Source of the DNA: Streptomyces sp. NL15-2K
GTDB taxonomy: Bacteria > Actinomycetota > Actinomycetes > Streptomycetales > Streptomycetaceae
Reading direction: 5' to 3'
NCBI RefSeq assembly: GCF_030551255.1
Contig: NZ_CP130630.1
Location: forward strand, 11,965,001-12,029,000
Length of the DNA: 64,000 nucleotides
The notes beneath the pieces are model-generated. The model was given only the letters and a program-made list of their open reading frames with translations. It did not search any database and was not told the DNA's origin. A program made the position numbers and the translations under genes. Shown here piece by piece: positions 1 to 64,000 of this stretch (positions within the stretch are counted from its first letter, which is position 1; every line of letters starts with the position of its first letter).

Positions 1-1310
<1,310 letters not shown>

Positions 1311-1314
<4 letters not shown>

Positions 1315-2738
1315 CCGAGCCGAAGACCGATCACCACCCCGCGGCGGACCCGCACGACAACCGCCGCCAGGCCCTGTACTGGCGCCTGCTCGCCCGGCTC
1401 TTCGACCCCGAGGAGCAGGCGACCCTCGAATCCGCGAGCCTCGCCGTCGTCGAGGACATCGGCCTGCCACCCGCGCTCCTCGACCCGCAGACCTCCGTCG
1501 ATTCGCTCGTGCAGCGCCACCCGGAACTGGCCGCCGAGTTCGACGGCCTGATGCTGCCCGAACCCGACGACGACGGCACACGTGACCGTGCCGCCGAAGT
1601 GCGGCGCGCCGCACTCGTGTCCAAGGTGCTGCTCAATGTCTTCGCCACCGGCTCGGGCACGGTCACCGCCGAACAGCTCTCGCGCTGGCAGTCCGACGCG
1701 GGCTGGCTGGAGCGCGCGCTCGGCTGCCGGCCCGGCGACCTGCGCGCCGGACAGTCCGGACGATCCGGCGGAAGGGGCGCGGGCCCGGGCGTCAGCCCGA
1801 CCGGTACCGGCGGCGGCCACGGCACGCCCGACCTCAGCCGGCTGATCCCGGAGATCGGCCCCGAACTCGGCGCCATCGAGGCCGGCCTCGTCAAACGCAT
1901 GCACCTGCGCGAAGTGCTCGCCGATCCCAAGCTCGCCGCACAGCTGACCCCGAGCATGTCGCTCATCGAACAGCTGCTGCGCGACAAGAACAACCTCTCC
2001 GGCGTGGCCCTGGCCAACGCCAAGGCCCTGATCCGCCGCTTCGTCGACGAGGTCGCCCAAGTGCTGCGCACCCAGGTGGAGAAGACCACGGTCGGCGCCC
2101 TGGACCGCTCCGTCCCGCCCAAGCGGGTGTTCCGCAACCTGGACCTCGACCGCACGATCTGGAAGAACCTCACCAACTGGAGCCCGGAGGAGGAGCGACT
2201 GTACGTCGACCGCCTCTACTACCGGCACACCGCCCGCAAGACCACGCCCCAGCGGCTGATCGTGGTCGTGGACCAGTCGGGCTCCATGGTCGACTCGATG
2301 GTCAACTGCACCATCCTGGCGTCCATCTTCGCCGGGCTGCCGAAGGTCGACGTCCACCTGATCGCGTACGACACCCAGGCGCTCGACCTCACGCCCTGGG
2401 TGCACGACCCCTTCGAGACGCTGCTGCGCACCAACCTCGGCGGCGGCACCGACGGCACCGTCGCCATGGCGCTGGCCCAGCCGAAGGTCGCCGAGCCGCG
2501 CAACACCGTCGTGGTGTGGATCTCCGACTTCTACGAGTGGCAGAGCGAGCCGCTGTTCCAGAGCATGGCCGCCCTGCACCGCTCCGGAACCAAGTTCATA
2601 CCGGTCGGCTCGGTGACCAGCTCCGGCCGCGGCAGCGTCAACCCGTGGTTCCGGGAGCGCTTCAAGGACCTCGGCACACCGGTGATCTCCGGACACATCC
2701 GGGGGCTCGTCCAGGAACTCAAGACGTTCCTCGCCTGA
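1311..2738 (+). CDS. vWA-domain (MIDAS) protein
   Basis: A 475-residue cytoplasmic protein with a C-terminal von Willebrand factor A domain. The metal-binding MIDAS motif DQSGS begins at residue 321; GGGTDGT and the later WISDFYEW segment supply the rest of the fold. The N-terminal two thirds is helical, with a Gly-rich linker near residues 145-170. vWA proteins of this class pair with MoxR-type AAA ATPases, and such a gene follows 57 bases downstream. The ATG overlaps the upstream stop (ATGA). The arrangement resembles the E. coli yehL-yehM-yehP set (from memory). Role inferred: metal-dependent partner or substrate adaptor of the ATPase in a chaperone-like or conflict system. The substrate is unknown. 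Confidence 0.88.
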
Positions 2739-2795
2739 CGTCCCTGGCTACGGCTTCCCCCGCTTCCCTGAATTCCTTCCGCGAAAGGCTTTGTG

Positions 2796-3908
2796 ATGTC
2801 CGACCTGTTGCGCGCCCCCGCCGAGCTCAAGTACGCCGAGGAGCTGGACTGGCTGGAGTCCGTCGACGACAACCCCAAGCCCTTCTCCTGGCGCCTGTCC
2901 CCGAAGATGGTCCGCCTGTTCGTCCTGGGTTCCGAGCGCGCCGACGGCCTCGACCGCGAAATCTCCCAGAAGTGGTTCGGCGACCGCAGCTTCGTGGAGC
3001 GTTCCATCGTCACCCTGGCCTCCGACCGCGGCCTGCTGCTGATCGGCGACCCCGGTACCGGCAAGAGCTGGCTGGCCGAACTGCTGTCCGCCGCGATCAG
3101 CCGCAACTCCACGCTCGTGGTGCAGGGCACCGCCGGCACCACGGAGGACCACATCAAGTACTCGTGGAACGTGTCCATGGTGATCGCCAAGGGCCAGTCG
3201 CGGGAGTCGATGATCCCCTCTCCGATCATGACGGCGATGGAAACCGGCGCGATCGGCCGCTTCGAGGAACTCACCCGCTCCACCAGCGACGTCCAGGACG
3301 CGCTGATCTCGATCCTGTCCGAGAAGTACATCTCGGTCCCCGAGCTGGACAGCGACAACATCGTCTTCGCCAAGCCCGGCTTCTCGGTCATCGCCACCGC
3401 CAACAGCCGCGACCGGGGCGTCAACGACCTGTCCTCGGCGCTCAAGCGCCGCTTCAACTTCGTCCGCATCCCAGTGGTCACCAACAAGAAGAGCGAGGCG
3501 GAGATCGTTCGCTTCCGCACCGAGGAACTGCTGCGCCGTCACCAGATCGAGCTGGACGTACCGCCCACGCTGCTCGACGTGCTGCTGCAGAGCTTCGCCG
3601 ACCTGCGTGCCTCCGCGGCCGCGGCCGGCAGCGACGACGAGAAGCTGGAATCCGCGCTGTCCACCGCCGAACAGATCGGCGTCCTGGAGGACGCGATCCT
3701 GCACAGCAACTTCTTCGGCGAACGCGCCCTGAACGCCCACACCCTCGCCTCCTCGCTGGTCGGATCGCTGGCCCGGCGCGAGCCGGAGGACCTGGCCATC
3801 CTCAACAAGTACCTGCACGGCGTCGTCGAGCCGCGCAGCAAGGAACAGGGCGGCTCCTGGCCCGAGTTCCTCGAGGGCGGCCGCGACGCGATCGCCACCC
3901 TGTCATGA
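2796..3908 (+). CDS. MoxR-type AAA+ ATPase
   Basis: A 370-residue ATPase. Walker A is GDPGTGKS at residues 84-91. The Walker B region reads GRFEELTR, with an acidic pair in place of the usual DE, followed by sensor-1 TANSRDRG and the arginine-finger segment SALKRRFNF. These features match the MoxR branch of AAA+ proteins, which work with vWA-domain partners to remodel or activate protein complexes. ATG at 2796 is preferred over GTG at 2793 because GAAAGG lies about seven bases upstream. The stop overlaps the next ATG (ATGA at 3905), so it is probably co-translated with the DUF5682 gene. Confidence 0.92.
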   Translation: MSDLLRAPAELKYAEELDWLESVDDNPKPFSWRLSPKMVRLFVLGSERADGLDREISQKWFGDRSFVERSIVTLASDRGLLLIGDPGTGKSWLAELLSAAISRNSTLVVQGTAGTTEDHIKYSWNVSMVIAKGQSRESMIPSPIMTAMETGAIGRFEELTRSTSDVQDALISILSEKYISVPELDSDNIVFAKPGFSVIATANSRDRGVNDLSSALKRRFNFVRIPVVTNKKSEAEIVRFRTEELLRRHQIELDVPPTLLDVLLQSFADLRASAAAAGSDDEKLESALSTAEQIGVLEDAILHSNFFGERALNAHTLASSLVGSLARREPEDLAILNKYLHGVVEPRSKEQGGSWPEFLEGGRDAIATLS

Positions 3909-6694
3909 GCGGCACGCACGAGGAGACGTTCACCGCGCTGCGCACCCAACTCCAGGAAGCCGCCACGGCATTCGCCGACGGTCCCGACGCCCTGGAGGGC
4001 ATCCTCCTCGGCATCGTCGACGACGTCGACCGCGCGGTGCGCGAACCGCTGGAGATCTTCCCGGTCTGCCACCACTCGCCCGCCTCCGCGCTCGCGATGG
4101 CACGCCGACTGCGGGAGAAGCAGCCGAAGGTCGTCTACCTGGAGCTGTGCGAGGACATGGCACCGCTGCTGACCGAACTGCGCAACTGCCGGCTCCCGGT
4201 GGCGGTCCAGGCGTTCGCGACCGACATCGACGGCTTCCCCGCCGACTGGTCGCCGCTGTCGGTGGTCGCACCGATCACCGAGGCGTCGGCCGAGTACCAG
4301 GCCATCGCCTACGCCCTGGACACGCCCGGCGTCGAGCTGGTCCTCGTCGACCGCTCCTCCGACCACGTCTTCCAGTGGGACGCGCGGAGCGGACCCGCCC
4401 CCGAAGCGGACGACCCGGACGCCCCGCCGGCCGAGGAGGAGGCCGCGCTGCACGGCGACGCCGTCGGCGTGGAGATCGGCGACCTGCGCCCGCGCTTCGC
4501 CGAACTGGAGCAGCACCTGCTGCGTCACGGCCGGGTGCGGCACTGGTCGGAATGGTGGCATCAATACGTCGAACTGCCGCTCGGCGACAGCGACCATGAC
4601 ACCTACCGGCAGGTCATGCTGCTCATCGGCAGCCTCTTCCGGCGCCTCGCCCCCGGGGATCCGCGACGGGTACGCGTGGACGAGGACCGCGAGCGCCACA
4701 TGTGGACGCGGATGCGTGAGCACCTGACCGCCACCGGCACCGATCCCGCCGACTGCCTGTACGTCTGCGGAGCCTTCCACGCGGCCAGCCGCGTCGCGGA
4801 GTTCGGCGTCCACGGCAGCGGCACCTTCGAGATCGGCCCGCGCACCGCCACCAAGTGGCAGCACGGACTGATCCCGTCCAGCCACGCGGCCATCGAGGCA
4901 CAGTTCGGCCTGGCCGCCGGCTCGGTGTCCATCGCGGCGACGGTGTGGGCGAAGAACCTCAAGCGCACACGAGTGCGGCCGTACCGGCTCGCAGGACAAG
5001 CGGGTACGAAGAAGCCGAGGAAGACAGCGGCCGTCCCCGCACCGGTGGCGGACCCCCCGCCCGCGGACCGGCTGACCGGCTTCCTGCGGCAACCGCCCGT
5101 GATCGACCGTCTGGACGAGGCCGAGCTGCTCGGCTGGTCGGTGGAGATCGTGCGCGCCGCCCGCCGGGCCGGCTACCTCGCCTCCACCGCCGACGCCATC
5201 GCCGTGTTCGAGACGTCGATCCTGCTGGCCGGGATGCGCGACCGCGCCAAGCCCACGCCGTACGACTTCCAGGACGCGGCCGTCACCTGCATCGAGAAGG
5301 ACACCGTGCCGGGCCGGCGCGACGTGCGCCGTCTCGTCGAGATCATGATGGGCGGCGACCGGGTCGGCCAGGTCGGCTACGACGCACTGCCGCCCCTTGC
5401 CCGCGACGTGCACGACCGGCTTGCCCCGCTGAACCTCAAGCTGCAACAGCGCGGTGTGCAGCGGGCGTTGCTGGACATCGTCGGCCGGCCGGAACTCCAG
5501 CCGTGCTCCGACGTGCTGTGGATGCTGCGGTATCTGATGCCGCACGGCGCCGCACGGCCGATCATGGGCGAGCGGCGGCTCGGCGAGCGGCCCATCCAGG
5601 AGTCGTGGGACCTGGCGCTGGGCACGCACCAGCGCGCCCTCATCGAACTCGGCTACGAGGGCGTCAGCGTCGAACAGGTCCTGGAACAGCGCCTCAGGCG
5701 CACCGCGTACGGCCCGCAGGCCACAGCGGCGACGGTCCTGGAGGCCGTCGAGGACGCGACGCTGTACCTGCGCAGCCGGCGCCTCGCCGATGAACTGGGC
5801 ACCCGCGCCCTGGAGGTCCTGGCGACCGAGCGCAGTGTCGACGGCGCGCCCGAAGTGCTGCGTCGGGTACGGCGGTTGCTGGCGTACTACCGAACCAGCG
5901 AACCGGCGCTGCCGCCGTGGATCGAGTCCTTCGTCAAGACCGGCTACGCGCACTACTGCACCCTGCTGCCGACGGCCTTCGGCGACGACGAGGCGACCGT
6001 CGGCCAGGTGGCCGCCATGCTGGGCTTCCTGTTCAGCATGGAGAGCCTGGCGCTGTCGCTCGGCTGCGACCGGACCCAGCTGGAGCTGGCAGTCGCGCAG
6101 TCCCATCCGCGGGAGGCGTCGAAGACGGCGCTGCTGTGGGCGGGTCAGGTGCAACTGGGCCGCCTCTCCCGCGCCGACCTGAGGACGCGGTGCGAGGACC
6201 TGCTGGGCAACCCCTTGGTGGTGCCCGCCTACCCGCGCTACCTCAGCGGGTTCCTGCACGCGCTGGAGCCGGTGCCGCAGCTGGCCGACTTCGTCGTGGA
6301 GGCGGTGTCGACCGCGTTCGGACGGCTGCCGGATCCCGTCCTGCTGCCGTGGCTGCCGACCCTGATCAGTACCCTGCGCTCCGGCGGCACGGAACTGGCT
6401 CCGCTGCTGATCCGCGAGGCCGGGCGCATCTTCCCCGGCCGCCTCGCGGCGCTGGACGAGTGGATACCGCCGTGGCGGGCCGAGCCGACCCCGGCACGCC
6501 CGAAGCGCCGACCGGACGGCGGCCGTGGCGTCGCGCTGCTCGCCGCCCACCCGGCGACGTGCGACGCGGTGGCCGAACTGCTGGAGTGCGACGAGCCCTG
6601 GCAGCAGGCGGACCCACGCCGGGGAGGCGTCGCGCTGCTGGACAGCCATCCCGCTACGGCGACGGCACTGGAGGCGCTGCTGGCCGGCCTCTGA
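3905..6694 (+). CDS. DUF5682 family protein
   Basis: A 929-residue protein. The N-terminal part carries the family hallmark PVCHHSPASA (near residues 56-65), which resembles the start of ChaN/TraB-like folds; a central basic linker near residues 355-385 separates it from a long helical C-terminal half. The C-terminus has two related segments (GVALLAAHPAT and GVALLDSHPAT), an internal repeat. The family has no established biochemical role that I know of, but it recurs next to MoxR and vWA genes, as here, where the ATG overlaps the MoxR stop. Inference: effector or client-binding subunit of the three-component complex. It is the last gene before a strong terminator. Confidence 0.85.
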   Translation: MSGTHEETFTALRTQLQEAATAFADGPDALEGILLGIVDDVDRAVREPLEIFPVCHHSPASALAMARRLREKQPKVVYLELCEDMAPLLTELRNCRLPVAVQAFATDIDGFPADWSPLSVVAPITEASAEYQAIAYALDTPGVELVLVDRSSDHVFQWDARSGPAPEADDPDAPPAEEEAALHGDAVGVEIGDLRPRFAELEQHLLRHGRVRHWSEWWHQYVELPLGDSDHDTYRQVMLLIGSLFRRLAPGDPRRVRVDEDRERHMWTRMREHLTATGTDPADCLYVCGAFHAASRVAEFGVHGSGTFEIGPRTATKWQHGLIPSSHAAIEAQFGLAAGSVSIAATVWAKNLKRTRVRPYRLAGQAGTKKPRKTAAVPAPVADPPPADRLTGFLRQPPVIDRLDEAELLGWSVEIVRAARRAGYLASTADAIAVFETSILLAGMRDRAKPTPYDFQDAAVTCIEKDTVPGRRDVRRLVEIMMGGDRVGQVGYDALPPLARDVHDRLAPLNLKLQQRGVQRALLDIVGRPELQPCSDVLWMLRYLMPHGAARPIMGERRLGERPIQESWDLALGTHQRALIELGYEGVSVEQVLEQRLRRTAYGPQATAATVLEAVEDATLYLRSRRLADELGTRALEVLATERSVDGAPEVLRRVRRLLAYYRTSEPALPPWIESFVKTGYAHYCTLLPTAFGDDEATVGQVAAMLGFLFSMESLALSLGCDRTQLELAVAQSHPREASKTALLWAGQVQLGRLSRADLRTRCEDLLGNPLVVPAYPRYLSGFLHALEPVPQLADFVVEAVSTAFGRLPDPVLLPWLPTLISTLRSGGTELAPLLIREAGRIFPGRLAALDEWIPPWRAEPTPARPKRRPDGGRGVALLAAHPATCDAVAELLECDEPWQQADPRRGGVALLDSHPATATALEALLAGL

Positions 6695-6714
6695 TCCGGG
6701 CCGACCGAGCCCGG

Positions 6715-6750
6715 ATGGGGCGCACCCGGACCCCGCCGGGTGCGCCCCAT
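6715..6750. terminator. Bidirectional hairpin terminator
   Basis: Perfect 15-bp stem (arms 6715-6729 and 6736-6750) with a six-base loop. It lies between the convergent DUF5682 gene and the SH3-like gene. There is no T-tract, as is usual in Streptomyces. Confidence 0.85.
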
Positions 6751-6767
6751 CGGCATGCTCGTGGACC

Positions 6768-7142
6768 TCAGCAGTCCGGGACGCCCTCGATCTTCTCCCC
6801 GCCCTGGAGGTAGAGGTTGTTGACCCAGGCGATGTCGCTGCCGGAGAACTCCTGGACCGCGGTCCACCAGCTGTTCTTCCCGACGCCGGGATCGTCGACG
6901 GGCTGGCCCTGCTTCTGGCACACGGCGTCCAGCCAGTACTGCGAGCGGACCGCGAGCACGTTGGAGTCGGTGGTCGGCTGCTCACGCAGCTGGACGTCGG
7001 TCGCCCAGATGTAGACGTCGGTGAGGGTCGGGTCGCCGTCGTTCGGTGCGGCCGGGGCGGCCGTCGCCGTGGTGGCGAGGGCACCCGCGGCGAGCGTGGC
7101 CACGGCCAGGGCGGTCACGGAGCGCTGGATCAGCTTCTTCAT
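6768..7142 (-). CDS. Small secreted SH3-like protein
   Basis: A 124-residue exported protein. The signal peptide begins MKKLIQRSV, has a hydrophobic Ala-rich core and a likely cleavage site near ATAA/APAA at about residue 29. The mature part contains VQLREQPTTDSNVLA, typical of bacterial SH3 (SH3b) repeats, and two cysteines (near residues 75 and 124) that could form a disulfide. ATG at 7142 is chosen because GGGGGA lies about eight bases upstream; an in-frame ATG five codons earlier lacks this. Role unknown; many such proteins are extracellular or cell-wall associated. Confidence 0.85.
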   Translation of the reverse strand: MKKLIQRSVTALAVATLAAGALATTATAAPAAPNDGDPTLTDVYIWATDVQLREQPTTDSNVLAVRSQYWLDAVCQKQGQPVDDPGVGKNSWWTAVQEFSGSDIAWVNNLYLQGGEKIEGVPDC

Positions 7143-7414
7143 GTGTGGATCCCCCATGAGTCGGTGGTGCGGTTGCGCGTGTTGCTGTGCGGCGTTCGGC
7201 CTGCCCTCAGCACTCTAGGGAGAGGTGTTGCCATGGTGTCCCTGACAATTCTCAGGGACCCGTTGGAGGGACCCGTTCAGAGATCGGACTCAGTCGCTCG
7301 ACGCCTCCGGTTCGCCCCCGCTTATGGACCATCCGGCCCGCCCTGCTTTGGTCCTGTCGGCGGGGCCATGCTCGCGGCAGGGTGGGAGGACGACGAACCT
7401 TGTGGAGGCCCTCC

Positions 7415-8158
7415 TTGAGCATCGCGTTCCGGCATGCGGACGCCGTCCGTTCCGACCACCCTCAGCTCGTCGCCGGCGCGCTGTACGCCACCGGCATCGG
7501 TCCCACCGCCGACGTCGGCCCGCGCGTCGCCGCGTACACCGCCCGCGCCGCGGCCCGGCTCTCCGGTGCTTCCGAGAGCGAGTTCCCCGAGGTGCTGGCC
7601 TGGCGGCGGGCCTTCTCCCGGATGGGGCTCAAGCCGACGCAGTACCGGTGCGCCTCGGAGTCGCTGCTACGACGGCTGAGGAAGGAGGGGGAACTCCCGC
7701 GCATCCACCCGGTGGTCGACCTGTGCAACGCGCTCTCGGTCGCGTACGCGGTCCCGGTGGCCGCCCTCGACGCCGACCGCATCGCCGGCCCTCTGCTCGA
7801 GGTCCGCCACGCCCGCGGTGACGAGCTGTACACCACCTTCGGCGGCGGCACCGAGCACCCCGCACCCGGAGAGGTCACCTTCGTCGACTCCGCCGGCCGG
7901 GCTCATGCCCGCCGCTGGACCAACCGGCAGAGCGGCCACTCCGCGGTCGGCGAGCACACCAGCCGCATCCTCGTGGTGACCGAGGCCCTGCACGACGGCG
8001 GCGCGGAGGCCGTACCGGAGCTGCTCAAGACCCTCGCAGAGGAACTGACCACGCTCTGCCCGGCCGCCACCCAGGCAGCCGTCCTCACCTCGTCCCAACC
8101 GGAGTTCACCTTCGACGGCCAGGCCTTTCCCCCTGCGCCCGAAACGCGAACGCCGTAA
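7415..8158 (+). CDS. B3/B4 (tRNA-binding-like) domain protein
   Basis: A 247-residue stand-alone B3/B4 domain, the fold found in the beta subunit of phenylalanyl-tRNA synthetase. Visible family features are KPTQYRCASESLLRRL and IHPVVDLCNALS in the middle and a C-terminal ILVVTEAL segment. Free-standing copies are common in actinobacteria and are thought to act on mischarged tRNA or amino acids; this role is inferred. The only start with a good ribosome-binding site is TTG at 7415 (GGAGG at 7404-7408). The MocR-type gene follows after 14 bases. Confidence 0.82.
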   Translation: MSIAFRHADAVRSDHPQLVAGALYATGIGPTADVGPRVAAYTARAAARLSGASESEFPEVLAWRRAFSRMGLKPTQYRCASESLLRRLRKEGELPRIHPVVDLCNALSVAYAVPVAALDADRIAGPLLEVRHARGDELYTTFGGGTEHPAPGEVTFVDSAGRAHARRWTNRQSGHSAVGEHTSRILVVTEALHDGGAEAVPELLKTLAEELTTLCPAATQAAVLTSSQPEFTFDGQAFPPAPETRTP

Positions 8159-8172
8159 CGGCGCATGACAGC

Positions 8173-9711
8173 ATGGGCCTGGTGAACGACGGGGAAGGCG
8201 CGGTGGGCGGATCCGCATCGGCCGCCGCACCCAGGGCAGCGGCCGACGGGCTCTCGCCCTACGGCTCCGACTTCCTGCAACTCGACGCCGGTGAGGCGCC
8301 CGGGTCCGGCAAGGCGGACTGGCTGGCCCGACGGCTGCGCCAGGCCATCGCCGACGGCCGGCTGGCGGTGGGCAGCAGACTGCCGCCCACCCGTGTGCTC
8401 GCCGCCGAACTGCGCCTCTCCCGCGGCGTGGTCACCGAGGCCTACCGGCGGCTGACCGAGGACGGCCACGTCGAGGGACGGCGGCGCGGCGGGACGGTGG
8501 TGGTCGCGGCCCCCTCCGCGCCACCGGCGGCACCCTCCCGGAACCCGGCCCTCGCCGCCCGCGCCGACTCCGGCAAGCTGTTCCTCGGCGAACCCGGCGC
8601 CGATGTCTTCGACGCCCTCCGTGCCACGCGGGCCCGCGTCGACTTCACCCCCGGCCAGCCCGATCTTGCCGCCTTCCCCCGCGCGGCCTGGCTGCGCGCG
8701 GAACGGGCCGTACTCACCGAGCTGTCCGCGGAGAACCTCGGCTACGGCGACCCTCGCGGCACCCCGCAGCTGCGTCGCGCCGTCGCCGGATGGCTGGCCC
8801 GCAGCCGCGGCATCCGGGTGGACCCGGACGACGTACTGATCGTCGCCGGCACCGCGCAGGCGCTCACCCTGCTGCACCCGGTGTTGCGCGCCGACGGCAT
8901 CGACGGCATCGCGGTGGAGGACCCGGGCTCGCTCGGCACCCGCCAGCACTTGCTGAACGGAGCTCTCGCCACCCCACCGGTACCGGTCGACGACGACGGT
9001 GTACGCGTGGACGCACTGCGCGCCACCGGCGCCCGCGTTGTGCTGCTCACGCCCGCCCACCAGTTCCCCACCGGCGTGGTGATGAGTGGCGAGCGCCGCC
9101 GCGAGCTGCTGCGCTGGGCCGAGGACGGCGGGCTGATCCTCGAGGACGACTACGACGCGGAACACCGCTACGACCGGCCGCCCGTCCCCGCGCTGCGCGG
9201 GCTGCTCGCCGACCAGGTGTGCTACATGGGCAGCGTGTCCAAGCTGCTGGCGCCCGCGCTGCGGACCGGCTGGCTGGTACCGCCGCCCCGCTACCGCGAA
9301 GCGCTGACCGACGCCAAACGCTTCACCGACCTGGGCAACGCCGTGCTGCCGCAGCTGGTGCTCGCCCGGCTGATGGAATCCGGCGACCTGGAGCGGCACC
9401 TGCGCCTCCTGCGCGGCCGCCACCGGCGGCGCCGCGACGCGATGATCGACGCCATCGCCGAACACCTGCCGGGCGCGGTGGTCCACGGCGCGGCGGCCGG
9501 CCTGCACCTGACCGTCACGTACACGCCGGAGGTGCCCGACACCGAACTGGCCGCCGCCGCGCTCGCCCGAGGCGTGAAGTGCCAGCCACTGTCCTGGCAC
9601 CGACAGATCCCCGGCCGCCCCGGCCTCGTCCTCGGCTACGCGGCCGGCCCCCCGGGCGTCATCGCCGAAGGCGTGGCCGCACTGGGCGAGGCGCTGCGCG
9701 AGCTGGCCTGA
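8173..9711 (+). CDS. MocR/PdxR-family transcriptional regulator
   Basis: A 512-residue fusion of an N-terminal GntR winged helix (residues about 40-110, with LPPTRVLAAELRLSRGVVTEAYRRL) and a C-terminal class-I aminotransferase-like domain. The latter has TPAHQFPTG, DDYDAE and the PLP-lysine region MGSVSKLLAPALR. MocR proteins sense vitamin B6 or amino compounds. This one may regulate the neighbouring B3/B4 gene or the DUF2071 gene, which starts only nine bases after its stop. A GTG three codons in (8182) is an alternative start. Confidence 0.9.
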   Translation: MGLVNDGEGAVGGSASAAAPRAAADGLSPYGSDFLQLDAGEAPGSGKADWLARRLRQAIADGRLAVGSRLPPTRVLAAELRLSRGVVTEAYRRLTEDGHVEGRRRGGTVVVAAPSAPPAAPSRNPALAARADSGKLFLGEPGADVFDALRATRARVDFTPGQPDLAAFPRAAWLRAERAVLTELSAENLGYGDPRGTPQLRRAVAGWLARSRGIRVDPDDVLIVAGTAQALTLLHPVLRADGIDGIAVEDPGSLGTRQHLLNGALATPPVPVDDDGVRVDALRATGARVVLLTPAHQFPTGVVMSGERRRELLRWAEDGGLILEDDYDAEHRYDRPPVPALRGLLADQVCYMGSVSKLLAPALRTGWLVPPPRYREALTDAKRFTDLGNAVLPQLVLARLMESGDLERHLRLLRGRHRRRRDAMIDAIAEHLPGAVVHGAAAGLHLTVTYTPEVPDTELAAAALARGVKCQPLSWHRQIPGRPGLVLGYAAGPPGVIAEGVAALGEALRELA

Positions 9712-9720
9712 CCCTGAGCG

Positions 9721-10518
9721 ATGCAGCACACTGACGCCGTGACGCCGACACCGAAGCCGCACTTCCCCCTACCCCCAGAGCCCATCACGGCCGACGCACC
9801 GGAAGCGATACGGCGCCCTCTCCTCACCCAGTCCTGGCTCGACCTGGCGTTCCTTCACTGGGCCGCGGATCCGGCGGACGTGGCCGGCGTGCTGCCGCCG
9901 GGGACGGTCCCCGACACCCTGAACGGTGTCACCTACGTCGGTCTGGTCGCGTTCCGGATGCACCGCGTCGGCTGGCTCCGCCTCCCCGGAGTCCCCTACC
10001 TCGGCAGCTTCCCCGAGACCAACGTCCGCCTCTACTCGGTGGACGAACACGGTCGGCGCGGCGTCGTCTTCCGCTCACTCGATGCCTCCCGCCTGCTGCC
10101 CGTGGCCGTGGGGCGGCTCGGCTTCCGGATGCCGTACCTGTGGTCCCGTATGGCCGTCCGCACCCACGGCGACACCGTCACCTACACCAGCTCGCGGCGG
10201 TGGCCGGGCCCGCGCGGCGCTCACAGCCGTATCACCGTTCGGGTGGGCGAACAGGTCGAGCGGCCGACCGAGTTGGAGCACTTCCTGACCGCCCGCTGGG
10301 GCATGCACGGCGCTTTCTTCGGCCGGCCGATGTACCTGCCCAACGCGCACCCCCGCTGGTCGTTGCGCCGAGCCGACCTGGTCGAGTGCGATGAGGATCT
10401 GGTGGTCGCGGCAGGCCTGCCCGAACCGGTGGGGGAGCCGGTGAGTGTCCTCTACTCACCCGGAGTCCCGGCCCGCTTCGGCCGCCCGGCCCGCCCGGCC
10501 GGCATCCCGACGCCCTGA
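9721..10518 (+). CDS. DUF2071 (YqjF-like) family protein
   Basis: A 265-residue protein of the YqjF/DUF2071 type, recognised from the early LTQSWLDLAFLHW segment, LPPGTVPDTLNG, the YVGLVAFRM strand, ETNVRLYS, and the late HFLTARWGMHG block. Family members have an acetoacetate-decarboxylase-like fold, and their function is not established. It lies nine bases after the MocR-type regulator and is probably co-transcribed with it. Confidence 0.85.
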   Translation: MQHTDAVTPTPKPHFPLPPEPITADAPEAIRRPLLTQSWLDLAFLHWAADPADVAGVLPPGTVPDTLNGVTYVGLVAFRMHRVGWLRLPGVPYLGSFPETNVRLYSVDEHGRRGVVFRSLDASRLLPVAVGRLGFRMPYLWSRMAVRTHGDTVTYTSSRRWPGPRGAHSRITVRVGEQVERPTELEHFLTARWGMHGAFFGRPMYLPNAHPRWSLRRADLVECDEDLVVAAGLPEPVGEPVSVLYSPGVPARFGRPARPAGIPTP

Positions 10519-10603
10519 CTCGGTTCCGACTCGTCCGGCTGAGCCACACGGAGCGGCTGACCGCCGGGGTGGAAATCACGGCACATGAGCCGTGCACGAT
10601 TGC

Positions 10604-10747
10604 TAACATGAAGATGTGATTTACGTCCTCTATCTCTGACCAGGCCGCAGGCTCCGCTCCTCACACCACCGTTGAGGCGTCGGAAGCCGCGATGCCACCC
10701 ACGGCCCTCCCCCTCCTCTTTCGGGGCCTGGCCGTTTCGTCAGAGAT
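10604..10747 (+). promoter_or_regulatory. Promoter, leader ORF and attenuator ahead of the ABC-F gene
   Basis: A -10-like TAACAT lies at 10604-10609, which would place the start of transcription at or beside the GTG at 10616. The leader stop region atctctgac (10632-10640) pairs perfectly with gtcagagat (10739-10747), and the adjoining caggcc (10641-10646) pairs with ggcctg (10725-10730) across an eight-base bulge. A ribosome held on the leader ORF would cover the 5' arm. This is the layout of ribosome-mediated attenuation known upstream of several antibiotic-resistance ABC-F genes. No clear -35 box is visible. Confidence 0.6.
10616..10639 (+). CDS. Seven-residue leader peptide MIYVLYL
   Basis: A tiny ORF starting with GTG (GTG ATT TAC GTC CTC TAT CTC TGA). 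No ribosome-binding site precedes it, so it would be read as a leaderless message if transcription begins at the GTG. Its hydrophobic aromatic sequence and its overlap with the 5' arm of the attenuator suggest a drug-sensing stall peptide for the downstream ABC-F gene. This is inferred from layout only. Confidence 0.5.
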   Translation: MIYVLYL

Positions 10748-10810
10748 CGAAGGCTCGCTGCCACCCCCCATGACCTGGGGTGAAGTGTGCCTCCTTCCGG
10801 AGGAACAAAC

Positions 10811-12466
<1,656 letters not shown>

Positions 12467-12478
12467 GGATGACAGCTG

Positions 12479-12510
12479 CCGGGAGGGCCCCGCGACCATG
12501 GCCCTCCCGG
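12479..12510. terminator. Bidirectional hairpin terminator
   Basis: Perfect 11-bp stem (12479-12489 with 12500-12510) and a ten-base loop, between the convergent ABC-F and VOC genes. Confidence 0.8.
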
Positions 12511-12511
12511 A

Positions 12512-13233
12512 TCATCGCTCCAGGCGGCGGACTTGGACGGTCAGTCCCTCCGAACTGCTCAACCGCACAACAGGGCGGCCGGTCTCCGCGGACCGGGTGA
12601 CGAGCCCTCGTCCGTGGTCGCGTGCCCGGGCCACGACACCGTCCAGGTCATCGACGCCGACCGAGAGCTCCCACTGCGGGACGCAGACGAGGGGCCCGTC
12701 TGCGTCCGCGCCGATGAAGTCGGCGCAGACGAGGGGGGAACCCGTCGTCGCCTGGTAGAAGCTCCGGGCCTGGTCCGGCTGTTCGCAGGCCAGCACCATC
12801 CGGTACGGAGCGCCGGCCAAGCCCTGTGGGAACCCCCACCCGGCGAACCGGTGCGGCTGCCACAGGGAGAAGGCGGCGCCCGCCGGATCGATCAACGTCG
12901 CGATACGGCCCTGATCCCCGCGTCGAAGGGAGGGACGACAAGCCGCGCACCGTTGGCCGTCGCTGTCTCGACGCGGCTGTCGACGTCGTCGACCGAGAGG
13001 TAGAAGGCGATGTGGGCGGGAGATCCGGAGGGATAGACCGGACTGGCGAGGTCGCTCACGCTGCCGATCCGGTGACCGTCGACGGCTATTTTGACGGCTC
13101 GGCGCCAGTCCTCCTCATCCACCGCGAAACGCCAGCCCAACGCTGCCGAGAAGAAGGCCGCGGTATCGGGCGGATGGTGGGTTTTGAGGTCCATCCAGCA
13201 GAACTCGTTCAAAGAACCCAAACGGGCCGTCAT
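12512..13233 (-). pseudogene. Two-domain VOC (glyoxalase-like) protein, frameshifted
   Basis: Read on the minus strand, ATG at 13233 (AAGGAG just upstream) opens a first VOC domain (FCWMDLKTHHPPDTAAFF, HIAFYLSVDDVD). The frame ends soon after PPFDAG. The second VOC domain (GAAFSLWQPHRFAGW, YQATTGSPL, QWELSVGVDDLD) lies in another frame ending at 12512. Restoring one G in the run of four at 12916-12919 would give PPFDAGDQGRIATLIDPAG and one protein of about 240 residues. This is either a real one-base deletion in a homopolymer or a sequencing error. The intact family comprises glyoxalase/bleomycin-resistance-fold proteins. Confidence 0.82.
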
Positions 13234-13461
13234 CGTGTGCTCCTTGTCGTCCGGATCTGGCTATCGGCTCTCCGGACTACCTCGCAAGCACATTTCGACC
13301 GGGCACTCCCTGCTCGGAGCTGGGCGAATGACCGGCGCCGCGCGCGTCTCAGGGAATTCTCATCCGCTGCCCATGGTGAAACCAGGAACTCGCCACAGTA
13401 TGGTCAAGGATCCAACAGGAGGATCAGATTCCGCGCGCCAGGTGTTCAGGGAGGCACGGCT

Positions 13462-14277
13462 ATGGCCTTGAGTGGTACAGGAGTGCGCCGAATGGCCCGC
13501 GGGGTGCGGGGACGGTTGCGCAGACTCGCCGAGCCGCCCGTGCCGCCGTCGGCGCACCGGCTCGTACGGAACCCGGTGTTCGTCATCTCCTCCGTGCGTT
13601 CCGGCTCCACGCTGCTGCGGGTCCTGCTGAACAGCCACCCGCACATCCGCGCCCCGCACGAGATGCACCTGCGTACCCTCTCCGTCGACCTCACCAAGCC
13701 GTACACCCAGAAGGCCATGACCCAACTGGACCTCGATCAGCGGGAGTTGGAATACCTGCTGTGGGACCGCATCCTCCACCGCGAACTGGTGCGCAGCGGC
13801 AAACAAATCATCGTGGACAAGACACCCGGCAACGCGAGCGTCTGGGAACGGCTGCACGAGGGCTGGCCCGACGCCCGCTACATCTTCCTGCTGCGGCACC
13901 CGGCGTCGATGGTGAGCTCGCTGATCAACAACCGCCCGGACCGCGAACTGGAGGCGACCGTGCGCGAGGTGCGCGGCTACGTCGACGCCGTGCAGGCGGC
14001 CCGGAACGGCCTGCCCGGCCTCACCGTCCGGTACGAGGACCTGACGGAACGCCCCGAGGCGGTCACGCAGGACATCTGCGCGTATCTCGACGTGCCGTGG
14101 ACACCGAAAATGCTCGATTACCGAAAAGGCGATCACGGGCCGTTCGTGCCGTACATCGGTGACTGGAGCGAGAACATCAAGTCCGGGAAGATACAGAAAT
14201 CCCGACCGATCCCGGATCCGGAGGACGTACCGGCAGCGCTGCAGGACATCAGCCGTGCCTGGGGATATCCCTGTTGA
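13462..14277 (+). CDS. Sulfotransferase family protein
   Basis: A 271-residue enzyme. The PAPS 5'-phosphosulfate-binding loop is VRSGSTLL (residues about 39-46). The 3'-phosphate-binding element is in the FLLRHPASMVSSLI segment, and VRYEDLTERPE follows as in bacterial Sulfotransfer_1/3 proteins. It would move a sulfuryl group from PAPS to an unknown hydroxyl or amine acceptor. GGGAGG lies seven bases before ATG 13462. It stands alone between a broken VOC gene and a broken DUF817 gene, so its pathway is unclear. Confidence 0.88.
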   Translation: MALSGTGVRRMARGVRGRLRRLAEPPVPPSAHRLVRNPVFVISSVRSGSTLLRVLLNSHPHIRAPHEMHLRTLSVDLTKPYTQKAMTQLDLDQRELEYLLWDRILHRELVRSGKQIIVDKTPGNASVWERLHEGWPDARYIFLLRHPASMVSSLINNRPDRELEATVREVRGYVDAVQAARNGLPGLTVRYEDLTERPEAVTQDICAYLDVPWTPKMLDYRKGDHGPFVPYIGDWSENIKSGKIQKSRPIPDPEDVPAALQDISRAWGYPC

Positions 14278-14372
14278 GCGGACTTCAAGTGCCCATGTGA
14301 CTGACCAGGTTGCCGCGGGTCGGAGAAGCGAAGGCCGCAACCGCCACCGGCCCCGTAACCCTCTACAAGATC

Positions 14373-15237
14373 ATGCATGGCGCGGGAGTCCTCACACGGC
14401 AGATGGCGCTGTTCGCGTGGCTCCAGGCACGCAGCTGCGCGTTCGCCGTCGCGCTGTTGGGCGGCATGGCGGCGTCCACACTGCTCCCGCCGCTGCCGGT
14501 GGCGCGTTACGACCTTCTGCTGCTGTACGGCGTGCTGCTCACCGGCGTGTGCTACGTGCTGGGGTGGGAGACCAGACGCGAGGTGGCGGTCGTGGCCGTC
14601 TGCCATGTCCTGGGCTTCGCCTTCGAGTTGGTGAAGGTGCATGTGGGTTCGTGGACCTACCCCGAGCCGGGCCTGGCGAAGATCGCCGGCGTGCCGCTGT
14701 ACGGAGGCTTCATGTACGCCGCGGTGGGCAGCTACGTCTGCCGGGCCTGGCGTCTGCTCGACCTGACGCTGACCGGCTACCGAGCCCGCAGCACCGCCCT
14801 TGTGGCCGTCGGTCTCTACGTCAACTTCCTGAGCCATCACTGGCTGCCGGACGTGCGTCCGGCCGCTCGGCGGCCTGCTGCTGGCGGCGACGGCGGGGAC
14901 CTGGGTGCACTTCACGATCGGCGAACGTCGACACCGGATGCCGCTGGCGGCGGCCTTCGCCCTGATCGGGTTCTTCCTGTGGCTGGCCGAGAACATCGCC
15001 ACCTATCTCGGCGCCTGGACATACCCCTACCAACTCCACGGCTGGGAACCGGTCTCCCTGTCCAAGTGGGCTTCCTGGGCCTTGCTGATCAGCGTCACCT
15101 TCGTCATCTGCCGGGCCCGTCGCCACCCCCCGGCCGAGCCGGTCGCTCCGCCGTCAGCTCTCCGTGTCGGAAAACCTCCGCGCGATGTCGCGATGCCTGT
15201 CCGCGGCCAGTTTCGCCTCGGCCGTACTGATGCCTGA
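14373..15237 (+). pseudogene. DUF817 membrane protein, frameshifted
   Basis: The N-terminal part (WLQARSCAFAVALLGG, then several hydrophobic segments, ELVKVHVGSWTYPEPGLAK, LYGGFMYAAVGSY, YVNFLSHHWLPD) is DUF817. The frame breaks near 14853-14865 and the family sequence resumes in the next frame (GGLLLAATAGTWVHFTIGERR, LAENIATYLGAWTYPYQ, KWASWALLISVTF). Removing one base near 14861 restores a continuous multi-pass protein of about 287 residues. The start is uncertain (ATG 14373 or 14403). The last 28 codons overlap the convergent gene at 15154-15498. Either a true mutation or a sequencing error. Confidence 0.78.
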
Positions 15238-15498
15238 TCCAGGCAGACGGCTCAAGCGCTCGACCCCCTCCGCGAAGCGCAGGTGCTCGAGGTGCGCGTG
15301 CTCACGGCAGGCAAGACAGGTGACATGGCTCGGACGCGGAGAGGTCATCGCATACGGCACCCGCTTCCCGCATCCGGTGGTGACGAGACTCGGCAGATCA
15401 CCGGCCAGCCCGAACGTGGAGGCGATCATGTTGCGGACAGCGGCATGGCCATGGACCACTTTCGACTCGACATGAATGTGCGGATCGTTCCCGTCCAT
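15154..15498 (-). CDS. Small hypothetical protein with Cys motif
   Basis: A 114-residue protein I cannot assign. It has a possible metal site formed by C-G-K-R (near residue 43) and CLAC (near residues 61-64), a pattern seen in many small Streptomyces proteins of mobile-element origin. ATG at 15498 is preceded by a strong GGAGGG a few bases upstream, which supports real translation. Its 3' end overlaps the tail of the broken DUF817 gene. Confidence 0.62.
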   Translation of the reverse strand: MDGNDPHIHVESKVVHGHAAVRNMIASTFGLAGDLPSLVTTGCGKRVPYAMTSPRPSHVTCLACREHAHLEHLRFAEGVERLSRLPGSGISTAEAKLAADRHRDIARRFSDTES

Positions 15499-15612
15499 GC
15501 GTCCCTCCTGCCCCGTCGACCGAACCGGCCGGGCGTGCTCCCAGGCACCCCCGGACTGCAGGATGCCATGGGAGGGGCCCGGGCCGGCGGACGGTCCGGG
15601 CCGTCCGCCGGG

Positions 15613-15762
15613 TTACTTCTGCGCGAGCGGTGTCACCGCGATCTGGTCGACGACCGGCGCGTACGGGGAGCGCTGGCCGTACTGGTTGTAAGTCGTTGAA
15701 GTGGAAGGTCGTCGGGAACAGCACCCTGCGGGCCGGGCCGCCGTTGACCGACAGATGAGTCG
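15613..15762 (-). pseudogene. C-terminal fragment of an unknown protein, frameshifted
   Basis: On the minus strand the segment GGPARRVLFPTTFHFND ends in one frame, and YNQYGQRSPYAPVVD followed by IAVTPLAQK and a stop continues in the next. One extra base near 15690 separates them. The joined sequence looks like a natural C-terminus, but I do not recognise the family. No start or upstream domain is present, so this is a relic. Confidence 0.45.
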
Positions 15763-15912
15763 GTGCAGAAAGCCAGGGCGTCCTGCGGCGAGGACGCCGA
15801 AGTGCAAGAGCTGCCGAAGAAGAAGGCCGCCAAGAAGCAGCCGGCCAACAAGGCGGCCGCGACGAAGGCCGCGACGAAAAGGGACGTCGGGGCGTCGGCT
15901 GCGGAGTGCCTG

Positions 15913-16245
15913 GTCCAAGACGCCGAGCGCCGTGTCGGGCCGGCACTGCGGGCAGGGCTTGACGCCTTCGGCGAGCGCGCGAAGGTCCTTGTCTCGCTCG
16001 ATCACCTTCGAGCGTTTTCCTGTGCTCCAGCAGTCGCCGACATGGACATACACCGCTTACCGGCCGGACAGCCCGCGCTGGATCAGTCAGGCCGGCGCGA
16101 GGGGGCGGGCCTGGATGCCGCGCTGCCGCTCGGCTTCGCGTCGCTCCTCGTCGGCGATCCACCGCCGGGTCCGGGCGAGGTCGCGCTCCTGCACCCGCTC
16201 CAGGAAGCGGAGCATGGCGAGTCTCGGTAGGCCTGGGTCGTTCAC
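15913..16245 (-). pseudogene. DUF6233 family gene with two in-frame stops
   Basis: GTG at 16245 opens a DUF6233-like N-terminus (DPGLPRLAMLRFLERVQERD, then RTRRWIADEERREAERQ). The reading frame is interrupted by TGA at 16087-16089, where the family has Trp, and by TAA at 16057-16059. It then continues unbroken in the same frame with VYVHVGDCWSTGKRS, LRALAEGVKPCPQCRPDT and ends at GVLD. Both halves are in register, so only nonsense changes have inactivated it. DUF6233 genes are common in multiple copies in Streptomyces; their function is unknown. Confidence 0.8.
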
Positions 16246-16897
16246 ATGCTCGATTCTGTGATCACACCAGCACACTGCAATCCCAAGGGCGCCCGAGGAG
16301 CCGCCGTGGATGTCCAGGGACTCCTCCAATGCCCCCGCGTCGACCCTGCCAACCTTGATCCTGTGCCCGTACCACCCGCCCGCCACGAGGTGATCGCACG
16401 CGTCACCGCCATACCCGTAGAACCGTGCTCAGCGAAGGGGGCGCCGCCGACCCGCGGAAGGCTGCGGTCGAGGCGGGCCTGCACGCCGGCCGTGTGGCCG
16501 GACGAGTTGTAGCCGTCAGCCCTCCGGCTCGTTGCGTACGGTCACTGGCGAGCTTCGCGTGCTCCTTCTCGGAGAAACGTTCAAGCTTGATCAATTCAGC
16601 GGAGATGTCTACCACAATCCAGGATATTAAAGCGGGCTCTGCCTCAACGCGACGCCCGTCAATCCCACCCGTCATTGAACCTGTAGCACCATCCGCGCAT
16701 CGCAACTTGCCATCAACCAGGGTGACTGCCCCATGCCGCCGATATGTGCGCGAAAATTTTATATTCTACAGTGCATCCCATTCACAGATGACCCATAAAC
16801 CGCTGAGACTGAGAGACCGTTTCTCATTTACAGTCGATTAATTATCGTGGTCCCCTTGAAGGAAGAGCACCCAGCGGAAATTCACTGACACACCGGG
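16246..16897. other. Gene-free stretch with a low-GC part
   Basis: No convincing gene. About 16570-16890 is clearly richer in A and T than its surroundings (for example aaaattttatattcta near 16755-16770), unusual here and suggestive of foreign or decayed DNA. Short ORFs on both strands lack ribosome-binding sites and family resemblance. Confidence 0.6.
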
Positions 16898-17284
16898 ATG
16901 GTAGTAATCATGGCCCTGATAGGGAACGATCGACGTATAACCGATGCCCACCGCCAAAGCGACGGCGCATGGCGCTTCACGGTCGAATACACGGCACATT
17001 TCGACCCGAGCGACCGCGGCCAGTTCTTCGATGACTCGGTGAAGATATGGGAGCACGACCCGGGCGACGACGACCAGGTCACTGCTTATGCGCCGACGGA
17101 GCGATTTCAGGCGCCGCAGGACGGGAGCCCCGCGCATCGAGTCAAGCAGTTCACAGCCACTGCAGACCAACTGGACACCGAAATCGACGACGAGGAGACA
17201 TATGCATGGATCTGGCTGCGCAGAGCCGGCGCAGGGCCCGCTGACGATGAACAGCGGACGCCGATCCGCGTGACGGCCCCATAG
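16898..17284 (+). CDS. Hypothetical acidic protein
   Basis: A 128-residue soluble protein rich in Asp/Glu, with a beta-strand-like pattern (WRFTVEYTAHFD, VKIWEHDPGDDD, YAWIWLRRAG). No family recognised. ATG 16898 and ATG 16910 are both possible starts; neither has a strong ribosome-binding site. It ends about 100 bases before a strong hairpin. The first codons use more A/T than the rest of the window. Confidence 0.5.
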   Translation: MVVIMALIGNDRRITDAHRQSDGAWRFTVEYTAHFDPSDRGQFFDDSVKIWEHDPGDDDQVTAYAPTERFQAPQDGSPAHRVKQFTATADQLDTEIDDEETYAWIWLRRAGAGPADDEQRTPIRVTAP

Positions 17285-17385
17285 CCTCGGACGTGTAGCC
17301 GCGAGGATCCGCCGAGAGCCGCCGCCTCTCACGCTCTACACCGTGGCGGCCGACAGGGTGAGTGATTCCCGCGGATGACCCGGGA

Positions 17386-17428
17386 GCCACAGGCTGACCG
17401 GCACGGCTGACGCCGGTCAGCCTGTGGC
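17386..17428. terminator. Bidirectional hairpin terminator
   Basis: Perfect 17-bp stem (17386-17402 with 17412-17428) and nine-base loop, between the hypothetical gene and the convergent kinase remnant. Confidence 0.85.
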
Positions 17429-17487
17429 CAAGGTCTTACCGCCGTGGACGGCAGACGCGCCCCGTAGGGCGCAGGAGGCGTTGCGCA

Positions 17488-18270
17488 TCAGGGCATCTTC
17501 CAGAGTGTCAGTTCGGTGACGTAGTCGGGCCGATGACGGTCATCGCCGATGCCGGTGATCTCCAGCATCGCCAGGTTGCCGTCGGTTGTGACGGTGCACA
17601 GCAGCATGCGCCCGGGAGCGGCGGCCGCGGCCGAGGGCTCGCGTCGGGGTGGTTGCCGGGAGGCCTGTTCGCGGCGGGCGATCTCCGACATGAGTGGTTC
17701 GGGGAGCCATCCGGCGAAGTCGCGAAGCGGCCGGCCGCAGGCATCTTCGCACCGTTCCGCCAGTTCGGCGGGGGCGGGCCGGGAGGCCGGGTCGACGGCC
17801 AGGCAGCGTTCCAGGATGGGCCGTAGCCGTTCCGGGTAGCCGGTCAGGTCCGGGGGCCGCAATTCGGTGCTGGCGATCTTGGCGGCCAGGGTGATGGCGG
17901 CACCATTGCCGTAGGGGTGGCAGCCGGTCGCTGCGACTGCCGCGATCAGGCCCAGCGAGAAGATGTCGGTCGCGGGTGTCAGAGGCCGTCCGTTCACGTG
18001 CTCGGGCGACATGTGCTGGGGCGTTCCGATGAGCCCCCCAGTACGGGTGAGCTGCGGGGCGTCAGTGGCTCGTGCGATTCCGAAGTCGATCACCCACGGA
18101 CCGCTCATGCCCAACAGGATGTTGCTCGGCTTCAGATCGCGGTGGATCACACCGGCCGCGTGCACGGCGCGCAGCGCCTCCGCGGCGCAACCGACGAGCT
18201 GCAGGGCCGCGGGCAGCGGCAGCGGTCCGCACATGGCTATCGCCTCGTCGAGCGGCAGGCCGGCCGAGGA
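17488..18270 (-). pseudogene. Ser/Thr protein kinase lacking its N-lobe
   Basis: The minus-strand frame holds a kinase C-lobe: GVIHRDLKPSNILL (catalytic loop), WVIDFGIA (DFG), GTPQHMSPEH (P+1/APE-like) and DIFSLG (helix F). A proline-rich tail and a short beta-rich C-terminal segment follow. The glycine loop, the ATP-anchoring lysine and helix C are absent. Homology begins abruptly at GLPLDEAIAMCGPLP around 18270, and upstream codons give unrelated Ser/Pro-rich sequence. An intact actinobacterial PknB-like kinase would need about 80 more residues, so this is very probably a 5'-deleted gene and inactive. Confidence 0.75.
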
Positions 18271-18644
18271 CCATTGCGACGGTTGTGGTTGCAGGTCAGG
18301 CGACAACGCCAACAACGACAACGGTCGGGGCGAGGGAGCGGAAGAGGGGCGTGTACAGGCCATCGGTGACGGTGGGCGGCTGGTCAGCGCCTCCCCTCGG
18401 CTTGAAGATCTCGTCGCTCGCTTCTCCGCAGAAGCCTCCACGGACCGTCCGGCAGCTCCCGTCAAGGGGGGAGATGAACGGCGAATGATCGCGCGCCTCC
18501 TAGCCGCCCTCGGCTGCGATTACTGCGCCACCTGCGGGTGGTGGTTCCGCCCCCACTGCGGGCCCTGAGTGGCACACTGAACCCGGCCTCGCCCTACCCC
18601 TGTGGCACGATGCCCCGTCAGACCGCACCGTCCATGGGGGAAAC

Positions 18645-19079
18645 ATGTGCACCCGCGCCACCATCACACTGACCGCCGCACTGCTGCTCACGCTCACCGC
18701 CTGCACGTCCGACAGCGACGGCAAGGACCCGGGCCCGACGATCACCACCCCGAGCGCGGAGCAGCCGGCGAAGGCAGACACCACCGGTCTCGAGTCGGCC
18801 GTCCGCTCGTACACGGACGCGTACTTCAGGGGCGACGTCAACACCGTGTACGGCATTGTGTCCGACCGCTGCACCGAGAAGATCACCAAGCCTGCGATGC
18901 AGGCCCTCACCGACCGGGCCGTCGGCGACTACGGCCACCAGGACGTGAAGCGCTTCAAGGTCGACCAGGTGTCCGGCGACATGGCGCGCGTCTCGTACGG
19001 CGTGGGCCTGCCCAAATTCGACCAGAGGCAGCAGCCGTGGGTGCGTGAGGGCGGCGACTGGAAGTACGACGCCTGCTGA
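18645..19079 (+). CDS. Small lipoprotein
   Basis: A 144-residue exported lipoprotein. Lipobox L17-T-A-C20 follows a short basic N-terminus and hydrophobic core; the acceptor is Cys20. The mature domain (SAVRSYTDAYFRGDVNTVY, then VWRxGDWKYDAC-like ending WVREGGDWKYDAC) resembles the NTF2/SnoaL-like lipoproteins common in Streptomyces; this fold assignment is tentative. GGGGGAA precedes the ATG by a few bases. Role unknown. Confidence 0.8.
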   Translation: MCTRATITLTAALLLTLTACTSDSDGKDPGPTITTPSAEQPAKADTTGLESAVRSYTDAYFRGDVNTVYGIVSDRCTEKITKPAMQALTDRAVGDYGHQDVKRFKVDQVSGDMARVSYGVGLPKFDQRQQPWVREGGDWKYDAC

Positions 19080-19388
19080 CCCAGCGTCACCCGGACCACG
19101 TCGAGCGCCAGGCCATCGAGCAGAACCGCGCCGTCTCTCCACCGCCAGGAGCTGGAGGATGCTGGGACCGGCATCAATGCCGGGACGATCCGAGCCGACC
19201 TCGCTCGGGGACACTCGCCCGAGCCCGACGACACCGAGCATGGCGTGAATCGTCGGTACGGCGAGACCATCACGACGGCCCTGACGGGCCTGGAGAAGCT
19301 GACCGCAAACCAGTCCTCAACAGTTCCACGTTCCTGGCCCGGCCTGCCCCGAACGCGGCCGGGCCGATTCATGTCAGGGGAGGTGCCC
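19080..19388. other. Gene-free stretch before the HTH gene
   Basis: No start with a ribosome-binding site. The frame of the next gene stays open upstream and reads ELEDAGTGINAGTIRADLA and YGETITTALTGLEKL, which looks like decayed coding sequence, possibly phage-derived. Not assignable. Confidence 0.45.
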
Positions 19389-20003
19389 ATGGGCAAGGCA
19401 CGCCGCGTCACCGACAAGGACCGCGAAGCCGTCCGCGGGCTCCACTCCGAGGGCAAAGGCCGCAACCAGATCGCGGAGATCCTCAGCCGCTCCGACCGGA
19501 CGATCAGCACCATCGCCAAGGACCTCGAAGTCTCCTTCTCCCGAGCCACCCAGGTCCGGGCCGCCACCGAGATCCGCGAGGCCGACCTCGCCGACCGCCG
19601 CGCCGCCCTCGCTCAACGCCTCCAAGACGTCGCCGAACGCGAGCTGGAGAAGGTCAACAAGCCGCACATCTACTTCGACTGGGGCGGCAAAGACCATGAC
19701 TTCGACACCTACGACGCCCCGGATCCGACCCCGGCCGACAAGCCGGCGCTGATGGGTGTCGTGGCCACCGCCGTAGACCGCTCGCTGAAACTCGCCCCAC
19801 CGAAGGACGAGGACAGCTCCGGCGAGGTCGGTGCCCTGCTGCTCGTGTACGTCGTGACGGCACCGCTCGGCGGGCAGCTGGTCGTCGTCGAAGACCTACG
19901 ACACCGTCGCCCCCAACGTCTTCGGCCAGAGGTCTCCGTGGGGTCATTCGTCCCGACTGGGACGCGAACCGGTTCGATCGATGCCGAGCCGGACAAGCCA
20001 TGA
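19389..20003 (+). CDS. Phage-like helix-turn-helix protein, C-terminus probably altered
   Basis: A 204-residue ORF. Residues about 5-50 form a Hin/terminase-small-subunit-like HTH (REAVRGLHSEGKGRNQIAEI, then SDRTISTIAKDLEV). A conserved HIYFDWGGKDHDFD block and a DRSLKL segment follow, as in small HTH proteins of actinophages (recalled, not searched). After KLAPPKDEDS the sequence looks unrelated and composition changes, so the original tail has probably been lost or shifted. GGGGAGG is eight bases before ATG 19389. The last codons contain a LacI-type palindrome. Possible role: terminase small subunit or DNA-binding protein of a decayed prophage. Confidence 0.6.
   Translation: MGKARRVTDKDREAVRGLHSEGKGRNQIAEILSRSDRTISTIAKDLEVSFSRATQVRAATEIREADLADRRAALAQRLQDVAERELEKVNKPHIYFDWGGKDHDFDTYDAPDPTPADKPALMGVVATAVDRSLKLAPPKDEDSSGEVGALLLVYVVTAPLGGQLVVVEDLRHRRPQRLRPEVSVGSFVPTGTRTGSIDAEPDKP
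19965..19976. promoter_or_regulatory. Distal CGAACCGGTTCG palindrome
   Basis: A perfect 12-bp palindrome identical to the two operators beside the LacI-type gene, but 220 bases further upstream and inside the end of the HTH ORF. It could be an auxiliary operator for looping. Confidence 0.55.
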
Positions 20004-20049
20004 ATTACATGGCCTGTCTCGGGGGCATCGCGGTTTCGAGCGGTTTTGT

Positions 20050-20061
20050 CGAACCGATTCG
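20050..20061. promoter_or_regulatory. Imperfect operator copy CGAACCGATTCG
   Basis: One mismatch from the perfect palindrome at 20185-20196. It lies between the distal site and the promoter. Confidence 0.5.
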
Positions 20062-20145
20062 CCGGAACCTAGCACCGCCGCAAACAAGCCAGCAATACCT
20101 CTGACGTGGATCGGTCACGAGGTCCCAAGAAATGCGCGCAAGGCA

Positions 20146-20224
20146 TTGACACCCGCTCGGGCCCGCTCCTACCTTCCCTTCACGCGAACCGGTTCGACAG
20201 TCGGTTCGCTCTCGAACCGGTTCG
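20146..20224 (+). promoter_or_regulatory. Promoter and two operators of the LacI-led sugar operon
   Basis: TTGACA (20146-20151) and TACCTT (20170-20175), 18 bases apart, form a good promoter. Two perfect CGAACCGGTTCG palindromes lie at 20185-20196 and 20213-20224, directly after the expected start site, with centres 28 bp apart. The central CG and symmetry fit LacI-family operators. Binding would block transcription of the regulator and, if read through, of the transporter genes, giving autoregulation. Confidence 0.75.
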
Positions 20225-20237
20225 ACGAAGGAGTCCC

Positions 20238-21266
20238 GTGAACATCGGTGAGATCGCCCAGCGGGCCGGTGTCTCGCGGAGTACCGTGTCCTACGCTCTG
20301 AGCGGCAAGCGCTCGGTGTCGGAGGAGACCCGCCGCAAGATCCAGCAGGTCATCGACGAACTGGGCTACCGGCCCAACGCGAGCGCCCGGGCCCTGGCCA
20401 ACGGCCGGACCAGCACCCTCGGTCTGGTCTTCCCGCCGGCCGGCAACCACTACACGGGCATGCAGCTGGACTTCATCGGCAGCGTGGTGGAGGCCGCGGC
20501 GGCCTACGACTACGACGTGCTGCTCTCCCCGAGCGGCGTGGACAGCGACCGCTCGTTCCAGCGGCTCCTGGGTGAGCGGCGGGTCGACGGCGCGATCCTG
20601 ATGGAGATCAGGCTCCAGGACGACCGGGTCGACCACCTGGTCGATGCGCGCTTCCCCGCCGTCTGCATCGGCCGCACCGCCCGCCCGGACGGTGACTGGT
20701 GGGTCGGCCTGGACCACACCGCACTGGCGGCGGCCTGTGTCCACCACCTCGCCGACCTTGGCCACCGCAGGATCGCGTTCGTGAACCGGCCCGAGCATCT
20801 GCTGCGGGCCGGTTACGAGTCGGCGCACCGCGGGCTGGACGGTTTCACGAAGGCCGCGGCGGAGCGCGGGCTCACCGTACGGACGTACTGCTGCGGCGAC
20901 GACGCTCCCTCCGGTGAGGCGTGTCTCGAGCGCATCCTGCACGACGACCCGGCCACCACGGCGCTGGTCACACTGAACGAGGCCGCGCTGGGCGGCCTCT
21001 ACCGGGGCCTGGCCATGGCCGGCCGTCATGTACCGCGAGACTTCTCCGTCACCGGGGTGGTGGCAGGCCGGTGGGCGGAGACGGTGACCCCGCAGCTCAC
21101 GGCGGCGGACGTGCCGGCGGAGCAGCTGGGGCGCCTCGCCGTCGACCTGCTGGTCGAGCGGCTCGATCACCCCGACGCGGCGCCTCGCCATCACTTGCTG
21201 GTGCCGCCCATCTCGCTGCGCGCCAGCACCGGTCCCGCCCACGCGGGTTCCGGCGCCACCGCCTGA
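20238..21266 (+). CDS. LacI-family transcriptional regulator
   Basis: A 342-residue repressor. The N-terminal HTH is IGEIAQRAGVSRSTVSYALS (residues 3-22), followed by the hinge helix NASARALANGRT and a periplasmic-binding-protein-like sensor domain (LGLVFPPAGNHYTG to the C-terminus). GTG at 20238 is preceded by GAAGGAG. It is the first gene of a sugar ABC-transporter operon and has two perfect palindromes in its own leader, so it probably represses itself and the operon until a sugar ligand binds. Ligand unknown. Confidence 0.92.
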   Translation: MNIGEIAQRAGVSRSTVSYALSGKRSVSEETRRKIQQVIDELGYRPNASARALANGRTSTLGLVFPPAGNHYTGMQLDFIGSVVEAAAAYDYDVLLSPSGVDSDRSFQRLLGERRVDGAILMEIRLQDDRVDHLVDARFPAVCIGRTARPDGDWWVGLDHTALAAACVHHLADLGHRRIAFVNRPEHLLRAGYESAHRGLDGFTKAAAERGLTVRTYCCGDDAPSGEACLERILHDDPATTALVTLNEAALGGLYRGLAMAGRHVPRDFSVTGVVAGRWAETVTPQLTAADVPAEQLGRLAVDLLVERLDHPDAAPRHHLLVPPISLRASTGPAHAGSGATA

Positions 21267-21397
21267 CCCTCACTCCCTCTCGTCTCAGCGGCCCGTCGCC
21301 CTCCCAGGCCATCGCCGCTCCTTCACCGGTCCCTCGGCCGGACATCCGCCGACTGCTTCTTCGGCATGCCCTCGCCGAAAACACAAAGGAACGCGCC

Positions 21398-22639
21398 ATG
21401 AACAGATCCCCCGGACGGCGGCTCACCGCTGCGGCCATGACCGTCATCGCCCTCGCCGCCGGCACCACAGCCTGCTCATCCGGCGGCAGCACGCCCTCGG
21501 AAGGGGCGGACAGCGGCACCTACACCATCTGGGACCCCTACCCGCAGTTCGCCAAGGACTCGGCGTGGGCGAAACTGCTGGACAGCTGCGGCAGCAAGGC
21601 CGGCGTGAAGATCAAGCGGACCGCGTTCGACACCAGCGACCTGACGAACAAGGTGCTCCTGGCGGCGCAGCAGGACAACTCCCCGGACGTGCTCATCGTC
21701 GACAACCCCGTGGTCTCGACCCTGGCGGAGGCCGGACTCCTCACCACCACCGACGACACCAAGGTGGACACCTCCAAGGCCGACCCCAACCTGCTCGCGG
21801 CCGGCCAGTCGGGCGGGAAGACGTACGGCACTCCCATCGGCGCCAACACCCTCGCCCTCTACTACAACAAGGACGTCCTCAAGACCGCGGGCGTCGACAT
21901 CGCCTCGATCAAGGACTGGAAGTCACTGACGGCGGCGCTGGAGAAAGTGAAGAAGGCCGGCAAGAAGGGCATCACCTTCTCAGCGATCGGCACCGAGGAG
22001 GGCAGCTTCCAGTTCCTGCCGTGGTTCTGGGGCTCGGGCGCCAAGCTCACCGAACTCGACTCCGCCCAGGGCGCCTCAGCGCTGTCCCTGTGGACCGACT
22101 GGCTGAAGAAGGGCCACGCGCCCAACTCGGTCATCAACAACACCCAGACCACCAGCTGGCAGGAGTTCGCGAGCGGCGACTACGCCTTCGCGGAGAACGG
22201 CACCTGGCAGCTCGCGGGCGCCGAGAAGGCCGGCTTCGACTACGGCGTCCTCCCCATCCCGGCCTCCGGCGGAGGCAACGCCGCGGCCCCGACCGGCGGC
22301 GAGTTCGTCACCGTCCCCGTCCAGGGCGACACCGGCCGCTACACCACGGCACAGAAGCTGGTGACCTGCCTGACCAGCACCGAGAACCTCTACACCACCG
22401 ACACCACCCTGTCCTACGTCGCCCCCACGGCCGAGGTCCAGAACAAGCAGGTCGCGGCCGACGCCAAGCTGAAGCCCTGGGTCGAGGCGGTCAAGGCGGC
22501 CAGGGGACGCACCAGCGACGACCTCGGCACCGAGTACCCCAAGATCTCCGAGCAGATGTGGAAGGCGATCCAGACCGCACTCAGCGGGGCCAAGTCGCCG
22601 AAGGACGCGCTCACTTCGGCGCAGAGCGCGGTCAAGTGA
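21398..22639 (+). CDS. Sugar ABC transporter substrate-binding lipoprotein
   Basis: A 413-residue extracellular binding protein of the SBP-1 (maltose-type) family. The signal ends in a lipobox with lipidated Cys26 (GTTAC). The mature part has ALYYNKDVLKTAGVD, a hallmark of sugar binding proteins, and FQFLPWFWGSGAKL. It captures an oligosaccharide or glycoside for the two permeases that follow directly. AAAGGA precedes ATG 21398. No ATPase gene is present; Streptomyces commonly uses a shared MsiK-type ATPase encoded elsewhere. Confidence 0.92.
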   Translation: MNRSPGRRLTAAAMTVIALAAGTTACSSGGSTPSEGADSGTYTIWDPYPQFAKDSAWAKLLDSCGSKAGVKIKRTAFDTSDLTNKVLLAAQQDNSPDVLIVDNPVVSTLAEAGLLTTTDDTKVDTSKADPNLLAAGQSGGKTYGTPIGANTLALYYNKDVLKTAGVDIASIKDWKSLTAALEKVKKAGKKGITFSAIGTEEGSFQFLPWFWGSGAKLTELDSAQGASALSLWTDWLKKGHAPNSVINNTQTTSWQEFASGDYAFAENGTWQLAGAEKAGFDYGVLPIPASGGGNAAAPTGGEFVTVPVQGDTGRYTTAQKLVTCLTSTENLYTTDTTLSYVAPTAEVQNKQVAADAKLKPWVEAVKAARGRTSDDLGTEYPKISEQMWKAIQTALSGAKSPKDALTSAQSAVK

Positions 22640-22640
22640 C

Positions 22641-23636
22641 GTGAGCCCGATGAAGCAGACGGCACACCCGCCCGAACGCCGGCCCGCGCTCGACCGGAAG
22701 AGGGAGGCCGCCATCGCCCCGCTCCCGGCCCGTTCCGCGCCGAGGCGCCGCCGCCCGACCTCCCAGCAGTGGGCCGCCTGGGCCTTCCTCACCCCGGTCA
22801 CCCTCTACCTTGTCCTCTTCTACGCCTATCCGCTGTACCGCAACCTCGATCTGAGCCTGCGCAACTACACCGTCCGTTCCTTCGTCCAGGGCGACGCGCC
22901 CTTCACCGGCCTCGCCAACTACCGGACCGTTCTCGACGACCCGACCTTCGGCCCGGCACTCACCCACACCGTGGTGTTCACCGCCGTGTGCCTGGTCTTC
23001 CAGTACGCCATCGGCCTGGCCCTCGCGGTCTTCTTCAACCAGCACTTCCGGCTCTCCGCGACCCTGCGCGCCCTGTTCCTCGTACCGTGGCTGCTGCCGC
23101 TCATCGTGTCGGCCTCCACCTGGTCGTGGATGCTCAACAGCGAATCGGGCATTGTCAACGCCTTGTTGAGCGGCGTCGGCATCGACTCGGTGAACTGGCT
23201 GACCTCACCGTCGTGGTCGCTCACCTCGGTGATCATCGCCAACATCTGGATCGGCGTCCCGTTCAACCTCGTCGTGCTCCACAGCGGCCTTCAGTCGATC
23301 CCCGGCAGCCTCTACGAAGCGGCCGCCCTCGACGGCGCGAGCGCCTGGCGGCGCTTCTGGCACATCACCTTCCCGCTCCTGCGCCCGGTCTCCGCCATCA
23401 CCCTGCTGCTGGGCCTCGTCTACACGCTCAAGGTCTTCGACATCATCTGGATCATGATCAAGGGCGGCCCGGCCGACTCGTCCACCACCTTCGCCACCTG
23501 GTCCTACCGGCTCGGCTTCGGCAACCTGCTCCCGTCCTTCGGCCCCGGGGCGGCCGTCGGGAACCTGCTGGTCGTCGCCGCCCTGGTCTTCGGCCTGGTG
23601 TATCTGAGGGTCCAGCGAAAGCAGGCACTGTCGTGA
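22641..23636 (+). CDS. Sugar ABC transporter permease (MalF-like)
   Basis: A 331-residue inner-membrane protein with about six membrane segments and a hydrophilic N-terminus. The ATPase-docking EAA loop reads EAAALDGASAWRRFWHITFP. It starts with GTG one base after the binding-protein stop; ATG 22650 is an alternative. Its stop overlaps the start of the second permease. Confidence 0.92.
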   Translation: MSPMKQTAHPPERRPALDRKREAAIAPLPARSAPRRRRPTSQQWAAWAFLTPVTLYLVLFYAYPLYRNLDLSLRNYTVRSFVQGDAPFTGLANYRTVLDDPTFGPALTHTVVFTAVCLVFQYAIGLALAVFFNQHFRLSATLRALFLVPWLLPLIVSASTWSWMLNSESGIVNALLSGVGIDSVNWLTSPSWSLTSVIIANIWIGVPFNLVVLHSGLQSIPGSLYEAAALDGASAWRRFWHITFPLLRPVSAITLLLGLVYTLKVFDIIWIMIKGGPADSSTTFATWSYRLGFGNLLPSFGPGAAVGNLLVVAALVFGLVYLRVQRKQALS

Positions 23637-24469
23637 CCGGGACCGCCATCAACCGACCCGACCGTACGTGGTGGAAGACGGCCACGGGCCTCCTGCTCAC
23701 CGCGGTCATGCTCTTCCCGGTCTACTGGATGATCAACGTGTCCTTCACCCGCGAACAGGACATGCGCAAGAGCCCGCCGGACCTGTTCCCGGCGCACGGC
23801 ACGCTGGAGGGCTACCGGGCCGTCCTGGACCAGCAGTTGCCCTACCTCGGCACCAGCCTCGTCATCGGCCCGGGCACCGTCGTCCTCACCGTGGCGCTGT
23901 CCGCACCCGCCGGCTACGCGCTGGCCAAACTGCGCCCGCGCGGCGGCGGCGCGCTCAGCTTCCTCCTCCTGGTCGCCCAGACGATCCCCGGCATCATCAT
24001 GGCGATGGGCTTCTACGCCATCTACCTCAGCCTCGGACTGCTCCAGTCGGTGCCCGGCCTGATCGTCGCCGACTCCACGCTGGCCGTCCCGTTCGCGGTG
24101 CTGATCTTCACCGCGTTCATGTCGGGCATCCCGGAGGAACTGCTCCAGGCGGCGAAGACGGACGGAGCCGGGCTACTGCGCACCTTCTGGTCCATCGTCC
24201 TGCCGATGAGCCGCAACGCCGTCGTCACGGTGTCGCTCTTCGCGTTCCTGTGGTCCTGGTCCGACTTCGTCTTCGCCAGCACCCTCGCGGGCGGCGGCGC
24301 TCACGAGCCGATCACCCTCGGCATCTACCACTACATCGGCAACAACAACCAGGAGTGGAACGCCATCATGGCCACCGCCGTCGTGGCCTCTCTGCCCGCC
24401 GCGGTGATCCTCGTCCTCGCCCAGCGTTACGTCGCCGCCGGCGTGACCGCCGGAGCCGTCAAGGACTGA
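23633..24469 (+). CDS. Sugar ABC transporter permease (MalG-like)
   Basis: A 278-residue membrane protein and partner of the preceding permease. The EAA loop is ELLQAAKTDGAGLLRTFWSI. GTG at 23633 overlaps the preceding stop (GTGA), so both subunits are made in equal amounts. Six membrane segments are expected. Confidence 0.92.
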   Translation: MTGTAINRPDRTWWKTATGLLLTAVMLFPVYWMINVSFTREQDMRKSPPDLFPAHGTLEGYRAVLDQQLPYLGTSLVIGPGTVVLTVALSAPAGYALAKLRPRGGGALSFLLLVAQTIPGIIMAMGFYAIYLSLGLLQSVPGLIVADSTLAVPFAVLIFTAFMSGIPEELLQAAKTDGAGLLRTFWSIVLPMSRNAVVTVSLFAFLWSWSDFVFASTLAGGGAHEPITLGIYHYIGNNNQEWNAIMATAVVASLPAAVILVLAQRYVAAGVTAGAVKD

Positions 24470-24529
24470 CCCCTCCCGCAAGCCCCGGCCGACCGCCGGT
24501 ACCCCTGCTGCAGAAACGAGTGACCCTTC

Positions 24530-26269
24530 ATGACCGCCGCCCGACCCGGCCCGGCCTTCTCCCTGCACGACATCCCGTTCAGCACGCACGGTTCCTGGTT
24601 CGACATCTCCCCGGTCCTGGCGGAGAAGGCGTACGCCGAAGACCTTCACCTGGTCTCCCACCAGAACGGCATGCACGGGGTCCTGCGCCTGGTACCGCTC
24701 GACGCAGCGACGGGCGTCCGGGCCGAACCCCGAGTCTCAGCGACGCCGAGTCTGCTCACCTGGCACCACGAGAGCGGGCGCGTCGACCTCGCCTACGAGG
24801 CGCCGGACACCGTACGCCTGCACGGGGCGGGGCTCGGCCTGCGCATCGGCGCGGCGGCACAGACACTGGCTCCCTTCACGGGCACGTACTTCTTCCGCGA
24901 CCCGGCGGACGGAGCTTACGTGTTCACCTCGTACGAGACCGGGCGCCGCTACCGGGTCACCGTCGTGTCGGGCGTCGTGCGCGACACCTCCGGCGGCCAG
25001 GCCCTGGGCAGCGCCGACCGCGGCCTCACCATCACAGCGGACACCGGTGGAACCTGGGAGGCCGCCATCGAGGAGTTCGACAGCGGACGCCGCCCCTACA
25101 CCGCCCGGAAGACGTTCGGTGAGGTCGTGACCGAGGCGGAGCAGGCCTTCACCGACTTCGCCGACGCGGTGGCTCCCTGGCGCTCGTCCAGAACCCCGGC
25201 CGCCGAACTCGCCGCGTACGTCCTGTGGTCGGCGACGGTGGACAGGGCGGGCCTCGTCACCCGGCCCGCGGTGCTGATGTCCAAGCACTGGATGGACAAG
25301 GTCTGGAGCTGGGACCACTGCTTCAACGCCCTCGCCCTCGCACCCGGAGAACCCGAGCTGGCCTGGAACCAGTTCTCCCTGCCGTTCGACCACCAGGACG
25401 AAAGCGGTGCGTTGCCCGACTCGGTGACCCACTCGGAGGTCCTCTACAACTTCGTCAAACCACCCATCCACGGCTGGACCCTGGCACACCTGCGGCGACG
25501 GCTTCCCGAAGCCCTCGGACGCACTGAACGCGCCGAGACCTACGACAGACTGCGGCGCTGGACGGACTTCTGGCTCACCGCGCGCCGAGCACCGGGTGCC
25601 GCCCTGCCCCACTACCAGCACGGCAACGACAGCGGCTGGGACAACGCAACGACCTTCGACCCCGAACGCGCGGTCGTCACCGCGGACCTGGCCGCGTTCC
25701 TCGTCCTGCAACTGCGCGAACTCGCCGCCCTGGCGACGGAACTCGGCCTGACCGACGATGCCCGCGGCTGGACGCGCACCGCGGAGACGGTCCAGGCGGC
25801 CATGCTCGACGAGCTGTGGACGGGGGAGCGGTTCGTCGCGAGGGGCGCCGCCGGCGGCCACACCTGGAGCAGCTCCAGCCTGCTCGACCTGATGCCGATC
25901 GCCCTGGGCGAGCACCTGCCCGAGAACGTCGCCAAGACGCTGGCCGTCCGGATCGAGGCACACCTGACCGCCCACGGCCTGGCCACCGAACTGCCCACCT
26001 CACCGCACTACCGCCCCGACGGCTACTGGCGCGGCCCGATCTGGGCACCCGCCACCGTCCTCATCGAGGACGGCCTGCGCCGCAGCGGCCACCACCGCCT
26101 CGCCGACGAGATCAGCGCCCGCTTCCGGGCCCTGTGCGAAACCCACGGCTTCGCCGAGAACTTCGACGCCCTCACCGGCACGGGCCTGCGCGACCGCGCC
26201 TACACCTGGACCGCCAGCGGGTACCTTCTCCTCGCCGAGGCCCACGAACGCCGGCACCCCGCCCCTTGA
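24530..26269 (+). CDS. GH63-like (MGH1-type) glycoside hydrolase
   Basis: A 579-residue cytoplasmic enzyme with no signal peptide. The N-terminal beta-sandwich is followed by an (alpha/alpha)6 barrel with KHWMDKVWSWDHCFN, HGNDSGWDN (a likely acid residue in GWDN), TWSSSSLLDLMPIAL and GYWRGPIWAP, all typical of the GH63/GH37-like catalytic domain. It probably cleaves the glycoside taken up by the transporter just upstream, with which it appears to form an operon. GH63 relatives act on alpha-glucosides or glucosyl/mannosylglycerate; the exact substrate cannot be told from sequence. Confidence 0.85.
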   Translation: MTAARPGPAFSLHDIPFSTHGSWFDISPVLAEKAYAEDLHLVSHQNGMHGVLRLVPLDAATGVRAEPRVSATPSLLTWHHESGRVDLAYEAPDTVRLHGAGLGLRIGAAAQTLAPFTGTYFFRDPADGAYVFTSYETGRRYRVTVVSGVVRDTSGGQALGSADRGLTITADTGGTWEAAIEEFDSGRRPYTARKTFGEVVTEAEQAFTDFADAVAPWRSSRTPAAELAAYVLWSATVDRAGLVTRPAVLMSKHWMDKVWSWDHCFNALALAPGEPELAWNQFSLPFDHQDESGALPDSVTHSEVLYNFVKPPIHGWTLAHLRRRLPEALGRTERAETYDRLRRWTDFWLTARRAPGAALPHYQHGNDSGWDNATTFDPERAVVTADLAAFLVLQLRELAALATELGLTDDARGWTRTAETVQAAMLDELWTGERFVARGAAGGHTWSSSSLLDLMPIALGEHLPENVAKTLAVRIEAHLTAHGLATELPTSPHYRPDGYWRGPIWAPATVLIEDGLRRSGHHRLADEISARFRALCETHGFAENFDALTGTGLRDRAYTWTASGYLLLAEAHERRHPAP

Positions 26270-26358
26270 TCAAGAAGGCGCACATGATGCCCGAAGGCAT
26301 GGGTACCCGATGACCGGACTTCGACCGAAGACGTGCGTTCGGCTGATCGATTGGATGC

Positions 26359-26760
26359 ATGATGACTGACTCCCCCTTCGACAGCGGCGCCTCGGCCGCC
26401 CAGCAGGCCCTGCGCGCGGTCGTCGACAACGGACCGGACGATGCGGCGCTGCGTACGCTGGCCGGCAGCGAGGTGCTGCTTCCCGCCGATCTCGACGCCG
26501 TGGGCCCGGACCCAAAGTCTCTGAGCCTGCCCGTGTACGAACTGAACGACGGCACCGAGCTCGTGCCGGTCTTCACCACGCAGGCACGCATGGAGCAGGC
26601 GATCCCCCAGGCCAGGCGTCATCGCAGCGTGGTGCTGGGTGCCCTCGCCCATGGCTGGCCGTCGGAGGAGCTGGCGCTGGTCATCGACGCGGGCACGCCG
26701 GAGGAGCTGGCGCTCACGGCCCAGGGTGTCAAGGAACTGCTCGACCGCAACGAGAGCTGA
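26359..26760 (+). CDS. SseB-family protein
   Basis: A 133-residue protein resembling the N-terminal SseB domain: SEVLLPADLDAVG, LPVYELNDGTELVPVFTT, then an Ala/Glu-rich C-terminal helix ending in GVKELLDR. The domain is widespread in Streptomyces with no defined role. Two adjacent ATG codons are possible starts (26359, 26362). Confidence 0.75.
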   Translation: MMTDSPFDSGASAAQQALRAVVDNGPDDAALRTLAGSEVLLPADLDAVGPDPKSLSLPVYELNDGTELVPVFTTQARMEQAIPQARRHRSVVLGALAHGWPSEELALVIDAGTPEELALTAQGVKELLDRNES

Positions 26761-26902
26761 CTCCTGGCCCGCACGCCGAACCTCAGTCGTGGCCATGCGC
26801 GCTGGAGTCGCGGACGGCTCCCGGCTGCTGGAGCGGGCGACGACCGCTGCGGGCGCGGCCGTGGGCGCGGTCCGACGAGCCGCCGCACAGGGAGGACGCC
26901 CG

Positions 26903-27664
26903 GTGAGGGACTGGCACACGCACGAGTTCACGGCGGCGGCCGGCACCCGGGTGCACGCGGCGGTTTTCGGCCCGGCCGGTGCCCGGGAAGTGGTGTGTGT
27001 GCACGGTCTGGGCTGCTCGTACCGTTACTGGCTGCCGTTCGCCCGCGCGCTCGCACCGGACACCAGGACGGTGGCGGTGGACCTGCCCGGCTTCGGGCGT
27101 ACGCCGGGCCCGCCCGCGGCGCTCGACGTGCACCAGTTGTCGCTGGCGCTGGCCGACTGGCTGCGGGCCACCGGCCGCGGACCGGTGCCGCTGGTCGCGA
27201 ACTCCACCGGTTGCCAGGTGGTCGTGGATCTGGCGGCGCACACCCCCGAACTGATCGGGCCGGTGGTGCTGAACGGCCCCACCTTCGACCCGCACGCGCG
27301 ATCGACGTTGCGGCAGGTCGCCCGCCTGATGAGGGACGCACGTTGGGAGCGGCCGAGCCTGGGTGTGGCCCTCGCCCTCAGCTACGCGGACTGCGGGCTT
27401 CCCCGGGCCTGGCGGACGTTCCGCCACCAGCTGCATGACCCGGTCGAACGCAAACTGCGCCACCTGCGCACCCCGGCCGTGGTCGTGCGCGGCACCCGTG
27501 ATCCCATCGTGCCGCCCCAGTGGGCCGAGGAGGTCGTCGCACTGCTGCCCCGGGGCAGGCTCGCCGAGGTGTCCGGAGGGGGACACACCCTGAACTACTC
27601 CGCCCCGGAACTGGCCCGTATCACCCGGGAGCTCCTGGGACCGGCCCCTGAGCCGGTCTCCTGA
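26903..27664 (+). CDS. Alpha/beta hydrolase
   Basis: A 253-residue hydrolase. The oxyanion region is VHGLGCSYRYW, the nucleophile elbow ANSTGC (Ser), the acid in RGTRDPIVPP and the base in GGGHTLNY. GTG 26903 follows GGGAGG by seven bases; an in-frame ATG at 26795 would add 36 Ala/Arg-rich residues. It is convergent with a second alpha/beta hydrolase; the two have the same fold, but I see no close similarity. Substrate unknown. Confidence 0.85.
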   Translation: MRDWHTHEFTAAAGTRVHAAVFGPAGAREVVCVHGLGCSYRYWLPFARALAPDTRTVAVDLPGFGRTPGPPAALDVHQLSLALADWLRATGRGPVPLVANSTGCQVVVDLAAHTPELIGPVVLNGPTFDPHARSTLRQVARLMRDARWERPSLGVALALSYADCGLPRAWRTFRHQLHDPVERKLRHLRTPAVVVRGTRDPIVPPQWAEEVVALLPRGRLAEVSGGGHTLNYSAPELARITRELLGPAPEPVS

Positions 27665-27696
27665 GCCGGCCTTCTGCGGTGCCGTGGCGCGATGGC

Positions 27697-28509
27697 TCAA
27701 GTCCGGGGTGTGCCCGGCCCGCCGCCGTCGGCGGCGAGGCGGTGCGCGAAGCCGCGTACCGGCTGCGACCACGCCTCGGGGTCCAGCCAGGGAAACGTGT
27801 GCGCCCCCGCGACCTCGACGTACTCCCCGTCCGGAACCAGACCGGCCAGATGGCGGCCCCAGCGGGCGGTGCCGATCCGGTCGTCCCCGCCGCGGATGAC
27901 GAGCAGGGGCACCCGCAGCCGGGCCACCGAGTCCTCCAGGGCGTCCTCGAGGTGGACCCGCGCCGTGTGCAGCAGCCGGCGCGGGCCCGCGCGCTTCCAC
28001 TCCGGCCGGTGCGATTCGGACAGCCCGGGCGGTTCCCGTCGTCCGTCGAGCTGCCAGCGGACTAGCAGACGTACATAACCGCGGGCTACCGGGTCGACGG
28101 TGGGACTGGCCAGCACGACACCCGCGACACCGGGATGTCCCAGCGCGGCGCGGGCGGCGACCTGGGTTCCGCTGGAGTGCCCGGCGAGGATCACCGGCCC
28201 CAGGGCGCGAGCGGTCAGCCAGTCGGCGACGCACCGGCCGAACTCCGGCACATCGCGCTCGTGCGGGGGATCGCCGCTGCCCGCGAAACCGGGCAACTCC
28301 ACCAGGTGGGCCCGCGTCCACCGGCCGAAAGCCGCCAGGCCCGGCAGCAAGTAGTCGGCCACCGCCGTGCCCTGCACGAGCACGACCTCCGGCGTGCCCG
28401 GATGTACGTCGCCGACGGCGCGGCTCCGTATCCGTCCGAGCACACCGTCGTGGTACGTCGTGACGGTCCGCTCCGGAAACGGCGGGCGATGTTCGTGACG
28501 GGAACCCAT
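27697..28509 (-). CDS. Alpha/beta hydrolase
   Basis: A 270-residue hydrolase with nucleophile motif GHSSG (in ILAGHSSGTQVA), the acid in IRGGDDRIG and the histidine in VAGAHTFPWL. GGAGG lies ten bases before ATG 28509. It sits 33 bases downstream of the unrecognised 474-residue gene and is probably co-transcribed with it. Substrate unknown. Confidence 0.85.
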   Translation of the reverse strand: MGSRHEHRPPFPERTVTTYHDGVLGRIRSRAVGDVHPGTPEVVLVQGTAVADYLLPGLAAFGRWTRAHLVELPGFAGSGDPPHERDVPEFGRCVADWLTARALGPVILAGHSSGTQVAARAALGHPGVAGVVLASPTVDPVARGYVRLLVRWQLDGRREPPGLSESHRPEWKRAGPRRLLHTARVHLEDALEDSVARLRVPLLVIRGGDDRIGTARWGRHLAGLVPDGEYVEVAGAHTFPWLDPEAWSQPVRGFAHRLAADGGGPGTPRT

Positions 28510-28542
28510 GGCCTGCGCACCTCCGCCGGCTCGGTCTGCCGG

Positions 28543-29967
28543 TCATCCTTCGGCCGGGCCGAGGGTTTCGAAGCGGGCCAGTCGACGGGCGCCGGTGTGC
28601 CGCTCCTCGGCGAGGAACTCGTCCAGTTCCTCCAGAGCGAGCGGGGGCGGCAGCGGATACCGCTCGGGAAGGGCGGCGAGGGCCGGTTGGTAGCGCAGTG
28701 TGCTGCCGATGTCCTCGGGAAACGCCCGATCGTCCACACCGAGCAGCCCTCCCTCCGTGCCGGCGTACCGGCGGGCAAGCTCGCTCCACTGCCCGGCCGG
28801 GACTTGGCCGACCGAGCGCAGTGCGTTGGAGAACAGGTTCACGTGGATGCGTCGGTACGGCTGCTCCTGGTCTCGCAGGTACTGGTCGAGCAGGCGGTAG
28901 GAGGACTCGGCGGTGAACTGCAGCCAGAAGGGGACGGCGCCCAGTCGCAGCGCCCAGAGCGGCTCCCACTGGTTGTACGTCTCTACGAGCAGCCGGTCGG
29001 CCGGCAGACCCCGCCGGCGGTACCACCAGCGGTACAGGTCGGCGACGAGCGGGCTGAGGTGTTCGGGCTCACCGATGGTGATCCGGCGTACTCGGTAGCC
29101 GCAGCGGGCCGCCAGTGCCGTGATGTCGGGGGTGAGGCTGTCGTCGTACCCCCACTCCGCCTCCGGATACCGTTCGTCCGGTGGCGGGGCGTCCCACTGG
29201 CGGACCTGTGATTTCTGCTCGGCGAGGTGCCGGGCGATACGCTCACTGCCGCCGGCGTACTCGTCGGCCGGCATGCCGCCGAGGGCGCCGAACTGGAAGC
29301 GGTGCCGGTCGCCCAGGACCGACACGGGCCAGGTGAGGGTGCAGTCGACGATGAAGATGGTCGCGCCCGGGGCCAGCCGCTGCTCCAGGAACCGTTCCAG
29401 CACCGCGCCGAGCCTGAGCCGCTTGAACCGGAAGTACATGAAACACACCAGCATCGCCCGGTCCTGGCTCGGGTCGTGCATATGGCACAGGGTCAGGTCC
29501 GGGTTGGCCTTCACCAGCTGCCGGCCGAACTCCTGGCCCGCGATCAGGGCCGCGCGCGGCTGGTCCGGGTCCAGCCGGGCCCGCACAGGCACGAGGTAGG
29601 TCTGCGGGAGGACGGGAGCGTGAAGGGCCGCGGCGAGATGGACGGCGGCGCCGCTGCCGGCCCCGATGAAGGCTGCGGGGTAGGGACCGGGGCCGTACTG
29701 ACCGGCGGTCCAGGCCGCCAGATCCTCGCCGCGCACTCGGCGTACCCGCGTGAGCGGTGCGCCCTCCAGATGGGCGGCCAGTACGAAGAGACGCCGTCGT
29801 GCCGGTGAGGGCAGGTGAGAGGCCAGGTCGGCCAGCCAGGTGGATCCGGGACCGACGCCGAGTCCCCTGAAATCCTTGCCGCGAAGGAACCGGCTCACCG
29901 CCCGCACCGCTGCCACCGAGGAGTCGAAGTCGCACAGGCAACGCGCCGTCCGCAGGCGCTGGAGCAC
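28543..29967 (-). CDS. Unrecognised 474-residue protein
   Basis: I cannot assign a family. GTG 29967 is chosen for the strong GGGAGGGAGG just upstream; an ATG 12 codons earlier has none. The middle has FIGAGSGAAVHLAAAL and APGATIFIVDCTLTWP, which recall nucleotide-binding folds, and the C-terminal half is rich in Trp and Tyr (WGYDDS, YRWWYRRRG, NQWEPLWALRLGAVPFWLQF). No signal peptide or membrane segment is evident. It forms a likely operon with the alpha/beta hydrolase that follows. Confidence 0.75.
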   Translation of the reverse strand: MLQRLRTARCLCDFDSSVAAVRAVSRFLRGKDFRGLGVGPGSTWLADLASHLPSPARRRLFVLAAHLEGAPLTRVRRVRGEDLAAWTAGQYGPGPYPAAFIGAGSGAAVHLAAALHAPVLPQTYLVPVRARLDPDQPRAALIAGQEFGRQLVKANPDLTLCHMHDPSQDRAMLVCFMYFRFKRLRLGAVLERFLEQRLAPGATIFIVDCTLTWPVSVLGDRHRFQFGALGGMPADEYAGGSERIARHLAEQKSQVRQWDAPPPDERYPEAEWGYDDSLTPDITALAARCGYRVRRITIGEPEHLSPLVADLYRWWYRRRGLPADRLLVETYNQWEPLWALRLGAVPFWLQFTAESSYRLLDQYLRDQEQPYRRIHVNLFSNALRSVGQVPAGQWSELARRYAGTEGGLLGVDDRAFPEDIGSTLRYQPALAALPERYPLPPPLALEELDEFLAEERHTGARRLARFETLGPAEG

Positions 29968-30203
29968 GTCTGCCTCCCTCCCAGGACGACCCGCATCGCA
30001 CATGACCGGCGACAGCCGTCTCTGCCTCGATCACAGGGAGTACCCCTGCGGCCGCATTTCATGACCCTCAGGCGTCGGTCGGCCCGTCACTCCCGTACTT
30101 CGTCGGCGACAGGTCGAACCGGCCGACCCGATTGATCCTCGTGTGCCGGGAGCCGACACGGGTACGCGGAGCCCGTCCCCAACCTGAGTGAGGAGTGTTT
30201 TCC

Positions 30204-30521
30204 ATGGCGCACGCGACGGTCGACGAGGTGCTGGGCGCTCTGAAGGATGTGGACTTCCCGGCAGACAAGACGCAGCTGCTGGAAGCGGCCCGCTCCGCAG
30301 GTGCCCCGGGCGAGGTGATCTCGGCTCTGCGCGGCATCCCGCCCGAGACCTACACCAACCGTGACGACATCGTCCACTCCATACGGACCGACCCCGACTC
30401 GGACCTGGGGCACACCCCGGCGGAACGCGCCGAGCAGGCCCGTGAGGGCGGCAAGCCCGGCCTGTCCCAGCACCTGCGCGAGGTGCCCAAGACGCCGGTG
30501 GAGGAAGAGCTGGACCGCTGA
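30204..30521 (+). CDS. DUF2795 domain protein
   Basis: A 105-residue protein with the DUF2795 pattern near its N-terminus (VDEVLGALKDVDFPADKTQL, then ALRGIPPETYTNRDDI). The C-terminal tail is charged and probably disordered. AGGAG precedes the ATG. These small proteins are common in Streptomyces; function unknown. Confidence 0.82.
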   Translation: MAHATVDEVLGALKDVDFPADKTQLLEAARSAGAPGEVISALRGIPPETYTNRDDIVHSIRTDPDSDLGHTPAERAEQAREGGKPGLSQHLREVPKTPVEEELDR

Positions 30522-30554
30522 AACGCCGAGGACGCCGAGCGAGTGGGAGGGCTG

Positions 30555-31064
30555 GTGCCGACCGGGACAAGGCTGGAGGTCGCTGTGCTGGTGGGACTTC
30601 AGGCATCCGGCAAGTCGGCGTTCTACGAGCAGCGCCTGCTCGGGCGGCGTTACGCCCTGGTCAGCAAGGACCTGTTCCCGCGGGGTGCCCGCCGCAAGCA
30701 GGCCCGGCAGATGCGCTTGGTGGAGGCGGCGCTGGGCTCGGGGAGGTCGGTGGCGATCGACAACACCAATCCCACCCCTGAGGAGTGGAGGCCACTGGTC
30801 GCTGCCGGGCACGCCCATGGTGCGACGGTCACCGCGTACTGGTTTCCGCCGGATCTGGAAGGCTCCCTGCGGCGCAACGCCGTACGGCAGGAGCATGACC
30901 GGGTACCTGACATCGGTATCCACGCCACTGCGAAGCGGTTGCGCCGCCCCTCACGGGCGGACGGGTTCGACGCCGTCCTGGAAGTACGGTTCGACGGCCG
31001 GGGCGGATTCCTGGTGCGTTCGGGTCCGGACAGACCCGGATCGCACCCCCCGTCTACGGCATGA
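30555..31064 (+). CDS. P-loop ATP-binding protein (polynucleotide-kinase-like)
   Basis: A 169-residue protein with Walker A GLQASGKS near its N-terminus, LVSKDLFP and AIDNTNPTPEEW, as in small AAA_33/polynucleotide-kinase-like phosphotransferases. GTG 30555 follows GGGAGGG closely; GTG 30543 is an alternative. The substrate may be a nucleic acid end or a small molecule. It ends 38 bases before the insertion sequence. Confidence 0.78.
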   Translation: MPTGTRLEVAVLVGLQASGKSAFYEQRLLGRRYALVSKDLFPRGARRKQARQMRLVEAALGSGRSVAIDNTNPTPEEWRPLVAAGHAHGATVTAYWFPPDLEGSLRRNAVRQEHDRVPDIGIHATAKRLRRPSRADGFDAVLEVRFDGRGGFLVRSGPDRPGSHPPSTA

Positions 31065-31105
31065 TCCGCCGGACAGGCAACGTGCCGCCCGGACGCAGGC
31101 CCTAG

Positions 31106-32547
31106 TAGTGCTTGGTCAGGTTCATTCGCCGGTGGCGTGTCCGCTTGATCGGTTGGGTCGTTGAGCGGGTGTGCTGGGTGGGGAGTTGGCCGCGGTCCGG
31201 TGTGATCTGGAGGACTTCGCGGCGGAGATGTTCGAGCCGTTCGCGCGGGCGGATCAGCGCCGGTGGGGCGAGGTCTATCTGCGGGGGCTGCTGCTGGACG
31301 GGCGGCGCAAGTCGGTGGAACCGATGGCCGCCCGGCTGGGTGAGGACGGCAACCGGCAGGCTCTGGCCCACTTCATCACCACCAGCCCGTGGGAGGCGGC
31401 GCATGTGCGGGCCCGCCTCGCCTGGCGGATGCAGCAGGTGATCAAGCCGACCGCCCTGATCGTCGATGACACCGGCTTCCTCAAGGACGGGGACGCCTCG
31501 GCGTGCGTGGCCCGGCAGTACACCGGAACCGCGGGCAAGGTCACCAACTGCCAGGCCGGGGTGTCGTTGCATCTGGCCTCCGACGCAGCGTCGGCGGCCG
31601 TCGACTGGCGCTTGTTCCTGCCCGAGAGCTGGGACCCCGCCTCGCCGAAGGCCGATCCGGCCAAGGTGGCCCGCCGCACGAAGTGCGGCATCCCCGAAGA
31701 GGTCGGTCATGTCGAGAAGTGGCAGCTGGCCCTGGACATGATCGACGAGACGAGGTCGTGGGGCATCGAGGTCCCCCTCGTCGTCGCCGACGGAGGCTAC
31801 GGCGATGCCGCGGTCTTCCGCCTCGGCCTGGAGGAACGCGGCCTTGACTACGTGGTGGGCATCTCCACCACGACCACTGCCCAGCCGGAAGAAGCCAGGC
31901 TCCACATCCCGCCCTACGGCGGTCGCGGGCCTCGGCCGCAGCCCGTTTACCCCGAGCCGGCCCAGGCCGTGAAGAAGCTGGTCATCGAGGCCGGCAAGCG
32001 GGCCGCGAAGCCGGTGCAGTGGCGGGAAGGCTCCCGCCCGGGCAGCGGCCGCAGCGGCCTGAAGCGGATGTACTCGCGGTTCGTGGCCCTGCGGATCAGG
32101 CCCGCCGGACGCGAGATCCGCAAGAACACCGACGGACCCGAACTGCCCGTGCGCTGGCTGCTGGCCGAATGGCCCGCCACCGAGCCCGAACCCGTCCAGT
32201 TCTGGCTGTCCAACCTGCCCGCCGAGACCCCGCTGGCCACCCTCGTGCGCACCGCGAAGCTGCGCTGGCGCATCGAGCACGACTACCGCGAGATGAAGCA
32301 GGTCCTGGGCCTGGCCCACTTCGAGGGCCGCACCTGGAGAGGCTGGCACCACCACGTCACCCTCGTCTCCGCAGCCCACGCCTTCTGCACCCTCCAGCGC
32401 ATCACCCGGTCCCCAAAAGAGACGGCGTCGGCCTGAGCCTCTACAAGGTCGCCCGCGAACTGCAGCTACTCCTCGCGGTCTGGACCGGCGCCTGCCCCAC
32501 CTGTCACCGCGACATACCCACAGCGATACCGACCTGACCAAGCCCTA
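31106..32547 (+). mobile_element. IS701-family insertion sequence, 1442 bp
   Basis: Terminal inverted repeats are 31106-31122 (tagtgcttggtcaggtt) and 32531-32547; the right one read in reverse complement is tagggcttggtcaggtc, 15 of 17 identical. Direct repeats CTAG flank the element (31102-31105 and 32548-32551), matching the YTAG target of the IS701 family. It carries one transposase gene. The right target copy contains the stop codon of cchA. Near-perfect ends suggest recent insertion. Confidence 0.88.
31171..32436 (+). CDS. IS701-family DDE transposase
   Basis: A 421-residue transposase (ALIVDDTGFLKDG contains the first acidic pair, then VVADGGYGD and WRIEHDYREMKQ with the late Glu). The frame ends at TGA 32434-32436, but the next frame continues the expected C-terminus (LSLYKVARELQLLLAVWTGA) to 32537. 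A slippery heptamer CCCAAAA at 32412-32418 sits exactly in the register for a -1 shift. Either the longer product is made by programmed frameshifting or the gene has a natural truncation. GTG 31171 has no strong ribosome-binding site. Confidence 0.88.
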   Translation: MLGGELAAVRCDLEDFAAEMFEPFARADQRRWGEVYLRGLLLDGRRKSVEPMAARLGEDGNRQALAHFITTSPWEAAHVRARLAWRMQQVIKPTALIVDDTGFLKDGDASACVARQYTGTAGKVTNCQAGVSLHLASDAASAAVDWRLFLPESWDPASPKADPAKVARRTKCGIPEEVGHVEKWQLALDMIDETRSWGIEVPLVVADGGYGDAAVFRLGLEERGLDYVVGISTTTTAQPEEARLHIPPYGGRGPRPQPVYPEPAQAVKKLVIEAGKRAAKPVQWREGSRPGSGRSGLKRMYSRFVALRIRPAGREIRKNTDGPELPVRWLLAEWPATEPEPVQFWLSNLPAETPLATLVRTAKLRWRIEHDYREMKQVLGLAHFEGRTWRGWHHHVTLVSAAHAFCTLQRITRSPKETASA

Positions 32548-33501
32548 CTAGTGCTCAGGATGACTCGTGAGGTACCCGCCCATGGAGGTGAAGTACTCGG
32601 TCGCCCCCAACTCCCGGCCGTCTTCCGTCCGTACGCGGGTGATGGCCAGGCCGCGGTTGCGGCCGGTGCGGGCGTCGGCCCCGGCGACGATGACCACGCC
32701 GTCGCCCTCGCGATAGAAGACGCGGCCGGGTGTGCCGCCGTAGCGGCCCTGGGACACCACGGCGGCGAGGACCTCGAGGCGCTTGCCCTTGTGGAAGGTG
32801 AAGGCGCTGGGGTACGGCTCGGACTGGGCGCGGACGAGGCGTTCGAGATCTTCCGCGGGCCAGGTCCAGTCGATGCGGATGTCTTCGGTGGACCGCTTGT
32901 GGAAGAAGCTGGCCTGGGACCGGTCCTGCTTGGTGAACTCCGTCTGCCCGGCGGCGATGAGGTCGAGCGCGCCGATGGTGACCGGTGCGATGAGGTCGAC
33001 GGTCTTGTGAAAGAGGTCGGTGGCGGTGTCCGTCGGCCCGACCGGGACCGCCTCCTGCCTGACGATGTCGCCGGCGTCGAGCTCGTCGTTCATCATGTGC
33101 GCGGTGACGCCCACTTCGGGCTCGCCGTTGATCAGGGCCCAGATGATGGGGGAGAAGCCGGCGTACTTCGGCAGCAGCGAGTCGTGGACGTTCAGCGTGC
33201 CGTGGCGCGGCAGGTCGAAGATGCGCGGGGGGATCCACGTCCGCCAGTTGTTCGCCACGATGATGTCCGGGTCTGCATCCTTCAGGCGCTCGAACAGCTC
33301 GTCGTCGTCAGGGCGGTTGCGGATCAGTACCGGGACGCCGTGCTCTTCGGCGAGATCGGCGACGGAGTCGCTCCAGATCTTCTCGTACGCGTGCTCGCTC
33401 TTGGGATGCGTCACGACCAGCACCACGTCGTGTTCGGAGTCCAGGAGGGCTTTCAGGGTGCGATGCCCCCAGGTCTGGTAACCGAACATGACGACCCGCA
33501 T
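32548..33501 (-). CDS. cchA: CchA, formyltransferase of coelichelin biosynthesis
   Basis: A 317-residue protein of the methionyl-tRNA formyltransferase type. It has the N-terminal formyl-THF domain with NVHDSLLPKYAGFSPI and AHMMNDELDAGDI, and a C-terminal domain. It formylates the N5-hydroxyl-amine of ornithine to give the N5-formyl-N5-hydroxyornithine used by CchH. GAGGAGG precedes ATG 33501. It is divergent from cchB with an iron box on each side of the gap. Its TAG stop (32548-32550) lies inside the CTAG duplication of the IS element, so the insertion left the protein unchanged. Confidence 0.93.
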   Translation of the reverse strand: MRVVMFGYQTWGHRTLKALLDSEHDVVLVVTHPKSEHAYEKIWSDSVADLAEEHGVPVLIRNRPDDDELFERLKDADPDIIVANNWRTWIPPRIFDLPRHGTLNVHDSLLPKYAGFSPIIWALINGEPEVGVTAHMMNDELDAGDIVRQEAVPVGPTDTATDLFHKTVDLIAPVTIGALDLIAAGQTEFTKQDRSQASFFHKRSTEDIRIDWTWPAEDLERLVRAQSEPYPSAFTFHKGKRLEVLAAVVSQGRYGGTPGRVFYREGDGVVIVAGADARTGRNRGLAITRVRTEDGRELGATEYFTSMGGYLTSHPEH

Positions 33502-33539
33502 GGGGTTCCTCCTCAGCGTAGGGGTGGACCGGCAGTAAG

Positions 33540-33558
33540 TAAAGCAAGCCTTACCTAT
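33540..33558 (-). promoter_or_regulatory. Candidate iron box before cchA
   Basis: Minus-strand ataggtaaggcttgcttta matches the IdeR/DmdR consensus ttaggttaggctaacctaa at 13 of 19 positions. It lies about 40 bases upstream of the cchA start. Confidence 0.6.
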
Positions 33559-33644
33559 GTTTACAACGGGCGCGTGCGGCACCCCAGTTGATGGGCGAGC
33601 CGATGTACGGGCGTCCGTTTTGCCCTGTCGACACCTTCAAGGGT

Positions 33645-33663
33645 TTAGCTTAGGCTCACCTAA
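33645..33663 (+). promoter_or_regulatory. Iron box before cchB
   Basis: ttagcttaggctcacctaa, 17 of 19 positions of the IdeR/DmdR consensus. Iron-bound regulator would repress cchB and the downstream genes. Confidence 0.85.
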
Positions 33664-33750
33664 GTTCCATGGTGTGCCGCTCCGTCGGCTTGCCCACCTT
33701 TCGTACGTTCCCCGCGGCCGGCAACCGGCCGCCTGCACGATGGGAGTGAC

Positions 33751-35106
33751 ATGCCACAGGTTCTTCCTGGTGACGCATCACCGGTCCTCGACCTCATTGG
33801 CATCGGCTTCGGACCGTCCAATGTGGCCATGGCGATCGCGCTGAGCGAGCACAACGCAAGCGTCGGCAGGCAGGAAGCGGTCACCGCTCACTTCTTCGAG
33901 CAGCAGCCGCGCTTCGGCTGGCACCGCGGCATGCTCATCGACGACGCGACCATGCAGGTGTCCTTCCTCAAGGACCTGGTGACGCTCCGGAACCCGGCCA
34001 GCGAGTTCAGCTTCCTCTGCTACCTGAAGAGCAAAGGACGGCTGATCGACTTCATCAACCACAAGAACCTCTTCCCGCTGCGCGTGGAGTTCCACGACTA
34101 CTTCGAGTGGGCCGCGGCCAAGGTCGGCGACATGGTCTCCTACGGCCACGAGGTCGTCGGCGTCGCGCCTGTCGTCCGTGACGGAGCCGTGGAGTACCTG
34201 GAAGTGACGGTCCGGTCGGGGGAGGGGCTGGTGGTCCACCGGGCCCGCAACCTCGTCATCGGTACCGGGCTGCGTCCTCTCATGCCGGAGGGCGTGGAGC
34301 GCGGCGACCGCGTCTGGCACAACTCCGAACTGCTGGCGAAAGTCGAGGGGTTGGAGGGCAACTCACCTTCTCGGTTCATCGTCGTGGGCGCCGGGCAGAG
34401 CGCCGCCGAGAACGTCGCCTACCTGCACCGCCGCTTCCCCCAGGCCGAGGTCTGCGCGGTCTTCTCCCGCTACGGCTACAGCCCTGCCGACGACAGCAGC
34501 TTCGCCAACCGGATCTTCGACCCCGAGGCGGTCGACGAGTACTTCGCCGCGCCCGAGAACGTCAAGCGCCGGCTGATGGACTACCACGGCAACACCAACT
34601 ACTCCGTGGTCGACATCGACCTGATCGACGACCTGTACCGGCAGATGTACCAGGAGAAGGTTCTCGGCACCGAGCGGCTGCGCTTCCTCAACGTGTCCCG
34701 GCTCGTCGACGTCAAGGAGACGCAGGCCTTGGTCCGTGCCACGGTGAAGTCCCTGGTCACCGGTGAGGAGACGGCCCTGGACGCGGACGTCGTGGTCTTC
34801 GCCACCGGCTACAGTCCCGTCGAGCCTCTCGGCCTCCTCGGTGAGGTCGCCGACCGCTGCCTCCGTGACGACGAGGGCCGCGTCCGCGTCGAGCGCGACT
34901 ACCGCATCGCGACGGACCCCGGCCTGCGCTGCGGCATCTACCTGCAGGGCGGCACGGAGCACACGCACGGCATCACGTCGTCGCTGCTGTCCAACACCGC
35001 GATCAGGGTCGGCGAGATCCTGGACTCGCTCCTCGACCGGGGCGTCAAGGCCGCTTCCGACGAGGCCCGTCCGGTCGCCGACGAAATCGGCAGCACCGCC
35101 CGCTAG
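33751..35106 (+). CDS. cchB: CchB, L-ornithine N5-monooxygenase
   Basis: A 451-residue flavoprotein. FAD site GIGFGPSN (residues 17-24), NADPH site VVGAGQSAAEN, VVFATGYSP and the C-terminal THGITSSLLSN are those of siderophore ornithine/lysine N-hydroxylases. It hydroxylates the side-chain amine of L-ornithine with NADPH and O2, the first committed step to coelichelin. It is preceded by an iron box and GGGAGTGAC at the ATG. Length fits the family. Confidence 0.95.
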   Translation: MPQVLPGDASPVLDLIGIGFGPSNVAMAIALSEHNASVGRQEAVTAHFFEQQPRFGWHRGMLIDDATMQVSFLKDLVTLRNPASEFSFLCYLKSKGRLIDFINHKNLFPLRVEFHDYFEWAAAKVGDMVSYGHEVVGVAPVVRDGAVEYLEVTVRSGEGLVVHRARNLVIGTGLRPLMPEGVERGDRVWHNSELLAKVEGLEGNSPSRFIVVGAGQSAAENVAYLHRRFPQAEVCAVFSRYGYSPADDSSFANRIFDPEAVDEYFAAPENVKRRLMDYHGNTNYSVVDIDLIDDLYRQMYQEKVLGTERLRFLNVSRLVDVKETQALVRATVKSLVTGEETALDADVVVFATGYSPVEPLGLLGEVADRCLRDDEGRVRVERDYRIATDPGLRCGIYLQGGTEHTHGITSSLLSNTAIRVGEILDSLLDRGVKAASDEARPVADEIGSTAR

Positions 35107-35254
35107 CCCGCCCGCCGGTCCAGCCCCACACCGCCGCGCCCGCCTGATGGCACCGCACCCGGCAGGCGCGGCAGCACTGGGCCACCCCGTGAAAGGAACA
35201 TCCGTGTCCACGTGTGGGCACACCGCTTCCTGAGCGTGAGGTGCGCCGCTCGCC

Positions 35255-36352
35255 ATGCGTCCTCATCGGATCAAAGGGATAACGTACGTCCACATGGGCA
35301 CGACTGCAGTGGAGCGCCCCGCGCCCAGGGGCACAACAGAGGCCCGTCGGCGGCGGGTTGTGGGTTTGGGCACGCTCGTGGTGGTCCTTGCGGCCGCGGG
35401 GGCGGTGTCGTTGGCCGTCGGTGCGCGCGCGTTGAGTCCCGCCGAGGTGTGGCACGGACTGTTCGCGGCGCCGGACTCCGACCAGCGGCTCACCGAGATC
35501 AGGCTCATCGTGCAGACCGTACGGGTGCCCCGGACGGTGCTCGCGATCGTGGCGGGCGTCGCACTGGGGGTCGGCGGGGCGTTGATCCAGGGGTACACGC
35601 GTAACCCGATCGCCGACACGGGCTTGCTGGGGGTGAACACCGGCGCCTCGTTCGCCGTGGTGTCGGTCATCGCCGTGTTCGGGTTCTCCAACCCCTTCCA
35701 GTACGTCTGGTTCGCCTTCCTGGGGGCGGCGGTCGCCGGTGTCGTCGTGTTCGGTCTCGCGAGCATCGGCCGGGGAGCCGGCAACCCGTTGACGCTCGCA
35801 CTGGCCGGCCAAGGAATCACGGTGTTCCTGATGGCGATGACCACGGCGGTCGCACTGTCGAACCAGGCGTCGCTGAACGCGCTGCGGTTCTGGAACGCGG
35901 GCTCCGTGGCCGGCGTCGAATTCGATGTCATCTGGCCGGTGACCGCGTTCATCGCGGTCGGCCTGGTGTTGGCACTGACCACGCTGCCCACCATCAACCT
36001 GCTCAACCTGGGTGACGACGTGGCGCGGGGGCTGGGAGTGAACATCGCGCTGAGCCGGACCATCGGCATCGTCGCCATCACCCTGCTGGCGGGCGCGGCG
36101 ACGGCGGCCTGCGGCCCCATCGCGTTTCTCGGCCTCATGGTGGCCCACGTGGCCCGGTATCTGACGGGGCCGGACTATCGCTGGCTGGTGCCGTACGCGG
36201 GTCTGCTCGGTGCCATCGTCCTGCTGGTCTGTGACATCGTGGGGCGCTTGGTGGTGCGGCCGGGCGAGTTGGACGCGGGTGTCGTCGTCGCTCTCCTCGG
36301 CGCCCCGTTCTTCGCGGCTCTGGTGTGGCGCGGAAAGTTCAAGAACGCATGA
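35255..36352 (+). CDS. cchC: CchC, ferric-siderophore ABC permease
   Basis: A FecCD-type permease, 365 residues from ATG 35255 (ATG 35294 is also possible; neither has a good ribosome-binding site). About ten membrane segments; GVGGALIQGYTRNPIADTGLLG and AACGPIAFLGLMVAHVARYL are family signatures. It forms the membrane channel with CchD, energised by CchE and supplied by CchF. Its stop overlaps the cchD ATG. A GTG with a strong ribosome-binding site 51 bases upstream, in the same frame, is followed by a stop after nine codons (see findings). Confidence 0.92.
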   Translation: MRPHRIKGITYVHMGTTAVERPAPRGTTEARRRRVVGLGTLVVVLAAAGAVSLAVGARALSPAEVWHGLFAAPDSDQRLTEIRLIVQTVRVPRTVLAIVAGVALGVGGALIQGYTRNPIADTGLLGVNTGASFAVVSVIAVFGFSNPFQYVWFAFLGAAVAGVVVFGLASIGRGAGNPLTLALAGQGITVFLMAMTTAVALSNQASLNALRFWNAGSVAGVEFDVIWPVTAFIAVGLVLALTTLPTINLLNLGDDVARGLGVNIALSRTIGIVAITLLAGAATAACGPIAFLGLMVAHVARYLTGPDYRWLVPYAGLLGAIVLLVCDIVGRLVVRPGELDAGVVVALLGAPFFAALVWRGKFKNA

Positions 36353-37410
36353 ACGGGACAGAGTTGAAGCCATCGCTGGCGCCGGGCGTGCGGCTCGGCC
36401 ACGTGTCGTTCGTATGGCGGCCCTGGATCGTATGCGTCACGCTGCTGCTGGGGGCGGCGACCTTCCTGGTGTTCTGCCTGTCCATCGGCGTCGGGGACTT
36501 CCCCATCGGCCTGCCCCAGGTGATCGCCACGATCTTCGGCGGGGGTGAGCGGGTCGACGAGTTCGTGATCATGGACCTGCGGATGCCGCGTGCCCTGGCC
36601 GGGCTCGTCGTGGGGATCGCGCTGGGGGTGTCGGGGGCGATCACGCAGTCCATTGCGCGCAATCCGCTGGCCAGCCCGGACATCCTGGGGATCACCGGGG
36701 GCGCGAGCGCGGTCTCGGTGTTCCTGGTGACGGTGTCGGGCGGAACCTCCGCGGCGATCGTCAACTCCGTGGGCCTGTCCTCGGCGGCGCTCGCGGGCGG
36801 CCTGGGCACGGGGCTGCTTGTCTACTTCCTGGCGTGGCGGCGCGGGATCGACGGCTTCCGGCTCATCCTCATCGGCATCTCGGTGAGCGCCGTGATGGAG
36901 GCGATCACGACCTGGCTGCTGGTGACGGCCGACATCAGGGACGTGGCCCGGGCCCAGGCGTGGCTGGTCGGGTCGCTGGACAACCGATCGTGGGACGAGG
37001 TCTGGGTGGCGCTGTGGTGCTCGCTCGTCCTTCTGGCCGTCGTGTCATGTGTCGCGTTCCAGTTCAAGCCGATGCACTTCGGCGACGAGGTCGCCGCCGG
37101 CCTGGGCGTCCGCTACTCGATGGTGCGGGCCGTCCTGCTGTTGTGCGCGGTCCTGCTGGCCGCCGTGGCGGTGAGCGCGGCGGGCCCGGTCCCGTTCGTC
37201 GCGCTGGTGGCGCCGCAGGTGGCGATGCGTCTGGCGAGGTTCCCGACGCCGCCGATGGTGGCCTCCGGCCTGGTGGGAGCGTTGCTGCTGATCAGCGCGG
37301 ACCTGGTGGCGCGCACGGCGCTGCCGATCAGTCTCCCGGTCGGCGTGGTCACCGCCGCGATCGGCGGCCCCTTCCTCGTCTATCTGCTGGTGCGGGCGAA
37401 CCTCAGGTAG
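36349..37410 (+). CDS. cchD: CchD, ferric-siderophore ABC permease
   Basis: A 353-residue FecCD-type permease. GVSGAITQSIARNPLASPDI matches the repeat seen in CchC, and AAGPVPFVALVAPQVAMRL the coupling region. ATG 36349 overlaps the cchC stop (ATGA). It heterodimerises with CchC. Confidence 0.93.
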   Translation: MNGTELKPSLAPGVRLGHVSFVWRPWIVCVTLLLGAATFLVFCLSIGVGDFPIGLPQVIATIFGGGERVDEFVIMDLRMPRALAGLVVGIALGVSGAITQSIARNPLASPDILGITGGASAVSVFLVTVSGGTSAAIVNSVGLSSAALAGGLGTGLLVYFLAWRRGIDGFRLILIGISVSAVMEAITTWLLVTADIRDVARAQAWLVGSLDNRSWDEVWVALWCSLVLLAVVSCVAFQFKPMHFGDEVAAGLGVRYSMVRAVLLLCAVLLAAVAVSAAGPVPFVALVAPQVAMRLARFPTPPMVASGLVGALLLISADLVARTALPISLPVGVVTAAIGGPFLVYLLVRANLR

Positions 37411-37416
37411 CTGGTA

Positions 37417-37435
37417 CAAAGTTAGGCGAGCCTAA
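37417..37435 (+). promoter_or_regulatory. Candidate iron box before cchE
   Basis: caaagttaggcgagcctaa, 14 of 19 consensus positions, in the 38-base gap between cchD and cchE. It suggests an internal iron-regulated promoter. Confidence 0.7.
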
Positions 37436-37448
37436 ATGAGGGGGCCTT

Positions 37449-38312
37449 GTGGTTGCTCAGTCCATCACCGGCATCGAGTCCGGGGTCGATGACGTCTCAC
37501 GGTTGGCAGCCAGGGGTGTCACGGTCGGGTACGGCGCCCGGACCGTCATCGACGACCTCGACGTGGCGATCCCGCCAGGGGTGATCACCACGATCATCGG
37601 CCCCAACGGCTGCGGGAAGTCGACCCTGTTGCGAACCCTGTCGCGGCTGCTCAAGCCGGCCAAGGGGACGGTCGTGCTGGACGGCGACGACATCGTCAAG
37701 CTCAAGACCAGGGATGTGGCGAAGAAGCTCGGTCTGCTGCCCCAGGCACCGGTCGCGCCGGAGGGGTTGACGGTGTCCGACCTGGTGGCCAGGGGCCGCC
37801 ATCCGCACCAGAGTTGGCTGCGGCAGTGGTCGTCGGACGACGTGGCCGTCGTGGAGCGCGCGCTCGCCATGACCGGTGTGTCCGGCCTCGCCGACCGTCC
37901 GGTCGACTCGCTGTCCGGTGGCCAGCGTCAGCGCGTCTGGATCTCGATGACCCTGGCCCAGGGCACCGACCTGCTGCTCCTCGACGAGCCGACCACCTAC
38001 CTGGACCTGGCGCACGCGATCGACGTGCTCGACCTGGTGGACGACCTGCACGAATCGGGGTGCACCGTGGTCATGGTGCTGCACGACCTCAATCTGGCCA
38101 CGCGCTACAGCGACAACCTCATCGTGATGAGGGAGGGGGCGATCCTGGCGCAGGGGCACCCGCGTGACGTGATCACCGCCGAGCTGCTGCACGAGGCGTT
38201 CGGACTGCGCGCCAAGGTGATCGACGACCCGGTGGGCGACCGCCCGCTCATCGTGCCGATCGGCCGCACCCACGTCCAACTCGACCAGATCCCGATAAAG
38301 TTGCAGAAGTAA
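37449..38312 (+). CDS. cchE: CchE, ferric-siderophore ABC ATPase
   Basis: A 287-residue FepC-type ATPase: Walker A GPNGCGKST, Q-loop LLPQ, signature LSGGQRQR, Walker B LLLLDEPTTYLD, H-loop VLHDLN. It powers uptake through CchC/CchD. GTG 37449 has GAGGGGG just upstream. Confidence 0.94.
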   Translation: MVAQSITGIESGVDDVSRLAARGVTVGYGARTVIDDLDVAIPPGVITTIIGPNGCGKSTLLRTLSRLLKPAKGTVVLDGDDIVKLKTRDVAKKLGLLPQAPVAPEGLTVSDLVARGRHPHQSWLRQWSSDDVAVVERALAMTGVSGLADRPVDSLSGGQRQRVWISMTLAQGTDLLLLDEPTTYLDLAHAIDVLDLVDDLHESGCTVVMVLHDLNLATRYSDNLIVMREGAILAQGHPRDVITAELLHEAFGLRAKVIDDPVGDRPLIVPIGRTHVQLDQIPIKLQK

Positions 38313-38328
38313 GGCTAGGCTAACCTCA
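38310..38328 (+). promoter_or_regulatory. Iron box 1 before cchF
   Basis: taaggctaggctaacctca, 16 of 19 consensus positions. It overlaps the cchE stop codon. Confidence 0.82.
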
Positions 38329-38339
38329 CCTGCTCAGGG

Positions 38340-38358
38340 TAAGGTTTGCCTGCCCTTA
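38340..38358 (+). promoter_or_regulatory. Iron box 2 before cchF
   Basis: taaggtttgcctgccctta, 13 of 19 consensus positions, 30 bases (about three helical turns) after the first box, so two regulator dimers could bind on the same face. Confidence 0.6.
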
Positions 38359-38399
38359 CGTAGGGGTGCAGCGGACGGCGCGAAAGCAAGGGATCTCGG

Positions 38400-39455
38400 A
38401 TGCTCCTCCATAGAACGACGCTCATGAAGCCCTGGCGGCGGTTGGCGGCGGTTTTGTCCGCCGCGGCCCTCGGCGTCGGCCTCCTCGCAGGTTGTGGTTC
38501 CGACTCGTCGGACAACGAGTCGAGCGACAACACCCCTGCCGCTGCCGACGCCGGCGCCTTCCCGGTCACCGTTGAGCACGCGTTCGGATCCACGGAGATC
38601 ACCAAGGCTCCCCAGCGGGTCGTCTCCGTCGGCTACACCGACGACCAGACCATCCTGGCGTTCGGCATCAAGCCGGTCGGCATGGTCGACCAGTATCCGA
38701 ACCCGGCGGGCAAGTCCCCCGACATCAACACCCAGTGGCCCTGGGTGAAGGACAAGTGGGGCGACAGCAAGCCCGAGGTCATCATGAAGAACGGTGACTC
38801 CGGCCCCAACTACGAGAAGATCGCCTCCCTGCGCCCGGACCTGATCATCGCGGTCTACTCCGAGATCGACCAGGCGGCTTACGACAAGCTCTCCAAGATC
38901 GCCCCGACCGTGGGCCGCACGAAGGCCGAGAAGGAGCCCTTCAGCGCGCCGTGGCAGGACAACGCGGTCCACATCGCCAAGGCGCTCGGCAAGGAGGCCG
39001 AGGGCAAGAAGATGGTGGCTGACATCCAGGGTCAGCTCGACACGGCCAAGAAGGCGAACCCCGAGTTCGCGAACCAGAAGGCCGTCGTGCTGTCCTGGTA
39101 CGAGGACTCGGTGGCGCCGTTCACCTCCACCGACGTGCGCGGACGGCTGGTGACGGGCATCGGCTTCCAGTACCAGACCGAGATCGACAAGGTCGCGGAC
39201 GGCAGCTTCTACACCAAGCTCTCCCCCGAGCGCGTCGACCTGGTCGACGTCGACCGCATCTTCGTCATCAACGACAAGGCGGACACGGAAGCGCTGAAGA
39301 AGTTCAAGCTGTTCAGCAACCTGGACGCCGTGAAGAACGGCAAGGTGTCGTACCTGCTGGACAGCGAGGGCCCGGCGGTCGGTGCGGCCATCTCCCAGGG
39401 CACCCTGCTGTCCATGCCGTACGCGATCGACGAGCTCGTCAAGTCGGTCGGCTAG
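38400..39455 (+). CDS. cchF: CchF, ferric-siderophore binding lipoprotein
   Basis: A 351-residue FepB/FhuD-type binding protein. Lipobox LAGC with acceptor Cys32 (Cys24 if ATG 38424 is the start). Family segments PQRVVSVGYTDDQTILAFG and KIASLRPDLIIAVYSEID are present. It captures ferric coelichelin outside the cell for CchC/D/E. Two iron boxes stand upstream. Confidence 0.94.
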   Translation: MLLHRTTLMKPWRRLAAVLSAAALGVGLLAGCGSDSSDNESSDNTPAAADAGAFPVTVEHAFGSTEITKAPQRVVSVGYTDDQTILAFGIKPVGMVDQYPNPAGKSPDINTQWPWVKDKWGDSKPEVIMKNGDSGPNYEKIASLRPDLIIAVYSEIDQAAYDKLSKIAPTVGRTKAEKEPFSAPWQDNAVHIAKALGKEAEGKKMVADIQGQLDTAKKANPEFANQKAVVLSWYEDSVAPFTSTDVRGRLVTGIGFQYQTEIDKVADGSFYTKLSPERVDLVDVDRIFVINDKADTEALKKFKLFSNLDAVKNGKVSYLLDSEGPAVGAAISQGTLLSMPYAIDELVKSVG

Positions 39456-39457
39456 GT

Positions 39458-41248
39458 GTGAGCACGACCGACACGCGCGTCGCCCCGGCAACTCTGCGTA
39501 CGGCGACCGGACACGAGGCCACCCGATGGGTCGCGGCGCACTGCCGCGAGGTGCCCTGGCTGACGGCGGCCACCGTGCTCACCACGGTGGCCGGGGCGGC
39601 GCTCCAGGTGCTCCCGGTGCTGCTGCTGGGCCGGGTGGTCGACGGGGTGGTCGAGGGTGAGTCGCGCTCGATCCTGGTCAGGATCGGGGTGTTGATGGTG
39701 GTCGCCGCGTTGCTCGGCGCGGCGGCCACCGCGGTGTCGACCTACCTGATCGGACGGCTGGGCGCGGATCTGCTCGCGCGGCTGCGGGAAGGCGCCGTCC
39801 GGGCGGTGCTGGGGATGCCGAGCGCACGGATCGAGCAGGTCGGCCGGGGAGACGTGCTGTCCCGGGTCGGTGACGACGTGGCCGTGATCTCCAAGGGCAT
39901 CCGAACGGCCGTCCCCACGGTGTTCTCGGCGGGCGTGCTGGTGGCCATCGCCACGGTCGGCATGTTCGGACTGGACTGGCGGCTCGGCCTGGCGGGTGCC
40001 GGCGCGCTGCCCGCGTACGGGCTGGCCCTGCGCTGGTACCTGCCCCGGTCCGCCCCGCTCTACCGGAAGCAGCGGGTGGCCCAGGCCGACCGTGCGCAGG
40101 CGTTGATGAGTGGTCTGAACGGCATCGACACGGTCCGGGCGTACCGCCTCGAGGACGCCTTCCGCGAGAAGGTCACCCGGGAGTCGTGGCGGGTGCGAGA
40201 ACTCGGCATCGAGGTGTTCCGGTTCTTCGGCCGGTTCGTCGGCAGGGAGAACCGCGCCGAGTTCATCGGCCTCGTCCTGATCATCGTGGTGGGGTACGCC
40301 CTGTTGGAGGCGGATGCCGCCAGTCTGGGCGAGGTGTCGGCGGCCCCGCTGCTGTTCCACCGGCTGTTCACTCCGCTGGGCGCCATCATGTTCACCTTCG
40401 ACGAGGCGCAGAAGTCGGGCGCGAGTCTGACCCGGCTGGTCGGGGTGCTGGGGGAGGCCGCGGAGGACCGGCTGGTGGGTGACCCGGCCGTCGCGTCGGC
40501 GGACGTCGCGCCGTACCCGGTGACGGTGGAGGGGCTGACGTTCAGCTATCCCGACACCGAGGAGCCGGTCCTGAGGGATGTCGACCTGACGATCCCGGCC
40601 GGCGGTTCGCTCGCGCTGGTGGGGGCGACGGGCGCGGGCAAGACGACCCTGGCCGCGCTGATCGCGGGCATCGGCACCCCACAGGCCGGGTCCGTGCGCG
40701 TCGGGTCGACCGACCTCGCCGGTCTGGACGAGGCCGGGGCGCGGGCCTTGGTGAGCATCCTGACGCAGGAGACCCACGTGTTCTCCGGTGCGCTCGCCGA
40801 CGACCTGCGGCTGGCCGCGCCGGAAGCGACCGACGCCGAGCTGATGGAGGCGTTGCGCACGGTCGGCGCCGACGAGTGGGTCGAGGTGCTGCCCGACGGG
40901 CTGAACACCATGGTCGGCGAGGGCGGCGAGCGCCTGGACGTCACCAGGGTCGCCCAGATCGCCTTGGCCCGGCTGGTGCTGGGCCGCGCGCCGGTCGTGG
41001 TGCTCGACGAGTCGACCGCGGAGGCGGGCAGCGAGGGCGCCGCCGAGCTGGAGCGGGCCGTGCTGGCCGCGTGCTCGGGCCGGACCACGTTGTTCGTGGC
41101 GCATCGGCTGACCCAGGCGATGGCGGCGGACCGGATCGCCGTGCTGGACGCGGGACGCGTCGTGGAGCAGGGAACGCACGACGAGTTGGTGGCTCTGGGC
41201 GGCCGGTATGCCCGGCTGTGGCGGGCCTGGCGAGAAGGCAGTGAGTAA
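39458..41248 (+). CDS. cchG: CchG, ABC exporter half-transporter
   Basis: A 596-residue protein with an N-terminal six-helix membrane domain and C-terminal ATPase. Walker A GATGAGKT begins at residue 389, Walker B is VVVLDES with the catalytic Glu, and the H-loop is VAHRL. The signature motif, however, is L493-D-V-T-R where LSGGQ is expected. Its partner CchI shows the opposite defects, so the two probably form a heterodimer with one working ATP site that exports coelichelin. GTG 39458 follows the cchF stop by two bases. Confidence 0.92.
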
Positions 41249-41300
41249 CCCTGACTCAGGTCGGGCTGACTTCATACTTGGAAGGGGCGTTGAGTCTTCG

Positions 41301-44300
41301 ATGAGGGAACCGAGCGCTCGTCTCGTGCAGCTTTCTCCCACCCGCCTGGCCGACGTGCGTCGGCGAACCGGCGACTATTCCGACCGGACCATCGCCGAAG
41401 CGTGTGCCATCGGGCTGTCGTACTGGGCGACGGGCCGGAGCCCCGACGGCATCGACCTCACCCCCGGCACTCTGTTCGCCGATGTCCTCGGCTGGGTCGA
41501 CAACGGCGGGGCCGCACCCGGTGGTTGGGAGGTCGGCGCGGACGGCCGGAGCATCGCGGTTCCGGACGGCGTTGCGGCGGCTGATGCGCAACTCGCCCTT
41601 GACGACCTGGCCGACTTCCCGGACCGGCCCCTCGGCACCATCAGCCTGTCCAGTGTGGCGGCGCGGCTCCAGGCCCTGGCCGAGTGGAACGACACCCAGG
41701 CCGACCGGGCCCGCCCGACCATGGTGGAGATGTTCCGCGAACACGCGCGGACCAGGCCGGACGCCGTCGCCATCATCGACGAGCACCGGTCGCTGACCTA
41801 CCGTCAGGCAGCCGAACTCTCCAGCCAGTTGGCCCACCATCTGATCGAACGCGGACTTGAACCCGAACACGTCGTCGGCATCTCCCTGGGCCGCTCCGCC
41901 GACATGGTGATCGGGCTGCTCGGCGTGCTCCAGGCGGGATGCGCGTTCGTGCCGCTCGACCCGCAGTGGCCCGCCGCACGCCGGGCCGTCGTCATCGAGG
42001 ACGCCCGGGTCGTCGTACAGCTCAACGACTCGGGCGAGCACGACCCGGCTGAACCGGAAGCCGTGGCCGTCGACCTCGACGACTGGAGGTTCGGTTCCTA
42101 CCCCACCGAAGGGACCGGGGTCACCGTCCTCGGCGACGCCCTGGCATACGTGATCTTCACGTCCGGTTCGACCGGGCGGCCCAAGGGCGCGATGATCCGG
42201 CACGAAGCGATCAGCGAGCGCCTGCTGTGGCAGGTCGACGAGATCCTGCGCTTCGGCCACGACGACGCGTCGCTGTTCAAGGCGCCGTTGTCCTTCGACA
42301 TCTCCATCAACGAGATCTTCCTGCCGCTGGTGTCCGGCGGCAGGCTGGTGGTCCTGCGTCCCGGCGGCGAACGCGACCCGCACCACCTGCTGAGCGTGAT
42401 CGCCGAACACCGCGTCACCTTCACCTACTTGGTGTCGTCCATGCTGGACGTCCTGCTGGAGATCGCGGGTGACTCCGACCGCCTGGACAGCCTGCGGCAC
42501 GTGTGGTGCGGCGGCGAGGTGCTGACCCCCGACCTGTACGAGAGGTTCCGCACCCGGCTCGACATCCCCATGTACCACGGCTACGGCCCGGCCGAGACGA
42601 CGATCGGCGTCTCCCACGTCATCTACCGGGGCGCCGCGGAACGCCTGTCGACGTCGATCGGCAAGGCCAACCCCAACACCCAGTTGTACGTGCTGGACGA
42701 CGAGCTGCGCCCGGTCCCGGTCGGGGTCGGCGGGGAGCTGTACGTGGGAGGGTTCCTCCTGGGGCGCGGATACGTCAACGCGCCCGGCCTGACGGCGTCC
42801 CGGTTCGTGGCGAATCCCTTCGCCGACGACGGGTCCCGGCTGTACCGGACCGGTGACCTCGCCCGGTTCACCCCGGACGGATCGCTCGACTTCCTCGGCC
42901 GGGCCGACAACCAGATCAAGATCCGCGGTATGCGGCTGGAGATCGAGGACGTCGAGGTCGGTCTCGCCGAGCACCCCGGGGTACGGCACACCTGCGTCGT
43001 CGCGAAGAAGAACGCGGCGGGCGGCACCTACCTGGTGGGGTACGTGATCCCGGCCGCCGGGAGCGAGGACCTGCGGGCGGACGAGGTCAAGGCGTGGGCC
43101 GTCGAGCACATGGTGGAGTACATGGTGCCCACCCACATCGTCGTGATGCAGGAGTTCCCGCTCACCGCGAACGGCAAGCTCGACCGGAACGCCTTGCCGG
43201 AGCCCGCGATCCGGACAGGCTCGCTCGTCCCGCCCGGCACCGAGAACGAGCGCGTGGTGTGCGCGGCCGTCGCGGCGGTGCTGGGGCTGGACGAGGTCGG
43301 TGTCGACCAGGACATCTTCCAGCTCGGCGGAGACAGCATTCTGGCGATATCCCTGCTGAGCGCGCTGCGCGACGCGGGTCTCTACGTCACGGCACGGCAG
43401 ATCTTCACCCACAGCGTGGTGGGGGCACTGGCGGCGGTGGCGAGCCGGGAAGACGTCTCCACCGTGGACCACGGCGATGTCGCGACCGGTTCCGTCGTGG
43501 GATCGCCCATCGTGCAGTGGCTCGGCGAGACCACGGACGCGATCGACGGCTTCGTACAGTCGGTGGTGCTGAACACCCCCGCGGACCTGAACCCCGACGC
43601 CCTCGACGAGACCCTCGCCGCCGTGGTCGGGCGGCACGACATGCTGCGCGCCAGGCTGGTGCGCGGCGACCGCTGGAGCTTCGACATACCGGAGGCGGAC
43701 GGGGCCGCCGCGAGGTGGCAGCAGAGCGATGGGCCGCTCGACGAGTGTGTGGCGCTCGCCACCGGCGGGCTGGACCCGGCGGGCGGCGTGATGCTGCGTG
43801 CTGTCTGGCGCCGCGAGGCACGGCAGTTGGTCCTGGTCGCCCATCACGTGGTGATCGACGGCGTGTCCTGGCGGGTCCTGATGGACGACCTGGCCACGGC
43901 GTGGCGGCAGTTCGCCTCGGGCACGCCGATCGAGCTGCCCCCGGTGGGCACGTCGTTCCGGCGCTGGACGCAGTTGCTGGAGCGCGCCGCGTTCGACGCG
44001 GACAGTTCCTACTACTGGCGTCCCCTGCCTGGCGAGGACCAACCCGTGGGCAGGCGCGCGCTGTCCGACGCCGACACCGTCGCGGGGGAGCGGGTGCGGA
44101 CCGTCTCGGTCGGCCCCGAGGTCACCGCCGCGCTCCTGGGCGAGATCCCCGCGAAGTTCCACGCGGGCGTCAACGACGTACTGCTGACCGCGCTCGCCGT
44201 CACCCTCGCCCGGTGGCGCCGCGACCTCGGGCAGGACCAGACGTTCGCGCACATCGAACTCGAAGGCCACGGCCGCGAAGGACAGTTCGTGGCAGGCTCC

Positions 44301-47300
44301 GCCGGCTTCGAGCCGGACCTCTCGCGGACCGTGGGCTGGTTCACCACTCTGTTCCCGGTGACCGTGGACCCCGGGGCGGCGGCCGACCTCACCGCACCCG
44401 AGTACCTGGCCGCCGCGCTCAAGGCGGTCAAGGAGGACCTCGCCCGAGTACCGGACAACGGCGTGTCCTACGGTGCCCTGCGCTACCTGACCCACACCGA
44501 GTTCGACGCGCCCGCACCGCAGGTGCTGTTCAACTACCTCGGCCGTTTCGACGCGGGCGCGTCCGGAGACTGGCAACTGGCGGGCACCACGGGCCAGTTG
44601 GGTGAGAAGCGCGACCCGGGGATGCGGCTGCCGCGTCCCCTGGAGTTCAACGCGATCGCCGAACCCGCCTCGGCGGGTGCGTATGAGCTGGTCACGAACA
44701 TCTCGTGGCCTGAGGGGATGTTCACCGACGAGGACATCGAGACCCTCGCCGAGTACTTCCGGGGGGCCTTGGCCGGGCTGGCCGCGCTCGACGGGGGCGG
44801 CCACTCTCCCAGCGACTTCGGCCTGGTACCGCTCACGCAGGCCGATGTGGACGCCTTGGACGGCCCGGCGCTGCGGGACATCCTGCCGTTGACCCCGTTG
44901 CAGGAGGGCCTGTACTTCCACTCCGTCTTCGACGACGACTCGGCGGGCGCCTACGTCGAGCAGCAACTGCTGACGCTGGACGGCGAAGTGGACGCCGACC
45001 GGCTCGCGACGGCGGCCACCCGGCTGCTCACGCTCTACCCGAACCTGGCCGCGCGGTTCGTGGCCCTCGCCGACGGCCGTGTGGTCTCCGTGCTGGAGAG
45101 CGGCGTCGAGGCGCCCTTCACCACGCTGGACCGCCCCGGCATCACCGACGCCGAGATACGCGACCACGCCGAGCGCGACCGCCGCGCCGGATTCGACCTG
45201 GCCACCGGCCCACTGATGCGGTACACGCTCATCCGCGCGGGCTCCGGCCGGAACGTCCTGGTGCAGACCGTGCACCACATCATCGCCGACGGCTGGTCGG
45301 TCCCGCCGATGCTCCGCGCGCTGCTGGCCGAGTACCACGCGCCGGGCACCGTGTACCCGATCGGCGGCTTCCCCGACTACGTGCGCCGGCTCGCCGGACG
45401 CGACGACGACGAGAGCGACCGGGTCTGGCGTGAGCAACTCGCCGAGCTGTCCGGCCCTTCGCTGGTCGCCGAGGGGCACACCCCGTCCGACCGGTTCGCC
45501 GACACCGCCGTCGAGCCGGAGGGCGACATCGACGGGGCCGCCCGGTCGGCCGGAGTGCCGCTGAGCGTGGCCGTGCACAGCGCCTGGGCGGTGACGCTGG
45601 GCGGCATCCTGCACGGCACGGACGTGGTGTTCGGTTCCACGGTGTCCGGGCGTGACGCGGAGGTGCCCGGCATCGAGAACATGGTGGGTCTGTTCATCAA
45701 CACGATCCCCGTACACGTCCGTTGGGCTGGCACGACCACTTCCCGCGACCTGCTCGCCTCCGTGCGGGAACACCAGAGCGCGGTCCTGCCGCACCAGCAT
45801 GTCTCGCTGGCGAGGATCGGCCGCCAGGCCGGAGCCGGCAGCCCTCTGTTCGACACCCTGGTGGTGTTCGACGTAGCGACCGATGTGGAGGGTCTGCGGG
45901 GGCCCGACGACACGCTGGTCATCACCGACATCGTGAACGAGGGCGCCCCGCACTACCCGTTGACGCTGGTGGTGGAGCGCGCGCTCGACGGGCGTCCGCG
46001 CTTCGACCTGATCTACGACGGCGAGGTGCTGCGCGAGGCGAGCGCCCAGGAGATCCTGCGCACGTTCACCTCGACCCTCACCGGCCTGCTCACCCGGCCG
46101 GACGCCCTGGTCGACGACCTGGCGCCGGAGAGCGAACGGCGCCCCACGCGGATCACCCCGACGACGCTGGGCGGACTGTTCGACGCCGCCGCGCACCGCG
46201 ACCCGGCCGCCACCGCCGTCACCCAGTGCGCCCTCGACGGTAGTGCCCGGTCCATGTCGTACGGCGAACTGGCCGAGACAAAGACCGAGTTGGCCTCCGC
46301 CCTGCGCGCCGCCGGTGTCGGCCCGGGCAAACGGGTCGCCGTCGCCGTCCCGCGCTCCCTCGAGCAGGTCGTCGCCCTGGTCGCGATCGTCAGCGCGGGT
46401 GGCGCGTATGTGCCGCTGGACCTCGCGTACCCGGACGAACGGCTGGAGTACATCCTCGGCGATGCCGCTCCGCAGGTCGTCCTCGTGGACCGTGAGCAGC
46501 GCGACCGTTTCACGCGGCTGCTGGCCCGGGCGGGCGTGTCGGCCCGGGTGCTCGTGCAGGGGGACGAACTGCCGCCGGCCACCACCGAGCCGGGGCCCGG
46601 GCCCGATTGGCATGACCCCGCCTATGTGATCTATACCTCCGGATCGACCGGCCGACCCAAGGGCGTCGTCGTCCCGCACTCCAGCGTGGTGACACTGCTC
46701 GCGAACACCCAGCCCGACATGGGATTCGGCCCGCACGACGTGTGGGTCCAGTTCCACTCCTTCTCCTTCGACTTCGCGGTCTGGGAGCTGTGGGGCGCGC
46801 TGGCGCACGGCGGTGAGCTGCTGGTGCCGGAGTACGGGCTGACCCGCTCCCCGGTCGACTTCCACCGGCTGGTCCGCGAGCGCGGGGTGACCGTGCTCAA
46901 CCAGACCCCGTCGGCGTTCTACCAGTTCATCGAGGCGGACCGGCACGCAGACGAGCCGGTCACGTCACTGCGCCGGATCATCTTCGGAGGCGAAGCGCTG
47001 GATCTCGGGCGGCTGCGCGGCTGGGTCGATCGGCACGGCACCGGCTCGCCCGAGCTGGTCAACATGTACGGCATCACCGAGACCACCGTCCACGTCACCC
47101 ACCGGGTGCTGACCGACGAGGACTTCGACTGCGGCGACGACGTCAGCCCGATCGGCGGTCCGATTCCCGGCCTGGTCACCTACCTGCTCGACGACCGGCT
47201 CCGGCCCGTGCCGCCGGGCCGGGTGGGCGCCATCTACGTCGCCGGAGACCAGGTGTCGCTCGGTTACCTGGGCAGGCCGGGGCTCACCGCGGGCCGGTTC

Positions 47301-50300
47301 GTCGCGAACCCGTTCGCGGGCGACGGCTCCCGTATGTACCACACGGGCGATCTCGCCCGCCGCACGCTCGACGGTGAGCTGGAGTTCGTCGGCCGTGCCG
47401 ACGACCAGGTCCAACTCAAGGGTTTCCGGGTCGAGTTGGGCGAGGTGGAGTCCGCGATCAGGGAACTCGACGGCGTGGTCGATGTGGCCGTGACCGTCGC
47501 GGACAGCGGCGACCACCTGGTCGCGCACGTCGTGGGCCGGGTGCCCGTCGACTTCACCGACCTGTTGTCCGCGAAGCTGCCCGTGCACATGGTGCCGGGG
47601 CGGGTACTGCCGGTCGACGCGCTGCCGCTGACGGTCAACGGCAAGCTGGACCGGAAGGCCCTGATCGAGCGCGCAGCCGCGCCCCTCGAGGACGCGGGGC
47701 TGTATCCGTACGCGGCTCCGACGCGGGGCGCGACCAGCCCCCACCGGCCCGCGGACTCGTCACCGGACTCCGCACTCGCCGCCCTGGTCGATGTCTTCGC
47801 CGACACCCTGCCCGGCGCCTCCGTGGACGCCGACACCGACTTCTTCCGCGCCGGAGGCGACAGCATCCTCGCCATCACCGTGATCAACCGGGCCAGGGCA
47901 CTCGGCCTGCCGATCGCGCCACGGGACGTGTTCCTGTTCAGGACACCTCGCGCGCTCGCCGAACACCTGGGGACACGCACATCGCCCCCACCGCAGGCCG
48001 CGCCGTCCGCACCCGCCCCCCGCGAGGACGGCCCGCTGACGCCGACGCCGATCATCCTGCGCCAGCGGGAACTGGGCGGGTCGCTCGCCCGGTTCGCCCA
48101 GGCCAGGACGCTGGCGGCCCCCGAGGGCATCGGGTTCGCCGACATCGAGCGCGCCGCGAACGCCGTCGTGGCCGCCCACCCGGCCCTCCGGTTGCGGCTG
48201 CGCGTCGAGCACGGGGTGTGGGCACTGCGCACCGAACCCGCCCGCGAGGTCACCGTCGTACGGCCGGACACGACCGACGCGACGACCGCGGCGAACGAAG
48301 CCGCCGGACGGCTCGATCCCGAGGCCGGGGACGTCATCGCCTTCGCGTGGCTGGAGGCGAGCCGAACCCTGGTGGTCACCGTGCACCACACAGCCGTCGA
48401 CTCGGTGTCCTGGCTGGTCCTGCTGGACGACCTGGCCACCGCCCTGCGCGGCGAGGCTCTGGCGCCGCCGACCACGTCCTACGCCGAGTACGCCGAAGCA
48501 CTGACGCTCCAGTCCGCCCATGCGATCGACACCCTCGGGCACTGGCTCAGCACGCTCCAGGCGCCCGCGCTGCTGCCTGCCGTCGAGGGGCTGCGCGAGT
48601 CCACCGTCGTGCTCGCACCCGAAGTGAGCGACCGCGTGACGCGCACCGCGCCCGCCGCATTCGGCGTCGGTATCACCGAGTTGCTGTGCGGCGCCCTGCG
48701 CACCGCGCTGACACACATCCAGTCCTCACCCACCGATCTCGCGATCGAGATGGAACGGCACGGCCGAGTCCCGGTGCTGGAACACCACGACTACACCCGC
48801 ACGGTGGGCTGGTTCACCTCCATAGCGCCCGTGCGGCTCACGGCGCACACCGACCCCGTCGCGGCGGCGCGCGAGGTCGCCGAACGCCAGCCGGACGAGC
48901 GCGGGCACGTCGCCTACGGCCAGCTCAGGTACCTCAATCCGCAGACCGCGCCGCTGCTGAACGCCCGCCCGCAGGTGCTGTTCAACTACCTCGGCCGGGG
49001 CAGCGAGTCCCAGGCGCTGCACCTCACCGGCGGCGACCAGGGCAGCCCGTACGCCGTCGAGGTCAACGCATGGCTCGACGAGGCCACCGGAAGCCTGCGC
49101 GCGACCTTCACCCTCGCCGAGGGCATACCCGAGGAGATCACCGAGCACTGGCAAAGCGCCCTGGAACGCCTCGCGGACGCCTCGGCGACGGCCGAGCGCA
49201 CGGCACCGGTCACCCCGCTCCAGCGGGGCCTGTTCTTCCAGGCCCAGATGGCGGGCGCGGCCGGACACTATGTCGCGCAGAGCTGGTTCACCTTCGACCG
49301 GCGGCTGGACACCGACGCGCTGGCCGAGGCGATGACGTACGTGATGGCACGGCACCCGGTCGTGGGCGCCGGCTTCACCACCGACGACGACGGAAACCCG
49401 GTCCAGGTCCTCAGTGCGGGGCGACAAGTCGCCGTCCGCACGGTCGAGTTGGCGACGGAGGCGGAAGTCGAAACCCTGCGCGCCCGGGACCGCGACACCG
49501 GATTCGACCCGGCTGAGCCGCCGTTGATCCGGTTGACCGTGGTGCGCCTGCCCGACGACCGCGACGGCCTGCTGCTGAGTTACCACCTGCTGCTGTGGGA
49601 CGGCTGGTCCCGCGAGATCGTGCTGCGGGACCTGTTCGACGCCTATCAGGCCGTCCTCACGGGGGAGTCGCTGGATGCGGCCCCGGCCACGCCGAGCTTC
49701 GAGGAGTACGCCCGGGCGCTCGACGCCAAGGACCCCGCCGTATCGGAACGCTTCTGGGCGGAGCACCTGGTCGGCCTTCCTGGCCCGACGCTGCTCGCCG
49801 GACCGGCGCCGGCCCTTTCGGACGACCTGCCGCACACGCTCGTACACACGCTCTCCGCCGAACAGTCGGAACTGCTGCGGGACGCGGCCAGGGCGCACGG
49901 CGTCACGCTGAACTCGGTGCTGACCGGCGCGTTCGGCCTCCTGCTGGGCGCACACACGGGCCGCAGCGACGCAGTGTTCGGTGTGACCGTCTCCGGCCGG
50001 GAGGGCGAGGGGCTGTCCGACATCGTCGGCGTGCTGCTCAACACCGTGCCCATGTGGACGCGGGCACGGCCCGAGGACACGGTCCGGGAGTACCTGTCGG
50101 CCGTGCAGACGGCCAGGGTCGAGGCGATGGAGCACGAACACCTGGGGCTCGGCGAGATCCAGCGAGCCAGTGGGCACGACACCCTGTTCGACAACTTGTT
50201 CGTGCTCCAGAACTTCCTGGACATGGACGCGTTCGCCGAGATGAACGCCAGGCACGGCATCACCTCGGTGCAGGCCGATGACTCCACCCACTACCCGTTC

Positions 50301-52262
50301 ACATGGGTCGTCACGCCCGGCGACCGGCTCACGGTCAAGCTGGAGCACCGCGACGACGACACCGAGGGCGCCCGTCGTCTCCTCGACGACTACCTGCGTG
50401 TGCTCGAAGACCTGGCCCGGTCGACCGGGCCGGTGGGCGCGTTGCGGGGGTTGGGGCCGCAGCCCTCGCCGGGAGCGCGTACGGTCGTCGGCACGGACAC
50501 GGTCGTCGACCGGTTCGACCAGGCGGCGGACCGCGACCCGCAGCGGGTCGCGCTCGTCGCCCACGGCTCGACCATGACCTTCGCCCAGCTCCGGGACCGC
50601 AGTCGCGCGGTGGCGGGTGTGCTCGCCCAGCGCGGCATCGGCCCCGAGAGGACCGTGGGTCTCGCGATCCCACGATCCCTCGACTCGATCGTGGCGCTGT
50701 TCGCCGTGCTGCGCGTCGGCGCCGCGTACGTGCCGCTGGAGCTGGACCACCCGGACGAGCGGATCGCCGCGATCGTCGCGGACGCCCGCCCGGACGTGAT
50801 CCTCACCGTGCGCGCCGTGTCGCCCCGGCTGACCGGCGACCTGATCGAGTTGGACCGCCCGCTGCCCGAGGCCGAGCCGTATCGGACGTTCGCGCCGGAC
50901 GACCCGAACCGCCTGCGGCACCCCGCGTACACGATCTACACCTCCGGATCGACCGGGAAGCCCAAGGGCGTGGTGACCGAGTACGCCGGGCTCACCAACA
51001 TGCTGATCAACCACCAGCGCCGGATCTTCGAGCCGGTGTTGGCGCAGCACGGCCACCGGGTCTTCCGGATCGCGCACACGGTGTCGTTCGCGTTCGACAT
51101 GTCGTGGGAGGAGCTGCTGTGGCTCGCAGACGGGCACGAAGTGCACATCTGCGACGAGGAGTTGCGCCGTGACGCCCCCCGGTTGGTCGAGTACTGCCTC
51201 GAGCACGGCATCGACGTCGTCAACGTGACCCCGACCTACGCGCAGCAGCTGGTGGCCGAGGGGCTGCTCGACAACCCGGCACGACGGCCGGCGCTGGTGC
51301 TGCTGGGCGGCGAGGCCGTCACCCCCACGTTGTGGCAGCGGCTCGCCGAGACCGAGGGGACGGTCGGCTACAACCTGTACGGACCCACCGAGTACACCAT
51401 CAACACCCTCGGCGTCGGCACCTTCGAATGCCAGGACCCGGTGGTGGGTGTGGCCATCGACAACACGGACGTGTACGTACTGGATCCGTGGTTGCGGCCG
51501 CTGCCGGACGGCGTTCCCGGGGAGCTGTACGTGTCGGGCATCGGCATCGCGCGCGGCTATCTCGGGCAGCCCGCCCAGACCGCCCACCGCTTCGTCGCGT
51601 GCCCGTTCGGCGAACCCGGCGAGCGCATGTACCGCACCGGGGACCTGGTGGTCCGGCGGCCCGACGGGAACCTGATGTACCTGGGCCGCACCGACCAGCA
51701 GGTCAAGATCCGGGGGCACCGGGTCGAACTCGGCGAGGTCGAGGCGGTGTTCGCGGCGCACCCGGCGGTGCGGTTCGTCGCCGCGGTCGCCCAACCGGAC
51801 CCGCAGGTCGACGGCGCGTACCGGCTGGCCGCCTACCTCGTGCTCGACGGCTCAGCCGACCTGTCGGCGGTCGCCGCGGAAGTGGGCGCCGGGCTGCCGG
51901 ACTTCCTGCGGCCGACGCACTACGCCCAGGTCGACAGCATCCCGCTGACGGTGAACGGGAAAGCCGACACGAAGGCGTTGCCGGAGGCCAAGCCGCTGGG
52001 CGCGCTGACCACGGCGGGGGAGCGCGGCCCTGAGACCGAGACCGAGACCGTCGTGTGCGAGTACTTCGCCGAGGCACTGGACCTGGACGATGACGAGGTG
52101 AGCGCGGTGAGCGACTTCGTGTCCCTCGGAGGGCACTCCATGCTGGCGGTGCGGCTGATCGGGCTGCTCCGCCGCGAGTACGGTCCAGTGATCACGATCC
52201 GCGATCTGTTCACCCTGCGAACCCCGGAAGCGATTGCCCGCCACCTCGATGACAACTCCTGA
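41301..52262 (+). CDS. cchH: CchH, coelichelin non-ribosomal peptide synthetase
   Basis: A 3653-residue trimodular NRPS. Order: N-terminal extension (1-140), A1 (about 141-640; SGSTG near 287), PCP1 (Ser679), E1 (HHVVIDG at 848), C2 (HHIIADG at 1325), A2 (SGSTG near 1780), PCP2 (Ser2188), E2 (HHTAVDS at 2362), C3 (SYHLLLWDG at 2760), A3 (SGSTG near 3215), PCP3 (Ser3613), end. No thioesterase. The specificity residues read DINYWGGIGK (A1, formyl-hydroxyornithine), DFWNIGMVHK (A2, threonine) and DMENLGLINK (A3, hydroxyornithine), as reported for coelichelin synthetase. Three modules build a tetrapeptide, so module 1 must act twice. Start uncertain: ATG 41301 or GTG 41241, which overlaps cchG. 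Confidence 0.96.
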
Positions 52263-53949
52263 CACGCAGTGGCCCCGACCGGGGTCCGACATCCTCCGGA
52301 CCGCACTGCGCCGCAACATCGGCGCCATGGTCTGGGGCACCGTCCTCATGGGCCTGTACCAGGCGGGGGAGACCGCCTTCCCCATCGCGCTCGGCCTGAT
52401 CGTCGAGCACACGATGCAAGACCGGAGCCTCGGCGCGCTCGGCCTGTCGATCGCCGCCTTGGCCGTGATCATCACGACCGTGTCGCTGTCATGGCGGTTC
52501 GGGATGCGCGTCCTGCAGAAGGCCAACACGACCGAGGCGCACCGCTGGCGGGTGCGGGTCGCGGCCTGCGGACTCCAGCCGGTGGCCAGGGACGTCGACC
52601 TCAAGTCCGGCGAGGTGCTGACCATCGCCACCGAGGACGCCGACCAGACCGCCGACATCATCGAGGTGGTGCCGCTGCTGATCAGCTCGCTGGTCGCGGT
52701 GTTGGTCGCGGCGGTCGCGCTGGGCCTGGCCGACGTCCGGCTCGGCCTGCTGGTGATCGTGGGAACCGTCGGGATCCTGTCGACTCTGAGCGTGCTGTCG
52801 AAGCGGATCGGCGCCAGTACCCAGGAACAGCAGGCCCGGGTGGCGCGGGCGGGCGCGAAGGTCGCCGACCTGATCATCGGCCTGCGCCCGCTGCACGGCT
52901 TCGGCGGCAACCACGCGGCGTTCCGGTCCTATCGGAAGGTCAGCACGGAGGCGAAACACCAGGCGATCACCGTCGCCAAGGTGAACGGCGCGTACGCGGG
53001 CACCGCGCTGGCCCTCAACGCGGTCCTCGCCGCCGCTGTGACCTTGACGGCGGGCTGGCTGGCGTTCGACGGTCAGATCACCATCGGGGAGCTCGTCATG
53101 GCCGTGGGTCTGGCGCAGTTCATCATGGAACCGCTCAAGCTGTTCTCGGACATGCCGAAGTACGTGATGATGGCGCGGGCGTCGGCCGAGCGGATGGCGC
53201 TGGTGCTGACCGCGCCGCCGGTGACCACCGCGGGCCGGGAGCGCCCGGCCGCGGGCGGAGACCTCGAGATCGACCGCGTCCGATACGGGTCCCTGCGCAA
53301 GCTCAACTTCCAGGTTGCCGCCGGCGAGTTCGTCGCCATCGCCGCCTACCAGCCGCGCGCGGCGGCCGACCTCGCGTCGATCCTGGCCGTGAACGTCCCG
53401 CCCGACGCGTACGAGGGAGTCGTGCGGGTCAGCGGGCGCGAGCTCGCGGACCTGTCGATCGAGGCGGTCCGCGAGCACATGCTGGTGAACCCGTACGACG
53501 GGGAGATCTTCGCGGGCACCCTCCGCACGAACATCGACCCGTCGGGCACCAGCCGGATGGTCCCCGAGGCCGTCGAGGCGTCCATGCTGACCGACGTCGT
53601 CGCCCTCCACCGGGAAGGACTCGACCACGGCGTCCGAGACCGCGGCGCGAACCTGTCCGGGGGGCAGCGCCAACGGCTGTCTCTGGCCCGCGCCCTGGCC
53701 GCCGATACCGACGTCCTCGTCCTGCACGACCCGACGACAGCTGTCGACGCGGTCACCGAACAGCTCATCGCGCGCAACGTCGCGAAGCTGCGCCGGGGCC
53801 GCACCACCATCGTGATCACCAGCAGCCCGGCCCTCCTGGACGCCGCCGACCGTGTCCTCGTTCTGGACGACGGCGTCGTCACGGCCGAGGACACCCACCG
53901 GAACCTCCTGGCCACGGACGAGGACTACTGCCTGGCGGTGGCACGGTGA
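52249..53949 (+). CDS. cchI: CchI, ABC exporter half-transporter with degenerate ATP site
   Basis: A 566-residue membrane-ATPase protein. Signature LSGGQ is intact (from residue 469), but the Walker A loop is AAYQPRAAA (from residue 365) with no GKS/T, Walker B reads VLVLHDP instead of LLLDEP, and the H-loop histidine is replaced by Ser (VITSSPALL). It cannot form a normal ATP site with its own Walker A. It complements CchG, whose signature is lost. ATG 52249 overlaps the end of cchH. Likely role: export of coelichelin as a CchG/CchI heterodimer. Confidence 0.9.
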
Positions 53950-54020
53950 CCTGCTGACGGGGGGCGCGGGGAACGGCCGCGGTCTTCTTGGGGGCGCGGG
54001 GAACCGCGCAGTCTTTCAGG

Positions 54021-54050
54021 GGCGGGGCCGCATCCATATGCGGTCCCGCC
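54021..54050. terminator. Bidirectional hairpin terminator
   Basis: 13-bp stem with one G-T pair (54021-54033 with 54038-54050) and a four-base loop, between convergent cchI and cchJ. The preceding 60 bases repeat ggggcgcggggaac twice. Confidence 0.75.
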
Positions 54051-54086
54051 GCGGGGCGCGACCAGCCCGCACCGGCCCGCAGGGAC

Positions 54087-55232
54087 TCACGGTGCCTCCT
54101 CGCGGGGCGGCGCCGCTGAGGAGAGGGCCCAGGCCACATCCCTCAACAACGCATGCCGCCACCCCACCCGGTCGTGGCCGGAGGCCGACCGCGAGACCCC
54201 CACGGCAGCACCGGCCTCCTTGGTCAGGGCCTCAACCACCTGACAGTGCGGCAGCATCCGCCTCTCGTGTTCCCCCACGTCGAACGCGACCCGCAGCCCG
54301 GACAGATCGGGCCCACGGTCCCGCAGGCGCGCCGCGACGGCGCCGCCGACCGGGCCGTCCACGAGGTCCGCCCGGTCCAGGGCGTCGGGCGTCCACCAGA
54401 ACGACCCCGACTGGCAGGCGACACGGGACACCAGCTCCGGGAACTCCAGCGCCGCGTACACCGCGCTCAGCCCACCGAGGCTCTGCCCGGCGACCACCAG
54501 CCGGTCCAGGTCGGCGCGTACGCCGGATTCCGCGACCAGCGGCAGGAGTTCGTCCCGGACGGCCTCCCACAGGTCGGGTCGGCAGGCGAACTCGGCCTGC
54601 CTGTCCTTGGCCGGAAGGAAGACGAGGGTGACGGCGGGCATGTCACCACTGGCGACCGCCGAGTCGAACGCGGTCATGGCCGGGTGCAGATACAGCCAGT
54701 CGTCCCCGTCGAGCAGCAGGACCACCGGCCCGCCGCCGCCCGCCGGGTGGACCCGCACGGTGCGCCGCCCGCCGAGCCTTTCGCTGTTCCAGCGGATCCG
54801 GGTACGCGGGAGCGGCAGCACGTCATCGGCCCCGACAAGAGGCCAGTGCGGCTGGTCCGGCGCGTCCGGCGTCGCGGCGATGGACCGGTCACCGCCCGCG
54901 CCGACCGGGTTGAACGGGTCGGCGTACCCCGTGTCGGACGCGACGAACCGGTACGTCACCCGCATCCGCGCGGGCAGGCGCACCTCGGCGTACCAGCAGT
55001 CCGTGTCGCCCCACCGCCGCAGGGGCACCTGTTCCGGCCAACTCTCGAAGTCGATGCTCGCCGGAGACCCGCGCCACAGGAACAGGGACGTCCAGCCGCC
55101 GTCGGCGGCGGGTATCGACGCGGGTGCGCCCGCCGCTGCCCAGAACTCGTCGGTGCCAGGTTCACCGGGCAGGCCGAATTCGACGAAGGCGCTCTCTGTG
55201 TCGGCCGCGAGGCCGGAGCCGGGATCGGTCAT
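54087..55232 (-). CDS. cchJ: CchJ, siderophore esterase (Fes/IroE-like)
   Basis: A 381-residue cytoplasmic esterase of the enterochelin-esterase family: N-terminal Ig-like domain (PEQVPLRRWGDTDCWYAEVR, RVTYRFVASDTGYADPFNP) and alpha/beta-hydrolase domain with nucleophile GQSLGG (Ser251) and late His in SGHDRVGWRHAL. Coelichelin has no ester core, so it may release the peptide from the thioesterase-less CchH or free iron. ATG 55232 lacks its own ribosome-binding site; its ATGA overlaps the stop of a 21-codon ORF that has one. Confidence 0.9.
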   Translation of the reverse strand: MTDPGSGLAADTESAFVEFGLPGEPGTDEFWAAAGAPASIPAADGGWTSLFLWRGSPASIDFESWPEQVPLRRWGDTDCWYAEVRLPARMRVTYRFVASDTGYADPFNPVGAGGDRSIAATPDAPDQPHWPLVGADDVLPLPRTRIRWNSERLGGRRTVRVHPAGGGGPVVLLLDGDDWLYLHPAMTAFDSAVASGDMPAVTLVFLPAKDRQAEFACRPDLWEAVRDELLPLVAESGVRADLDRLVVAGQSLGGLSAVYAALEFPELVSRVACQSGSFWWTPDALDRADLVDGPVGGAVAARLRDRGPDLSGLRVAFDVGEHERRMLPHCQVVEALTKEAGAAVGVSRSASGHDRVGWRHALLRDVAWALSSAAPPREEAP

Positions 55233-55294
55233 GGCCGGCTGGTGGGGTAGCAGGTGCCGTCCTCGGCGCGGACCCGTTCGATCACCAGGGGCAT
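55229..55294 (-). CDS. 21-residue ORF coupled to cchJ
   Basis: ATG 55294 follows AAGGAG with six bases between. The peptide begins MPLVIERV and ends YPTSRP, and its TGA overlaps the cchJ ATG. Ribosomes that end here could restart on cchJ. It lies between the iron box and cchJ, so it is under the same control. It may be only a coupling device; a peptide function is possible but unproved. Confidence 0.6.
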   Translation of the reverse strand: MPLVIERVRAEDGTCYPTSRP

Positions 55295-55346
55295 GCACGT
55301 CTCCTTGTGAGAGGGAAGGTGAGCGGTTAAGCTCCCGTCGTCCCGA

Positions 55347-55365
55347 TTAGGCGAGGCTAACCTAA
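55347..55365. promoter_or_regulatory. Iron box between cchJ and cchK
   Basis: ttaggcgaggctaacctaa, 17 of 19 consensus positions. Nearly palindromic and placed to control both divergent genes. Confidence 0.85.
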
Positions 55366-55447
55366 GCGTGGCGTTCCTTTCCATCCCCGATCCACCTCTC
55401 TCGACGCGGCCGTCACCGGCCCCGTCGGACCCGAGGAGGCACTGAAC

Positions 55448-55660
55448 ATGAGCACCAACCCTTTCGACGATGCCGAGGGCCGTTTCCTCGTCCTGGTGAA
55501 CGACGAGGGCCAGCACTCACTCTGGCCGTCCTTCGCGGAGGTGCCCGGCGGGTGGACGATCGTCTTCGACGAGAACAGCCGAGAGGCATGCCTGGACTAC
55601 ATCGAGGCCCACTGGACCGATCTGCGCCCCCGATCCCTCGCGACGTCCATGGACGTCTGA
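55448..55660 (+). CDS. cchK: CchK, MbtH-like protein
   Basis: A 70-residue MbtH-family protein with NPFDD near the start, [20 protein letters not shown] and the late WTDLRPRS. The conserved tryptophans are present. It binds the adenylation domains of CchH and is needed for their solubility and activity. An iron box lies 80 bases upstream. Confidence 0.95.
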
Positions 55661-55706
55661 CCCCGCAGGGCCCGAAGGCAGCCGACACACAGGGGAGCCC
55701 TCGCTG

Positions 55707-57284
55707 ATGCTCTGCACCAGACTGACCAACGCCCGCTTCCTCACCATGGACCCCGGTCGGCCCGTCGCCCGCGACCTGGGTATCTGGCGGGGCCGGATCG
55801 TCGGCCTGGACGAGGCCGTGACCTCCCTGCCCGCCCGCGAGGTGATCGATCTGCAGGGCGCCACCGTGCTGCCCGGCTTCATCGACGCCCACGTGCACCT
55901 GGCCTGGACCGGGTTCAAGGAGAACACCCCGAGCATCGCGGGCCGCACGCGGATCGACGACGTACTCGCCGTCGTGGAGGAGGCCGTCACCCGGAAGGGC
56001 GCGCCCGGCGCCTGGGTGAGCATCGCCGGATACGACCAGCGGGCCCTGGGCCGCCACTTGACCGCCGCCGAACTGGACAAGGTCAGCCACGGGCACAAGG
56101 TGTTCGTGATGCACGACTCCGGGCACGGCTGCGTCGTCAACTCCGCCGTGCTCGACCTGCTTCCCGCCGACACCCCGCACGACAACGGCTTCCTCGCCGA
56201 GGGCGCCATGGGAGCCGCCCGCGCACTGCGCCTGCCCCACTCCCAGGAGGATCTGGCCGAGGCGATCGGACGCGCCGCCCGCACCTGCCTGGCCGAGGGC
56301 GTCACCGCCTGCGCCGAGGCAGGCATCGGCGGCACCCTCCTGGGCCACAGCCCGGTCGAGCTGGGCGCCTACCAACTCGCCCGTGAGAAGGGCCTGTTGC
56401 CGCTGCGCGTGCAGCTCATGGTGTCCGCCGACCGGCTGCACCCGGTCGCCGCACACGAAGCCGACGGTATTCCCCGGGCCCTCGACCTCGGTCTGCGCAC
56501 GGGGTTCGGCGACGACCGTCTCTCCCTGGGCGCGCTGAAGATCTTCACCGACGGCGGCATGATGGCGCGGACCGCCGCGCTCAGCAGCCCGTACGAAGGG
56601 CTGGACGGCACGGGCCAGTTGCAGGACGACCCGCACGTGCTCGCGGACACGATCGTGGACGGTCACCTCGCCGGCTGGCAGCTCGCCGTCCACGCGATCG
56701 GCGACCGCGCGGCCGACATCGCCCTGGACGCCCTGGAACGGGCCCAGCGCCTCCGGCCGCGCCCCGCCGCCCGGCACCGCATCGAGCACGCCGGCCTGAT
56801 CCGCCCCGACCAGCTCCCACGCTTCGCGCGACTCGGCATCAGCGCCGTCGTCCAGCCCAACTTCCTGCGTTACTTCGGTGACGACTACGCGGCGATCATG
56901 GGCGAGGAGCGGGCCCCGTGGCTCTACCGCGGCAGGGCGTTCCTGGACCACGGCATCACGCTCGTCGGCAGCTCCGACCGCCCCGTCACCGACGGATCCC
57001 CGCTGCGAGCCGTCCAGTTCATGGTCGAGCGCGCCGCCGAGTCCGGCCAGGTGATCGGCCCGGCCGAGGGCGTCACCGTCGACGAGGCCCTGCACGCCTA
57101 CACGGTCGCCGGCGCCTTCGCCTGCCACTGGGAGGACAGCCTGGGAAGCCTCTCCCCGGGCAAGCTCGCCGATCTGGTCGTGCTCGGCGACGACCCCCGG
57201 CGTGTCGATACGTCGCGCATCGGAGACATCGAGGTCGTGGCGACATATGTCGACGGCCGCGCGACAGAGAAGACCACACCGTGA
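55707..57284 (+). CDS. Amidohydrolase family 3 (YtcJ-like)
   Basis: A 525-residue metal-dependent hydrolase. LPGFIDAHVHLAWTG holds the HxH metal pair, ALKIFTDGGM the central region, LAVHAIGDRA and RIEHAGLI later metal ligands, and SSDRPVTDGSPL the final Asp. The family cleaves amide or urethane bonds of varied small molecules. It starts 46 bases after cchK and could be read with it, but it is not part of the known coelichelin pathway. Confidence 0.9.
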   Translation: MLCTRLTNARFLTMDPGRPVARDLGIWRGRIVGLDEAVTSLPAREVIDLQGATVLPGFIDAHVHLAWTGFKENTPSIAGRTRIDDVLAVVEEAVTRKGAPGAWVSIAGYDQRALGRHLTAAELDKVSHGHKVFVMHDSGHGCVVNSAVLDLLPADTPHDNGFLAEGAMGAARALRLPHSQEDLAEAIGRAARTCLAEGVTACAEAGIGGTLLGHSPVELGAYQLAREKGLLPLRVQLMVSADRLHPVAAHEADGIPRALDLGLRTGFGDDRLSLGALKIFTDGGMMARTAALSSPYEGLDGTGQLQDDPHVLADTIVDGHLAGWQLAVHAIGDRAADIALDALERAQRLRPRPAARHRIEHAGLIRPDQLPRFARLGISAVVQPNFLRYFGDDYAAIMGEERAPWLYRGRAFLDHGITLVGSSDRPVTDGSPLRAVQFMVERAAESGQVIGPAEGVTVDEALHAYTVAGAFACHWEDSLGSLSPGKLADLVVLGDDPRRVDTSRIGDIEVVATYVDGRATEKTTP

Positions 57285-57301
57285 ACGGGTCGGAGGACAC
57301 C

Positions 57302-57526
57302 ATGGAAGCGGACACCGTCGACAGCTATGCGTACCTCTGGACGGACGATCAGCATCAGCTCCGGTGGGCCATCTGGAACACCGCCGTCGGCGCCGAGATC
57401 TTCGACCGGGAGACCAACTGCCCCTTGCCCATCGACGACGAAGAGGTCCGGCGTGCGGTCCTGAGCCGAATGCGAGCGGCAGGGATACCCGAGAGCGACG
57501 ACTACCCGGGCCGTCCGTGCGGGTAG
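57302..57526 (+). CDS. Small hypothetical protein
   Basis: A 74-residue acidic protein, not recognised. ATG 57302 has GGAGG six bases upstream; GTG 57281, overlapping the amidohydrolase stop (GTGA), would add seven residues. The close spacing suggests it is co-translated with the amidohydrolase. Confidence 0.68.
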   Translation: MEADTVDSYAYLWTDDQHQLRWAIWNTAVGAEIFDRETNCPLPIDDEEVRRAVLSRMRAAGIPESDDYPGRPCG

Positions 57527-57620
57527 CACCGGCCTTCGACCAGCGCCACCGGCGTCGCCCGCCGGCCGGCCGTGACGTTCCTGCCCCTCGCCAGGCCGGT
57601 CGGCGCGGCTCCGCGATGGC

Positions 57621-58538
57621 CTACGGCAGCAGTACGATCTTGCCGCGGACGTGTCCCGCACGGCTCAGGTCGAGTGCGGCGGCTGCCTCCGCGAGGGGGT
57701 AGGTGCGCCAGATCGGGACGTGCAGCCGTCCTTCCTCGATGAGGGCGAGGATGTCGCGCAGGGCCCGCACGCCGTTCCCGCTCGCTCCGTCCGTGTGGAC
57801 CTGGATGCCCAGGTCGGCGGCGTCGAAGGCCACCAGGGTGAGGACGCGCTCGGGGCCTCCGGCAAGGTCGATGGACAGCGGGATCTCGCCGTGGCCGGAG
57901 GCGTCGAGTACGGCGTCGACTCCCTCGGGGGCGATCGCCCGTACGCGGTTGGCGAGCCCCTCGCCGTAGACGACGGGGATCACGCCGAGCGAACGCAGCC
58001 GTTCGTGGTTGTCCCGGCTCGCGGTGCCGATCACCCGCGCGCCACGGGCCACGGCGAGCTGGGCGGCGAACGTGCCCACTCCACCGGAGGCGGCGTGGAT
58101 CAGCAGGGTCTCGCCCTGGACGACCTTGAGGCGTTCCAGAACCGTCCACGCGCTTCCGCCCGGACCCGCAAGAGCTCCGGCGACTTCCCAGGGAATGGTG
58201 GCCGGCTTGGTGACCAGTGCGGCGGCGTCGGCGACCGCGCTCTGGGCGTACGCCGGCGTGCGTGGGGTCCCCAGGACCTCGTCGCCGACGGCGAAGGCAG
58301 TCACGCCCTCCCCGACCTGGTCCACCACACCGGCTACGTCGTACCCGAGGCCCGCGGGCAGATCGATGGGCATCATCTGCCTCATCGCCCCCTGCATGAT
58401 CTTCCAGTCGATCGGATTGACGCCTGCCGCCCGCACCGCGAGCCGCACTTGCCCGGGGCCAGGGACGGGCGCCGGAACGTCCACGACGCGCAGTACTTCG
58501 CTGGTGCCGTACTCGGAGAATCGAACTGCGAGGGACAT
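57621..58538 (-). CDS. Quinone-oxidoreductase-like NADP-dependent enzyme
   Basis: A 305-residue medium-chain dehydrogenase without zinc ligands. Substrate domain VRAAGVNPIDWKIMQG and GYDVAGVVDQVGEG; nucleotide-binding loop LIHAASGGVGTFAAQLA; C-terminus SRAGHVRGKIVL. It would reduce quinones or enones with NADPH. ATG 58538 has GGAG eight bases upstream; an ATG five codons earlier is an alternative. It follows the CDGSH gene on the same strand after 83 bases. Confidence 0.9.
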   Translation of the reverse strand: MSLAVRFSEYGTSEVLRVVDVPAPVPGPGQVRLAVRAAGVNPIDWKIMQGAMRQMMPIDLPAGLGYDVAGVVDQVGEGVTAFAVGDEVLGTPRTPAYAQSAVADAAALVTKPATIPWEVAGALAGPGGSAWTVLERLKVVQGETLLIHAASGGVGTFAAQLAVARGARVIGTASRDNHERLRSLGVIPVVYGEGLANRVRAIAPEGVDAVLDASGHGEIPLSIDLAGGPERVLTLVAFDAADLGIQVHTDGASGNGVRALRDILALIEEGRLHVPIWRTYPLAEAAAALDLSRAGHVRGKIVLLP

Positions 58539-58621
58539 TGTGTTCAGCTCCATATTCTTGCCATGGCAAACGGGTCGGGCAAACGGGTCGGGGAAACGGG
58601 GGGCGGCGGTCACCGCCGGTG

Positions 58622-59032
58622 TCACTGGCCGCAGGGGCCGGAGTGGTCGCAGTACGGCGTCAGCTGACTGCTCCCGCAGCCGCACAGCACGGCCCTGCTC
58701 TCGGCCTGCGTCCCCTCCTGCGTGTCCAGCGACAGGTCGCCGCGCACGATCAGCTGTCCGGCAGGGGTCCGGGTGATGCGGGTCGGCCGGTCCGGAGTCT
58801 CTTCCCGGCCGTCTGCCAGTGAGTACTGCAGCGCGCCCGAGGGGCAGCGGCGCACCACCTCGGCCAGCCGATCGGCCGGGGCGGCATCGGGCTGAATCCA
58901 CGGACACCTGCTCGCGTCGAAGACCTCGGGCAGGCTGTTGACGCACTCGGTGGCGTGCAGACAGCGCCTCGCCTCGAAGGTCACGGTGATGTCCGGTGCC
59001 TCGTAGGCCTTCTGCTGGGGTTTGCCGCTCAT
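58622..59032 (-). CDS. Ferredoxin-like/CDGSH iron-sulfur protein
   Basis: A 136-residue two-part protein. The N-terminal half (RRCLHATECVNSLPEVFD, then VVRRCPSGAL) is the divergent single-cluster ferredoxin domain. The C-terminal half ends CGCGSSQLTPYCDHSGPCGQ, a CDGSH-type [2Fe-2S] site whose usual C-x-C-x2-S/T-x3-P-x-C-D-G/x-S/T-H pattern is shifted to CDHSG. Likely an electron carrier for the neighbouring oxidoreductase. GGGAGA precedes ATG 59032; the GNAT gene ends 38 bases upstream. Confidence 0.85.
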   Translation of the reverse strand: MSGKPQQKAYEAPDITVTFEARRCLHATECVNSLPEVFDASRCPWIQPDAAPADRLAEVVRRCPSGALQYSLADGREETPDRPTRITRTPAGQLIVRGDLSLDTQEGTQAESRAVLCGCGSSQLTPYCDHSGPCGQ

Positions 59033-59070
59033 ACCGGTCTCCCTCATGCGTCTTTGGCCGGCCGGCCGAG

Positions 59071-59379
59071 TCAGTCGCTGACCTTGCTCCGGGCCTGGTA
59101 CAGCAGGTCGGCGTACTCGGGGTGGCGGCCGATCCATCCTGTGTAGAAGGGGCAGACGGCCAGCACGCTCAGCCCTGCGGCGCGTGCCTCGTCGAGGGAG
59201 GCCCGAGCCAGCGCCGAACCGACCCCGCGGCCCGCGAACTCCGGATCGACCTCCGTGTGCACGAAAGCGATCAGTTCCGATGTGCGGATGTACTGCGAGA
59301 AGCCCGCGACCTCGGACCACCCGTCCACCGTGGCCTCGTAGCGGTGTGCCTCAGGTACGTCGATCACCTTGACCGTCAC
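59071..59379 (-). CDS. GNAT-fold N-acetyltransferase (YjdJ-like)
   Basis: A 102-residue short acetyltransferase with FVHTEVDPEFAGRGVGSAL (acetyl-CoA loop) and VLAVCPFYTGWI, typical of the small YjdJ-type family often encoded beside CDGSH/ferredoxin proteins. GTG 59379 follows AAGGAGG. First gene of a likely three-gene minus-strand operon. Confidence 0.88.
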   Translation of the reverse strand: MTVKVIDVPEAHRYEATVDGWSEVAGFSQYIRTSELIAFVHTEVDPEFAGRGVGSALARASLDEARAAGLSVLAVCPFYTGWIGRHPEYADLLYQARSKVSD

Positions 59380-59456
59380 TTGTCCTCCTTGGGAGCCCCG
59401 TAACTGGAGGCAGCCGCCGTCCCGGCGCTCGGCTGCGAGTTTGCGACCTGGATAGT

Positions 59457-59646
59457 TGACGCGTCACAAGCTATTCAGCTCGCGTTGATATGTCAACCTT
59501 GGGAGGTGTGGTGGCGACGCCGGGGGAGGATGCGGACCACACCCTTCTCTCACTCCGCAGCCCTGGTCGGCTCGAGGACTCTTCCCTCGATCGAAAAGGT
59601 TGACGCGTCACCCTCTGTGCGCTACGGTTCTTGTTGACGCATCAAC
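59457..59646. promoter_or_regulatory. Divergent promoters with four related palindromes
   Basis: Sites: 59457-59466 (tgacgcgtca), 59484-59497 (gttgatatgtcaac), 59601-59610 (tgacgcgtca) and 59633-59646 (gttgacgcatcaac), consensus gttgacgyrtcaac. Minus-strand promoter TTGACA (59496-59491) and TAGCTT (59473-59468) with 17 bases between; plus-strand promoter TTGACG (59600-59605) and TACGGT (59623-59628), also 17. Each promoter has one palindrome on its -35 and one at or after its start site, as expected for repression by one regulator of both directions. The regulator is not encoded next to it. Confidence 0.72.
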
Positions 59647-59674
59647 CTGGTGTCTTCGGGCAGGAGCAGTAGCT

Positions 59675-60625
59675 ATGAGTGAGCAGAAGATCATCGCGGT
59701 CGCCGGAGCGACGGGCGCTCAGGGTGGCGGTGCCGCGCGGGCGATCCTCGCCGACTCGGAGTCGGGTTTCGCGGTGCGCGCGCTCACGAGGAACCCCGAC
59801 TCGCCCGCCGCCCGGGAACTCGCCGCGCTCGGGGCCGAGGTCGTCCAGGCGGACTTCTACGACGAGCCGAGCGTGCACAAGGCGTTCGAGGGTGCTTACG
59901 GCGCCTTCCTGGTGACCAATTTCTGGGCGCACGGCTCAGCGGAGAAGGAGATCGAGGAGATCAACGTCCTGGTGCGGGCCGCCAAGGCGGCGGGGCTGCG
60001 GCACGTGGTGTGGTCGACGCTGGAGGACACCCGCGAGCTGCTGCCGCTCGAGGACGAGCGGATGCCCGTTCTCCAGGGCAAGTACAACGTGCCGCACTTC
60101 GACGCCAAGGGTGAGGCCAACGATTTGTTCCGCCAGGCCGGGGTACCGACCACCTTCCTGAACACCACCTTCTTCTTCCAGGGCTTCCTGACCCAGATGG
60201 GTCCCCAGCGAGGTGAGGACGGCGTGCTGACGCTGACCCTGCCGCTGGAGAACGGCAAGCTCATGGCGGGAGTGGACGTCGCGGACATCGGCCGGACGGC
60301 CTTCGCCGTTCTCAAGGGCGGCGCGCCGTTCGTCGGCCAGACCGTCAACCTGGCCGGCGACCATCTGACGGGTGACCAGTACGCGGAGAAGCTGGCGGCT
60401 GCGCTGGGTGAGCCGGTGCGTTTCCAGTCCGTGCCCTACGACGTCTTCCGCACCTTCGGTATCCCGGCGGCGGATGAGCTCGGCAACATGTTCCAGTACT
60501 ACGGCGACTTCGACCAGGAGTTCACCGGCGCCCGCGACCTGGACAAGGTGCGGGAACTCAACCCGGCGCTCAAGAGCTTCGACGACTGGCTGGCCGAGAA
60601 CGCCTCGCAGATCAAGGTGAGCTGA
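59675..60625 (+). CDS. NmrA-like NAD(P)-binding reductase
   Basis: A 316-residue atypical short-chain dehydrogenase. The N-terminal nucleotide loop is VAGATGAQGGG; NmrA-type features NFWAHGSAEKEIEE and HVVWSTLEDTREL follow. It may be a quinone/NADPH sensor or isoflavone-reductase-like enzyme. AGGAG precedes ATG 59675. It is transcribed from the palindrome-flanked divergent promoter. A 50-base inverted relic of the same region lies at 62545-62594. Confidence 0.88.
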   Translation: MSEQKIIAVAGATGAQGGGAARAILADSESGFAVRALTRNPDSPAARELAALGAEVVQADFYDEPSVHKAFEGAYGAFLVTNFWAHGSAEKEIEEINVLVRAAKAAGLRHVVWSTLEDTRELLPLEDERMPVLQGKYNVPHFDAKGEANDLFRQAGVPTTFLNTTFFFQGFLTQMGPQRGEDGVLTLTLPLENGKLMAGVDVADIGRTAFAVLKGGAPFVGQTVNLAGDHLTGDQYAEKLAAALGEPVRFQSVPYDVFRTFGIPAADELGNMFQYYGDFDQEFTGARDLDKVRELNPALKSFDDWLAENASQIKVS

Positions 60626-60803
60626 GCGAATTTCGCTCTCGCAGGCACGGGCGGCGCGGGCGCGAGGAGCGCCCTGGGGGTGGATGCCGTCGTACTCTCC
60701 GCCTGCGTGCAATGCTGTCCATCCCGCCATCCCTGCCATTCCCGCCACCGATCAGCGACTGGGCCGACCGATCGGCACCGCAACCCCTTCAAGGAGATCC
60801 CTG

Positions 60804-62543
60804 GTGCGTAATCCGACCGTGGCACAGCAGTTGATCGATGTCCTGCGACAAGCGGGGGTGGAACGCATCTACGGCGTCGTCGGCGACAGCCTCAATCCCG
60901 TAGTGGACGCGATCCGGCGTACCGACGGCATCGAGTGGATCCATGTGCGCAACGAGGAGGCGGCGGCGCTGGCTGCTGCGGCCGAGGCGCAGCTGACCGG
61001 GCGGCTCGCGGTGTGCGCGGGCAGTTGCGGCCCGGGCAACACCCACCTGATCCAGGGTCTGTACGACGCGAACCGCTCCGGGGCCCCGGTGCTCGCGATC
61101 GCCTCCCACATTCCGTCGAAGCAGATCGGCACCGGCTTCTTCCAGGAGACGCACCCGGAGCGGCTGTTCACCGAATGCAGCCAGTACTGCGAAATGGTGA
61201 GCCGGCCGTCGCAGATGCCGCGCATAATGCGGATCGCCGTACAGCGCGCGCTGTCCGACAACGGGGTGTCGGTGCTCGTCATGCCCGGCGACCTGTCCCA
61301 CGCGCCCGCCACGAACCCCACCGGATCGAGCAGTTTCGTCACCACCCGCGGCCGGGTCCTACCGCCGGCCGACCAGGTGCGGGGCCTTGCGGCGAAGCTC
61401 AACGCGGCCGAGAAGGTGATGTTCTTCTGCGGTGCCGGCGTACGGGACGCGCACGCCGAGGTGATGGAGCTCGCGGGCCGGGTGCACGCGCCGGTCGGGC
61501 ACACGCTGCGCGGCAAGGAGTGGATCCAGTACGACAACCCGTACGACGTCGGCATGAGCGGGCTGCTCGGCTACGGCGCCTGTTACGACGCCATGCACGA
61601 GGCCGACCTGGTGGTCCTGTTGGGCACCGACTTCCCGTACGACGACTTCCTGCCGCAGGCTCGCACCGTACAGATCGATCACGACGCGGGGCGGATCGGG
61701 CGGCGGACCGCGCTGGAGCTGGGCGTGCACGGTGACGTGGGCGAGACGCTGCGCGCGGTGCTGCCGCTGGTCGAGGCGAAGCGCGACCGCTCGTACCTGG
61801 ACCGGACTCTGCGCCACCACGCCAAGTCCCTGGAGAACGTGGTCTCCGCATACACCCGCAATGTCCAGCACCACGTGCCGATCCACCCCGAATACCCGGC
61901 GTCGATCCTCGACGAACTCGCCGACGACGATGCGGTGTTCACCGTCGACACCGGAATGTGCAACGTGTGGGCGGCCCGCTACATCACGCCCAACGGCCGC
62001 CGCCGCGTGATCGGTTCGTTCCTGCACGGCACCATGGCCAACGCTCTCCCGCACGCCATCGGTGCCCAGTTCGCCCACCCCGGCCGTCAGGTGATCTCGA
62101 TGTCGGGGGACGGCGGACTAGGCATGCTCATGGGCGAGTTGCTCACCGTCAAACTGCACAACCTGCCGGTGAAGACGATCGTCTTCAACAACTCCTCCCT
62201 CGGCATGGTCAAGCTGGAGATGATGGTCGACGGCCTGCCCGACTACCAGACCGACCACGAGCCGGTGGACTACGCCGCCATCGCCGCAGGGGTCGGAATC
62301 CACGCCATCCGCATCGAGAAGCCCGCGCAGATCCGCGAAGGCCTGCGGGAGGCACTCTCGTACGACGGGCCGTGCCTGGTGGACCTCGTCACCGACCCCA
62401 ACGCACTGTCGATCCCGCCGCACATCTCCGGCGAACAGGTGAAGGGATTCGCCTTCTCGGCAGGCAGGACGGTGCTCAACGGCGGCGTGGGCAAGATGCT
62501 CGATCTGGCCAGGGCCAATCTGCGCAACGTTCCGAGGCCCTGA
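60804..62543 (+). CDS. poxB: ThDP-dependent pyruvate oxidase/dehydrogenase (PoxB-like)
   Basis: A 579-residue enzyme of the pyruvate:quinone oxidoreductase type. The N-terminal domain has HVRNEEAAALAAA with the ThDP-activating Glu; the central FAD-type domain has FFCGAGVRDAH and LLGTDFPYDDF; the C-terminal ThDP motif runs from GDGGLGM to FNN. It would convert pyruvate to acetate and CO2 at the membrane. GTG 60804 has AAGGAG seven bases upstream. Substrate inferred from family; related decarboxylases cannot be fully excluded. Confidence 0.87.
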   Translation: MRNPTVAQQLIDVLRQAGVERIYGVVGDSLNPVVDAIRRTDGIEWIHVRNEEAAALAAAAEAQLTGRLAVCAGSCGPGNTHLIQGLYDANRSGAPVLAIASHIPSKQIGTGFFQETHPERLFTECSQYCEMVSRPSQMPRIMRIAVQRALSDNGVSVLVMPGDLSHAPATNPTGSSSFVTTRGRVLPPADQVRGLAAKLNAAEKVMFFCGAGVRDAHAEVMELAGRVHAPVGHTLRGKEWIQYDNPYDVGMSGLLGYGACYDAMHEADLVVLLGTDFPYDDFLPQARTVQIDHDAGRIGRRTALELGVHGDVGETLRAVLPLVEAKRDRSYLDRTLRHHAKSLENVVSAYTRNVQHHVPIHPEYPASILDELADDDAVFTVDTGMCNVWAARYITPNGRRRVIGSFLHGTMANALPHAIGAQFAHPGRQVISMSGDGGLGMLMGELLTVKLHNLPVKTIVFNNSSLGMVKLEMMVDGLPDYQTDHEPVDYAAIAAGVGIHAIRIEKPAQIREGLREALSYDGPCLVDLVTDPNALSIPPHISGEQVKGFAFSAGRTVLNGGVGKMLDLARANLRNVPRP

Positions 62544-62544
62544 A

Positions 62545-62594
62545 CCTCCAGTGGCAGCAGCTCGCGGGTGTCCTCCAGCGCCGACCACACCACG
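62545..62594 (-). pseudogene. 50-base relic of an NmrA-type gene, inverted
   Basis: The minus strand matches 60004-60053 of the NmrA-like gene at 47 of 50 bases and would encode VVWSALEDTRELLPLE. No start, no flanking homology. Confidence 0.8.
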
Positions 62595-62674
62595 CGCTGG
62601 AGCCTCACCGGTCGGCGACACCTCCAGGGGTCTTCGAAGCCGGCACCGGACGCGCGGCATCCCGGGAGGGGCGC

Positions 62675-63225
62675 GTGGGGTATCGGCAGCTGTACGTGCA
62701 GGTGCTGGTGGCGATCGTCATCGGGATCGTGCTCGCGTGGCAGCGGCCGGATCTGGCCACGTCGACGGAGCCGATCGGCACCACGTTCATCACGGCGATG
62801 AAGATGCTCATCGGGCCGATCGTGTTCCTGACCATCATCGGAGGCGTCGCCGGTGTCGCGGACCTGAAGAAGGCGGGCCGCAGGTGATCTTCGGGATCGC
62901 GTTGAAGTCCGTCGGCAAGGCCGGTGAGCCGATCATCGCCGGAGTCGACCGCCTGACCACAGTGGTGTTCAAGGTGCTGTCGTTCGTCATGAAGGTGGCT
63001 CTGCTGGGCACCTCCACCGCCGAGCCGGCCCTGCCGGGCCTGATGCGCAAGCTGGAGTTCATGGGTGCCGAGAAGCCCACGGTCCGCGGCCTCGATCTGA
63101 CACGGGCCCGCCAGGTGCTGTCCGGCGAGATCCGGGAAGACGCACTCGCGACAGACGAAGACACCCTCGCACGGAGACGGACCCCACCGCGCCGGGGGAG
63201 GAGGCAGGTCACGGCCTCGGCCTGA
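62675..63225 (+). pseudogene. DctA-type dicarboxylate transporter, internally deleted
   Basis: GTG 62675 (GGGAGGGG upstream) opens a DctA N-terminus (YRQLYVQVLVAIVIGIV, then FITAMKMLIGPIVFLTII, VAGVADLKKAGR) ending at 62887. Without a gap, another frame from 62884 gives a mid-protein segment (FGIALKSVGKAGEPII, VVFKVLSFVMKVA), jumps to LLGTSTAEPALPGLMRKLEF and ends in a C-terminal tail (LDLTRARQVLSGE). An intact symporter has about 430-450 residues; roughly half is missing, so it cannot transport. Confidence 0.8.
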
Positions 63226-64000
63226 TCAAGCCTTGCCGCCGAGAACGCTCATGACCTGGGGAACCGTGGCCCGCAGTTCCCGCACCAAGGCGCGCACGAC
63301 GGCCGATCCGGCCAGTTCGGAAGTGGTGACGTAGCCGACCTGGCGTGTCGGGCGCTTCGGTCCGAGATCGGTGATCCCCACCGAGTTCGGGGCTCCGACC
63401 AAGGAGAGCGCGGGCATGATCGCCATTCCGTGACCTCCGCTCACCAAGGAGAGCACCGCTCCGTCGTCCTCGGCCTCGACGGTCGCCTTCGGGATCCAGT
63501 CCTGCGCGGCCCACCAGTCACGCGTGTACGAGGAACAGTTCTCGGCCCAGTCGACCAGCGGCAGCGAGCGCGGGGCGGCGTGGCCCGCCGTGTGCACCAG
63601 GGCATACGGCTCCACAAGAAGTGCGCTCGCGACCAGACCCGGTGGAAGCGGCACGGAGCCGCCGAGTGTGGCGATGCCGATGTCGGCTTTCCCGTCGGCG
63701 ACTTCGCCCGCGGTGCCACGCCCCACCTCGCGCACGATCCGCACCTGCGGCTCGATCCCGGGGTGCTCGGCGCGCAGCCGCTGCAGGACCTGCGGCAGCA
63801 GGTGAAGGGCCGCGCTGCGGAAGGCCGCGATCCGCAGCGGCCCCGCCGCCGAGTCGGACCGGGCCGCGCCGCGCGCCTCGGCGGTCAGGACGTCCAGCAG
63901 GCGCAGGATGCGGCGGGCGTGTGCGACGGCCTGCTCTCCGGCGGGGGTGGGGTGGGCGCCGGTGCGGCCGCGTGCGAAGAGGACGGCACCGATTTTGCGC
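63226..64000 (-). CDS. LysR-family regulator (5' end outside window)
   Basis: The minus-strand frame is open from 64000 to the stop at 63226; at least 257 residues are visible. The end of the winged helix (KIGAVLFARGRTGAHPTPAG) and linker helix are followed by the effector-binding domain (PLRIAAFRSAALHLLPQVL, DIGIATLGG). It is convergent with the broken transporter gene. Its targets probably lie beyond the window. Confidence 0.88.
   Translation of the reverse strand, partial: RKIGAVLFARGRTGAHPTPAGEQAVAHARRILRLLDVLTAEARGAARSDSAAGPLRIAAFRSAALHLLPQVLQRLRAEHPGIEPQVRIVREVGRGTAGEVADGKADIGIATLGGSVPLPPGLVASALLVEPYALVHTAGHAAPRSLPLVDWAENCSSYTRDWWAAQDWIPKATVEAEDDGAVLSLVSGGHGMAIMPALSLVGAPNSVGITDLGPKRPTRQVGYVTTSELAGSAVVRALVRELRATVPQVMSVLGGKA

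Follow-up and report, generated by a model that had tools for sequence, protein, structure and literature searches.

A predicted leaderless short ORF as candidate translational attenuator ahead of an actinobacterial ABC-F gene

What might a seven-codon reading frame be doing ahead of a probable antibiotic resistance gene? The window, by which we mean the whole 64,000-nucleotide stretch of Streptomyces sp. NL15-2K DNA that was analysed, carries a gene whose product we regard, on sequence grounds, as a probable ribosome-protection (ABC-F) protein. Its nearest NCBIfam models are the TlrC/CarA/OleB/SrmB and the general ribosomal-protection models, and it scores below the curated cut-offs of NF000171 (352 of 800 bits) and NF000355 (335 of 380 bits); AAF4 is the name given to an actinobacterial ABC-F subfamily in PMC6723617 and PMC8546547. 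Upstream of the leader, positions 8173-10518 hold a MocR/PdxR-type regulator and a DUF2071 protein. We propose, with a probability of roughly two in three, that the leader is a translational attenuator in which a leaderless upstream ORF (uORF) would act both as sensor and as anti-Shine-Dalgarno strand, a drug-stalled ribosome on the uORF being the presumed inducing event. The features on which this reading draws are collected in Table 1.

Table 1. Features of the leader, its ABC-F gene and one paralogous locus (window positions unless a contig is given)
Feature	Position	Strand	Remark
WblC-type box GAAATC, exact match to GAAAWY	10572..10577	+	-44 from predicted transcript start
-10 element TAACAT (TANNNT)	10604..10609	+	6 nt before GTG
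uORF GTG ATT TAC GTC CTC TAT CTC TGA, MIYVLYL-stop	10616..10639	+	first base = predicted transcript start
Anti-Shine-Dalgarno segment TCCTCT in uORF	10626..10631	+	6 bp with 10799-10804, predicted fold
ATCTCTGAC, uORF end, stop and one base	10632..10640	+	5' arm of 9-bp helix
Six-base arms CAGGCC/GGCCTG	10641-10646/10725-10730	+	
Local hairpin GGCTCCG...CGGAAGCC	10643..10696	+	inner CCTCA/TGAGG
Local hairpin ACGGCC...GGCCGT, then TTCGTC	10701..10735	+	no T-run beyond TTT; not called terminator
GTCAGAGAT	10739..10747	+	3' arm of 9-bp helix with 10632-10640
Third local hairpin, inner CACCCC/GGGGTG	10751..10792	+	predicted fold
Small local hairpin CCTCCTTCCGGAGG	10790..10803	+	can hold Shine-Dalgarno when uORF occupied (fold prediction)
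Shine-Dalgarno GGAGGA of ABC-F gene	10799..10804	+	
ABC-F gene, 551 aa, two ABC domains	10811..12466	+	NCBIfam profile matches
Paralogue L005	G000:C1:2641851-2643359	reverse	uORF MAILLAH-stop 82 nt before GTG start; TAGACT, 6 nt

The first-pass annotation had described a GTG-initiated ORF encoding MIYVLYL and had placed it at the expected start of transcription, and both points stand: the ORF is present, and its start codon coincides with the start predicted from the spacing of TAACAT. Given that Streptomyces transcripts begin 7-8 bp after the -10 element (PMC7157823) and that TANNNT lies 6-7 nt ahead, transcription is predicted to start on the uORF start codon, so that the uORF looks leaderless from its promoter spacing. 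A close relative, L042, has ATG where the window uORF has GTG, which favours the GTG frame over an overlapping ATG-TGA frame. When we scanned for the combined motif (TANNNT, 6 or 7 nt, ATG or GTG, and an ORF of 6-14 residues), the only occurrence on both strands of the window was the uORF itself; a single one was found in 131 kb of flanks of L031-L043, and shuffled leaders gave 9 in 2100. Rfam returned no match at gathering thresholds over the whole window, and positions 10500-10900 contained no consensus sigma-70 promoter.

We compared 74 loci, of which 54 (group A) encode proteins with at least 61% identity to the window protein, measured on the best segment for L031-L043. Group B comprises 19 loci at 59% identity or less that have a uORF, and L048 was added as a locus with none; L030, whose upstream DNA is masked, and the distant or partial loci L044-L046 were left unused. 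Group A includes 52 distinct proteins, the identical pairs being L037/L063 and L041/L076, and loci from the genus of G522 and from the class were taken from among the matches listed. A search for similar ORFs ahead of related ABC-F genes found one of 6-8 codons (12 in a single case) at all 54 group-A loci examined upstream. TANNNT stands 6-7 nt ahead of the uORF start codon at 72 of the 74 loci, in a scan that allowed 4-9 or 5-8 nt; the two misses are L020, where a uORF lacks TANNNT at the right place, and L048. The latter, an ABC-F relative at 58% identity for which the scan gave no leaderless-type uORF, may lack the leader altogether.

The endings of these peptides are strongly alike. The penultimate codon is aromatic (Phe or Tyr) in 54 of 54 group-A uORFs, the last is Leu in 46 and Ile in 5, and an aromatic-Leu/Ile-stop ending is therefore found in 51; outside the pattern fall L011 (MSYGVYCIFLFV), L040 (MIQALIFN, the peptide of a Rhodococcus) and L059 (MQYLYFG). 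Stops are TGA in 48, TAA in 4 and TAG in 2. Streptomyces peptides include MSYVLYL, MPYVLYL, MSYVFYI and MIYVFYI, while MQYLFFL occurs in Nocardia yamanashiensis, MPYVFYL in Actinoplanes aureus, MQYLYFL in Actinorugispora endophytica and MQWYFFI in a Microbacterium; MHLPLYL, MHYYFL and MHLYFL, the last at 10 of the 54 loci, complete the range of those we cite.

The pairing that co-varies across the family, absent from the first-pass annotation, is that of the uORF with the Shine-Dalgarno and start codon of the ABC-F gene. For its analysis the ABC-F start codons were chosen by hand in 21 loci, by eye in L047 and L049, and by a script based on Shine-Dalgarno strength in 31, and the 30 representatives and 11 far-apart loci used in permutation tests were hand-picked. 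In folded leaders the uORF codons pair with the Shine-Dalgarno and often also with the ABC-F start codon, reaching -29.3 kcal/mol over 18 pairs with one mismatch in L032 and L036. Compared with shuffled start regions, the pairing gave P<=0.05 in 39 of the 54 loci and P<=0.01 in 26. On average, moreover, a uORF is better matched to its own start region than to those belonging to other loci: over 54 loci the own pairing averaged -18.7 kcal/mol versus -15.5 +/- 0.4 when partners were permuted, with none of 20,000 permutations as good, and the same held for 23 loci (0 of 20,000), for 11 far-apart loci (P=0.00015) and for the 30 representatives (-18.96 versus -16.09 +/- 0.51; 0 of 50,000), in the last case also with GGAGG masked (P=0.00004). 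The natural uORF codons pair better than the mean random synonymous recoding in 49 of the 54 loci, which are related to one another. The pairing tests indicate that a leader strand complementary to the Shine-Dalgarno is kept by co-variation across the family, amounting to only 6 bp in the window.

The window duplex is weak, at -11.6 kcal/mol with P values of 0.05 and 0.11 against shuffled start regions, and 67-73% of random synonymous recodings pair as well or better. The first-pass annotation had proposed a different structure, a long-range stem of nine perfect pairs plus six whose 5' arm is the uORF stop region. Both pairs of arms are present, the stop region does serve as the 5' arm, and the nine-pair helix forms in the predicted fold, which places the uORF in a long-range pairing that a ribosome on it could open; the six-pair part does not form, its CAGGCC/GGCCTG bases joining two local hairpins instead. 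In this fold the 9-bp helix adjoins the TCCTCT/GGAGGA pairing, accompanied by three local hairpins. Among 15 aligned Streptomyces sequences this second helix is kept as UCUGA with UC[A/G]GA, with one-sided changes and the first pair broken in 2, and the adjoining C-G pair is A-U in L031 and L049 and a mismatch in L010. The 9-bp stem is a neighbouring helix of the Streptomyces group and not the pairing that co-varies family-wide, and the window member may rely more on it. That the whole arrangement is a chance ORF beside a chance stem is scarcely credible: runs of at least nine perfectly complementary bases linking the uORF (plus 3 nt) to the downstream leader do arise in 17 of 5000 shuffles of the window's downstream part, but the comparative uORF, TANNNT spacing and pairing results contradict such an origin.

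We next considered whether occupation of the uORF would expose the ABC-F start. With the uORF and 12 further nucleotides occupied, the predicted mean openness of the start region rose from 0.23 in the free leader to 0.43, versus 0.25 with a control mask of the same size placed further downstream, and 48 of 54 loci showed an increase. In about eight loci of the G522-genus group (L050-L053, L055, L056, L058 and L062), the start region was opened by the control mask as well. The window copy is not among the risers, its openness passing from 0.39 to 0.38. Because its duplex is weak and its openness is not raised, the claim of translational attenuation rests on the family. Masking 36 nt in the window moved the start codon from 0.06 to 0.85 and the Shine-Dalgarno part from 0.44 to 0.33. 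Over 21 loci, the start codon averaged 0.18 and the Shine-Dalgarno part 0.23 without a mask; the corresponding values were 0.61 and 0.35 with the first 16 nt masked, 0.34 and 0.42 with a 36-nt mask, and 0.17 and 0.24 with the control mask. Since the 16-nt mask opens the start codon, induction in the Streptomyces group could also come from a ribosome that is held on the start codon of the uORF. A 36-nt mask lets the start codon pair again at several Streptomyces loci, and fold prediction suggests that the Shine-Dalgarno may enter a local hairpin once the uORF is occupied. Such a small hairpin over the Shine-Dalgarno (CCTCC-GGAGG or CTCCGTTCGGAG) is seen in several leaders, including those of the window, L015 and L073.

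A leader of this kind could also act on transcription, with the GC-rich hairpin at 10701-10735 ending it early and stalling on the uORF altering whether that hairpin forms. Transcriptional attenuation has been reported for Streptomyces lmrC and are5sc and for msrD, the hairpin is conserved in the 15-sequence alignment, and the six-base arm CAGGCC could pair into it. The pairing would, however, have the wrong sign for induction, as the arm would compete with the hairpin and a stalled ribosome would favour it. No terminator-like site was found in 10500-10900 by a scan for loops of 3-8 (the loop of this hairpin is 9), and the T-run that follows the hairpin is only TTT. Stretches with at least five T in eight bases occur in 11 of 54 leaders at varied places, that of the window lying inside the hairpin loop. 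We therefore consider transcriptional attenuation unlikely.

If the uORF serves as an antisense strand, its peptide could be conserved merely as a by-product, since pyrimidine-rich anti-Shine-Dalgarno codons read Tyr, Phe and Leu. For the same reason, the hydrophobic and aromatic character of the peptide is weak evidence of drug sensing. The last Leu codon is skewed: it is CTC in 39 of 46 uORFs even though these genes use CTG more often (2208 CTG versus 1203 CTC), and CTC is used at 37 of 37 loci with a GGAGG or CGAGGA start region against 2 of 9 others (Fisher 6.7e-7, with classes set after the sequences had been seen). On the tree only 2 independent pairs on supported branches back this correlation, which is then not significant. 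Several observations speak for the peptide in its own right. A Tyr codon whose pairing in the uORF duplex is broken by an A-A mismatch is retained in the Streptomyces group, and this mispairing Tyr is better evidence of drug sensing than composition; most loci read the complementary run in one and the same frame; and MHLYFL is found in two separate clades with different Leu codons, CTG in one of them (L081, L082). Five six-codon uORFs gave pS 0.44 and pN 0.09, and 22 seven-codon uORFs gave pS 0.44 and pN 0.35, which is not far below. On the attenuator reading the uORF would be constrained twice, as sensor peptide and as anti-Shine-Dalgarno RNA, and an origin of the peptide pattern in pairing alone seems improbable to us.

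The promoter raises the question of whether drug control resides there instead. WblC binds GAAAWY (PMC7157823), and WblC/WhiB7 promoters place this motif 3 bp before the -35, followed by a spacer of 16-19, a TANNNT -10 element and a start 7-8 bp on (PMC7157823, PMC3905903). The window matches this layout, with GAAATC, 3 bp, a hexamer, 17 bp, TAACAT and a predicted start 7 bp on; its -35 hexamer GCACAT does not match TKGMNN, and -35 elements are described as less conserved in WblC promoters (PMC7157823). We found exact boxes at 13 of 54 group-A loci including the window, versus 0.1% in shuffles, and matches at 5 of 6 positions at 29, versus 4%. Over 73 uORFs an AT-rich block peaks at -42 (0.81 versus about 0.2 around it), and many related uORFs have an AT-rich WblC/WhiB7-type box at about -45 to -40. 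These boxes suggest dual control. The exact boxes and the AT-rich block would also suit a uORF without drug sensing, whose leaderless translation merely opens or closes the start site while WblC confers drug control at the promoter. We hold this to be quite unlikely: in 25 of the 54 loci not even a match at 5 of 6 positions is present, yet the uORF is kept in all 54, and its peptide ending is conserved beyond what pairing needs.

In the translational attenuator that we favour, transcription would start at the uORF start codon, as its promoter spacing suggests, and the messenger would begin with a leaderless seven-codon ORF. When no ribosome is present, the uORF RNA would pair with the ABC-F Shine-Dalgarno and, in many relatives, with the start codon too, while in the Streptomyces group the uORF end would additionally pair with a second downstream segment; fold prediction and co-variation together suggest that the ABC-F start is thereby hidden. 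A translating ribosome would soon leave the uORF and let the cover re-form, whereas a drug occupying the peptidyl-transferase centre or the peptide tunnel would stall it there and leave the ABC-F start exposed. The aromatic-Leu-stop ending suggests that arrest would fall on or close to the stop codon, as happens on MsrDL under macrolides, and a WblC-type promoter box would add drug-dependent transcription.

In the cat-86 and cmlA attenuators the helix that covers the Shine-Dalgarno has the end of the leader ORF as one of its arms; these attenuators have a conventional leader with its own Shine-Dalgarno, act over a short distance and govern chloramphenicol resistance. MsrDL (MYLIFM) of Streptococcus has a leader with a ribosome-binding site, controls a Rho-independent terminator and favours UAA (PMC10314930). 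The uORFs described here resemble it in encoding a very short hydrophobic peptide with Leu and a penultimate aromatic residue before the stop, ahead of an ABC-F gene, and MHLYFL likewise has six residues, with Leu3 and Phe5 in common. They differ in being predicted leaderless, in having no terminator that we could find and in stopping mostly at UGA (48 of 54). Neither MYLIFM nor a close homologous variant was found among the uORFs, the resemblance of MHLYFL and MQYLFFL being position-wise only; the window peptide is only loosely similar, and we claim no homology. Antibiotic-responsive uORFs also precede the Streptomyces ABC-F genes lmrC, are5sc and tiaA, with induction of tiaA reported in translational fusions only (PMC8546547, PMC12421871). 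Unlike the present uORFs, these are MLV and MVGDDDISG for are5sc and tiaA, with ribosome-binding sites, a terminator/anti-terminator model and ARE5 proteins; the terms 'leaderless' and 'translational attenuation' do not occur in PMC12421871. In cplR of Clostridioides difficile, as we propose here, stalling of a ribosome on the uORF frees an otherwise hidden Shine-Dalgarno, but there the uORF is MRI, a terminator hairpin does the hiding and transcriptional attenuation adds to it (PMC10201436), whereas here the uORF RNA itself is the complementary strand. Mycobacterial leaderless poly-cysteine short ORFs attenuate a downstream gene (cited in PMC9031893), and are likewise actinobacterial; they sense cysteine supply, where the signal here is presumably an antibiotic.

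ABC-F genes under uORF control, also in Streptomyces, leaderless attenuating ORFs in mycobacteria and Shine-Dalgarno-hiding attenuators are all well known. A leaderless uORF of antibiotic type that is antisense to the start of a resistance gene was not found in the literature searched, which covered few subscription papers. Titles and abstract openings of the papers listed on the subject likewise showed no leaderless antibiotic uORF. Searches for the exact peptide strings returned matches unrelated by title, and one for leaderless leader-peptide attenuation in Streptomyces with macrolides gave only a synthetic-biology review.

Sister-clade ABC-F loci (L016-L029, L065-L068 and L085) have leaderless-type uORFs encoding basic peptides, and 16 of their rows nest within group A on a quick tree with SH-aLRT support of 100. 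The peptides are MARGIWSQKVRSAR and variants, MKPW[SF][RL]R endings, MSFIAKPWSRR (MSF..KPW.RR) and MMYTGIASMRLRSCR; the last contains MRLR as in MefAL and ErmDL, and K-V-R and R-T-R fit the '+x+' macrolide-arrest motif described in the same paper (PMC10314930). By extension, the basic peptides would favour macrolides as the signal of the wider family. Against this counts S. lincolnensis, where one of two AAF4 proteins, which may or may not be L031, is raised by clindamycin or by the lincomycin produced (PMC8546547). Group B gave no convincing uORF-start pairing, with P of 0.048-0.96 at the 13 of 19 loci scored; scoring left out L028 (no matched start region), L065-L068 and L085. Several group-B loci with MARGIW have a 7-bp GCTCCGC/GCGGAGC match with P of about 0.05-0.1. 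Within the same genome, 7 of 11 other places with ABC-F paralogues at E<1e-30 were scanned (L002-L008), and L005 has a leaderless-type uORF while the other six do not; its uORF-start pairing has P 0.14. In view of this value and of the unconvincing group-B pairing, we do not extend the antisense feature to all of the leaderless-type uORFs seen here.

We put forward a broader reading tentatively, as one that may well prove wrong. It supposes a class of antibiotic switches in several actinobacterial families, in which one leaderless ORF of 6-8 codons would be both drug sensor, through an aromatic-Leu-stop arrest peptide convergent with MsrDL and halting at the stop codon, and antisense strand over the start of a resistance gene. 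The sister clade would have swapped in basic leader peptides such as MMYTGIASMRLRSCR. From a single ancestral leaderless layout, parallel evolution would then have produced both of the sensor types that in Firmicutes are known from separate systems.

Should the attenuator proposal hold, it would describe a compact design for actinobacteria, in which seven codons serve both as sensor peptide and as anti-start RNA, and would link drug-responsive control to an actinobacterial ABC-F subfamily of which little is known. The natural variants offer a test of what a minimal aromatic-Leu-stop arrest peptide needs, and the uORFs also test leaderless initiation under drugs that block ordinary translation. 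Close ABC-F orthologues are patchy, occurring in 23 of 295 genomes of the genus at E<=1e-150, in 9 of 392 genomes at E<=1e-200, in 3 of 396 across the phylum at E<=1e-140, in 28 of 148 in the genus of G522 at E<=1e-150 and in 25 of 394 across the class at E<=1e-160, counts that include the window's own genome where drawn. In L043 (Microbacterium sp.) the ABC-F frame seems split near its start, two frames being open for 74 and 505 codons, which makes its start region uncertain. L046 (Streptomyces swartbergensis) appears decayed, keeping the beginning of the uORF and an ABC-F match limited to the last residues.
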